Assembly (NCBI RefSeq): GCF_000469465.1
Contig: NZ_KI271876.1
Span: forward strand, 1-42,365
DNA from: Gemella bergeri ATCC 700627
GTDB lineage: Bacteria; Bacillota; Bacilli; Staphylococcales; Gemellaceae
Direction of reading: 5' to 3'
Length of the DNA stretch: 42,365 nucleotides
Made by a program: the position numbers and the translations under genes. Shown piece after piece: positions 1 through 42,365 of the stretch (positions are counted from its first letter, which is position 1; each line of letters opens with the position of its first letter). Under the pieces are notes generated by a model. That model made no database searches and was not told the origin of the DNA. It worked only from the letters and a program-made list of their open reading frames with translations.

Positions 1-341
1 ATTATAAAAAATATTATTATAAAGAATAGAATTCTTTACTTTTATAAAAATAATCTATCTAATTTTAAACCATACTAATATTAACATTATTAAAGCTAGA
101 ATAATAAACATATATCCTGCAATTTTTACCATTTTTATTACTTTTATAAATATTATATCAGATATTTTTCTTCTATAACTAAAAAAATATAACGGAATAT
201 TCTCGCTATTAATTACATAACGATAACAAACTCAAAAATTGATTTACAATAATTAAGATAATTATTACAAATATACAAACCATATAATATACTCTAAAGA
301 AAGTAAATTCTTTTTACTATCGTCACCGTCTTTCATTACGT
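1..341. other. Gene-poor segment with a possible degraded membrane-protein fragment
   Basis: No intact gene is visible. On the minus strand an open stretch ending with TAG near position 58 reads as a basic segment followed by a hydrophobic helix ending LILVWFKIR. It has no convincing start because a stop precedes it near position 233. A second short hydrophobic reading (from an ATG near 283, starting MVCIFVIIILII) lies just upstream in another frame. Together they look like the C-terminus of a small membrane protein broken by a frameshift, but no family is recognised. A weak hairpin (AAAGAAT/ATTCTTT, about 21-37) follows it. Confidence 0.3.
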
Positions 342-821
342 CTATAAAATTTTCCAATTATTATACTTTACCTTATCTAAAAAATTCTTCTCTTTATTTA
401 TTTCTTGTTTCAATTTTAATATTACAGGAGAAGAGTTATTTTCAGTTAAACAATTTAATTTCACCCAACATATTCCTTTAGAATCATTTATTTCACTATC
501 ATTTAGATACTCCAAAATATTTTTTTGCAAGGGTTTTATTTCTATGTTATAAAATATCATAATATGATGTGTTGTATGCCCAGTTTCTTCTGTTACAAAG
601 ACATCGTATGCCTTTGGGTTATAATACTCTGATATTTCATATCCAGTTTCTTCTTTAAACTCTCTTAACAGTGTTTCCGTTAATCCCTCATAGTCTTTCT
701 GACTTCCACCAGGTAAATCATATCTATTTTTATACGGTCCTTTATTTTTTTTTATACATAACAACTCTCCATTATTTATATATATTCCATAAATTCCTAT
801 ATGTGTGCTAAGTGTATTCAT
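342..821 (-). CDS. Nudix hydrolase
   Basis: Predicted Nudix-fold pyrophosphohydrolase of 159 residues, a normal length for a single-domain member. The Nudix box GX5EX7REUXEEXGU is complete: G39, E45, R53-E54, E57-E58 and G60, preceded by DLPGG. Such enzymes cleave nucleoside diphosphate-linked compounds in the cytoplasm; the substrate cannot be read from the sequence. The start is well supported by AAAGGAGGTG shortly before the ATG. It follows the ABC permease gene by 33 bp on the same strand, so it is probably the last gene of that transcript. Nudix genes are common accessory genes, so a functional link to the transporter is only suggested by position. Confidence 0.85.
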   Translation of the reverse strand: MNTLSTHIGIYGIYINNGELLCIKKNKGPYKNRYDLPGGSQKDYEGLTETLLREFKEETGYEISEYYNPKAYDVFVTEETGHTTHHIMIFYNIEIKPLQKNILEYLNDSEINDSKGICWVKLNCLTENNSSPVILKLKQEINKEKNFLDKVKYNNWKIL

Positions 822-854
822 TTTTTATCACCTCCTTTGGAATCCTATTCGCAA

Positions 855-1646
855 CTATGACCCTGTGCTTTGATATTTCTTTAATCCAAAATTCCATATT
901 GTTTTATAGATTAATATAAGAAGAAATGGACCGAATAATATTAGAAGTAACGATTCCAAATTAAAACTATCATGTAAATTTATTAAATTTACCACTGGAA
1001 AGTATCCCACAAATGCAAATGGAATAACTATTAGTACTACTTTAATAAAAAATGGATAAATATTAATTGGATAATTTGCTAATTGATATATTTGCCATAA
1101 AACTGTTTTTATACCATCATTTGTTATCGAAAAAAAACTAAATGATACTAGTGCTAGATATATAGCCTCTCTTACTAAAACTGCCGATATTATAAACAAA
1201 ATAAATTTTATTATAAATAAATAATTCACATCAATACCTAAATTATATAGTGAAAAAAACACAATAACTATACCTGTAATTAACTCAAATAAAGCTTCCT
1301 CATCTAATTGGAAAATAATAAATTGATAAAGTATATTAAGCGGTCTTAATAAAAACAAATCAAGTTCTCCTGTTTGAATTAAATATGGAACTTCTAATGT
1401 TGTAACGAAGAAAAATTCCCATAACGCCGATGTTAATGTTAGAAAACCATATAAAAGTAATAATTGATATAAAGAAAAGCCACCGATTAAATCTGTATAA
1501 TTTAGCGTAATAAGTAAAATAAATAATGTTGTAAATGTATCAAGTAAATAACCTATATTCCCTATGAAAAAATCAAGTTTATAACTTAATATTCTTTTTA
1601 CATCCATTTTAAAAAACTCTACATATAAATATAAGTGTTTCTTCAT
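855..1646 (-). CDS. ABC-2 type transporter permease (DUF990/COG3694-like)
   Basis: Integral membrane protein of 263 residues with about six hydrophobic segments and a basic cytoplasmic N-terminus. The segment LDLFLLRPLNILYQ around residues 155-175 is typical of the DUF990 group of ABC-2 permeases. These usually occur as two permease genes plus one ATPase gene, exactly the layout here. The ATG follows GGGAGG, which overlaps the stop of the upstream permease gene, so the two are translationally coupled. The transported substrate is unknown for most of the family. Because the partner permease (1648-2441) is frameshifted in this sequence, this subunit may lack its heterodimer mate. Confidence 0.82.
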   Translation of the reverse strand: MKKHLYLYVEFFKMDVKRILSYKLDFFIGNIGYLLDTFTTLFILLITLNYTDLIGGFSLYQLLLLYGFLTLTSALWEFFFVTTLEVPYLIQTGELDLFLLRPLNILYQFIIFQLDEEALFELITGIVIVFFSLYNLGIDVNYLFIIKFILFIISAVLVREAIYLALVSFSFFSITNDGIKTVLWQIYQLANYPINIYPFFIKVVLIVIPFAFVGYFPVVNLINLHDSFNLESLLLILFGPFLLILIYKTIWNFGLKKYQSTGS

Positions 1647-1647
1647 C

Positions 1648-2441
1648 CTAACCTCCCATTATATCAAACTTCTTAAATACGTACTGTGATAATTTTTTTG
1701 AAACTATCAATAGTGTAATCAACCAAAATATTTGTATTCCTAGAATAAATAAAATTTTCCCGAAATCGTTATCATATACTATTATAGAGATGGGGGCATA
1801 CATTATAGCATAAAACGGAGTAACTTCCGATATTTTCAATAATAATTTTGGATATAAATCTAGTGGTAGTAATCCACCTCCAAAAATAATAAGTAGGGCA
1901 TTTACTAATTCAGAAATACCATTTATCCTTATAAATACTGTTGACAAGAGTGCAACAATATAACCTAATAAAAATGCAATAATATAACTTAATAAATACA
2001 CTAACATAAAAAGTATTAATCGATTAAAAGATAAAATTTTAAACACTAAATTATAAAAAAACAAGATATAAACAACTAAAATAGGTAATACTTGAAACTT
2101 TAATTTGTATAGAAAGTTACCTAAAGTAGTGAAGAATGTTATAACCAGTAGCCCGTTAGGTCTATTCAAATAATTAATAATATTACCTTTTAAAATTTTG
2201 TCAGATACAAAATTTGTAGTTATTTTCATAGGTAATATTATTTGTAGCATAATAGCTAATAAAACATAAGTTATAATTTCATCAATATTAGTAGAATTAT
2301 ATTTTTCAACATAAATCCATATACTGTACTGTACTGTATTAATACCATAGAGAGTGATGCTATTATTTGCATTATTGTATTAAATTTATATTGTAATAAA
2401 TTTTTATACTGATATAAAGTATAGGAAAAAAATCTATTCAT
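1648..2441 (-). pseudogene. ABC-2 permease, frameshifted in a CAGTA repeat
   Basis: Second permease of the DUF990-type transporter, split into two frames. Reading starts at an ATG (2439-2441) that overlaps the ATPase stop, giving MNRFFSYTLYQYKNLLQYKF and onward. At 2322-2336 the minus strand carries three tandem CAGTA units. With three units the frame runs into a stop soon after. With two units it would read IQYSIWIYVEKYNS and continue without interruption to the stop at 1648. The repaired product would be 262 residues, matching its 263-residue partner. The downstream 200-residue part has several membrane helices and could only be made by internal initiation. A gain of one 5-bp unit is the simplest explanation, either as a switchable off state, a fixed mutation or a sequencing error. 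Confidence 0.8.
2322..2336 (-). repeat. Pentanucleotide repeat (CAGTA)x3 inside a coding region
   Basis: Three perfect tandem copies of TACTG on the plus strand, CAGTA on the coding strand. The unit length is not a multiple of three, so each gain or loss shifts the frame of the permease gene. The open reading frame would be restored with two copies. Confidence 0.9.
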
Positions 2442-3390
2442 AGTCATCACCTGTCTTATCCTTCACAAGCAATACTTCTTGAAGATCTAAATCCAATACT
2501 TCTGTTTGAGTAACGATACTTTCATTCGGTATTAATTTTATTATATCTAACACATTAAATTTAGTTTCATCAAAAACAAATTCTTTAGAATCAATATTTG
2601 TGCGTAACGATAATATTCCTTCTTTTTCTAAATCTACCAAGTTTCTTCCATACATTTTTAATTTTTTATATTTATTAAAAATTTTCTTAAAACTTTTCAC
2701 TTCACCGTCATAGCTTATTTCACCATCACTTATTAAAATCATTCTTTTACATATTTTTTCTATATCTGAAATTTCATGTGTTGTTAATATAATAGTTGTA
2801 TTATACTTCTCATTTATTTTTAGTATAAGTTCCATAATTTTCTTCTTTATTTCTATATCTAAACCGATTGTCGGTTCATCCAAGAAAACTAATTGGGGTT
2901 TATGTATAATACTAGCTATAAACTCTCCACGCATCCTTTGCCCTAAAGAAAGTTGTCTGACTGGTTGATATAAGTATTCTTTTACATTTAATTCTGTTAT
3001 CAAGTAATCTAACCATTCTTTATTATTCACATCATAAATTTTTGATAAATATTTGAAGGAGTCTATTAATGGCAAATCCCACCATAGATGTGATTTTTGC
3101 CCAAAAAGTGCACCTATGTATTTGGCATTTTTTTGTCTGTTAATAAAGGGATCTTTACCGAATACTTTTATAGAACCTTTTGTACTTGTTAATATCCCCA
3201 GTAATAATTTTATAGTTGTAGATTTCCCCGCTCCATTATTTCCTATGTATCCTACAATCTCTCCTTCTTTTATACTAAAGTTTATATCCTTTAACGCTCT
3301 CTTTATTTTCTTTTCTGTATTAAAAAAACTGATTCTATTTTTAATTATGTAGTCTTTGTTAAGATTATCAACTCTTATTATCTCTTTCAT
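2434..3390 (-). CDS. ABC-2 transporter ATP-binding protein (COG4586-like)
   Basis: Cytoplasmic ATPase of the two-permease ABC-2 system. Counted from this start it has Walker A GNNGAGKS at about 50-57, the family-typical Q-loop GQKSHLWWDLP from about 97, signature LSLGQ at 147-151, Walker B LVFLDEP at 167-173 and H-loop TTHE. About 318 residues, with a C-terminal extension typical of COG4586. I chose the ATG at 3390 because GAGGA lies five bases before it; the ATG four codons earlier (3402) has only A/T sequence upstream. Its stop overlaps the start of the frameshifted permease gene. The substrate is unknown; ABC-2 exporters near Nudix and other ABC genes often serve drug, peptide or polysaccharide export, which is only a guess here. 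Confidence 0.87.
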   Translation of the reverse strand: MKEIIRVDNLNKDYIIKNRISFFNTEKKIKRALKDINFSIKEGEIVGYIGNNGAGKSTTIKLLLGILTSTKGSIKVFGKDPFINRQKNAKYIGALFGQKSHLWWDLPLIDSFKYLSKIYDVNNKEWLDYLITELNVKEYLYQPVRQLSLGQRMRGEFIASIIHKPQLVFLDEPTIGLDIEIKKKIMELILKINEKYNTTIILTTHEISDIEKICKRMILISDGEISYDGEVKSFKKIFNKYKKLKMYGRNLVDLEKEGILSLRTNIDSKEFVFDETKFNVLDIIKLIPNESIVTQTEVLDLDLQEVLLVKDKTGDDYE

Positions 3391-3488
3391 ATAGTTCCTC
3401 ATATTTTTAAAATTTTCTATATATTAATGTTTTGTATATCATAACCATTGTTTTTATGAATTTTCTTTATATATGTCTTTACCATAAA

Positions 3489-4196
3489 TTAGATACCGTT
3501 CTTTATCCAAGACTTTTTCATAACTTTTAATATTATTAATACTAAAATAAAAATAGAAACAATATATATTAAAATTTCCGGCATATTTAACATACTATAA
3601 TCACCTGTAGAAAAATATTTCTCAAAACCCTTGTAAGTCTTATTAGTAGCGTCAAAGAAAGCAAAAGTCGAATTTCCACCTAACATACTGTTTACAACTA
3701 TTCCTAATATCCAAAAAACTATATTCACTCCAAATGAAAAAAGTATATTAGAAAACAAAAATGCAAATATACCGGAAATTAATAAAATACTAATAATTAC
3801 ACTAATAAAATAAAAACATATTATTAAAAAATCTTTAAAATTATCATAATACAAAGATAATATTATTAAAGCTGATATGGCTGATATAAAATACCAAAAA
3901 AAGATCACCAAAAATTTTTGAATAAAATATTTAAATACCGTATAGTTTAAAGTTTTATAAAATATAATATTTTTTTCTTTATAATCTACATTAATAAAAT
4001 TTATAATAGGAATAGAAATTATTAATGGACCAAACTGAGTAAATACCGTATATACGGATAAGATAAATTGGTAATAATTTACTTGATTTATATTGTCTAT
4101 AGTTTTCAGTAAAATATATCCAAATATAAACATTATATATGACGAAAACATTATAAATAAAAACAATTTATTATTCAAAGCACGTCTAAATTCCAT
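3489..4196 (-). CDS. ABC transporter permease-like membrane protein
   Basis: Membrane protein of 235 residues with about six hydrophobic segments. The N-terminal MEFRRALNNKLFLFI resembles the start of ABC-2 permeases of bacteriocin-immunity or antibiotic exporters. It lies two bases after the ATPase gene 4199-4822 on the same strand, so the two almost certainly form one exporter. No substrate-specific motif is visible. The 86 bp between its end and the next ATPase gene contain a 22-codon open frame (ATG near 3486) without a ribosome site, which I do not call. Whether this pair and the downstream ABC system share one transcript cannot be settled by eye. Confidence 0.75.
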   Translation of the reverse strand: MEFRRALNNKLFLFIMFSSYIMFIFGYILLKTIDNINQVNYYQFILSVYTVFTQFGPLIISIPIINFINVDYKEKNIIFYKTLNYTVFKYFIQKFLVIFFWYFISAISALIILSLYYDNFKDFLIICFYFISVIISILLISGIFAFLFSNILFSFGVNIVFWILGIVVNSMLGGNSTFAFFDATNKTYKGFEKYFSTGDYSMLNMPEILIYIVSIFILVLIILKVMKKSWIKNGI

Positions 4197-4198
4197 AT

Positions 4199-4822
4199 TT
4201 ATATATCCCCTTTTATATATTTTTCAATAACTAATTCTTTGTTTTTATACTCTTTTATATTGTAATTTTCTATTAAGTAATATTTACCACCTAACTCAGA
4301 TAAATCTGCCATATTATGTGTAATATTTAAACATACGACATCACTGAATTTATTAATATATTTATTTATAAATCTATACAACTCCAGTGTGGTTTGCTTA
4401 TCTAAGCCATTTGTAAATTCATCAAAAATAATAATTTTAGGTTTTTTCGTTAAATAGAACAATAATTTTAATTTCTGTTTCTGACCATCGCTTAGTTTTG
4501 ATATTTGAATGTTTTTATCTATGTTATTTATATTAAGTGTATTTTTTAATTCTTCCACAAGATAATCATCTCTGTTTAATACTTTTTCTAAGTCTTTCCA
4601 CTTTAAATCAGAAGGAATATTACTATATGAAGAAATTACTACTACATCATTTGCACATACTGTACCTGAGTAGTCAAATCTCCCTTTCAATGCCTTTACC
4701 ATACAAGACTTTCCTGAGCCATTTCTACCTATTAAATGCGATACTCCGCTACTAAACTCTATATTTACATTATCAAATAATTTTTTGTTTTCTATTTTTA
4801 AAGAAAAATTTTCAAATTTCAC
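4199..4822 (-). CDS. ABC transporter ATP-binding protein
   Basis: Short ABC ATPase of about 207 residues, consisting of a nucleotide-binding domain only. Walker A GRNGSGKS is at about 32-39, followed by signature LSDGQ, Walker B IIIFDEF and switch histidine in NITHN. The Walker B phenylalanine in place of proline (DEF rather than DEP) is a mild variation. I prefer the GTG start at 4822: AAAGGA lies eight bases upstream and the product then begins VKFENFSLKI, like its relatives. The ATG six codons earlier (4840) has no ribosome site. It is the leading gene of the cluster and pairs with the permease 3489-4196. Possible promoter elements lie in the AT-rich region upstream, but none stands out. 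Confidence 0.83.
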   Translation of the reverse strand: MKFENFSLKIENKKLFDNVNIEFSSGVSHLIGRNGSGKSCMVKALKGRFDYSGTVCANDVVVISSYSNIPSDLKWKDLEKVLNRDDYLVEELKNTLNINNIDKNIQISKLSDGQKQKLKLLFYLTKKPKIIIFDEFTNGLDKQTTLELYRFINKYINKFSDVVCLNITHNMADLSELGGKYYLIENYNIKEYKNKELVIEKYIKGDI

Positions 4823-5037
4823 ACTTATTATCCTTTCCATATACTTATATCAAATAGATAGAATTATATTTAACAATACTATTATCTTAATAATTACTTT
4901 GTTTCTCTTATGAATTTTTTTCATTTATAAAAATATTATATCAAAATAACTAATATGTTCCAATATAATATATTACAAAATATTTAGTTTATACAAATGA
5001 GCCTATCATAGAATTTATTTCTACAGTATCTTTTAGG

Positions 5038-5076
5038 TTGAATTTCTCCTATTATTCTTGTATATTAATATTAATA
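5038..5076 (+). promoter_or_regulatory. Promoter and palindrome before the phd-like gene
   Basis: A -35 TTGAAT (5038-5043), a 17-bp spacer and a -10 TATATT (5061-5066). The 14-bp palindrome TATTAATATTAATA (5063-5076) overlaps the -10. Phd/YefM antitoxins normally repress their own promoters through palindromes at this position, so this is a likely operator. The element is very AT-rich and could be chance. Confidence 0.5.
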
Positions 5077-5094
5077 ATCAAAGGAGGTGTTTTT

Positions 5095-5337
5095 ATGAAC
5101 ATCAACACAAATAATTTAGTATCAATAACAGAAGCTAATCAAAACTTTTCTAAGGTTGCACGTATGGTCGATGAGAACGGCTCAGTAGTAATATTAAAAA
5201 ATAATACCCCACGTTACGTTTTAATAGAATTTAATGAGTTCGAACAAGAACAACAAGCAACTGATGAAGATATTTTAACAATCTCTAAACGTTTAATGAA
5301 AAAGAATAAAGAAGCCTATGAGGTTTTGGCTAAATGA
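5095..5337 (+). CDS. phd: Type II antitoxin, Phd/YefM family
   Basis: Antitoxin of 80 residues. The N-terminal half (LVSITEANQNFSKVARMVDE, then VVILKNNTPRYVLIEF) has the Phd/YefM DNA-binding fold signature. The acidic, charged C-terminal tail would normally wrap the toxin. The start at 5095 is fixed by AAAGGAGGTG six bases upstream. In intact systems this protein represses its operon and neutralises a Doc (Fic-fold) kinase toxin that inactivates EF-Tu. Here the toxin gene that should follow is reduced to a stub, so this is an orphan antitoxin. It might still act as a regulator or protect against a related incoming toxin. Confidence 0.85.
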   Translation: MNINTNNLVSITEANQNFSKVARMVDENGSVVILKNNTPRYVLIEFNEFEQEQQATDEDILTISKRLMKKNKEAYEVLAK

Positions 5338-5384
5338 TTAAACTTACTACAAACCAAGTTTTACTTCTTCTTTTTATATACTAA
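5334..5384 (+). pseudogene. Remnant of a doc toxin gene (16 codons)
   Basis: An ATG overlaps the antitoxin stop (ATGA at 5334-5337), the classic coupled arrangement of phd-doc operons. The frame reads MIKLTTNQVLLL, which matches the usual beginning of Doc proteins (M-x-x-L-T-x-x-x-V/I-L-x-L-H), then LFIY and a stop. The Fic core, with its HxFxDGNKR-type motif, is absent from all downstream sequence. The start and first 11-12 codons survive while the rest has been deleted, with the break just before a hairpin at 5390. Confidence 0.65.
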
Positions 5385-5426
5385 AAAATAAATAGAAGCG
5401 ATGGTTTTCTTCCATCCCCTCTATTT
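5383..5426 (-). terminator. Rho-independent terminator after radC
   Basis: On the minus strand an interrupted stem AAATAGA..GATGG / CCATC..TCTATTT (5390-5426) is followed by ATTTTTT. It lies 160 bp after the radC stop. The 66-codon open frame between them (5381-5581) has no ribosome site and no recognised family, so the interval is treated as 3' untranslated sequence. Confidence 0.6.
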
Positions 5427-5585
5427 ATTATACAGCTTATATTTTTGTACTTTGTATCACTTAAAAGTACCGGTATTACTAGAATTGAGTTACTATAACA
5501 CCATATATAATCTTTTTTATTTAATACCCATTTACTTTTTCTTATGCCCGTATTAAATATATTCTCTATCTTTATTAACATAAAT

Positions 5586-6362
5586 TTAATATTTATTTAC
5601 AATTTTATATTTTCTAATAATATATTGCAGCTGTTTTTGTGTGATTTTTTCTTTTTTATAATCGATATTTTCCTCAGTCAAATAATTTAAAACTCGTCGT
5701 ATACTTACATAACCGGTTTTTGCTATAATAATATGGTCTAACATTTCTATTCCTACTATCTCTCCAACTTCTAATAAATTAACCGTCGTTTTAATATCTT
5801 CTAATGATGGTGTTGCATCTCCGCTCGGGTGATTGTGAATACATATTACACTTGACGCACTGTTTTTTATTGCATTTTTGAAAATTTCCCGTGGGTGAAT
5901 AATTGACACACTAAGACTACCTTTAAAGACTTCTCGTTGTTGTAAAATTTTTCCCTTTGTATTAATATCAAGTGTAACGAAAACTTCTTGTGTTAAATTT
6001 TCTAATGAAGATTTTAAATAATTCGCTATTACATTGGGATTATTGCATATTACTTCAGGTTGCTCGGTTGCATAAATTCTTCTTGCAAATTCAATATTAG
6101 CAAGTATATGAATGGCTTTTTCATCACCAATTCCTTTATGCTTCGTCAATTCATTAAAAGTTACCTCTCGAAGATTTCTTATTCCGCCGGCATCTTTTAA
6201 AATACCGGTAGCAAGTTCTAACACATTTTTCTCTTTTGTTCCTGTTCTTAAAAGTATTGCCAAAATTTCCCTATCACTAAGGGATGTTGCACCAAGTGTT
6301 CTTAGTTTTTCCCTCGGGCGTTCATCCATCTCTAACTCTTTAATCGTATATCCCTTTACCAT
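5586..6362 (-). CDS. radC: RadC family JAMM-domain protein (DUF2466)
   Basis: 258 residues. The N-terminal part carries helix-hairpin-helix-like segments (KHKGIGDEKAIHIL, about 74-87). The C-terminal part is a JAB/MPN fold with metal motif H176-N-H178-P-S-G-x4-S-x2-D189 and an upstream glutamate in QREVF (E144). The historical link to DNA repair is weak; RadC proteins are metalloprotease-fold proteins of uncertain substrate, and some are linked to competence. It is longer than the usual 220-230 residues because of a basic tail after residue 225. It overlaps the prepilin peptidase gene by 7 bp, suggesting cotranscription. Confidence 0.92.
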   Translation of the reverse strand: MVKGYTIKELEMDERPREKLRTLGATSLSDREILAILLRTGTKEKNVLELATGILKDAGGIRNLREVTFNELTKHKGIGDEKAIHILANIEFARRIYATEQPEVICNNPNVIANYLKSSLENLTQEVFVTLDINTKGKILQQREVFKGSLSVSIIHPREIFKNAIKNSASSVICIHNHPSGDATPSLEDIKTTVNLLEVGEIVGIEMLDHIIIAKTGYVSIRRVLNYLTEENIDYKKEKITQKQLQYIIRKYKIVNKY

Positions 6363-7084
6363 AAAATTGCCTCCCTTATTAAAATTATTGTTAAATAGGA
6401 TAAAGTAATAAACGGTACCAAAGCAATCTTAGACCCTTTTTTAGCTTTCTTTAAAATTAATAACCCTATCGCAAAACTTCCGGCATATAAAAAAGTAAAA
6501 ATCAATAAATACACTCCCTCATAAAAATTAAGACCAAGAGCTAAAATACAGAAAATTTTTATATCACCGTATCCCATTTTAAAACGTGTTAAAAAATATA
6601 AAATATGAAAAAGAACAATTAATTCGAAAAAATTATAAAAAGAAAAAAATTTAAAATTATAAATTACAAAAATTATACTGCAAAATAATAACGGGAAAAA
6701 TAATTCATCAACTACTTCAAAACACTTCACATCTTCTATAGAAATAAAAGAAACTAAAACAGCAATTACAAGATGAAAAATACTTAAAAAAATAAACTGC
6801 TTCTGAAAAATAAAATATAATAAGGTTAACATACTCGCAAAAACTTCATATAAAAAAATATCAATAGGAATATGAGTATGAAAATAACGACAACGCCCTT
6901 TATTAATAATAAAACTTACAATCGGTATTAAATCACTTAACCCTAATAGGTGTTTACAACTATCGCAACAACTTCTTCTATACAAAAAACTTCTTTTATT
7001 GCTACTATCAACAAAACATTTTACTCCACTCGCAAAAACACTCATTATTACAACATAAAAACAAAGTAATACTCCCTTTTCCAT
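6356..7084 (-). CDS. Prepilin peptidase (A24 family, ComC/PilD-like)
   Basis: Polytopic membrane aspartyl protease of 242 residues that would cleave class III signal peptides of type IV pilin or competence pseudopilins. The catalytic aspartates are visible as D118 (SIEDVKCFEV) and D174 in the hallmark GYGDIK. The N-terminal cytoplasmic loop normally holds two CxxC zinc pairs. Here the first is present (C40-x-x-C43) but the second reads C65-R-Y-F, so a zinc ligand is missing. The methylase-associated region is also short. An extended -10 (TGATACAAT) lies about 45 bp upstream. No pilin genes are in the window, so its substrates must be encoded elsewhere. Confidence 0.85.
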   Translation of the reverse strand: MEKGVLLCFYVVIMSVFASGVKCFVDSSNKRSFLYRRSCCDSCKHLLGLSDLIPIVSFIINKGRCRYFHTHIPIDIFLYEVFASMLTLLYFIFQKQFIFLSIFHLVIAVLVSFISIEDVKCFEVVDELFFPLLFCSIIFVIYNFKFFSFYNFFELIVLFHILYFLTRFKMGYGDIKIFCILALGLNFYEGVYLLIFTFLYAGSFAIGLLILKKAKKGSKIALVPFITLSYLTIILIREAILW

Positions 7085-7160
7085 ACTATTTCTCCCTAAA
7101 ATAACATTTATAGCCTTATTGTATCATACTGAAAAATATTTTAAAATAGATTTTAACCTA

Positions 7161-7196
7161 AAAATAAAGACAGCTTTTTGGCTGCCTTTATCTTTT
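7161..7196 (-). terminator. Terminator after metQ
   Basis: Minus-strand hairpin AAAGGCAGC / GCTGTCTTT with a short A-rich loop followed by ATTTTT, just after the metQ stop. This makes metQ a single-gene transcript. Confidence 0.75.
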
Positions 7197-7208
7197 ATGT
7201 TTCATTCA

Positions 7209-8066
7209 TTATTTAACAGGTAATACTGCACCATTCCATTTTTCTTGAATGAATTTTTTAGTATCTTCCGATTTTAATGCTTCTAAAATTTTCTTAACAA
7301 CAATTTTATCTTTATCCCCTTCACGTACAGCCAAAATGTTACCATATGGGTTATCCTCTGTTGCTTCTTCAACCAAAACAGGGTCTTTTGTCGGATTTAA
7401 GCCGTTATCAACCGCAAAATTGGCGTTGATAGAAACTAAGTCGCCCTCTCCATTTTCGTAGAATTTAGTCATTAAGGCAGGATCATTCTCGTAACTGAAT
7501 TTCAAGTTTTTAGGGTTTTCAGAAATATCATCAAATGTAGCTGTTATCGGATCAACACCATCTTTAACTTTTACTAACCCTTTTTTAGCTAATAACTTAA
7601 TTACACGTCCCCACTCAGATTTATTATTACTTACTAATATTTGTGCTCCATCTTTTAGTTCAGAAACATCTTTTACTTTTTTAGAGTATAATCCGATCGG
7701 CTCCAAGTGTACTGCCCCGGCATCTTCAATTTTATAGCCATTTTCTTTAACTGCATTTTTTAAAAACGGTACGTGTTGGAAATAGTTAATATCTATTTCT
7801 TTATCGTTTAACGTTTTGTTAGGCACATAATAATCTTGGTAAGTAATAATATCTAATTTGATTCCTTCTTTTTCCAACTGTGGTTTAACATGCTCCAATA
7901 ATACCGCATGTGGAACGTTAGTTGCTCCTACTTTAACAGTTACAGGATTGCTCGGGTCTAATTTTTCAACATCAATACCTTTTTTCTCGCTTGATTTACT
8001 TGAACAAGCTGTTAAAACTACTACAAGTGCTAAAAGACTTGCAACGAATGATAATATTTTCTTCAT
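7209..8066 (-). CDS. metQ: MetQ/NlpA-type substrate-binding lipoprotein
   Basis: 285 residues with a lipoprotein signal peptide and lipobox LTAC (cysteine at about residue 21), so it should be anchored outside the membrane. The mature part is a NlpA/MetQ fold. Recognisable segments are VGATNVPHAVLLEHVKPQL, ITYQDYYVPN, DINYFQHVPFL and the ligand-site SINANFAVDNGLNP. This family delivers methionine or methionine derivatives to a MetNI importer. No metN or metI is adjacent: the gene stands alone between its own T-box leader and a terminator, so it presumably serves a MetNI pair encoded elsewhere. The T-box makes amino-acid starvation control likely. Confidence 0.92.
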   Translation of the reverse strand: MKKILSFVASLLALVVVLTACSSKSSEKKGIDVEKLDPSNPVTVKVGATNVPHAVLLEHVKPQLEKEGIKLDIITYQDYYVPNKTLNDKEIDINYFQHVPFLKNAVKENGYKIEDAGAVHLEPIGLYSKKVKDVSELKDGAQILVSNNKSEWGRVIKLLAKKGLVKVKDGVDPITATFDDISENPKNLKFSYENDPALMTKFYENGEGDLVSINANFAVDNGLNPTKDPVLVEEATEDNPYGNILAVREGDKDKIVVKKILEALKSEDTKKFIQEKWNGAVLPVK

Positions 8067-8119
8067 ATGAAAATCTCCTTTTATATTATAATATTTTTTA
8101 TTAACTGTGAGTTTTCCAT

Positions 8120-8410
8120 AAAATAAAAAACTCCCCTACTCTCCTAAGAGAATAAGGGCGAAATCAATTTCACGGTACCACCTTACTTTTCGTAAATACG
8201 AACTCAATCACTACATCTGAATATATTATATATTCAAAGATAATGTGCATTTATAACGTAATGCTCACGAAAAAAGTTTGTTTAAAACTCACTCTTTTTA
8301 CCATTCAAACCATTTTCATATATCGTCTACATTATGTGCTTACACCTACCCACACTCTCTGAAAAAGTTCTTATATACTACTTATTTGAATATTGGTAAT
8401 TCTTTAACTT
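8120..8410 (-). promoter_or_regulatory. T-box riboswitch leader of metQ
   Basis: On the minus strand the leader contains AGAGAGTGTGGGTAGGTG-type Stem I sequence near 8360-8345 and the conserved T-box AAGGTGGTACCGTG (8171-8184). A terminator follows (CCCTTATTCTC / GAGAGTAGGG with a U run, 8121-8158). Uncharged tRNA would pair with the TGG of the T-box and favour antitermination. AUG triplets lie in the expected specifier region (about 8319-8305), fitting a methionine specifier, but I could not fold it to prove which triplet is used. Confidence 0.88.
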
Positions 8411-8416
8411 GAGTAT

Positions 8417-8445
8417 ATCTTATCATCATCGATATTAATTGTCAA
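8417..8445 (-). promoter_or_regulatory. Promoter of the metQ T-box transcript
   Basis: Consensus TTGACA (8440-8445), 17-bp spacer and TAAGAT (8417-8422) on the minus strand, placed just before the T-box leader. The rest of the gap up to 8566 shows nothing recognisable. Confidence 0.8.
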
Positions 8446-8566
8446 TAGTTTTTCTAACTTTTTGCTAAATTTTTTGAAAATTCTTTTTTGTAAGGGTTTT
8501 AATTCAGGTAGTTGTCTATTCAAAAAATACATTTTTCTGAGAAATCAATAAAATAACACAAATTTT

Positions 8567-9331
8567 TTATTTTAAATTATTTTTTTCTAACCACTCGTTT
8601 ATAATTGATATTGTAACATTTCTGAATTTCGGTGCTTCGTACATATGATCAGAACCTTGAATAATTTTTAATTCAGAATTTTTATAACGTTTTGCTGTAG
8701 TTTTTGCGATGTTGGGCGAAACCATTTTATCATCTGTACCGGTTATTACTAAAACCGGTTTGGTTACTTTATCAAAATCGACACTTGCTCCTTTTTGTTT
8801 ATCTAAAAATGGTAAAGCCATTTGAAAATATACAAAGCCGGACTCCGGAACCAGTTTAGCAAATTCTCTTTCTTTATAATGTAATTCTTGGTTATTCATA
8901 CAGTAATCATAAAAAGCATGTTTATATGGTGGCATAGGCTTTTTCCAAAAACCCCAACGTAAAAAGTGTTTATAAAAACAAATTACCATATTCGGATAAA
9001 AAGCAAAAATTCCGGTAGCCGGTGCCGTTCCCATAAGTACAATACCCTCTACCTCTGTTCTAACAGCTACTAATTGTGCTATTAACCCGCCAAGTGAATG
9101 TCCTAATATTATCGGCGGTTCATTTAAACTTTCTACCAGTTGCACAATATCTTCTACATAATCATTAAGGCTTACCGTTCCGATTTTTCTTTCAGCTTCT
9201 TTATACGGTAAATCATGGTATCGAAGACTTGGTGTATAAACTTTTAACCCTAATTTTTCCAACTCCGTGGCAAATTCTCCCCAGACACTTCCGTCACACC
9301 ATGTGCCGTGAATCAAAACGATATTCTTCAT
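8567..9331 (-). CDS. Alpha/beta hydrolase
   Basis: Serine hydrolase of 254 residues. The nucleophile elbow GHSLGG places Ser79. The acid is probably the aspartate in ITGTDDKM and the base the histidine in GSDHMYE. The oxyanion region is IHGTWCDGSVW at the N-terminus. It resembles the esterase/EstA-like group with a Trp-Cys after HGT, but substrate cannot be assigned. No signal peptide, so it is cytoplasmic. It is preceded by AAAGGAG and is monocistronic by position, with a -10 TATAAT about 50 bp upstream. No physical link to its neighbours. Confidence 0.85.
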   Translation of the reverse strand: MKNIVLIHGTWCDGSVWGEFATELEKLGLKVYTPSLRYHDLPYKEAERKIGTVSLNDYVEDIVQLVESLNEPPIILGHSLGGLIAQLVAVRTEVEGIVLMGTAPATGIFAFYPNMVICFYKHFLRWGFWKKPMPPYKHAFYDYCMNNQELHYKEREFAKLVPESGFVYFQMALPFLDKQKGASVDFDKVTKPVLVITGTDDKMVSPNIAKTTAKRYKNSELKIIQGSDHMYEAPKFRNVTISIINEWLEKNNLK

Positions 9332-9765
9332 AACACTATCTCCTTTAGCAAATTAAATTTTACACTTATTATACTCTAAATAACAAAAAAATAAAATTAT
9401 TTTGAGAGTGCTTGAAAAATATATTTTTAAAAGTATTTATAATATATAGAACTTTAACATATTCTATTCTTTACACCATAGTTATTACCCTTTTATAAAA
9501 TAAACTCTATAAATTTATTTCATACATGATTTGCCTTTTTTGTTTCACATTTACTGTATCTCCACAGTTATTTTTAAGTTTATTTTAAGTTTTTATTTGT
9601 ATTTTTCTGTAAGTCATGATAATATATTTAGTGAGCAACCTAGTTGTGTATTTTTTTAAACACCTATTGATAACGATTATCTCTATCGTGATTTTCTTTA
9701 AAAATTATTTTTAAAATACATAACAAAGTTTTGAATAATAAATATACTAAGAGAGGTTATCTTAA
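9332..9765. promoter_or_regulatory. Divergent control region between hydrolase and NEAT gene
   Basis: Holds the hydrolase promoter on the left and the NEAT gene promoter on the right. For the NEAT gene, TTGTAT (9597-9602), a 17-bp spacer and TAATAT (9620-9625) give a leader of about 130 nt. A second weak pair, TTGTGT and TGATAA, would overlap the Fur-like box. Nothing else is recognised. Confidence 0.5.
9669..9687 (+). promoter_or_regulatory. Fur-like box before the large NEAT gene
   Basis: GATAACGATTATCTCTATC matches most positions of the 19-bp Fur consensus GATAATGATTATCATTATC. It sits 78 bp before the ATG, over or just after the promoter, where iron-loaded Fur would repress. Confidence 0.7.
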
Positions 9766-12700
9766 ATGAAAAAAAATAGTTTATTTACGTTGTTGCTGGC
9801 AGGAGTTGTAACAACCGGTGTAAGTGCACCTTATACGGCACTCAATCATAATAACGTAGCAAATGCTACCGATAAAACTGCCGCTACCAACAAAACTTTA
9901 GATATTAAAAATCTAAAAGACGGGGAATACTCACTTGATGTGAAAATCTTAAATTTCAGTAATGGAAAAACGGCATCAATGGCAAACGGTGCTGTAAAAA
10001 GAGAAAACACACGTCTTATTGTTAGAAATGGGCAATATTTTATCAGACTTTCTTTCCAACCGATTGAACATGGTATGGGAAGTCAAAAATTCAGAGGTTA
10101 CTTAGGTGATTTAAAATATTACAGCGGTGATAAATCTTATGCTGATAGAATGAAAATCGCTGATAATGAATTTAAAGAAACAACAATAGTAGAAAACTAT
10201 AACACTAACGAAAAAGATGACTTTTTCGATACTTACAAAAAACACTATCCTTCTCGAACTGCTTATCCTAAGACAGTAGAATATCCTATTGATAAAAATA
10301 AAATAACTGCTGATAGCAAACTGGTTACTTTTGGTCAGGTCTACGTTCCTGTTATGGATTCTATTAGTGAGGGTCTTGGAACACAAAACATTATACTAAA
10401 TCATGATTTTAGTACACTTAAAGTAATTAAAGTAGCAGAAGATCCGAAACCCATTGAACGATATGTTAACATTCATGTTAAAGATGATACTATAGTATCT
10501 CCTGTAGTTAGAAAAAATGTTGATACTATCGGAAAATTAGTTCAAGAAAACGAGCAAGAATACTTAGTTCTTACCTATTATAGTAAAATCGGTGAAGGTG
10601 AAAAGAATGACGGTCTTCAAAATATTAAATATGCGGATAAAGCTATTGAAAATGCTAAAGACTCTGATTTAAAAACTCCTACAGAGGTAAAAGTAATCCA
10701 AACTTTAAAAACTTCCGAAAAGACTTTTGAAATTTCTCAAGCTAAAATCCCCGTTACCGGTAAAAAAGAAGTTTTTGTTTACGGTGATTTTCAATATCCG
10801 GCAGGCATATTCAAAAAATACGGAATTGTCTCTTGGGATGATAAAAATGTTAATATCAATAAATCACCTAAAGTAGATGCTCCTAAACTATTCTCTCTTA
10901 AACCTGTAGTACATGGAACTACCGTTAAAAAAGCCGGTGACCCTAAGCAGGAATTCGATTTTTCTAAAGACGGTGTTGATTATTCACCATATAACGGTAT
11001 TAACGGTGATAAATTCAAATTAGCTAATAACTACTTCTTCTCATTAGAAGCTGCATTTGAACGACTTAGTCTTGTGAATACTAAAACTCGTTATCTAAAA
11101 TATACCTTAGATGGCAGCGAACCGACATTTTCATCACGAGATGCTGTAGCACGTTTTGCTAATGCCAACCCACATAAACCGGAATTTTACTACAACTTAA
11201 ACATAGATCCTTTTGAAGAAGGTTCAAAAGTACCTACTACCGGTGGAAACTTAACACTAAAAGTAAAAGCATTTAGTGCAGACGGTAAAGAAAGTAGCGA
11301 AACAAAAACTTACGTATTACCTTTTGATAAAGAAACACTTGACAAAACAGAAACTACCGTTGACATCGATGGTACCAAGTACAAAGCTACATTATCTTCT
11401 GACAGAAAATTCTTACTTGATGAAGATGCACGTCTTGAAGCTACCCCTATTTCTGAAGAAATAATAAATAAAACACTGGACAGTAAGATTAATGAACTTG
11501 GCTTAAAAAATGCTAAAACTTTAAAATTAAATATTACTAAAAAAGATGGTTCTAAATTTACTCCTATTACTAAAAACGGTTGGGATGTTGGTGAAAATCC
11601 AATCTTTACTTTAAAACTGGAAAATTATAAAGCAACAGCTAACACTCACGCTTATATCTATGAAAACGGTATTCTTCGACCGGTTCCGACAAAAGCTAGT
11701 AGAACCGGTTTGGAATTCAATGTTAATAGTGATGAAGCATACTTTGTTATCGCTGAAAAAGATACAAAAGCACTAACTGAAGAAAAAATTGCAGAACTTA
11801 AAGAAAAAGCTAAGGAAGCGGAAAAAGTTCTTGCTGAAACTACCAGTATTTCTACTGCAAAATCTAATTTAGAAGCGGAATTACAAAAAGTTAAGAAAAA
11901 AATTAAATACAATAGTTTTACATTAAATGCTGTTCTTCTGCATCTGGAAAACATAGATAAAAACCTAAAAATTCTAAAATCTGAAAAAACAACAGATATA
12001 AAATACTTGCAAAAAAATGCTAAAACTCTAAGCGATATTGTTGATTCTGATATTTTAAAACAATTATTAACACCTGAAAAACTTGCTTCTTTAAATGAAT
12101 TAAAAACACGTATGAATAATTCATTAACAGATACCGAAGCACTATCTAAAAATCTAAAAGAATTACAAACCGCATTAAATACATTAGAGTACAAATACCC
12201 TACTCAAGACGTTGAGTTCGCTATTAAAAAATTCCATCATCCTGAAGAAACTTCAATGGCAAATAATGTATTTGTTAACAAAGGAAAATTAATCTTCACT
12301 CCAACTAAAACTTACTTGGATATTGATTTAAAAACTATGATATTCGGTTCAGTGCATGCTCACTTGTTAGATTTTGATGTCTTTAAAGACCAACTTGATG
12401 GAGAAAAACTACCATATCATGTTGTTAATAAATACGATGACCTTAATTCGCTAACCGGAGAAATCGGTAACTTTAATAAAAAATTGCTCGTTGAATTAGA
12501 AAAAGATGTAAAAAACAGCTATGATGTTCGTGTACCTAATGACGGAATGGGAACTTCAAGACCGGAGGCAAAATTAGTATTCTCTACTACCATTAATCGT
12601 CCTGAAGTGCCAAGTGATGAAGAAATGACAGCAAAAAAACTAAAAGAAACCGTCGAAAATGCAAAAACTGAGATTGAAAAATTATCTGATTTAACTAAAG

Positions 12701-13077
12701 AACAAAAAGAAAAATTTGTTAAACAATTAAATGATGCAAAAGATATTAATTCAGCTAATAAAATCTTAGAAGATGCGAAAAAACAAAACAAAGAAAATAA
12801 ATCTGATAAAGACAAATCAGGTAAAAACGATAACGATAACAATAACAACAACAATAACAACAATAATAACAATAACAACAATAACAACAATAATAACAAT
12901 AATAACAATAATAACAATAATAACAACAATAACAACAATAACAACAATAATAATAATAAACCTACCGATAACGGTAAAAAATTACCTAGTACCGGTATTA
13001 CAGCCACAACTACTGCCGGCTTAGGTTTCTTAACACTGCTTTTCGCTTTGGTTCTTCGTAGAAAAAACAATAAATAA
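9766..13077 (+). CDS. Cell-wall NEAT-domain heme-binding protein with poly-Asn stalk
   Basis: Surface protein of 1103 residues. The order is: signal peptide (about 1-35); NEAT domain A (52-222, SMAN at 71-74); a linker region; a chitobiase C-terminal-like beta domain (about 375-520, YTLDGSEPTFSS); a second beta domain ending AYFVIAE (530-665); an alpha-helical, probably coiled-coil segment (668-805); NEAT domain B (813-947, SMAN again); a helical segment; a run of 40 Asn (1025-1064); and sorting signal LPSTG (1073-1077) with a hydrophobic helix and RRKNNK tail. The two-NEAT architecture recalls streptococcal Shr, although Shr has leucine-rich repeats between its NEATs and no LPXTG. Likely role: capture of heme or hemoprotein at the cell wall under iron limitation, supported by its Fur-like box. 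It is separate from the transporter cluster, with the thiamine operon in between. Confidence 0.85.
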   Translation: MKKNSLFTLLLAGVVTTGVSAPYTALNHNNVANATDKTAATNKTLDIKNLKDGEYSLDVKILNFSNGKTASMANGAVKRENTRLIVRNGQYFIRLSFQPIEHGMGSQKFRGYLGDLKYYSGDKSYADRMKIADNEFKETTIVENYNTNEKDDFFDTYKKHYPSRTAYPKTVEYPIDKNKITADSKLVTFGQVYVPVMDSISEGLGTQNIILNHDFSTLKVIKVAEDPKPIERYVNIHVKDDTIVSPVVRKNVDTIGKLVQENEQEYLVLTYYSKIGEGEKNDGLQNIKYADKAIENAKDSDLKTPTEVKVIQTLKTSEKTFEISQAKIPVTGKKEVFVYGDFQYPAGIFKKYGIVSWDDKNVNINKSPKVDAPKLFSLKPVVHGTTVKKAGDPKQEFDFSKDGVDYSPYNGINGDKFKLANNYFFSLEAAFERLSLVNTKTRYLKYTLDGSEPTFSSRDAVARFANANPHKPEFYYNLNIDPFEEGSKVPTTGGNLTLKVKAFSADGKESSETKTYVLPFDKETLDKTETTVDIDGTKYKATLSSDRKFLLDEDARLEATPISEEIINKTLDSKINELGLKNAKTLKLNITKKDGSKFTPITKNGWDVGENPIFTLKLENYKATANTHAYIYENGILRPVPTKASRTGLEFNVNSDEAYFVIAEKDTKALTEEKIAELKEKAKEAEKVLAETTSISTAKSNLEAELQKVKKKIKYNSFTLNAVLLHLENIDKNLKILKSEKTTDIKYLQKNAKTLSDIVDSDILKQLLTPEKLASLNELKTRMNNSLTDTEALSKNLKELQTALNTLEYKYPTQDVEFAIKKFHHPEETSMANNVFVNKGKLIFTPTKTYLDIDLKTMIFGSVHAHLLDFDVFKDQLDGEKLPYHVVNKYDDLNSLTGEIGNFNKKLLVELEKDVKNSYDVRVPNDGMGTSRPEAKLVFSTTINRPEVPSDEEMTAKKLKETVENAKTEIEKLSDLTKEQKEKFVKQLNDAKDINSANKILEDAKKQNKENKSDKDKSGKNDNDNNNNNNNNNNNNNNNNNNNNNNNNNNNNNNNNNNNNNNNNKPTDNGKKLPSTGITATTTAGLGFLTLLFALVLRRKNNK
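12838..12957 (+). repeat. AAC/AAT trinucleotide tract encoding 40 Asn
   Basis: Forty consecutive AAC or AAT codons in irregular alternation, just before the LPSTG signal. Unit changes stay in frame, so slippage would vary stalk length without inactivating the protein. It probably forms a flexible wall-spanning spacer. Confidence 0.95.
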
Positions 13078-13083
13078 TTACTA

Positions 13084-13126
13084 AAAAAGGATATACCACT
13101 ATTAATTTAGTGTATATCCTTTTTAT
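13084..13126. terminator. Bidirectional terminator between NEAT gene and thi operon
   Basis: Stem AAGGATATACCAC / GTGTATATCCTT flanked by A and T runs on both sides, lying between two convergent genes, so it can stop transcription from either side. A second small inverted repeat (ATCACTTT / AAAGTGAT) follows to about 13156. Confidence 0.8.
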
Positions 13127-13171
13127 CACTTTGCGAATCGTCTTCAAAAAGTGATTTCCTTTGGAGGCTTT

Positions 13172-13805
13172 TTATAATTGTTTTATCATGGTTTTAACGG
13201 TTTCTTCTATATCATTTGCATATGAGATGGCAGAAATAATTGATACACCGTCTATCCCAATATCTCTAATATCTCTAATATGTTCTGTATTAATACCGCC
13301 TATTGCAACGATTGGTAAATCTTTTGCCAATTCTTTTATTTCCTTTAAGCCGGTATATCCTATTGCCCTACCTGCATCATCTTTTGATATTGTTGAAAAA
13401 ACAGGTCCTACTCCAATATAATCAACATAGTCTAGTTTTGAACTTTTATACTCTGCGGTATTTCCTACTGATAACCCGATAATTGCCTTTGGCAGTAATT
13501 TTCGAATTTTTTTCTACATCAATATCTCCTTGACCGACATGAACACCATCTGCTTGAAGCTTTATTGCCAAATCAACATCATCATTGATAATAAATGGTA
13601 CTTTATATTGCTTACATAGGTTTTGAACCGTTCGTGCCATTTGTTCTTTTTTATCACCTTTTAATGCTTCCACGCCTTTTTCACGAAATTGAAACATTGT
13701 TATACCACCTTTAAGTGCTGATTCGACAACATCCGGTAGATATTTATTATCACATGTAGTCGTTCCACAAATAAAATATAATTGTAAAACTTGTCTATTA
13801 AACAT
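13172..13805 (-). pseudogene. thiE: Thiamine-phosphate synthase thiE, frameshifted
   Basis: ThiE joins HMP-pyrophosphate and thiazole phosphate to make thiamine phosphate. The N-terminal frame is good through [15 protein letters not shown] and [14 protein letters not shown]. It is then thrown out of frame at a run of seven A residues (13507-13513) and stops at 13446. Removing one A gives [20 protein letters not shown] and an uninterrupted frame through IGVGPVF, AIGGIN and GVSIISAI to TAA at 13172, a normal 210 residues. The rest of the gene shows no other damage, so the event is recent, phase-variable or a homopolymer sequencing error. It starts just after the thiM stop. As written the product lacks the C-terminal part of the barrel and should be inactive. 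Confidence 0.85.
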
Positions 13806-13806
13806 A

Positions 13807-14589
13807 CTATTTCACCCTTTTATAACGCACTATATCTTCGTCCGTTACCGTATATAAAGCGTTAATAAATTCTACTTTATACGTACCCGGTAGGTCTGCA
13901 CGTGGCATTTTTTCCGCAATTTCTCCGGCAATATTATATGTCAACATAGCATTCTCCAAAGCGGCTAACGGATTATTGCTATCTACTCCGATAAAACCTG
14001 CCAATACCGCACCTAAAAGACACCCTGTTCCTATAACCTTAGGCATCATGGCACTACCATTATATATAGTGAGAACTTCGCCATTTACCGCTATCGCATC
14101 TACTTCGCCCGTCACTACTATCGGAATATTATATTTTTTGTTCGCCAATAGTGCCAACTCCGCTACATTATCTACCGTTGCACTGTCAACACCTTTTGAC
14201 TCTATATCCATTCCTACTAAAGCACCGATTTCTCCTGCATTACCACGTATTACAGCTAATTTATGATTACTAATTAAGTCTTCCAGAACCTTTTTTCTAT
14301 AAGCACTTGCTCCGCAAGCAACCGGATCAAGCACCGCCGGTACTTTATAACGTTCGGCGAGCGTTAACGCATCTTTGTAAAGTTACCAATTTTCATCGGT
14401 TAATGTACCGATATTAATAAGTAATCCACTCGCATAACGTAATAAATCTTCCAAATCATCTTTATATTCACTCATTGCCGGTGATGCCCCGAGTGCTACC
14501 AACCCGTTCGCTGTGAAATTTTTCACAACGTCATTAGTAATACAAATAACCAATGGAGCTTTTTCTTTTAATAATTTTATACTGCTCAT
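13807..14589 (-). pseudogene. thiM: Hydroxyethylthiazole kinase thiM with an in-frame stop
   Basis: ThiM phosphorylates the thiazole salvage precursor. The frame starts at 14589 after AAAGGAG and reads [27 protein letters not shown], then [17 protein letters not shown] (14383-14385, codon 69) follows. The same frame continues without further damage through [11 protein letters not shown] and GTGCLLGAV to the stop at 13807. Total length would be 260 residues, normal for ThiM. This is a single nonsense codon, not a frameshift, so homopolymer error does not explain it. Reinitiation at a GTG before LDPVACG is possible but would lose the N-terminal substrate-binding part. Confidence 0.85.
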
Positions 14590-14593
14590 TATT

Positions 14594-15388
14594 TTATTCT
14601 CCTTTGTATGCTAAATGGTTAACAGGTCCATTCCCATGCCCTATTCCCGGTGCTTCGCTTATCGCCGTTGATATAAATCTTTTAGCTGTTGCCACCGCCT
14701 CAACCAAATCACGCCCTTTTGCCAACTCCGCTGTAATGACCGCAGAAAATGTACAACCTGTCCCATGTGTATGACGTGTATTTACACGTTCGCTGAAAAA
14801 TACATGACGTGAACCGTCTTTGGTAAATAAATAATCCGCAGCATTACCTGTAAGATGACCGCCTTTAATAACAACCGACTGACATCCAACTTCCGATATA
14901 ATAAATTTCCCTGCTTTATTAATATCCGATTCCGTTATTATTTCAAAATTTACTATTTCTTCTGTTTCCGGAATATTCGGTGTAATAACCGTAGCTAAAG
15001 GCAAAATTTCTTGTTTTAAATTTCTTCTTGCCTTATCATCTATAAGTTTATCTCCGCTTGTGGCTACCATAACCGGATCAACTACATACAGATGATTTTT
15101 CGGTATATATCGTTTTATTAATCTCATCATATCAGCATTAGCTATCATTCCGGTTTTAATAGCGTGTGGTGCTATATCGTTAAATACACTGTTCAACTGT
15201 GCTTCTATCGTTTCTAAATTCAGATGTTGAATATATTGAACACCCAAAGTATTTTGGGCAACAACGCTGGTTACCACTGCCATACCATAGACACCACGTG
15301 CCTGAAATGTTTTCAAATCCGCCATAATACCCGCTCCCCCTGTAGGGTCTGTGCCGGCTATCGTCAACGCAATATTTAATTTACTCAT
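14594..15388 (-). CDS. thiD: Hydroxymethylpyrimidine/phosphomethylpyrimidine kinase
   Basis: Ribokinase-fold enzyme of 264 residues that phosphorylates HMP to HMP-phosphate and HMP-pyrophosphate for thiamine synthesis. Motifs seen: [20 protein letters not shown] at the N-terminus, the middle [15 protein letters not shown], and the anion-hole motif [16 protein letters not shown] chose the start at 15388, where TAATG joins the tenA stop and the thiD start; the ATG seven codons upstream would add LGVERI, unusual for the family. Intact, unlike its downstream partners thiM and thiE. Its product would therefore be a dead end unless thiE is provided elsewhere. Confidence 0.93.
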
Positions 15389-16071
15389 TATTCTTTCAAC
15401 TCCCAACATTCTTGTGTATACGCCATATTAAAGAATTTTCTTTCATGTTCGCAACTTTCCAAAAAATTTTTAACAAGCCGTTTTCTATCAGCAATAGACA
15501 TATGCTCAGCTAAACGATTAATTATTTTATAATACCAATGTAAACAATCTTTTGCCAAATCTCCGGCATAGAACTCAACCCAAAATTTTAATGGGTGATC
15601 GTCTGCCAATTTATTTTCTGCCAGAATTTTCTCTGCTATTTTCGCATAAATCCATGGACATGGCGCCATACCACTAAGTGTTTCTGCCATACCGAAAGCA
15701 TAGGCATTGTAATACATATGTTTTATATAATGATCAGCCGACGGATACCACTCGCCACCTTTAATAATTTCATTATAATCACGTCCTATATAATCGGCTA
15801 AGTTTTTATGAGCGGCAATTTCTTCATTTAAAACAAAATTTATTTGACTTAAAAAGAAATTTTTTTCATCTTTGTTATCACTTTTCGCCAGTAATAATGC
15901 GTAAATATCGCTAAAATTAGCTAAATACAACGCATCCGCTTTTAAGTAGTGAACCACTGCTTCCTCTGATAAATCAGCATGAATTAACCCTTGAATAAAG
16001 CCGTCATAATAAATTTTATCAATAATCGGCAGTGCCTTTTCTTCCATTATATCTGTAATTTGTTTCATCAA
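15388..16071 (-). CDS. tenA: TenA/thiaminase II family aminopyrimidine hydrolase
   Basis: 227-residue helical-bundle protein of the TenA family, which salvages pyrimidine (HMP) from degraded thiamine such as aminomethyl-HMP. Expected active-site residues are present: D46 (KADALYL), the nucleophile C138 (MAPCPWIY) and a glutamate in HERKFFNMAY (E210). It is the first gene after the TPP riboswitch and overlaps thiD by one base. Its pairing with thiD means the pyrimidine-salvage half of the operon is intact. Confidence 0.93.
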   Translation of the reverse strand: MMKQITDIMEEKALPIIDKIYYDGFIQGLIHADLSEEAVVHYLKADALYLANFSDIYALLLAKSDNKDEKNFFLSQINFVLNEEIAAHKNLADYIGRDYNEIIKGGEWYPSADHYIKHMYYNAYAFGMAETLSGMAPCPWIYAKIAEKILAENKLADDHPLKFWVEFYAGDLAKDCLHWYYKIINRLAEHMSIADRKRLVKNFLESCEHERKFFNMAYTQECWELKE

Positions 16072-16110
16072 TATATCCCCTTAGTATTTTATTTGATTAT
16101 AAACACAACC

Positions 16111-16142
16111 TAAAAAACTCCCAAACGTAGTGCATGGGAGTT
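16111..16142 (-). terminator. TPP-riboswitch expression-platform terminator
   Basis: Minus-strand stem AACTCCCA / TGGGAGTT followed by TTTTTT, placed between the aptamer and tenA. It would form when TPP is bound. Confidence 0.8.
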
Positions 16143-16182
16143 AAAAAGTGTATTAATATTTACATAAAAAGACAAATTTTCA

Positions 16183-16267
16183 TCACATTTCCTACGCTAG
16201 CATTATCTAGTTCAGGTCAAAGGGTCTAACATTCGTTATCTCAGCCTAAAGGCACCCCTAGTGCTTA
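16183..16267 (-). promoter_or_regulatory. TPP riboswitch (thi box) aptamer
   Basis: On the minus strand: CACTAGGGGTGCC, GGCTGAGAT, GACCCTTTGACCTGAACTAG and GATAATGCTAGCGTAGGAAA, the conserved core of the TPP aptamer in the correct order. It precedes tenA-thiD-thiM-thiE and is sequence-intact although two of the four genes are not. Confidence 0.95.
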
Positions 16268-16285
16268 TATTTAATTTACCACCCT

Positions 16286-16314
16286 ATCGTAACAGACTTT
16301 TTTTAAAATGTCAA
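16286..16314 (-). promoter_or_regulatory. Promoter of the thiamine operon
   Basis: TTGACA (16309-16314), 17-bp spacer and TACGAT (16286-16291) on the minus strand, just upstream of the TPP aptamer. Confidence 0.8.
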
Positions 16315-16442
16315 TCTTAATGCAATCGTTTTATTTATTTTTATATATCACTTAAATTGCTGATAATTATCTTTATTTTTATAATAAAACAAAGATAATA
16401 TCCTTATATTTTGCTGAAATTATATATTTTTTTAAATAAATT

Positions 16443-16493
16443 AAGAATGATTATTATTTTCTTCTTTATTTTTTACAGATTTTATAATATAAT
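16443..16493 (+). promoter_or_regulatory. Fur-like box and promoter of the three-NEAT gene
   Basis: AAGAATGATTATTATTTTC (16443-16461) agrees with the Fur consensus at about 15 of 19 positions. It lies directly before TTTATT (16465-16470), a 17-bp spacer and TATAAT (16488-16493). The next NEAT gene has the same layout. Confidence 0.65.
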
Positions 16494-16548
16494 ATTGCTT
16501 AGCGATTTTTTTAAAATCGATTACATATAAATAAGGAGATTTATCAAT

Positions 16549-18525
16549 ATGAAAAACAACACATTATTAAAAGTTCTTTCTGCTACGGCAATTTTCTCTG
16601 CAATAGCAGCCATTGAAGCCTACAGTCAGGACGAACTTGCATACGCTGCGGAAGATAGTGCTATCCACGCTACAACGGGAGTAAACAAACCTAACACCAC
16701 CCCGAAAGCACAAACTACCGCTGCTACTTCGACTATCTCTAAACAAGATGGTAAAAACTTAAAAAATGATGAAGGTAAAAAAGTTACAGCTGATAGCTAC
16801 GAGGCTGCTACATATAAAAATCCGAATAAAGACAGAGAGATTGATTCAAAAACTGTAAAAAAAGAATTTCCACTTAATGTTCAAGGGCATCTAAGAAATG
16901 CAAACAATAATGATGAACCGTCACTATATGAACCGGCATTAGATAACAATGTTAAAGTCGAAAAAATTGGTAATAAATACAAATATACATTTAGAATTAA
17001 ACCGGGAATTACCGATGTCGGTGGAGAATTTTATAATTTTGAATTAAGTAAAATCATATATCAGGATAAGGTGCTGGAATTAAAAACATTAAGCGAAAAA
17101 CAACGTATTAAAGAAGCATCTATTACATCAGATAAATTATTGGATAAAATTCAATTAGACGGTACTTCTAAATATCCGGACGGACGTGATATGTCTCATT
17201 TCGTCACATTGCAACTATATTATGAAACTGCTCGTAAATGGGAAGACAGACCTATTGTTGAAAAAGACGGTTCTACTGAACCGATTACTCCAAAACCTAC
17301 TAAGCCTACTAAACCTGCAAAACCGGAAAAACCTAAAGAAGAACCTACCCCGGCTAAACCTATTGCTAAAGACCACGAAGCTGAAGCCAACAAAGTTCCC
17401 AACACTTTCCCGACTACAGTAAAAGGAGAACTTAACGGGAGAGATCGTAACGAATCTTCTATCTACTCTAACGCCTTTATTAAAGACGTAAAAGTTGAAA
17501 AAGTTGGAGATAAATATCAATATACTTTCCAAGTAAAAGAAGGAACATCATCTAATATGTTGCTTCGTAACAAACCGTTTACCCTTTCTAAAATTTATTA
17601 TAAAGGTAAAGAAATAACACTTACCAAAGTAGATTCAGCTACTAAATTATATGAGGGTAAAATTGTTACCGATAGTTTATTGGACAAAATTCAGCTAGAT
17701 GTTGTCGTTAATGTAAGGGTAAAAGCCGGTGCAAAACCCCGTTATGAAGATAGAACGACGGAAACTACTTTAGCTTTAAACTTCCCTACGGTAGAAAAAG
17801 CTGACAGTCCTTATAATAGCGTTCCGGCTAAACTGCTTAATGCCAATACCGATAATCTTTCTATGGGTAATCCGGCTTTAGTTAGCGAAAAAACTCGTGT
17901 TGAAAAAATCGGCAATATCTATCACTACTACGTAACATTCAAAGACTTACATGTAGGACCTATTGTAGGTAGTGTGAGCCGTCTTACAGTTAATGGTAAA
18001 GAGGCGGAAGTTAAAGACCTTGGCGGTGATGACCATGAAAAACAATATCACTTCACCAGCTCTGAAAAATTAGCTACTGTTCCTATTACTATGGATATTA
18101 CCGTTGGTGGAAAATTATTCCATGCAAACACTCCGGCACGTCTATCATTCGACTGGTCTAAAGCTACTCCTTTAACTAAGGAGCAAGTTCCTAATGCCAA
18201 AGAAGATAATAAACTTCCAAAAGAACAGAAACCTAGCATTAAAGATGAAAACAAACTGCCTAAAGGACAGGATAAACAAGAAAATAATACTAAAGAAGAT
18301 AATAAAAAAGTTGAACAAGAAACTTCCGATAAAGAAAAAGATAAAAAACAGGATAAAGATTCTCAGTTTAACAACAATAACTTAAATAATCAAAATTCTA
18401 TCGGTAATAATTCAACTAATAAAAAAGTATTACCTAATACCGGCGTTGCAACCGCTACCGTTACCGGACTTGGTTTCTTAACTCTTCTTTCTGCATTGGT
18501 TCTTCGTAGAAAAATTAATAAGTAG
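16549..18525 (+). CDS. LPXTG-anchored protein with three NEAT domains
   Basis: 658-residue surface protein: signal peptide (about 1-33), NEAT 1 (105-231), a Pro/Lys/Glu linker (about 242-275), NEAT 2 (281-414), NEAT 3 (421-540), a charged Lys/Asn/Asp stalk, and LPNTG (628-632) with a hydrophobic helix and RRKINK tail. NEAT 1 and 2 resemble each other (FPLNVQG/FPTTVKG; TSDKLLDKIQLD/TDSLLDKIQLD) and carry SLY or SIY where NEAT 3 and the neighbouring proteins have SMG. None of the three has the C-terminal Met or Tyr-x3-Tyr ligand motif. So at least domains 1 and 2 may bind hemoprotein rather than heme, like the N-terminal NEATs of IsdB/IsdH; that is inference. It has its own promoter and terminator. 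The sorting signal is nearly the same as that of the 1103-residue protein. Confidence 0.85.
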   Translation: MKNNTLLKVLSATAIFSAIAAIEAYSQDELAYAAEDSAIHATTGVNKPNTTPKAQTTAATSTISKQDGKNLKNDEGKKVTADSYEAATYKNPNKDREIDSKTVKKEFPLNVQGHLRNANNNDEPSLYEPALDNNVKVEKIGNKYKYTFRIKPGITDVGGEFYNFELSKIIYQDKVLELKTLSEKQRIKEASITSDKLLDKIQLDGTSKYPDGRDMSHFVTLQLYYETARKWEDRPIVEKDGSTEPITPKPTKPTKPAKPEKPKEEPTPAKPIAKDHEAEANKVPNTFPTTVKGELNGRDRNESSIYSNAFIKDVKVEKVGDKYQYTFQVKEGTSSNMLLRNKPFTLSKIYYKGKEITLTKVDSATKLYEGKIVTDSLLDKIQLDVVVNVRVKAGAKPRYEDRTTETTLALNFPTVEKADSPYNSVPAKLLNANTDNLSMGNPALVSEKTRVEKIGNIYHYYVTFKDLHVGPIVGSVSRLTVNGKEAEVKDLGGDDHEKQYHFTSSEKLATVPITMDITVGGKLFHANTPARLSFDWSKATPLTKEQVPNAKEDNKLPKEQKPSIKDENKLPKGQDKQENNTKEDNKKVEQETSDKEKDKKQDKDSQFNNNNLNNQNSIGNNSTNKKVLPNTGVATATVTGLGFLTLLSALVLRRKINK

Positions 18526-18535
18526 TAAATAATTT

Positions 18536-18576
18536 TATTAGAGTAGTGTAAATTTTACATTACTCTAATATTTTTT
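18536..18576 (+). terminator. Terminator after the three-NEAT gene
   Basis: Long stem TATTAGAGTAGTGTAAA / TTTACATTACTCTAATA with a single G-U pair, followed by six T. It separates this gene from the next NEAT gene, which has its own promoter. Confidence 0.85.
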
Positions 18577-18599
18577 AAATTAAAGATACTAAAAGAATT

Positions 18600-18650
18600 A
18601 ATAATGATTATCATTTACTACTTTATTTTTTGTTATTTTTATACTATAAT
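18600..18650 (+). promoter_or_regulatory. Fur-like box and promoter of the heme operon
   Basis: AATAATGATTATCATTTAC (18600-18618) matches the Fur consensus at about 16 of 19 positions, including the full core ATGATTATCAT. It is followed by TTTATT (18622-18627), a 17-bp spacer and TATAAT (18645-18650). This is the best Fur-like box in the window. Confidence 0.75.
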
Positions 18651-18697
18651 AATAGGTAAGTTAAATAAAATATAAAAAATAAAAGGAGATAATAGAT

Positions 18698-20017
18698 ATG
18701 AAAAAAAATAATCTATTAAAAGTTTTTTCTGCCGCTGTTATTGTATCCACATTATCAGTGACCGAACTTTCTAATGTGCAATTACCTGCAAAAGTAGCAA
18801 CAGCTGCTGAAAATACACCTAGTTCAGCCGTGTATGATATTCCTGTTAAACTGATGAACTATTATACACCCAATAAGCTTTCTATGGGTAATGCTGCTAT
18901 GGTAAAAGCCACCGTACAAAAAGTGGGTAATCAATTCAAATATACTGTAATACTAAAAGATATCACATTTTTAGGAATGAGTGACGGAATCAGAAAATTC
19001 TGGGTTGAAGGAAAAGAAATACCTCTTAAATCTATAACTTATCCTGATCCTAAGGTTATAAACCCTGTTCAAGTAGAATTTACGAGTCCTGCACTTAAAA
19101 GTTCTTTTGATGTAGAAGTATTTGTTAATGCTATGGAACAAATTATGCCGGGAGGCGGTCGTCAAAAAGCAAAACTTACCTTTGATACTTCAAAAGTCCC
19201 TTCTTCAATAAATGATCTTATTTCTGAAGAAACAAAAACTGAAGAAATTCCATATAAAACTACAAAAGTAGAAAACCCTAATCTTGAAAAAGGAACCGAA
19301 AAAGTTAAAACACCGGGTAAAAAAGGTGTTAAAACTGTTGTTTATACAGTAGTTACTAAAGCTGACGGTACTCAAACCAAAACTGTTAAATCGGAAGCCG
19401 TTACGCAACAACCTGTTAATGAAGTAATTGAAGTTGGTACAAAAGTTGTACAACAAAAACAACCACAAAAAAATATGGTAACTTACTTTGATAATGTCAC
19501 AGTTAAATTGATGCACGCTTATGAACAAGGTAGACCTTCTATGGGTAATCCCGCTTTAGACGGAATCGTTGTATATAAAGATGGTGATACTTATCACTAT
19601 ATTGTTAAATTCAAAGATTTAACTTTCCCATTTGGTGGAAAATCATTTACCGATGGTATCAAACGCTTCTGGGTTAAAGGGGTTGAATATCCTGTAACAC
19701 GTACCGGAGGTCCTAACAATCAAGTTCAAGTTCACTTTACAAGTAAGGAAAAATTAACAAACGTTCCTGTTGCTGTGTATGTTCAAACTATGGAAAACAT
19801 TATGCCGGGAGGCGGTAAACAAAACGCTATCCTAGCGATAGATTGGTCAAAAGCAACTGAACGTCAAGGTGAAGCTCCAGTTGGTGGCGGTGAACCGGGA
19901 GGAGGTTCTAATAACGGTATACTACCTAGAACCGGTTTAGAAACATCTTCTTCACTATTAGCAGGTGCTATTACATTAATGGGTGCTGTTTTACTTGGTA
20001 GAAGAAAACAAAAATAA
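18698..20017 (+). CDS. LPXTG-anchored protein with two NEAT domains and a G5 domain
   Basis: 439-residue cell-wall protein: signal peptide (about 1-36), NEAT 1 (45-168), G5 domain (about 181-249, EEIPYKTTKVENPNL to VIEVGTKV), NEAT 2 (262-386), a Gly-rich spacer and LPRTG (409-413). The two NEATs are clear duplicates: SMGN at 62-65 and 281-284, a shared FW-V-G-E segment, and MEQIMPGGGRQ / MENIMPGGGKQ at 146 and 365. The usual Tyr-x3-Tyr heme motif is replaced by Met-x3-Met, so Met63/Met146-150 and Met282/Met365-369 are candidate axial ligands. Likely job: bind heme at the wall and pass it inward to the membrane-anchored NEAT-Shp protein encoded next. G5 domains may bind wall sugars. It has a strong Fur-like box. 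Confidence 0.87.
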   Translation: MKKNNLLKVFSAAVIVSTLSVTELSNVQLPAKVATAAENTPSSAVYDIPVKLMNYYTPNKLSMGNAAMVKATVQKVGNQFKYTVILKDITFLGMSDGIRKFWVEGKEIPLKSITYPDPKVINPVQVEFTSPALKSSFDVEVFVNAMEQIMPGGGRQKAKLTFDTSKVPSSINDLISEETKTEEIPYKTTKVENPNLEKGTEKVKTPGKKGVKTVVYTVVTKADGTQTKTVKSEAVTQQPVNEVIEVGTKVVQQKQPQKNMVTYFDNVTVKLMHAYEQGRPSMGNPALDGIVVYKDGDTYHYIVKFKDLTFPFGGKSFTDGIKRFWVKGVEYPVTRTGGPNNQVQVHFTSKEKLTNVPVAVYVQTMENIMPGGGKQNAILAIDWSKATERQGEAPVGGGEPGGGSNNGILPRTGLETSSSLLAGAITLMGAVLLGRRKQK

Positions 20018-20028
20018 TAATTAAATAT

Positions 20029-20107
20029 AGTTAGTAGCCCCGCTCTTATTTTGGCATGTTACTACTAACTTTAAAAGCGGGAAAATTTATTCCCGCTTTT
20101 TATTTTT
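20029..20107 (+). terminator. Tandem hairpins and terminator between NEAT genes
   Basis: A first stem AGTTAGTAG / CTACTAACT (20029-20070) is followed by a strong terminator AAAAGCGGGA / TCCCGCTTTT with TATTTTT (20073-20107). The sequence CCCGCT in the first loop could instead pair with AGCGGG of the terminator, giving a possible alternative fold. No separate promoter is evident before the next gene, so some read-through seems needed. Confidence 0.7.
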
Positions 20108-20143
20108 GAAAAGATATATTTATTTAGAAAGTGAGTAATAATA

Positions 20144-21475
20144 ATGAAAAAAATATTGAAATTTGTTGCAATAACAATTACTACTTTAGCTTTTATTGTA
20201 ACATCAAGTAGTGTTCAGTTAAATCATAAAGTTCAAGCTGAAGATAAAGTTTATAGTGTTCCGATTGAGTTATGGCATTCTGAAAATACCGGGCGTTTAT
20301 CAATGGGAAATAAAGCACTGGCTCCTAAGGCTACCGTTAAGGTTCATGATAATAACACCTCAACAATTACGGTTCAATTCGTTCCGATGGATTTTAATAA
20401 TATGCACGGTCATTTACTGTCATTAAGCATTTATTCTTCACCAATTTTTTCCGGTAAATTAACTCCGGCTTCTGTCGTAAGCACCTATAACGATACTAAC
20501 CTTGACGGCGGAACCAGTACCTACCCTAGCAATCTAAGTTTTGACTTCGGAACTGCTAAACCCGATAAAGTCGGAGTTAGAGTTTCTGTTGATGCTATGA
20601 ATAAAATTATGGGTGGCGACGCTTCTCAAAATGCTATTATAAAATTTAACTGGTCAGCTGTAAAACAGGTTTCAGATAATGAAGATAGTAATGCCGATAA
20701 AGATAAAAAAGAAGAGAAAAAGGATGAAAATAAAGCACCGGAAGGATTTGTTACTAAAAAATTAGAAGATTATTTTAAAGAAGATCAAAAAACTAAAAAC
20801 ACCGGTGTTTATAACCTTGATATAACAGGTTCTTATCTAAGTCCATTAACCGGAATTACTGCTGACGGCGGAACTAAAAATGCCGCAATCGGCGAAGGTA
20901 TGGTTCAAGGGGTTATTTCTCCTGTTAATTCCGGCGGAAACTTAAACGATGCACTTAAAAATCAAAAGGCGGGCGGAGAAAAACGTTGGTCTAAAGCCTT
21001 ATTACAAAGAACTAAAGACGGAAAATTATATGCTACCGTTCGAATTCACTTAATGAACTGGGTACAACGTAGTAAAGAACAAGGACCATTTATTAAAGTA
21101 TTGCAAAAAGACGGAGAATTTAAACAAGTTACAGCTTCCGAAACAAAAGTTAATATTGAACAATATAAAGACAGCTATGTTGACTATCGTTTCGAAGTAC
21201 CGAACGAAAACTTCTTAGCAATGGTTCAAATGTACGTAGAACCTATGAACCGTCCGGTTAGATTTTTCGTTGAAGTAAACACCGATACTATTCAAAACGG
21301 AAACGATAATCTTGATATGGAAGTAATAAAAGAAAAAAATTACCTACCGTACTATCTTGGAGGTGGAGCTGTTGTTCTTGTAATAATCGCCGGCATCTTC
21401 ATTGGCATTAAAAAACGTAAAAATAATGTAGTCACCGAAAATCCTACCGAAGAAATCACAAAAGAGAACGAATAA
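20144..21475 (+). CDS. Membrane-anchored NEAT-Shp fusion heme-binding protein
   Basis: 443 residues with a signal peptide (about 1-32). A NEAT domain spans 37-167, with SMGN at 53-56 and AMNKIMGG at 151-158. An acidic/lysine linker follows. The second domain (about 220-380) resembles streptococcal Shp, with IGEGMVQG (Met253) and MYVEPMNRPVRFF (Met368) at the two places where Shp has its bis-methionine heme ligands. A transmembrane helix at about 405-422 and a basic, then acidic, tail end the protein. There is no LPXTG or NPQTN signal, so it sits in the membrane, as Shp does. Its place directly before the IsdE/HtsA-type lipoprotein matches shp-htsABC in Streptococcus pyogenes. Likely role: accept heme from wall NEAT proteins and give it to the lipoprotein. 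The Shp match is from remembered motifs, not a search. Confidence 0.82.
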   Translation: MKKILKFVAITITTLAFIVTSSSVQLNHKVQAEDKVYSVPIELWHSENTGRLSMGNKALAPKATVKVHDNNTSTITVQFVPMDFNNMHGHLLSLSIYSSPIFSGKLTPASVVSTYNDTNLDGGTSTYPSNLSFDFGTAKPDKVGVRVSVDAMNKIMGGDASQNAIIKFNWSAVKQVSDNEDSNADKDKKEEKKDENKAPEGFVTKKLEDYFKEDQKTKNTGVYNLDITGSYLSPLTGITADGGTKNAAIGEGMVQGVISPVNSGGNLNDALKNQKAGGEKRWSKALLQRTKDGKLYATVRIHLMNWVQRSKEQGPFIKVLQKDGEFKQVTASETKVNIEQYKDSYVDYRFEVPNENFLAMVQMYVEPMNRPVRFFVEVNTDTIQNGNDNLDMEVIKEKNYLPYYLGGGAVVLVIIAGIFIGIKKRKNNVVTENPTEEITKENE

Positions 21476-21489
21476 GAGGTTATATAAAC

Positions 21490-22446
21490 ATGAAAAAAAA
21501 ATTATCACTATTATTAACGATTCTTTTAAGTTTTTCACTGATTTTAACTGCTTGTTCTTCTAACAAGAACGGTAACACAACCGGAGATGATCCGAATATT
21601 GCTGATAAGGCTTTTAATGAAACTATTGACCTTACGGGAGTTAACAAAGATAAAAAATCCGAAGAAGAAAACGGTAAACGTGTTGTAATGGATTCTGTTG
21701 CTCTTTGTCAAGTTGCAGATGTTCTTGATATTAAACTTGCGGGTATTCCTACAACAAGATTAGGTCATATGCCAAAAAGATATGAAAATACCGTTCAAAT
21801 CGGCTTGCCTATGAATCCGAATATGGAAGTAATTAAATCAATAAATCCGTCAATCGTTTATTCACCTGATAGTTTACAAGATTGGATTAAAGAAGGATTT
21901 GAAAAAAATAATATTCCTTACAAATTTGTCGATATTCGTAGTGTCAGCGGTTTATATTCTGTAACAGAAGATTTAGCTAAAGAGTTTGGAAAAACTGAAA
22001 AATTTAACCAACTAAAAAAAGAACATGATACATTTTTTGCAGAGTTTAATAAAAAAATAGCCGATAAGAAGAAACCTAAAGTATTAGTTTTAATGGGATT
22101 ACCCGGCAGTTACATGGCTGCTACCGAAAAATCATATGTGGGTAATTTAGTAAAACTTGCGGGAGGAGAAAATATTATTAAAGGCTCTGAAGAATTTACA
22201 CAATTAAACTTAGAAACTGCACTTAATGAAAAACCGGATTACATTTTACGTACTGCACATGCTATGCCTGAAACTGTAATGGAAATGTTCAAAAAGGAAT
22301 TTGAAACAAATAAAAGTTGGTCGCACTTCGATGCGGTTAAAAATAATAAAGTAATTGACCTTGATAATTCTATATTCGGTATGACCGCTACATATGACTA
22401 TCAAAAAGGTCTTAATAACTTATACCAAGTATTTTATGGAAACTAA
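21490..22446 (+). CDS. isdE: Heme ABC transporter substrate-binding lipoprotein (IsdE/HtsA-like)
   Basis: 318-residue lipoprotein; lipobox LTAC places the lipidated cysteine at 22. Fold class is the helical-backbone metal/heme receptor. Heme ligands in IsdE are Met78 and His229. Here Met108 (GLPMNPN) and His257 (RTAHAMPE) occupy the equivalent motifs with almost the same spacing. GIPTTRLGHMPKRY before the Met is also typical. It follows the NEAT-Shp gene by 14 bp and begins the transporter part of the operon. It should receive heme outside the membrane and dock on the permease encoded next. Confidence 0.93.
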   Translation: MKKKLSLLLTILLSFSLILTACSSNKNGNTTGDDPNIADKAFNETIDLTGVNKDKKSEEENGKRVVMDSVALCQVADVLDIKLAGIPTTRLGHMPKRYENTVQIGLPMNPNMEVIKSINPSIVYSPDSLQDWIKEGFEKNNIPYKFVDIRSVSGLYSVTEDLAKEFGKTEKFNQLKKEHDTFFAEFNKKIADKKKPKVLVLMGLPGSYMAATEKSYVGNLVKLAGGENIIKGSEEFTQLNLETALNEKPDYILRTAHAMPETVMEMFKKEFETNKSWSHFDAVKNNKVIDLDNSIFGMTATYDYQKGLNNLYQVFYGN

Positions 22447-22453
22447 TGTTACC

Positions 22454-22487
22454 AATCCGGAAGTAGCATATGCCTCTTCCGGATTTT
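22454..22487 (+). terminator. Hairpin terminator inside the heme transporter operon
   Basis: Perfect 10-bp stem AATCCGGAAG / CTTCCGGATT with a T run, lying between the lipoprotein and permease genes. No clear promoter follows it, so it probably reduces rather than stops transcription, giving more lipoprotein than permease. Confidence 0.8.
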
Positions 22488-22563
22488 TCCTAATAATTAC
22501 TAAATTATATTTATAAATCTTTACAATCAACTTTATTTATTCGCATTTAGAAAGGAGGAAGTT

Positions 22564-23538
22564 ATGTTGCGTAATAAAAAAATAATCTCTTTTATTATTC
22601 TTGTCTTGTTATTGCTGGCAACAATATTTGTTTCTGCAAACAGCGGTAGTATTAAGGCGACCGTTTATGAACTTGTTGTTGGAATTTTTAATAATAAATA
22701 CGCTAATGTTAATGCTATTGTAGACGTACGTTTCCCTCGTATTGTTATTACGATTTTGGTGGGAGCGGCTCTTGGTGTTAGTGGTTTACTGCTTCAAACC
22801 GTCTTAAAAAATCCGCTCGTTGATCCAAGTATTATTGGAGTATCCAGCGGGGCTAATTTATTTTTATATCTTGGTATTGGTCTGTTCCCCCAATTATTAA
22901 TGTTTAAAACAGTTTTTTCTATCATAGGGGGGATAATTGGGTTTATTATTATCTATTACCTTGCGGGTCATACTAAAAATAATGTCAAAATCATTCTTAT
23001 CGGTATTGCTATCAGTTATTTCTTTACAGGAATATTAAGTAGCATACAATATATTACTCAATCAAGCCCGTCTACATCATCAGCTTCTAAAACCGTCGCT
23101 CTTGGAACCAAAAACTGGGAAGATGTGCGACTTCTTTTAATATGGATTCCGGTGTTATTAATTATCAGTTTGTTTTTAGCAAAACTATGTAATATTTTTA
23201 CACTTGATGACAATATTATCGCTTCACTCGGAATTAACATTAACAATATACGTTTACTTATTTCATTTGTTGCAGTAGCACTTGCATCTGTTGCAACTGC
23301 GGTTGCCGGTGTTTTAGTATTTTTAGCACTTATAGTACCGCATATCGCAAAAATTATTATCGGGCGTAATCATCTCTACACAATACCTTTTAGTGCTGTT
23401 TTAGGTGCATTTGTATTACTGCTCTTTGATACTTTAGGACGTGTGGTGTTTGCCCCTGTAGAAATTCCTGCGGATCTAATTATGATGATTATTGGTGGCC
23501 CTGCATTTATTATTCTTGTTAAAAGGGGTGTTAACTAA
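22564..23538 (+). CDS. isdF: Heme ABC transporter permease (FecCD family, IsdF-like)
   Basis: Polytopic permease of 324 residues in the FecCD/BtuC family, with about nine or ten helices. Family signatures: VRFPRIVITILVGAALGVSGLLLQTVLKNPLVDPSIIGVSSGA near the N-terminus, and the cytoplasmic coupling region FLALIVPHIAKIIIGRNH. The start has a strong AAAGGAGG site. The stop shares a base with the ATPase start (TAATG), so the two are coupled. It would form the homodimeric channel for heme delivered by the IsdE-like lipoprotein. Confidence 0.93.
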   Translation: MLRNKKIISFIILVLLLLATIFVSANSGSIKATVYELVVGIFNNKYANVNAIVDVRFPRIVITILVGAALGVSGLLLQTVLKNPLVDPSIIGVSSGANLFLYLGIGLFPQLLMFKTVFSIIGGIIGFIIIYYLAGHTKNNVKIILIGIAISYFFTGILSSIQYITQSSPSTSSASKTVALGTKNWEDVRLLLIWIPVLLIISLFLAKLCNIFTLDDNIIASLGININNIRLLISFVAVALASVATAVAGVLVFLALIVPHIAKIIIGRNHLYTIPFSAVLGAFVLLLFDTLGRVVFAPVEIPADLIMMIIGGPAFIILVKRGVN

Positions 23539-24302
23539 TGGAACATATTATTGAAATTAATAATTTATCATTCAAATATAATAATGACACCATGATTTTT
23601 AATAATCTGTCATTAGCTATTGAAAAAGGAAAAATTACCACCCTACTCGGCAAAAATGGTTGTGGTAAAAGCACTTTAATTAAAATACTGGCAAAAAATC
23701 TTCCTTATCACAGTGGCAGTATTCTCTTGGATAACAAAGAATTAAAAAACTATTCTTTAAAACAACTGGCAAGTACGCTTTCCATAGTTTATCAAAAAAA
23801 TGAAACTCCTAAAGAAATTACGGTCTATAACATGGTCAGCTTTGCTCGACTTCCATATCAGAATATCTTTTTCTACAGAAAAACACCGGAAGATATAGAA
23901 AAAATTGATTTTGCATTGGAACAAACTAATCTTACCGATTATAAAGATAAACGTGTTGATGCTTTATCCGGTGGTCAATTACAACGTGTTTATATTGCGA
24001 TGTGCCTTGCTCAAAGCACCGATATTATAATACTTGACGAGCCGACAACGTTTCTTGATATTAAATATCAAAAATCAATTATGACATTGGTAAGAGAGTT
24101 AAATGCACGTTTCGGTATAACTATTATTATGGTGCTTCATGATATTAACCAAGCGTTGACATACAGTGATAATATTATAGCATTGCATAACGGCACGGTA
24201 GTGAAACAAGATAAAGCAAGTGAATTTTATGATACAAAACTGCTAAATACCATTTTTGATGCTGATATACAGATTAGAGATAAAACTGTTATTAGCTGGT
24301 AA
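23538..24302 (+). CDS. Heme ABC transporter ATP-binding protein (FecE/HtsC-like)
   Basis: 254-residue FecE-type ATPase: Walker A GKNGCGKS, Q-loop in VYQKNETP, signature LSGGQ, Walker B IIILDEP and H-loop VLHDIN. It energises heme import with the permease. In Staphylococcus aureus the Isd importer borrows or uses separately encoded ATPases, whereas here, as in streptococcal htsABC, a dedicated ATPase ends the operon. A strong terminator follows. Confidence 0.93.
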   Translation: MEHIIEINNLSFKYNNDTMIFNNLSLAIEKGKITTLLGKNGCGKSTLIKILAKNLPYHSGSILLDNKELKNYSLKQLASTLSIVYQKNETPKEITVYNMVSFARLPYQNIFFYRKTPEDIEKIDFALEQTNLTDYKDKRVDALSGGQLQRVYIAMCLAQSTDIIILDEPTTFLDIKYQKSIMTLVRELNARFGITIIMVLHDINQALTYSDNIIALHNGTVVKQDKASEFYDTKLLNTIFDADIQIRDKTVISW

Positions 24303-24311
24303 TACTAAAAG

Positions 24312-24335
24312 CCTAGAAAATTTCTAGGTTTTTTT
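24312..24335 (+). terminator. Terminator of the heme operon
   Basis: Palindrome CCTAGAAAATTTCTAGG followed by seven T, nine bases after the ATPase stop. Confidence 0.88.
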
Positions 24336-24481
24336 AACGGTTTTTATCTATAAAAATATGTATTTTCTTATATCTAATAATTTTCCAATTCAAAAGTAAA
24401 ATTATGCTCTCAATAATTTTTTAAAATCACTCTCATTTGTACTCCATTATGTTTTATTGTAAAAAATGTAGTTCTTTAAAC

Positions 24482-24530
24482 TTTACTATGCTGAAAATTA
24501 CTGCTACAATAAAAATAGTATATACTATTT
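24482..24530 (+). promoter_or_regulatory. tetR promoter with an 18-bp palindromic operator
   Basis: TTTACT (24482-24487), 17-bp spacer and TACAAT (24505-24510). The perfect palindrome AAATAGTATATACTATTT (24513-24530) covers the expected start point, the usual site of TetR autorepression. Confidence 0.65.
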
Positions 24531-24545
24531 AAAAAGAGGAATTGT

Positions 24546-25118
24546 ATGAACACGAAAGAGAAAATTTTAATAACTGCACGAGATCTTATTTACGAAAATG
24601 GTTACGCCGGAACTTCTGTCAATGATATTTTAGTAGCCGCTAATATCGGTAAGGGACAGTTTTATCATTATTTCGAATCAAAACATGATATAGCTTTAAA
24701 AATTATTGAGTTAAATATTTCTGAGTGGGAACAAAAACTTTTTAAACCTATTTTAATGAGCGATAATAATCCTGATAAAATATTTTGCGATATGATTGAT
24801 TGGTTTTCTAAGGCACAAGAATCGGGAAAACCGATATTTCATGGTTGTCATATAGGGAATCTAATTGTCGAATTTTCTGCTAAAGAAGAATATTTTAGAA
24901 CTTTATTAAGAGATTTATTACTTACTTTAGCTGATTTAATCGCAAAAAATTTAATGAGATTAAATAACAACCGTTTTGATACTTATGGTGTAGCTTTTAA
25001 CGAGGCAAAATTTATTATTGCCGTAATCCAAGGAAACACTCTTCTCCTTAAGGCAACACAAGACATAAATGTTTTCAAAGATAATTTGAATTTATTAAAG
25101 AATAAATATCTTAAATAA
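24546..25118 (+). CDS. TetR/AcrR family transcriptional regulator
   Basis: 190 residues. The N-terminal helix-turn-helix domain (about 5-50) reads NGYAGTSVNDILVAANIGKGQFYHYFESK, typical of TetR. The GQFYHYF form resembles the AcuR/NemR/LmrA subgroup, whose members often respond to reactive electrophiles or drugs. The C-terminal ligand domain is helical and not diagnostic. It starts after GAGGA. It follows the heme importer but has its own promoter, and heme-efflux regulators of several bacteria are TetR proteins. A heme role is therefore possible but unproven. Likely targets in the window are its own palindrome and perhaps the different palindrome at 25226. Confidence 0.88.
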   Translation: MNTKEKILITARDLIYENGYAGTSVNDILVAANIGKGQFYHYFESKHDIALKIIELNISEWEQKLFKPILMSDNNPDKIFCDMIDWFSKAQESGKPIFHGCHIGNLIVEFSAKEEYFRTLLRDLLLTLADLIAKNLMRLNNNRFDTYGVAFNEAKFIIAVIQGNTLLLKATQDINVFKDNLNLLKNKYLK

Positions 25119-25255
25119 AAAGGATGACAGTCATATAAAACGACTGCCATCGGGTTAACCTTGTAGAATATTCTTATGTTCGATAAAATCAATCATAGAA
25201 TAAATTAGAAATTATATAAAAGAAAGTATTTGTACCTACTAGTTGGTACAAATAC
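25116..25255 (-). ncRNA. Short terminated transcript from an orphan regulated promoter
   Basis: A strong minus-strand promoter (25256-25284) faces tetR and is followed only by about 130 bp before a terminator. That terminator has stem GATGGCAGTC / GACTGTCATC (25123-25151) and then CTTTTTATTT. The only open frame is 13 codons (25155-25196, MIDFIEHKNILQG) with no ribosome site. It is either a small RNA, with its end overlapping the tetR 3' end in antisense, or the stub of a deleted gene that TetR once controlled. Confidence 0.5.
25226..25255. promoter_or_regulatory. 30-bp near-perfect palindromic operator
   Basis: Arms GTATTTGTACC / GGTACAAATAC around a core ACTAGT, with a single mismatched pair. 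It abuts the -10 of the minus-strand promoter and would cover the transcription start. The shape fits a TetR-type operator but it is unlike the palindrome before tetR. Confidence 0.75.
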
Positions 25256-25284
25256 ATATTATCATTTTATCACTCTTTTGTCAA
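25256..25284 (-). promoter_or_regulatory. Strong sigma-A promoter convergent to tetR
   Basis: Consensus TTGACA (25279-25284), exactly 17 bp, and TAATAT (25256-25261), followed immediately by the palindrome. Between here and 25397 nothing else is recognised. Confidence 0.8.
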
Positions 25285-25397
25285 TATTCTTATATATATT
25301 TTTTACAAATATTTCCGTAATGATTAGTAGTATCTGTACGCCCACAACTAACTTGGGCTAATCCTGAAACTATTTTATCCTTTTTCAAAAGGAACAG

Positions 25398-25424
25398 CCA
25401 AAACTACTTTTGGTTATTTTTTTT
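25398..25424 (+). terminator. Hairpin at the convergent tetR/DUF956 junction
   Basis: CCAAAA / TTTTGG stem followed by TTATTTTTTTT in the plus direction, overlapping the stop of the DUF956 gene. It would stop any rightward read-through; on the minus strand it lacks a good T run. Confidence 0.55.
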
Positions 25425-25778
25425 AAATAATTTTCTCAACGAAATTAAAGGCTTGTTTCTGACTATTTTTTCATTGCCGATAAATTCTCTCATTTCTTTA
25501 AGGCATTTTCCGGCATTTTTTACTACAAAATTAAAACTACCATCTTTTTTAGTGTCTATAAAAAATCCTCGAATATATTTATCTTTGAAAAATATTTGTG
25601 CTCTTACCCTTTCGATTTGCTCCCAAGGTATTTGGATATAGTCTTCAGGGTTGCGATGATTATAAAATTCTATAGCTTTATCTCCTACCAAAATATCACC
25701 ATGTTTATTGCCTATTCCACCTGATAAAAAATTAGCCTTGGTATTGTAAACTACTTTGGTATTTATAGACATTGCCAT
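25404..25778 (-). CDS. DUF956 (ManO-like) family protein
   Basis: 124-residue soluble protein. The stretch ILVGDKAIEFYNHRNPEDYIQIPWEQIERV and the later RGFFIDTKKDGSF match the DUF956 family, usually encoded as the last gene (manO) of mannose-PTS operons. Here no PTS gene is near. Instead it ends a transcript carrying an LRR surface protein and two glycosyltransferases, twelve bases after the LRR gene. Function is not known; a regulatory role has been suggested for ManO. Confidence 0.8.
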   Translation of the reverse strand: MAMSINTKVVYNTKANFLSGGIGNKHGDILVGDKAIEFYNHRNPEDYIQIPWEQIERVRAQIFFKDKYIRGFFIDTKKDGSFNFVVKNAGKCLKEMREFIGNEKIVRNKPLISLRKLFKKNNQK

Positions 25779-25790
25779 AAAATCACCTCC

Positions 25791-26999
25791 TTATTTATTT
25801 TTTCTCCAATAGCTTCGTATTCCTGTCAGTGTTATTAATACTATTATAAACATAAATATATAATTTTTAATACTGAAATACTTTGATGCTTCCGTTTTTA
25901 TAACTTCGATTTTTTTATCAATATTATTATTTTTTTTAACAACCTTGTTATGCTCTTCAAATTTTTCCAAGTCGTTATTGCTGATTTTTGTATTTTTTAC
26001 CGCAACATAATAAATATATTTCAAATCATTTAACGGTTTTATTTCTTCCACCGATGTATTGGAAATATCCAAGCTTGCCAGATTACCTGCGGTAGCTAAT
26101 GGAGAAATATCTTTTAATCCTAAATTATCATTAAGCATTAGACGATATAAATATTTCTTACCGTACAACGCTCTTATATCTTCAATACTGTTTTTGTATA
26201 ATAATAACTCTTCCAAATTTTCTAATTTTCTTAGTGGACTTATATCTATTATATTATTTCTATCTAAATATAAAATTCTTATATTAATTAACTCCTCAAG
26301 CGGTGTTAAGTCTTTTATCGTATTTTCTGCTGCAATCAAACTTTCCAATTTTTTCGCATTTTTTAAAAATGTTATATTGTCAAAACCAATTCCTGAAATA
26401 TTTAAACTTCTTATATTGTCCAGTCTTAAATTATTCGGGACGTAATCTTTTAAAGCTCCGTTCATTGAAATGTCCAGCGACTCTATACTTAATTCATTAA
26501 GAAAATCTAAATTATTCATTAAATTTTTTCTTAATGATAATTGTTTTAATTTTTTTAACTGTGCCAAACTTTTGGTATCTTTTATTTTATTATTAGTTAA
26601 ATTCAAATCTTCTATTTCTTTGAGATTTTCGAGTGGTGATAAATCTTCAATAAAATTATTAGATAGGTTTAATGTTTTTAAATTTGTTGCATATTCCAGT
26701 CCTTTTAACGAAAAAATATTCATCCACGGTAATGACAAACTTGTAAATTGTTTCATCATCCCTACCGTAATATCTTTTCCTTTATAATTTTTATCAATAT
26801 GAAATTTATAATATTCTAATAATGATTCTTTTAAATTCAAATCTTCAAAGTCTATTATTTGTCCACTTTCTTCCTTTGAGAAATTCTTTTTACCAAACGG
26901 AACGTAAATATCATTGGCAAAAACGATTTCTGTATTAAGCTGTGAAGTCATTAAACTTAAAGTTGCGATTATAAAAACGCTACACATTACTTTTTTCAT
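25791..26999 (-). CDS. Membrane-anchored leucine-rich repeat surface protein
   Basis: 402 residues: signal peptide (about 1-28), a short cap, then about ten internalin-type repeats of 21-22 residues (NLKTLNLSNNFIEDLSPLENL, and so on) over about 95-345. A charged segment and a C-terminal transmembrane helix with tail RSYWRKNK follow. There is no LPXTG, so it is membrane-anchored with the repeats outside. LRR proteins of this kind bind proteins at the cell surface; the ligand is unknown. It follows two lipid-linked-sugar glycosyltransferase genes by 12 bp, which raises the idea that it is their glycosylation target. It is downstream of, but not physically close to, the NEAT proteins. Confidence 0.85.
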   Translation of the reverse strand: MKKVMCSVFIIATLSLMTSQLNTEIVFANDIYVPFGKKNFSKEESGQIIDFEDLNLKESLLEYYKFHIDKNYKGKDITVGMMKQFTSLSLPWMNIFSLKGLEYATNLKTLNLSNNFIEDLSPLENLKEIEDLNLTNNKIKDTKSLAQLKKLKQLSLRKNLMNNLDFLNELSIESLDISMNGALKDYVPNNLRLDNIRSLNISGIGFDNITFLKNAKKLESLIAAENTIKDLTPLEELINIRILYLDRNNIIDISPLRKLENLEELLLYKNSIEDIRALYGKKYLYRLMLNDNLGLKDISPLATAGNLASLDISNTSVEEIKPLNDLKYIYYVAVKNTKISNNDLEKFEEHNKVVKKNNNIDKKIEVIKTEASKYFSIKNYIFMFIIVLITLTGIRSYWRKNK

Positions 27000-27011
27000 T
27001 TTGTTCCTCTT

Positions 27012-28547
27012 TTATTTTTTATATGTTAATATTTTATTTTTAACGACAACTAATCCATAAGCTGCTAGGGGTAGAAGAAAAACAAAATATGGAAAAACAT
27101 ATCTGCTCTTCGCTTCCCAAATCATATGAAATAGTGTCCCACCTACAAACGCTATCGGTATAAGTGCATATACTTCCTGTTTACGTCTATATATTACTAC
27201 CGAAAAAACAAATGTGAATATATAAACAAACACTTGAAATATTTTCATTAAAAGGTTTAAGAAACTATGTGTTTCATTAAAGTAAATCTGTTTAACGAAA
27301 AAGTCTTTAACTTTTTCCAGTTGCGTTTCACTGTCAAAATTACGCTGTGGTGCTGTCACCAATAAACTTTGAAACGTCGGTTCTATAAATTGATTTTCAT
27401 ATTTTCTCTTATAAAAATCCAGTGCATAACTAGGATTTTCTTTAAAAACATTTAATCTCTGTTTAATAGAATTTTTTGCGATTTCTTTTATTTTCTCATC
27501 GTTATAGTCCTCTTCCGGCATAATATCATAATTAAATTTATTCCACCAACCGGCCTCTCTTTCCCCTTCCTGCATACCCATAGCAATCCAAGTTATTTTA
27601 TTTACCCCATCAGAAATTTCTCTTTGTGATTTTACCTCGTAATAATTATAAATAACACTTTTACCTGCCATCATTACAAAAAGACATGAAATAATAAATA
27701 ATGGCATTTTTTTATCTTTTTTCTTAATAAAATATACTACCGCAACACTAAAAATAGCCAGCATATGAATGATATTATTACCTATCAAAATAATCGAAAA
27801 ATTAAGTGCAAATAAGCTGATTACCAACATATACCATTGTTTTTGCTTTGTGTACTTTATAAAATAATAATAAGCTACAAGTGTTAAAAACATTCCCGGC
27901 AATATACCATAAACAAATGCTACATAAAAAATTAAAGGAAAACACAATCCACTAAGAATAACTACAAGATAATTTGTATCTTCATCATCAAATAATATAT
28001 TAGATATTTTATATAACATCATTATGATAAAACTTATCGAAAAACTTTGCATAATATACAAAATAAATGTCGCCCTTCCAAAAAGACTAAGTATTATTTG
28101 GAATACAAAAATAGTCGTTATTTGGTGTGAGTATATATACAAATAATTATTTCCTTTATCGAGTCCACTATAATTACCACGAATAAAGTTATTTGTTTGA
28201 TCAATAATATTAAACGGATCAAACTGCACGTAATCACGTCGTAAAATTGCAAATAATATACTCATTATAAAAGCATAAATCATTACAATAAGTACCAAAC
28301 GCTTTACACTAATAATTTTTTTTAGGTATTTTGTACACATTAAGATAACTATACTAAATATTACGAGAAAAATAATATTTAGTATAGTATTGTCCTGTTT
28401 ATAATATAATGTTTCTTGATAATCTCTTGGAAATGTTGCTGTTTTTGTTAATACTAACAGTGTATTAAATCCCATTAATAAAAAGAATATAATAGCTATT
28501 ACTTTTATTAAAAAATTAGCAATTTTAGATAGTATTTCCTTACTCAT
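27012..28547 (-). CDS. GT-C fold membrane glycosyltransferase
   Basis: 511-residue protein with about eleven to thirteen hydrophobic helices. The first extracellular loop carries acidic residues (RRDYVQFDP), as GT-C enzymes have for metal and lipid-sugar binding. Near the end is MIWEAKSRYVFPYF, a motif typical of PMT/ArnT-like bacterial glycosyltransferases. These transfer a sugar from undecaprenyl phosphate to a substrate outside the membrane. It lies three bases after the GT2 gene, which would supply the lipid-linked sugar. It is not a YfhO-type partner, which is much larger. Acceptor unknown: teichoic acid, wall polysaccharide or protein. Confidence 0.75.
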   Translation of the reverse strand: MSKEILSKIANFLIKVIAIIFFLLMGFNTLLVLTKTATFPRDYQETLYYKQDNTILNIIFLVIFSIVILMCTKYLKKIISVKRLVLIVMIYAFIMSILFAILRRDYVQFDPFNIIDQTNNFIRGNYSGLDKGNNYLYIYSHQITTIFVFQIILSLFGRATFILYIMQSFSISFIIMMLYKISNILFDDEDTNYLVVILSGLCFPLIFYVAFVYGILPGMFLTLVAYYYFIKYTKQKQWYMLVISLFALNFSIILIGNNIIHMLAIFSVAVVYFIKKKDKKMPLFIISCLFVMMAGKSVIYNYYEVKSQREISDGVNKITWIAMGMQEGEREAGWWNKFNYDIMPEEDYNDEKIKEIAKNSIKQRLNVFKENPSYALDFYKRKYENQFIEPTFQSLLVTAPQRNFDSETQLEKVKDFFVKQIYFNETHSFLNLLMKIFQVFVYIFTFVFSVVIYRRKQEVYALIPIAFVGGTLFHMIWEAKSRYVFPYFVFLLPLAAYGLVVVKNKILTYKK

Positions 28548-28550
28548 AGA

Positions 28551-29507
28551 TTATTCCTTTGTTTCTTCGTTTAAAAATTTTTCAACAATAAAGCGTGGAC
28601 GCTCTTTTGTTTCAAGATAAATTTTTCCTACGTATTCGCCGACAATTCCTAGAGAAATCATAATCATTCCTCCGATAAACCACATTGAAATCATTGTACT
28701 TGACCATCCCGGACGTGCCGAACCTGCAAAATAGCTGTATAATGTATAGAAAAATACAATCACCGCTATAAAAATCATCAACATTCCACCGACTGTAATA
28801 AAACGAATTAATTTTACAGACAATGATGTAATTCCTTCAAAAGCGAATGCAAGCATTTTTGACAACGGATATTTACTTTCCCCTGCAAAACGCTCTGCAC
28901 GTTCATAAGTAACAACATCTGTTGGATACCCAATCATAGGAACGATACCGCGTAAAAATAAATTAACTTCTTTAAATTCTGCCAAACCTTCCAAAGCACG
29001 TTTACTCATTAAACGATAATCAGCATGGTTAAACACCGTATTAGCTCCTAATTTTTCCATTATACGGTAAAAGGCTTCTGCTGTAAAACGTTTAAAAAAT
29101 GTATCAGTTGTTCGAGCTGAACGTACTCCGTAAACAATATCACAACCGTCATAATATTTTTTTATCATCTTATCCATTGCATCAATATCATCTTGAAGAT
29201 CCGCATCCATTGAAATACTCACATCACAATAATCTTTTACCGTCATAAGTCCGGCTAAAAGTGCATTTTGATGCCCACGATTACGGCTTAAATTTATTCC
29301 GCTGAACAATGGGTTATTTTTGTGTAATTTTTCTATCATTTCCCATGTTTTATCTTTTGAACCGTCATTCACCAAGACAACTCGACTATCTTCGGCAATC
29401 AAGTTTTCTTCTATCATAGTGTTCATTTTTACTTCTAAACGTTTTGCCGTTTCGTTTAATACCTCTTCTTCATTATAACAAGGTATTACCACATATAGTT
29501 TTTTCAT
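28551..29507 (-). CDS. Polyprenyl-phosphate glycosyltransferase, GT2 (GtrB/CsbB-like)
   Basis: 318 residues: cytoplasmic GT2 domain with VVIPCYNEEEVL, VNDGSKDKTW, the catalytic DADLQDD and the RFAGESKYPLSKM motif, then two transmembrane helices (about 232-258 and 268-292). Length and layout match GtrB/CsbB/DPM1-like enzymes that place a sugar from a UDP-sugar onto undecaprenyl phosphate. The GT-C gene follows directly, giving a classic two-step extracytoplasmic glycosylation pair. It starts 14 bp after tsaC. Confidence 0.92.
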   Translation of the reverse strand: MKKLYVVIPCYNEEEVLNETAKRLEVKMNTMIEENLIAEDSRVVLVNDGSKDKTWEMIEKLHKNNPLFSGINLSRNRGHQNALLAGLMTVKDYCDVSISMDADLQDDIDAMDKMIKKYYDGCDIVYGVRSARTTDTFFKRFTAEAFYRIMEKLGANTVFNHADYRLMSKRALEGLAEFKEVNLFLRGIVPMIGYPTDVVTYERAERFAGESKYPLSKMLAFAFEGITSLSVKLIRFITVGGMLMIFIAVIVFFYTLYSYFAGSARPGWSSTMISMWFIGGMIMISLGIVGEYVGKIYLETKERPRFIVEKFLNEETKE

Positions 29508-29521
29508 TACTAATCTCCTAA

Positions 29522-30553
29522 TTACTTTTTACTAATCGCTTTATTAAGTCTATTAAGCAAAGCTACGTTTTCTTTAGTTTCTTTTATAGGTAGCATATAT
29601 ATTTCATCTACCTTCTCATTATCAAACTCTCTTAGAATATTATATAAATTTTTATTCGATTGTTCAATATTTTTTTCGTTGTTCGCAAGAAATTTTACTA
29701 CTACCGGTAAGTGCTCTACTTTTTTTTCATTATTACTATAAGTTATTAACCCTGTTTTTTTATTTTTTGTTTTTAAATATTCTATTAATTTATCTAAAGT
29801 ATCATGATAAACTATAAGTTCCGCTTCCGGCGAATAGTGTCGGTACTTCATTCCCGGTGCTATTGGGATTTTAGTTTCAGTCATTATTTCGTCATTATAT
29901 TTTACACTACCAATACCTAATACAGCTTCAATATTTTCTTTTGTTATCTCTCCGGGTCTTGCTATAACGAGCGGTGTCCGTGTGCAATCAATCACCGTAC
30001 TTTCTAACCCAAATTCCGCTTGTTCATCTTCGATTATTACCTCTATTTTCCCGTTCAAATCATGGTAAACGTGCGAAAAACGTGTCGGTGACGGTTTCCC
30101 GCTGGTGTTAGCACTCGGTGCTGCAAGTAATATGCGCGTTTCTTTTAAAATATTTCGTGCTGTTTTATTCGACGGCATTCTTACCGCTAACGTTTCTAAC
30201 CCTGCACTAGCTTTTTTTGATATATTGTTATTAACTTTTGCATTTAAAATAAGGGTCATCGGACCGGGCCAAAAATACTCTGCTAATTTTTTTACACGTT
30301 CATCTGAATAATCAACAATATTATCCAACTGGCTAATTTCATAAAAATGAATAATAAGCGGATTGTCACTCGGTCTACCCTTAGCAGTATAAATTTTCCC
30401 AACCGCTTCATCTTTAGTTGCATCGGCACTTAACCCGTAGACCGTTTCTGTCGGAATAGCAACTAATTTATTTTCATTATAATATTGTTTTAATTTTTTA
30501 TAAATACTCTCTTTATCAGTGCTTGTATTTATATTAATTATTTCCGTTTCCAT
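29522..30553 (-). CDS. L-threonylcarbamoyladenylate synthase (Sua5/YwlC type)
   Basis: 343 residues: YrdC-like catalytic domain (about 12-205) with PTETVYGLSADAT, KGRPSDNPLIIHF, PGPMTLIL and APSANTSGKPSPT, and a C-terminal Sua5 domain (about 240-343). It makes threonylcarbamoyl-AMP from threonine, bicarbonate and ATP for the t6A37 tRNA modification, an essential or near-essential function. It lies between the ECF module and the glycosyltransferases, 56 bp after ecfT, and is probably cotranscribed with both. Confidence 0.93.
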   Translation of the reverse strand: METEIININTSTDKESIYKKLKQYYNENKLVAIPTETVYGLSADATKDEAVGKIYTAKGRPSDNPLIIHFYEISQLDNIVDYSDERVKKLAEYFWPGPMTLILNAKVNNNISKKASAGLETLAVRMPSNKTARNILKETRILLAAPSANTSGKPSPTRFSHVYHDLNGKIEVIIEDEQAEFGLESTVIDCTRTPLVIARPGEITKENIEAVLGIGSVKYNDEIMTETKIPIAPGMKYRHYSPEAELIVYHDTLDKLIEYLKTKNKKTGLITYSNNEKKVEHLPVVVKFLANNEKNIEQSNKNLYNILREFDNEKVDEIYMLPIKETKENVALLNRLNKAISKK

Positions 30554-30609
30554 ATATTCTCCTTACATTGTTAGGTGAAATTCGGGCTAATTATTTTAAT
30601 AAACAAAAG

Positions 30610-31398
30610 TCATAATATCACTATAAATATTGTAATAGCTATAATTAATACATAGCTTAAATAATCATATTTTTGATAATGTAATACCTTGTATCGTGTT
30701 CTTTTAGCTGTTGTATTATATCCCCGCACTTCCATTGCCGTCGCCAGTTCATCAGCCCTTTTAAGAGTGGCTATAAACAACGGGATAAGTATAGGAATAA
30801 ATTTTTTTGTTTTTTGGAGTATGTTCCCCTCATTAAAATCTGAGCCTCGTGATACTTGAGCATTAATTATTCTATTAGCTTCTTCCAAAATCGTTGGAAT
30901 AAAACGCAGTGAAATAGATAAAACCAAAGCAAAAGTCGAAATAGGTATACCAATTTTATTCAAAAATCCAAGACTTTTTTCTATTGCGTGGGTAATTTCC
31001 GTCGGTGAAGTTGTCATCATAAAGACTATCATAATCATTACTACCAATGAAAAACGACAGGTAATAAGTATTATGCCGTACAATGCACCGCCGTATAATA
31101 CAAAACCGTGATAGTCAATTAACCTTTCCCCCGTTCTATTAAACACCAAGTGTATTAATGATGTAAAAAATATTAATACACTAACCGATTTAATACTGAA
31201 TATTAATTGTTTTAATGTTGTTTTAGATAAGTATACGCTTATTATCAATATTATAAATAATATCAAAAATTCTATAATATCAGTTGCTATAAATACATCA
31301 ACTAAATACACGGTTACAAAAAACAGTTTTAGTCGTGGATCTAAATTATGAATAACTGTTCCTAGCGGTATATATTTACTAATTAATGAATTATTCAT
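30610..31398 (-). CDS. ecfT: ECF transporter transmembrane subunit EcfT
   Basis: 262-residue membrane protein that couples the two ATPases to vitamin-binding S components. The start GTVIHNLDPRLKLFFV is typical. The two Ala-Arg-Gly-type coupling motifs are seen as AQVSRGSD and AMEVRGYN in the cytoplasmic helices (about 185-225). It overlaps ecfA2 by 8 bp. No S component is in the window, so this is the shared group II module. Confidence 0.93.
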   Translation of the reverse strand: MNNSLISKYIPLGTVIHNLDPRLKLFFVTVYLVDVFIATDIIEFLILFIILIISVYLSKTTLKQLIFSIKSVSVLIFFTSLIHLVFNRTGERLIDYHGFVLYGGALYGIILITCRFSLVVMIMIVFMMTTSPTEITHAIEKSLGFLNKIGIPISTFALVLSISLRFIPTILEEANRIINAQVSRGSDFNEGNILQKTKKFIPILIPLFIATLKRADELATAMEVRGYNTTAKRTRYKVLHYQKYDYLSYVLIIAITIFIVIL

Positions 31399-32278
31399 CT
31401 TTAGCCCTTTCCAGTAATAATTTTATGCCCATTGTTAAATCGGAATATTTTCTCGGAAATAACCCTATGTCTATTCCCTGATTTTTTAATTTATTATACA
31501 TTTTTAATACTTCCGGCAATTCCAGTGCGTTTTCCGTTAATATCGTTTTATTGGTAAAAAGTTCTTCCGCACTTCCGCTAAACACTACTCCACCTTTTTT
31601 CATTACAAATACCTTATCGGCATACTCAAGCACATATTCCATATTATGCGTTACTAGGACAATTGTCATATTTAACTGTTCTTTTAATTTACTTATAAGT
31701 CTCATAATCTCTGTTCTGCTTTTATAATCAAGTGCCACCGTCAGTTCATCAAGTATCAGTGTTTTAGGTTTAAGTGCCAAAACGCCGCAAAGAGCAATTT
31801 TTCTCATCTCTCCGCCGGATAGCTCAAATGGTGATTTATCCAAATACTCTTCACTAAGTCCTACCAAATTAATTAATCTTTTTGCACGATTTATCGCTGT
31901 CCGTTCGTCAACACCATAGTTTAACGGAGCAAAAATAATATCTTTTAACACAGTTGTTTCAAATAGCTGTTGTTCGGAAAATTGGAAAAGTACAGCTACT
32001 TGTTCTCTAAGATTACGCAATGTTTTTGCCAGTTCTTTACGTTCTTTTTTATTTTTAGCTTGTCTTAATACTGTCGTACCGACCGTAACCTCTCCTGTGC
32101 TTGGTACTAATAAACCGTTTATATGTTCTATTAGCGTCGATTTTCCACTGCCCGTCTTACCTACAATAACAGTATAACTACCGTCTTGTATATCTATATT
32201 GATATTTTTTAGTACCTTTCTTTCATAAGGGGTTTTTTCATTATAATTATAATCTACATTTTTAAAACTAATTTGCAT
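31391..32278 (-). CDS. ecfA2: ECF transporter ATPase EcfA2
   Basis: 295-residue ATPase: Walker A VGKTGSGKS, Q-loop LFQFSEQQLFE (the EcfA2-type FQFSEQQLFE), signature LSGGE, Walker B LILDEL and H-loop THNME. The Leu after Asp-Glu in Walker B (DEL rather than DEP) is usual in this subfamily. It overlaps ecfA1 by 25 bp and forms the heterodimeric motor with it. Confidence 0.93.
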   Translation of the reverse strand: MQISFKNVDYNYNEKTPYERKVLKNINIDIQDGSYTVIVGKTGSGKSTLIEHINGLLVPSTGEVTVGTTVLRQAKNKKERKELAKTLRNLREQVAVLFQFSEQQLFETTVLKDIIFAPLNYGVDERTAINRAKRLINLVGLSEEYLDKSPFELSGGEMRKIALCGVLALKPKTLILDELTVALDYKSRTEIMRLISKLKEQLNMTIVLVTHNMEYVLEYADKVFVMKKGGVVFSGSAEELFTNKTILTENALELPEVLKMYNKLKNQGIDIGLFPRKYSDLTMGIKLLLERAKDE

Positions 32279-33084
32279 AACTTATCTACCACGCTCTTTT
32301 CACCGTCTGTTACTGTAAATATATCGCTATTTGTATATTCATTCAGGTCTCGTTTAAATTTCTCAAAAAAGGGTACTTCTAAATGATAATTTTCCAATAT
32401 TTGGGCATTATTATATAAATTATTATAATCACCTTTATATACTATTTCACCTTTTTTTAAAATAATTATATTATCAGAATAGATGCTTTCTTCCGCATCA
32501 TGCGTTATCGAAATAATCGTCAATTTTTGCTCTTTGTTAATTTTTTTTATATACTTTAATATATAACTTCTTGCCCCCGGATCAAGCATACTTGTCGCCT
32601 CATCCAATATTAATAATTGCGGTTTAAGTGCCAGAGCAGATGCCAACGCAACACGCTGTTTTTGTCCGCCGGATAATGCTGTCGGTTCGGATTTTCGATA
32701 TTCTTTCATATCAACAATCTCCAAAACTTCGTCAATAATCATATCCATTTTTTCACGAGGAATATTATTATTCTCAAGTCCAAAGGCTATATCTTCTTCA
32801 ACGGTGCTACCTACAAATTGATTATCAGGATTTTGAAATACAACCGCTATTTTACTATGAATGTCATTTAGGATTTCTTTTGAATATTTTTTATCATTTA
32901 GAAAAATATTACCGCTACTTGCAACATTCTGCCCATAAATTAATTTCATTAATGTTGATTTACCACTACCATTTTCTCCAAGGACGGTTAACCAACTGCC
33001 CTTTTCTATCTCAAAAGTAATATTTTTCAATACTTTTTTTTTAGTGTTATTGTATATAAAACTTACATTATCAAATTTTATCAT
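32254..33084 (-). CDS. ecfA1: ECF transporter ATPase EcfA1
   Basis: 276-residue ATPase, first gene of the cassette: Walker A GENGSGKS, Q-loop VFQNPDNQFVG (diagnostic of EcfA1), signature LSGGQKQR, Walker B LLILDEA and H-loop ITHDAEE. In many Firmicutes ecfA1-ecfA2-ecfT lies between ribosomal-protein genes and truA; here truA is about 1.1 kb upstream and separated by a GNAT gene. It has a good promoter at 33116-33144. Confidence 0.93.
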   Translation of the reverse strand: MIKFDNVSFIYNNTKKKVLKNITFEIEKGSWLTVLGENGSGKSTLMKLIYGQNVASSGNIFLNDKKYSKEILNDIHSKIAVVFQNPDNQFVGSTVEEDIAFGLENNNIPREKMDMIIDEVLEIVDMKEYRKSEPTALSGGQKQRVALASALALKPQLLILDEATSMLDPGARSYILKYIKKINKEQKLTIISITHDAEESIYSDNIIILKKGEIVYKGDYNNLYNNAQILENYHLEVPFFEKFKRDLNEYTNSDIFTVTDGEKSVVDKLCKLVLKM

Positions 33085-33424
33085 TTTTATGTCCTTGCCT
33101 TAACAATATCATTTTATTATACCAAATTTCTTTATATTTCTCAAACTTTAGTACCGGTTACAAAATTAAAATTCTGTAAAAAACAAAATATCCGGTATTT
33201 TTAATTTCTTTAAAAATAGTAAATTTATTTTTTAATGACATAACAAGTTCTGATTTATTTTTTCCAATATCAATATAATATTTTAGAATTTTTCTCAAAT
33301 ATCCCCTCTCACTCAATTTTTTCGATAAAAAAGAATTAAGAAAAACCTTTTACACCAAAACAGTGATTAAATGTTCTCCCTAATTCTATTACTCCTAATA
33401 CCCCAAACCAATTTTTATCTTATT
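33085..33424. other. Intergenic region before ecfA1
   Basis: Apart from the ecfA1 promoter (33116-33144) this 340-bp AT-rich stretch shows no gene, no clear terminator for the GNAT gene and no known RNA motif. Confidence 0.6.
33116..33144 (-). promoter_or_regulatory. Promoter of the ecf operon
   Basis: TTGAGA (33139-33144), 17-bp spacer and TATAAT (33116-33121) on the minus strand, 32 bp before the ecfA1 start. It may drive all eight genes to 25404. Confidence 0.75.
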
Positions 33425-33937
33425 TTAAATTTCTTTAAGGAAAAAATAATCCATGGTACTATGTAAAATTACTTCCGGTTTTTCTATCTGTTTAAAACCT
33501 AATAATTCATATAATTTTATTGCCGGAACTAAAGATGAATATGTTTCCAAATAAAGTCGCTTATATCCTACTAATTTCGCATAATCTTCTGCGACTTTCA
33601 TAAGATGTTTCCCAAGTCCCCTCCCTTTTGATTTAGAAGTTAAATATAATTTTTGAATTTCTGCACAGTCTTTAAAACCGAAAAATTCGGCAATTCCTAC
33701 TCCACCCAGTATTTCATTATTATCATCCATTATAATAAAATACGCTCTTCTGTATGAATTAATATTATAATATCTACTTAAATGATTTAACTCCGGATCA
33801 AAATATGCCGTTCCCGGAATATCCAACTTTTCTTTTTCTAAGCTCGTTTTGATAATTTTTGCTATTTTCTCGTCATCATCAGCTGTAATAAATCTAACAT
33901 TATTTTTAATCAAAAAATCTTTTATTTTATTATCCAT
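33425..33937 (-). CDS. GNAT family N-acetyltransferase
   Basis: 170 residues. The acetyl-CoA-binding motif A is visible as QKLYLTSKSKGRGLGKHLM (about 110-128), followed by a GYKRLYLETYSS strand and LYELLGFKQI near the end. The substrate is not predictable. The ribosome site is doubled: AAGGAGTAT occurs twice in tandem before the ATG. Monocistronic by position. The 265 bp upstream, to truA, hold nothing recognised. Confidence 0.88.
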   Translation of the reverse strand: MDNKIKDFLIKNNVRFITADDDEKIAKIIKTSLEKEKLDIPGTAYFDPELNHLSRYYNINSYRRAYFIIMDDNNEILGGVGIAEFFGFKDCAEIQKLYLTSKSKGRGLGKHLMKVAEDYAKLVGYKRLYLETYSSLVPAIKLYELLGFKQIEKPEVILHSTMDYFFLKEI

Positions 33938-34202
33938 ACTATATACTCCTTATACTCCTTTTCTAAATTCATTAATAGTTAATACATTAATAAATTTATT
34001 CATAAAAACTGCTTCTTTTTATCTTACCGGTAGCCACCATAAGAGCTAAAAACCCTGATAGAATCTACTTATTAGTAGCCAGATGTAACTGTTCAATGAT
34101 TTGAAAGTATATTTTAAAGAACTTTTCCTAAATCTAACAACCCTAACAGAAAACTACCTGAAAAAATCTACTTTTATGAAATTACAATTTTTAAGTAACT
34201 CC

Positions 34203-34994
34203 TTATTTATAATATTTTAAAGCATTTTTTATAAATCTATTAACAACTTCATTATTGTATTCTACACATTTTAAATATAAACCTTGTGCGTCAGCACGTG
34301 CTCCGGCAAATTGCCTATCCTGTTTTTTAAATATTTCTTCAATATACTCAGCTTCATATTTTCCATTTGCAACATTTATTACAGTCCCAACAATAATCCT
34401 TACCATATTGTATAAAAAACCATTACCGGTAATTTCAAAATTAATTATATTATCATTCAAACTGTCACGTTCTATAGAAAAATCATAAACTGTTCGTATC
34501 TTGTCTTCGACACTGCTGTTTTTTGAACAAAATGAGGTAAAATCATGTTCTCCTAAAAAATATTGTATTGTACTCTGTGCTTTTTCTAAATCAAAATTAA
34601 AAGGTTGATGTCCTACATAATTAATTAACAGAGGATCCACTTCTTTCCCGATATATAATTTATAAAGATATGTTTTTTTTACACTATCATATCTCACATG
34701 AAAATCATTATCCGCTAGCATCGCAGATACAATACGAATATCTTTAGGTAAATTGGCATTTATTGCTCTTTTCCATGCTTCGCTCGAAATATTCAGATCA
34801 CTATCGAAATGCAACACTTGACCGTAGGCATGCACCTTACTATCGGTACGCCCACTCATATAAATACGCACATCTTTTTTGTGTATTTTTTTTAAACTCT
34901 GTTCTATTTCTGCTTGAACGGTATTATTATTCGGTTGAATTTGAAAACCGTGGTAGCCGCTCCCATCATATCTACAAAGTAAAACTACCCTCAC
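34203..34994 (-). CDS. truA: tRNA pseudouridine synthase A
   Basis: 263-residue TruA, modifying U38-40 of tRNA anticodon arms. The catalytic aspartate lies in SGRTDSKVHA (D52). Other family segments are CRYDGSGYHGFQIQP at the N-terminus, HDFTSFCS, and GNGFLYNMVRIIVGT. Length is normal. RBS AGGAGG lies just upstream. The pentapeptide gene ends about 75 bp before it on the same strand. Confidence 0.95.
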   Translation of the reverse strand: MRVVLLCRYDGSGYHGFQIQPNNNTVQAEIEQSLKKIHKKDVRIYMSGRTDSKVHAYGQVLHFDSDLNISSEAWKRAINANLPKDIRIVSAMLADNDFHVRYDSVKKTYLYKLYIGKEVDPLLINYVGHQPFNFDLEKAQSTIQYFLGEHDFTSFCSKNSSVEDKIRTVYDFSIERDSLNDNIINFEITGNGFLYNMVRIIVGTVINVANGKYEAEYIEEIFKKQDRQFAGARADAQGLYLKCVEYNNEVVNRFIKNALKYYK

Positions 34995-35069
34995 ATTATT
35001 CCTCCTTAGTAATTTTTCCTATATCCAACTATAAAATTTTTATGGATAATAAATTATTCCATTTATATC

Positions 35070-35765
35070 TTAATACGCTTTTGCCTCTTCTTCACTCATC
35101 CAAAAATGAATACCACCTGTTGAATCATACCAACGATCTTCATTAAAATTTTTAGCAAAAACCCATTCCCCTAACCTATAACAAAAGTCATTATCAACGG
35201 TCGACCACGCTTCATCGTAATGCTTCGTTCCGTCAAAACTTTTTATTTCTAAAACCTTAGCTTTGTCGCATCTACAACAATTCATCGTTGATGATACTCT
35301 TTTAGCATCGCCGGGTATTAATAACTTTACTATTAAATTATTAATACATTTTTTATAAGCGATAAATGCCCCCTCTTCAGGACAATGTAATGTAAAGTTT
35401 TTAGTCATATTATCAAATTTTATATCTTTTAAATTGGCATTTTCTAAAATCGCACCATATAGATTTGCTCCGCTAATATTCGCTCTTTCTAAATTTGCCC
35501 GACGAAGTGAAGCTGTCTGTAGGTTAGAATTTTTAAAATTAGCATTTTTTAATGAACAATCATCTAACAAACAATTTTTCAAACTACTGTTTGTAAAATT
35601 AACATTATCTAAACAAACATTAATAAAATTAGAATTTGAAAAGTCAATATTGCTTAAATCATAGTTACTTAAATCACAATTTTTCAATATAATATCCGAC
35701 AAATTCAATCTATCAGTTCTATTGTTCAGCATGTTTTTTAACTTATCAAAGCTAACTGTTTTCAT
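35070..35765 (-). CDS. Pentapeptide-repeat protein with DUF5758 domain
   Basis: 231 residues. About 18-115 form pentapeptide repeats of the A(D/N)LxX type (SNYDLSNIDFSNSNF, ANLERANISGANLYGA), which fold as a right-handed beta helix. The C-terminal part (about 125-231) matches the DUF5758 type: FIAYKKC, VKLLIPGDAKRVSST, a Cys pair in CCRCDKAKVLEI, and ending GGIHFWMSEEEAKAY. Cytoplasmic. Phage-borne and chromosomal copies of this architecture are common; function is not known. It reads as a single gene. Confidence 0.85.
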   Translation of the reverse strand: MKTVSFDKLKNMLNNRTDRLNLSDIILKNCDLSNYDLSNIDFSNSNFINVCLDNVNFTNSSLKNCLLDDCSLKNANFKNSNLQTASLRRANLERANISGANLYGAILENANLKDIKFDNMTKNFTLHCPEEGAFIAYKKCINNLIVKLLIPGDAKRVSSTMNCCRCDKAKVLEIKSFDGTKHYDEAWSTVDNDFCYRLGEWVFAKNFNEDRWYDSTGGIHFWMSEEEAKAY

Positions 35766-35799
35766 ATCATCACCTCACATACTATTATACAATAAAAGT

Positions 35800-35857
35800 A
35801 AACAGCTGCAAAAATAAATTTTACAATTTATTCCGCAACTGTTTGTTTTTTTTTTAT
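35800..35857. terminator. Terminator hairpin between fbp and pentapeptide gene
   Basis: Imperfect long stem AAACAGCTGCA...TAAAT / ATTTA...GCAACTGTTT (35800-35844). It has a run of ten T on the plus side and a weaker one on the minus side, where it follows fbp by about 20 bp. Confidence 0.55.
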
Positions 35858-35868
35858 ATTTACCCTTA

Positions 35869-37815
35869 TTATCTTTCTACTAATGTCCCATCTTTATAAG
35901 CATCAAGTAACACTTTCAACTGTTCTATCTGTATTTTCATCTCTTGACCGGTATCCGTATCCGCTATTGTTTTTCGCTCAACTTTCTTATCAACAACACG
36001 ACGTGTCGACACAATATCCGTTTCATCTTTAAGAGCTTTTTTCTTACTTTGAAATATGTCATGTCGCATAATCTGTAATCCATAAGAATTATAAGTCAAT
36101 GTATATCCGCCATGCCCCGTAGTTTTATGATAAGCACGTGACATACCGCCGTCGATAACAATAGTACGTCCGTTTGCTTTAATCGGATTTTCTCCTTTTA
36201 TTTCTTTAACCGGAGTATGGCCGTTAATAATATGCCCACTTTCTGACAATCCAAATTCTTTTAGTAACTTAATACAAAATGCTTCATTATCACGCAATTT
36301 ATAATAAGCATTTTTCACTTCTTCATGAGATGCCTTATGTTCTATAAAGTAACGTTCAAATGTAGTCATATCACGTTTACCGAAGAGCGGAGAATATTCG
36401 CCTTGCCATAGATAGAAAAATAATCCATCACCGCTTCGATCATTACTGTAAAAAATACTACGAACTTTTTTATCAAAAAAGTCCAACATCGCTTTTCCTG
36501 TATAAGTTTCTCCTCTATAGGTAAATGTTTGGAAATTACCGTTCACATCAACCGGCATACAACCATGAATTAATAGATTACCGTTATAGCATTTATACAT
36601 CGCACCTTTATTGATAAATAATTCAATATGTTTTTTTAATTTCTCACTGGTGGTAAATAGCTCTCTTAATTTTCTCACTACTTTTTCTTCTTCCTTATTT
36701 AGTTTATAAGGATTTTTTCTATCAACGGTTGGAAAATTGCATGATGTCATAGGATATGTTTTCCCACGTACCTCTACCGTCTTTTTCTCAAAGTTTATTT
36801 TATCAAGTAAAGCACGACTACCTAAATTAAATTCCGGATTTGTATCAATTGCCTGTTTTTCCAATTTAAACTGAATTACCGCTATAGCCTTGTGCATACG
36901 TGCTATTTGCATAATTTCATGTTCACTGTATTTTAATTCATCATTTTTCGATAATTTCGGCATAAATTCCTTACAAGGATCATCTTTATAATATGTTTCA
37001 CTAAGATTTAATAAACTTCTTAAAGAAATTCCATATCTGTCTTCTATAATATCCAAATTATCATATCTCGCACAAATTCTCAGTACATTCGCCATAGTAA
37101 TTGCATCGCCACAATATGCTCCAATCCACAACATATCATGATTACCCCATTGAATATCCACAGAATGATAATTAAGCAGACGATCCATGATTTTATCAGG
37201 ATAAGGCCCACGATCATAAACATCACCCACTATGTGCAAGTGATCAATAATCAGTTTATGAATAGATAAACTAAGTTCAATAATAAACTTATCCCCCGCC
37301 CCCAATTCTATGATATTTTCAACAATTTTCTCATAGTAAACAGCTTTATCACGTGTTTGCATTTTGTATAACAATTCTTCAATAATGTAACTAAAATCAC
37401 TCGGTAAAATTTTTCTTACTTTTGAACGTGTATACTTACGTGCTGCTATTTGGGTTACTTCTAATAAACGTAAAAGCAAAATCTTTTGATATTCTTTATA
37501 CTCAATCTGAGTAAATTCTTTTTTCAGTATATTTAATTTTTCTTCCGGATAATAGATAATTGTTGCCAATAAATTTAACTCTTTTTGTTGTAATCTATTG
37601 CCGAAAACTTCTTTTAATTTTTCTTTAATTACACCGGAACCGTTACGTAATACATGGTCAAACGCCTCATATTCGCCGTGAATATCACTAAGAAAATGCT
37701 CTGTCCCTTTTGGCAATGATAAAATCGCCTCAAGGTTAATAATTTCTCTCATTGTTTCATTAATATTTTTAAAATTATTTGATAATAAACGTAAATGTTC
37801 CCTAGATATATCCAT
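35869..37815 (-). CDS. fbp: Fructose-1,6-bisphosphatase class III
   Basis: 648-residue cytoplasmic enzyme of gluconeogenesis that hydrolyses fructose-1,6-bisphosphate, of the Firmicutes class III (Fbp/YydE) type. The metallophosphatase motifs are present in order: LSDIHGEYEAFDH (about 42-54), GDVYDRGPYPDKI, WGNHDMLWIGA and, much later, INGHTPVKE. Length is typical (about 640-670). Promoter TTGAAA-17-TAGAAT lies just upstream and the start follows AAGGAG. The final helix (about 600-640) is charged. Confidence 0.95.
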   Translation of the reverse strand: MDISREHLRLLSNNFKNINETMREIINLEAILSLPKGTEHFLSDIHGEYEAFDHVLRNGSGVIKEKLKEVFGNRLQQKELNLLATIIYYPEEKLNILKKEFTQIEYKEYQKILLLRLLEVTQIAARKYTRSKVRKILPSDFSYIIEELLYKMQTRDKAVYYEKIVENIIELGAGDKFIIELSLSIHKLIIDHLHIVGDVYDRGPYPDKIMDRLLNYHSVDIQWGNHDMLWIGAYCGDAITMANVLRICARYDNLDIIEDRYGISLRSLLNLSETYYKDDPCKEFMPKLSKNDELKYSEHEIMQIARMHKAIAVIQFKLEKQAIDTNPEFNLGSRALLDKINFEKKTVEVRGKTYPMTSCNFPTVDRKNPYKLNKEEEKVVRKLRELFTTSEKLKKHIELFINKGAMYKCYNGNLLIHGCMPVDVNGNFQTFTYRGETYTGKAMLDFFDKKVRSIFYSNDRSGDGLFFYLWQGEYSPLFGKRDMTTFERYFIEHKASHEEVKNAYYKLRDNEAFCIKLLKEFGLSESGHIINGHTPVKEIKGENPIKANGRTIVIDGGMSRAYHKTTGHGGYTLTYNSYGLQIMRHDIFQSKKKALKDETDIVSTRRVVDKKVERKTIADTDTGQEMKIQIEQLKVLLDAYKDGTLVER

Positions 37816-37847
37816 AGTTTTCTCCTTGAAATCGTTTTATATCTATC

Positions 37848-37876
37848 ATTCTATCACTTTTTTTATCAGATTTCAA
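37848..37876 (-). promoter_or_regulatory. Promoter of fbp
   Basis: TTGAAA (37871-37876), 17-bp spacer and TAGAAT (37848-37853) on the minus strand, with the leader AAGGAG before the start. The remaining gap to 38074 shows nothing recognised. Confidence 0.7.
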
Positions 37877-38074
37877 TTAGAAAACGTATCATAATGCTAA
37901 AATTAGATTGTTATTATTTCCCGTTATTTTAAATATCAAATTCAATTATTTTTTCGTTATTCTGATAAAAGGTTTTACTGCAGTAGTTTTAATTTCAAGA
38001 ATATCACTACCCTATATATTATATTTTTACACATTTAATTCGGTATCTTTCATATAAGAATAACCCTAGTAAAA

Positions 38075-41000
38075 TTAAATACCTACAATTTTTACTTTTG
38101 ATGAATTATTATCAGAATATACTTCCACTCCGGCTCGTATCCGTTCTTTTAACTCACTAACATGGGATATTATTCCGATGTTTCTGCCATATGACTGCAA
38201 TTCAATAAGAGTTGAGATAGCGGTATCGAGCGTTTCGCTGTCTAGTGAACCGAACCCTTCATCTATAAAAATCGTTTCAAGAGAAATACTACCGCTTTCT
38301 TGCTGAATAATTTCAGCAAGTCCTAATGCTAGGGATAGTGAAGCTAAAAATAACTCACCTCCGGAAAGAGAACTAACATCTCTGTTACTGTTCGAATTAA
38401 CGTCATATACTTCTATATCCAAACCTTGAAGTCCATTACCTTTTTGACGTTCTAATTTTCTTATAAAACTGTAACGTCCCTCGCTCATTTTTAAAAATCG
38501 TCTTGAGCCGGCTTCTAATATCAGATCAAGATAATAACCTTGAACATATGTTTCAAGAGATTTTTTATTATCGGTTTTTCCACTAATAACATTGCTTAAA
38601 TGGATAATTTCATTGCTGTTACCAACCTCTTTTTTCCATATATTATATTCACCTAGTAAAGCATTATACAACTCATTATTTGCGTTAAAAATTGTTTCAA
38701 GAACAACCGCTTCTTTCTTTATTTCCTCTAAGGAATTTCCTTTTTTGTCCAATTCTAATTTTATTTGTTTCAACTGTGGGCGTTGTTGCCCTAATAGTTC
38801 TTTTTCCAATCTCTCAATATTATTCAATAATATATTTACGTTGTTATTATATTCGTTTACCGTTAAACGATATTCTTCTAATTTTTTTATTTCAGATAAA
38901 TTATCATTGGCAATTTCAATATTATTGTAGTAGTGTTTTAATTTTGAATTATTAAATTCTTCAGTTAACTTACTTTTGTCAATTTCCAACTTTTCAGACT
39001 GCTCTTTATTATTTTTTATTTCAAAATCTAATTTAACATCAACGAGTGCTAAGTTATTTTTGGTTTCGTTATATATTTTTTCTTTTTCCTGAAAATCTTT
39101 TATTTTATCCAGTAGTGAATTATAATATTTTTCAAAATCATCAACATTATCTTTTATTTTTTCTTTATATTGACTTATTTTAATCTGAGCGGATAATAAT
39201 TTTTCCTTATAGCTTTGTTCTTTTTGCAAAACTTCTTCTAATTGTACTATTTCTTTTTCTGACTCATTTACAGCTTTTTGTATTTTTTTAAAACTTTGTT
39301 TTATTTTATCACTTTTCTCTTTTAATATGTTCTCGTTATTACTTAATTCTTCCAACTCTTCGGCGGCTTGTTTATTTATCCCTATTTTCAACACACCGGA
39401 TTTTTTCTCCAATTCAGCTATATCTTCTTTATTTTTTTGGAATGTTGTTTCCAATTTTATTATTTCTTTTGTAATATTTTCCAACTCATCTTTACAATTA
39501 GAATCTAACTGAACTACATTTTCTTTTTTAGGAAGATGTTTTATCTTTTGCTTACAAACTGGACAATCATCACCAATATGAAGTTGCTCCACTAAATTAT
39601 TTATTAATTCTCTATTTTTATTTTTTTCTATTTCATCTACTTTATTTTCCAACTCTTCTTTAGTTATTAATAATCTTTCTAATTTAGATTTATAATCCTT
39701 AACTTTTTTTAATTTATTTTCTATCTCTGCTATTAATTTATAGTAATTTTCCAGATTTTCTACTTCATATTCTTTCTTTAAAATTTCCAGCTTAATATTA
39801 TTTAATTCTTTTTCTACTAGGGTATTATCTTCTTCTATTTCTTTTTGTTTAGCGATTTGTCCTTCCAAACCTGCTTTACATTCCCTAAGTTTATTCTTAT
39901 CAGCTTCTAAATTACTAATCTCCAAAAGATATTTTTTTTCATCAAAAAATGCCTCTTTGTAGCTTTTAATATTATTGTAAAAATAGACTCTTTCTTCTGC
40001 ATACTCTAATTCTTTTTTATTTGTTTCGGCAATGCTCTTTAAATAATCTCCTAAATTATTATTATTCTCCAATTCCTTAATATAATTTGCTTTTTTCTCT
40101 ATTAATTCTTCACTTTTATTTTTTTCACTCTTTATTTTTTCCAACAAAGTATAATACAACTCTATTTTATGTTTATTTTTCTCTAATTCTTCTAATTTCT
40201 CTATTATTTGATTAAGGCTTGTGATATTTTCTTCTTTAGCTTGTAAGTTTTTATATTCATTATTGTAATTATCCAACTGAATAAACTTATCATCTACTCT
40301 ACTTAACTCTAAATAGTTATTTTGAAGTTTTAAAAACTCCTCTTCTTTTTCTTTTAAGCCTTGATCTAAATTATTTTTTTCTTTTTCTTGTTTTTTAAGC
40401 TCATCTTTTAAATTATCAAAACTATTTTCTTGGAGATATTCTACCTCTTCCAACTTATTTGAAAATTTAAAATGACTAAATCTATTTATCAATTCTTTTT
40501 CTTTTACCTTATATTCACTCGCTAATTCTTTAGCATAGTTTTGTAATTTTTCTACAAATTTTTGATATAAATAAGTATTAAATAATGAGCGTAAGATTGT
40601 AGCCTTTTCTGATGATTTTGAGAGTAACAGCTTTTTAAACTCTCCTTGGGGTAAAATTATAATTTGACAAAATTGTTTATCATCAAGTCCTAATAATTCA
40701 ACTACTTTTTCATTCACCGTTGTTTCTTTACTAGCAATAACTTTTATATTATCTCCATTTATTTGCATAAATTCAACTTTACCGGCTGTTAGCGATCTGT
40801 TCCCTTTTTTAAGATACGCTAGGGTTCTTTCTAAACGATAGCGTTTTTCTCTTATCTCAAAATCAAAAATAACCTTTGTCTTAATTTTATCATCGGCAGT
40901 TTTCGAGCGTAAACTATCGATATTCTTTCCACCGCTAGTTTTATTATAAAGCGCATAGACCATTGCATCAAACAGAGTTGATTTACCTGCACCGGTTTTA

Positions 41001-41101
41001 CCTGTTATAAGAAATATCGGTTCATTTATTATTTTACTCCATTCTATTACTTCATGTTTATACGGTCCAAACTCCTGTAATTCTAATCTAATTGGTTTCA
41101 T
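38075..41101 (-). CDS. sbcC: DNA double-strand-break nuclease subunit SbcC
   Basis: 1008-residue SMC-like ATPase partner of SbcD, opening DNA ends and hairpins. N-terminal half-domain with Walker A TGKTGAGKS (about 33-41) and the Q-loop region ILPQGEFKKLL. Two long coiled coils flank the zinc-hook CPVC (C513-x-x-C516). The C-terminal half-domain has signature LSGGE and Walker B IFIDEGFGSLD. Length is normal for Firmicutes. Its start lies inside the 3' end of sbcD (14-bp overlap), so translation is coupled. No terminator is obvious after its stop. Confidence 0.95.
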   Translation of the reverse strand: MKPIRLELQEFGPYKHEVIEWSKIINEPIFLITGKTGAGKSTLFDAMVYALYNKTSGGKNIDSLRSKTADDKIKTKVIFDFEIREKRYRLERTLAYLKKGNRSLTAGKVEFMQINGDNIKVIASKETTVNEKVVELLGLDDKQFCQIIILPQGEFKKLLLSKSSEKATILRSLFNTYLYQKFVEKLQNYAKELASEYKVKEKELINRFSHFKFSNKLEEVEYLQENSFDNLKDELKKQEKEKNNLDQGLKEKEEEFLKLQNNYLELSRVDDKFIQLDNYNNEYKNLQAKEENITSLNQIIEKLEELEKNKHKIELYYTLLEKIKSEKNKSEELIEKKANYIKELENNNNLGDYLKSIAETNKKELEYAEERVYFYNNIKSYKEAFFDEKKYLLEISNLEADKNKLRECKAGLEGQIAKQKEIEEDNTLVEKELNNIKLEILKKEYEVENLENYYKLIAEIENKLKKVKDYKSKLERLLITKEELENKVDEIEKNKNRELINNLVEQLHIGDDCPVCKQKIKHLPKKENVVQLDSNCKDELENITKEIIKLETTFQKNKEDIAELEKKSGVLKIGINKQAAEELEELSNNENILKEKSDKIKQSFKKIQKAVNESEKEIVQLEEVLQKEQSYKEKLLSAQIKISQYKEKIKDNVDDFEKYYNSLLDKIKDFQEKEKIYNETKNNLALVDVKLDFEIKNNKEQSEKLEIDKSKLTEEFNNSKLKHYYNNIEIANDNLSEIKKLEEYRLTVNEYNNNVNILLNNIERLEKELLGQQRPQLKQIKLELDKKGNSLEEIKKEAVVLETIFNANNELYNALLGEYNIWKKEVGNSNEIIHLSNVISGKTDNKKSLETYVQGYYLDLILEAGSRRFLKMSEGRYSFIRKLERQKGNGLQGLDIEVYDVNSNSNRDVSSLSGGELFLASLSLALGLAEIIQQESGSISLETIFIDEGFGSLDSETLDTAISTLIELQSYGRNIGIISHVSELKERIRAGVEVYSDNNSSKVKIVGI

Positions 41102-42224
41102 CGCTATTCACCACCTTAAAAATATTCTCCAGTGTTTTTTTCTGAATATCTGTAAGCTCTACACTAACTTCTTCTTTGTAAAAGTTTTCTATAAGTTCTA
41201 ACGGAGTTTTTGATAACATTTCTTTGGTTAAACTTTCTTTTTCGCTATTTTCTTTTTTTGTTTTTTTCTTTAATAACAGTGTATTGGGATACATTGCCTG
41301 TATTCTTGGCATCGGATCTGTTATACCGTCCAATCCGCTAAGTTCCATACTAAAAAAATCATGTTTAAAATTAAAGTTATTTTGAAACTCTTTAGTCATT
41401 ACTTCGTTATAATCTGCCACTACATTATACAGTTTTCGTAGTGGTTCCAACGGTAAAAACTGTTCTTCAAATGAATTTTTCGTAATATTAATAAGCCTTG
41501 TCCCTTTTGTTTGTTTTGCTTCACTAAATGAATATGCTAACGGGCTACCACTATATTTTATTTTTTCTTCGTTACACGCATTCGGATTATGAAGATGTCC
41601 AAGTGCCACATAATCAAATTTTTCAAAAACATCAACAGCCACATTTTCAACAGTACCGACAGAAATTTCACGTTCGGAGTCGGTTTCTAAACTGCCGGCT
41701 ACAAAAGTATGTGCAACAAGAATATTAACATTCTTCTCATTCATGGTACTATATATTTCATCAATAACTCTCTTAGTCGCTTTATGATGTGTATCAAGTG
41801 TATTATCGTTAAAATACTCCCTTGCTTCATACGGCTCAAAATATGGTAACAAATACATATCTACATTATCAAATGTTATTTTTTTAAAACTTTGCTCAAG
41901 TGTTGTATGTAAGTAGAAATTATGCTGACTGAACCACGCTTTTCCTACCGAAAGTCGCTCTCTATTATCATGATTACCGCTAATTGCAACAATCGGTAAA
42001 TTATGTTTGATATTAATATCTGAAAGTGCCTGTTGTAGTAAATGCGTCGCCTCTTTACTCGGAATACTCTTATCGTATAAATCACCCGCAATAATAAGTA
42101 ATTCCGGATGATATTTCTCTATTTGATTAATAATTTGATTAATAATATACTCTTGATCTTCGAGTAGACTAATCCGTTGTAATTTTTTTCCAATATGCCA
42201 ATCGGCTGTATGCAATATTCTCAC
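41088..42224 (-). CDS. sbcD: DNA exonuclease subunit SbcD
   Basis: 378-residue metallophosphoesterase nuclease. Motifs: LHTADWHIGKKL at the N-terminus, IIAGDLYDKSIPS, ISGNHDNRERL, LVAHTF and ALGHLHNP, which hold the two-metal ligands. I place the start at the GTG at 42224 because GGAGG lies seven bases before it and the product then begins VRILHTADWH as in its relatives. The longer open frame from 42296 adds a non-homologous segment that overlaps the promoter. First gene of the sbcDC operon. Confidence 0.92.
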   Translation of the reverse strand: MRILHTADWHIGKKLQRISLLEDQEYIINQIINQIEKYHPELLIIAGDLYDKSIPSKEATHLLQQALSDINIKHNLPIVAISGNHDNRERLSVGKAWFSQHNFYLHTTLEQSFKKITFDNVDMYLLPYFEPYEAREYFNDNTLDTHHKATKRVIDEIYSTMNEKNVNILVAHTFVAGSLETDSEREISVGTVENVAVDVFEKFDYVALGHLHNPNACNEEKIKYSGSPLAYSFSEAKQTKGTRLINITKNSFEEQFLPLEPLRKLYNVVADYNEVMTKEFQNNFNFKHDFFSMELSGLDGITDPMPRIQAMYPNTLLLKKKTKKENSEKESLTKEMLSKTPLELIENFYKEEVSVELTDIQKKTLENIFKVVNSDETN

Positions 42225-42254
42225 GCCAATTCCTCCGCTATATTTAATATAATT

Positions 42255-42283
42255 ATTATAACAAATTTTTTTACCCAAACCAA
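42255..42283 (-). promoter_or_regulatory. Promoter of sbcDC
   Basis: TTGGTT (42278-42283), 17-bp spacer and TATAAT (42255-42260) on the minus strand. An inverted repeat TTGTAAA / TTTACAA lies further upstream (42322-42351); significance unclear. Confidence 0.6.
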
Positions 42284-42365
42284 AATAATTATACAACTTT
42301 ATAACTAGCTACTTTTATTTGTTGTAAATTTATACATATATTATTTTACAAATATTACAGCAATG

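Follow-up and report, generated by a model that had tools for sequence, protein, structure and literature searches.

The window analysed here, a stretch of 42,365 nucleotides from Gemella bergeri ATCC 700627 (contig NZ_KI271876.1), carries a gene in which a NEAT domain and an Shp domain are encoded in a single open reading frame of 443 residues (Table 1). Genes for an IsdE/HtsA-type heme lipoprotein, a FecCD-type permease and an ABC transporter ATPase follow it, with a TetR-type regulator (24546-25118) directly past the transporter genes, and LPXTG-anchored NEAT proteins are encoded upstream. The original prediction had the bounds of the fusion gene exactly, numbered its residues correctly and placed an IsdE/HtsA-like gene 14 bp downstream; a gene indeed starts there, and its product scores above the TIGR03659 cut-off. 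Met108 and His257 of this lipoprotein align with the Met and His positions of the IsdE structure 2q8p that we take to be heme ligands, and in HtsA the heme ligands are Met79 and His229 (PMC5026354). Further upstream lies the gene for a 1,103-residue LPXTG protein (9766-13077) with two Met-type NEATs and a long Asn run before the anchor, itself preceded by a Fur-box-like site (9669-9687). Altogether, two Fur-box-like sites were found in the window versus 0.09 expected.

Table 1. Features of the G. bergeri window and of related loci (locus handle before the coordinates where these lie outside the window).
Feature	Coordinates	Strand	Basis or remark
LPXTG-anchored protein, two or three divergent NEAT domains	16549..18525	+	
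Fur-box-like site	18600..18618	+	80 bp before NEAT-G5-NEAT gene; 3 mismatches to 19-mer
LPXTG-anchored NEAT-G5-NEAT protein	18698..20017	+	both NEATs with Met at both ligand columns
Terminator-like hairpin	20073..20100	+	between the 18698-20017 gene and the fusion gene
NEAT-Shp fusion gene	20144..21475	+	443-aa ORF, Gemella window
Signal peptide, residues 1 to about 33	20144..20242	+	hydrophobic helix 2-21 in model, then QAED cleavage-like region
NEAT domain, residues 34-171	20243..20656	+	profile against 9w5y; fold matches
Met54 codon (SMGN), predicted NEAT axial ligand	20303..20305	+	aligned to Shr Met997
Met152 codon, predicted NEAT axial ligand	20597..20599	+	aligned to Shr Met1107
Linker, residues 172-217	20657..20794	+	Lys/Glu/Asp-rich; variable in length
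Shp heme-binding domain, residues 218-392	20795..21319	+	PF11545; 2q7a profile and fold
Met253 codon, predicted Shp ligand	20900..20902	+	aligned to Shp Met66
Shp-domain insertion, about 23 residues (260-282)	20921..20989	+	alignment with clostridial Shp
Met368 codon, predicted Shp ligand	21245..21247	+	aligned to Shp Met153
C-terminal membrane helix (about 404-426) and charged cytoplasmic tail	21353..21472	+	sequence, model
IsdE/HtsA-type heme lipoprotein	21490..22446	+	TIGR03659 equivalog, 330 bits, cut-off 298.65
FecCD-type permease	22564..23538	+	PF01032, E=1.2e-74
ABC transporter ATPase	23538..24302	+	PF00005, E=4.3e-34
NEAT-NEAT-TM-Shp-TM-IsdE triple fusion, 1,116 aa	L142:7884-11234		also L172, L174; Peptoniphilus-family lineage
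Lachnospiraceae NEAT-NEAT-Shp fusions	L049:2633-4909, L066:6537-8813		
Divergent homologues of the fusion, sister genus	L023:8808-10307, L024:8279-9826		
Small upstream ORFs	L021:10396-10683, L022:7732-7989, L025:1243-1503, L023:8449-8727, L024:7900-8196		

Sequence comparison confirms that the joining of NEAT and Shp in one Gemella polypeptide is a real and conserved fusion. Of the domain limits first proposed, NEAT at residues 37-167 and Shp at about 220-380, the domains themselves stand while the exact ends move outwards. The linker contains a short conserved helix, KKLEDYF (205-211), which is absent from the stand-alone Shp proteins compared. Membrane anchoring was also foreseen, and the C-terminal membrane helix bears this out, the C-terminus being free of an LPXTG motif; an NCBIfam GG_III-like TM model matches at 406-426, below its cut-off. 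The AlphaFold model of the fusion reaches an overall pTM of 0.45, with pLDDT below 50 in the linker and in the Shp insertion.

Comparison of sequences and predicted structure shows the membrane-proximal part to be a true Shp domain with both methionine ligand positions. The Pfam family HemeBinding_Shp (PF11545) matches with E=7.8e-28 (97.6 bits, cut-off 26.4), a value that excludes a chance match. Furthermore, a ten-sequence profile run against solved structures retrieves 2q7a, the crystal structure of Shp, with E=1.2e-30, and 2q7a is likewise the best fold match of the predicted structure (Z 16.6, rmsd 2.9 over 149 residues, model residues 218-397). The similarity to Shp, initially proposed from motifs, is thus upheld by Pfam profile, structure profile and predicted fold alike, and the comparison with Shp that had been suggested as a check ranked Shp itself above any unrelated fold. 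The two methionines put forward as candidate ligands hold as well: Met253, which ends the motif IGEGM, and Met368, which ends VEPM, align to methionines lying 87 residues apart in the 2q7a chain, a spacing identical to that of the published Shp heme ligands Met66 and Met153 (PMC5026354). When five clostridial Shp proteins of 30-38% identity are aligned with the domain, both fall among the 18 columns that do not vary. The insertion in this domain is common to Gemellaceae and to the triple-fusion lineage described below, whose Shp the Pfam model splits in like manner, and is not seen in the aligned clostridial Shp.

In the single-protein Pfam search the outer half gave no match at E<=1, and in the genome search PF05031 reached 21.5 bits (E=3e-4) with a curated cut-off of 32.8; phmmer with this half alone against PDB sequences returned chance matches only (best E=0.12). 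A profile built from this half and its relatives finds the crystal structure of Shr NEAT2, 9w5y, at E=1.1e-35, and the half aligns clearly with Lachnospiraceae NEATs that exceed the Pfam cut-off. The predicted fold of this half matches NEAT structures from Bacillus anthracis and Listeria (4h8p, Z 13.3; 3sik_B, 12.9; 4myp_A, 12.8; rmsd about 3 over 117-119 residues); since the Shr NEATs (9w5y) are absent among the structural matches listed, the link to Shr is drawn from the profile match. Met54 and Met152 align to 9w5y methionines 110 residues apart, exactly the spacing of Met997 and Met1107, the crystallographic heme ligands of Shr NEAT2 (PMC12796733), and both belong to the 12 columns that are invariant in the alignment with Lachnospiraceae NEATs. 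The motifs SMGN (from residue 53) and AMNKIMGG (from 151) on which a NEAT domain had been predicted do identify one, and of the two methionines in the latter Met152 is the sole predicted ligand, Met156 being Ile or Leu in two homologues. The YxxxY motif with its axial Tyr ligand was not found in the fused NEAT, and as Met152 and Met156 occupy the places of its tyrosines, the domain falls in with the Met-ligated kind known from Shr. Hence, sequence alignment and model comparison identify the outer half as a NEAT domain and place it with the bis-methionine type exemplified by streptococcal Shr. An LWH motif beside the heme pocket is also conserved, with W44 and H45 invariant in intact homologues.

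This ligand type extends beyond the fusion. Among 201 distinct NEAT domains of the survey loci with both ligand columns filled, 184 have Met at both and none has Tyr at the second, a Met/Met share that is biased upwards because the search profile was seeded with Met-type domains. Methionine-ligated NEATs have been reported as a feature of S. pyogenes that sets it apart from other Gram-positive bacteria (PMC12796733); our counts suggest that they are the usual kind in the Shp-linked loci of Clostridia and Gemella.

Within the family, the fusion is present in eight of the nine Gemella genomes examined and in three genomes of a sister genus, and it is the only Shp found in each of these 11 genomes. 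IsdE scores above its cut-off in exactly the same 11, and the remaining Gemella genome (G001) yielded no Shp, IsdE or NEAT match. M54, M152, M253 and M368 are invariant in all 11 intact homologues. Two divergent homologues in the sister genus (L023 and L024; 28-30% identity) have lost M54, M152 and M253, one of them also M368, and no IsdE was found in their genomes, which are 97 and 96% complete. Loss of the heme ligands thus coincides with absence of IsdE, although the two genomes are related and the loss may be one event; these proteins have possibly been recruited to another role. Directly upstream of the NEAT-Shp gene, all five sister-genus genomes, those with divergent forms included, carry a small ORF of 85-98 residues.

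The phylogenetic survey of the two-domain arrangement that the original prediction had called for was carried out by a pattern scan of 84,980 species genomes, from which 80 Shp loci were kept; as the pattern excludes the MGREV motif of streptococcal Shp, the scan probably missed streptococci. The 398 sampled Bacilli genomes gave no Shp beyond our own genome. A NEAT gene stands directly upstream of shp on the same strand at 58 of the 80 loci, and isdE and the permease gene usually lie downstream where the contig is long enough. NEAT within the shp reading frame itself occurs only in Gemella (five loci) and at two Lachnospiraceae-type loci (L049, L066), where both NEAT and Shp exceed their Pfam cut-offs. 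In two clostridial genomes of one family (loci L144 and L145, genomes G1058 and G1090) the Shp model gives several tandem partial matches, perhaps marking a distant Shp-like family.

A shared origin of the Gemella and Lachnospiraceae fusions is ruled out by the Shp tree, which sets the two groups far apart with starred support and counts two changes to the fused state when Gemella cuniculi (L034) is taken as fused. In a NEAT tree from a short search, each NEAT of L049 and L066 clusters with its counterpart in the gene just upstream of shp in the relatives L071 and L104, so that the Lachnospiraceae fusion arose from adjacent genes. In the same tree, the NEATs of the Gemellaceae fusions fall into one clade, separate from other Gemella NEATs, which fits a single fusion before the split of Gemella and its sister genus. 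As far as can be read from the sequences, the NEAT-Shp fusion has been inherited across Gemellaceae and has arisen at least twice overall.

In a Peptoniphilus-family lineage the joining has gone further, and it is the Shp of this lineage that forms the sister group of Gemella Shp (100/98). Its polypeptide runs from a signal peptide through two NEAT domains, a beta region, a membrane helix, a basic loop and a signal-like helix to Shp, and past Shp through a second membrane helix, basic loop and lipobox (LSAC) to IsdE, all three domain types scoring above curated cut-offs (NEAT 2e-14, Shp 7.5e-28, IsdE 330 bits). The frame is equal in length in three genomes of two genera at 93-96% nucleotide identity, with no stop or indel at either junction in L142, L172 or L174; in a fourth genome (L173) the frame is interrupted by a TAA stop a little ahead of the first junction. 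In every domain, synonymous changes are more numerous than non-synonymous changes, while counts at the junctions are few and mixed. An ATG precedes the Shp part, and no ATG, GTG or TTG was found just before the IsdE part. Such a polypeptide would either stay whole or, once inserted, be cleaved at the signal-peptide-like segments within it. On balance we lean towards a picture in which the NEAT-to-Shp heme step takes place within one molecule in Gemella and the whole extracellular relay of this Peptoniphilus-family lineage is built as one polytopic polypeptide of 1,116 residues.

We thus propose, with a probability of roughly 0.7, that the Gemella NEAT-Shp protein is a membrane-anchored two-stage heme chaperone, a bis-methionine relay with its two steps tethered. 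The NEAT domain would receive heme from the longer NEAT proteins with LPXTG anchors whose genes lie upstream; those at 9766, 16549 and 18698, the last being the NEAT-G5-NEAT protein, are likely donors. Heme would then cross the flexible linker, reach Shp in the same molecule and be handed over to IsdE by methionine ligand exchange, followed by import. In S. pyogenes, heme moves on from NEAT to Shp as affinity increases (PMC12796733), Shr gives heme directly to Shp with no Shr-HtsA interaction (PMC3359286), and Met79 and His229 of HtsA displace Met66 and Met153 of Shp (PMC5026354); by analogy, we infer heme binding and intramolecular transfer in the fusion. Because the domains are fused, the Shr-to-Shp type of step would become intramolecular, which would bring donor and acceptor to a higher local concentration and a fixed stoichiometry. 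That one protein could perform both the receiving and the handing-over step, as originally supposed, is backed by the repeated fusion of neighbouring genes, by the triple fusion and by the ligand loss where IsdE is missing. The hairpin separating the fusion gene from the upstream NEAT gene counts against this reading, as do the sub-threshold Pfam score of the NEAT half and the low model confidence of linker and insertion, which leaves the arrangement of the two domains loosely defined.

Alternatively, with both domains binding heme, the fusion could serve chiefly to co-express them or to place them at the surface, and heme would be exchanged between different molecules. The fused NEAT would then work in trans, collecting heme from other surface NEATs or docking them, and linkage would amount to membrane placement. 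Indeed, the separate S. pyogenes proteins exchange heme fast between molecules (PMC3359286), and at 73 of the 80 Shp loci the shp reading frame contains no NEAT. We nevertheless hold this to be unlikely, since at least two independent fusions and the conserved triple-fusion frame suggest that linkage itself is favoured.

Less probable still is a NEAT domain that has lost its place in the heme relay and serves as a docking module for hemoglobin or other NEATs, Shp being loaded directly by the upstream proteins. The conserved W44 and H45 beside the heme pocket could provide the binding surface, and the tandem NEAT receptors IsdB and IsdH, which appear among the fold matches and whose NEATs include hemoglobin-binding domains that do not bind heme, offer precedents; however, both ligand methionines of the fused NEAT are invariant, as in heme-binding NEATs. 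Finally, we give almost no credence to the idea of a plain Shp whose N-terminal, NEAT-like region is inert and serves only as a stalk: the sub-threshold Pfam score of this half would fit, yet the Shr NEAT2 profile match (E=1e-35), the fold match at Z about 13 and the conserved ligand methionines speak against it.

The tethered relay, if correct, bears on a pathway in which Shr, Shp and HtsA of S. pyogenes have been studied as separate proteins and in which kinetics and affinities are still the basis for arguing how hand-off becomes directional. With a natural fusion, linked and unlinked donor and acceptor can be compared in one construct. That neighbouring NEAT, shp and isdE genes have been joined repeatedly also speaks independently for the order NEAT, Shp, IsdE. 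In the open-access papers searched, we found no description of a fused NEAT-Shp protein; a survey of Gemella names NEAT and NEAT-LRR proteins but makes no mention of Shp (PMC7136413).

Among characterized systems, the Shp half resembles S. pyogenes Shp (PF11545, 2q7a) in its fold, its IGxGM and VEPM methionines, its C-terminal anchor with charged tail and its action beside a heme ABC transporter. In contrast to that separate protein, Gemella Shp is preceded by NEAT and linker and carries the 23-residue insertion, and the Shp tree places it well away from the Shp of streptococci, which falls with Lachnospiraceae. The NEAT half shares with S. pyogenes Shr (NEAT1/NEAT2, 9W5Z/9W5Y) the methionine pair equivalent to Met997 and Met1107, but Shr is a large protein of its own and contains domains that interact with hemoglobin, whereas the fusion has a single NEAT and none of these domains was detected in it. 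IsdB and IsdH of S. aureus likewise place two NEAT-type beta-sandwich domains in one surface protein; unlike the fusion, they are tyrosine-ligated, sortase-anchored and without Shp domain. In C. perfringens, a NEAT protein (ChtD), the methionine-bearing Shp-like ChtE and the HtsA-like ChtA are encoded at one locus, though by separate genes (PMC5026354). Of the fused forms, the Lachnospiraceae proteins have NEAT and Shp in one polypeptide by separate origin, while the triple fusion has the same Shp insertion as Gemella and adds IsdE and a membrane helix between NEAT and Shp.
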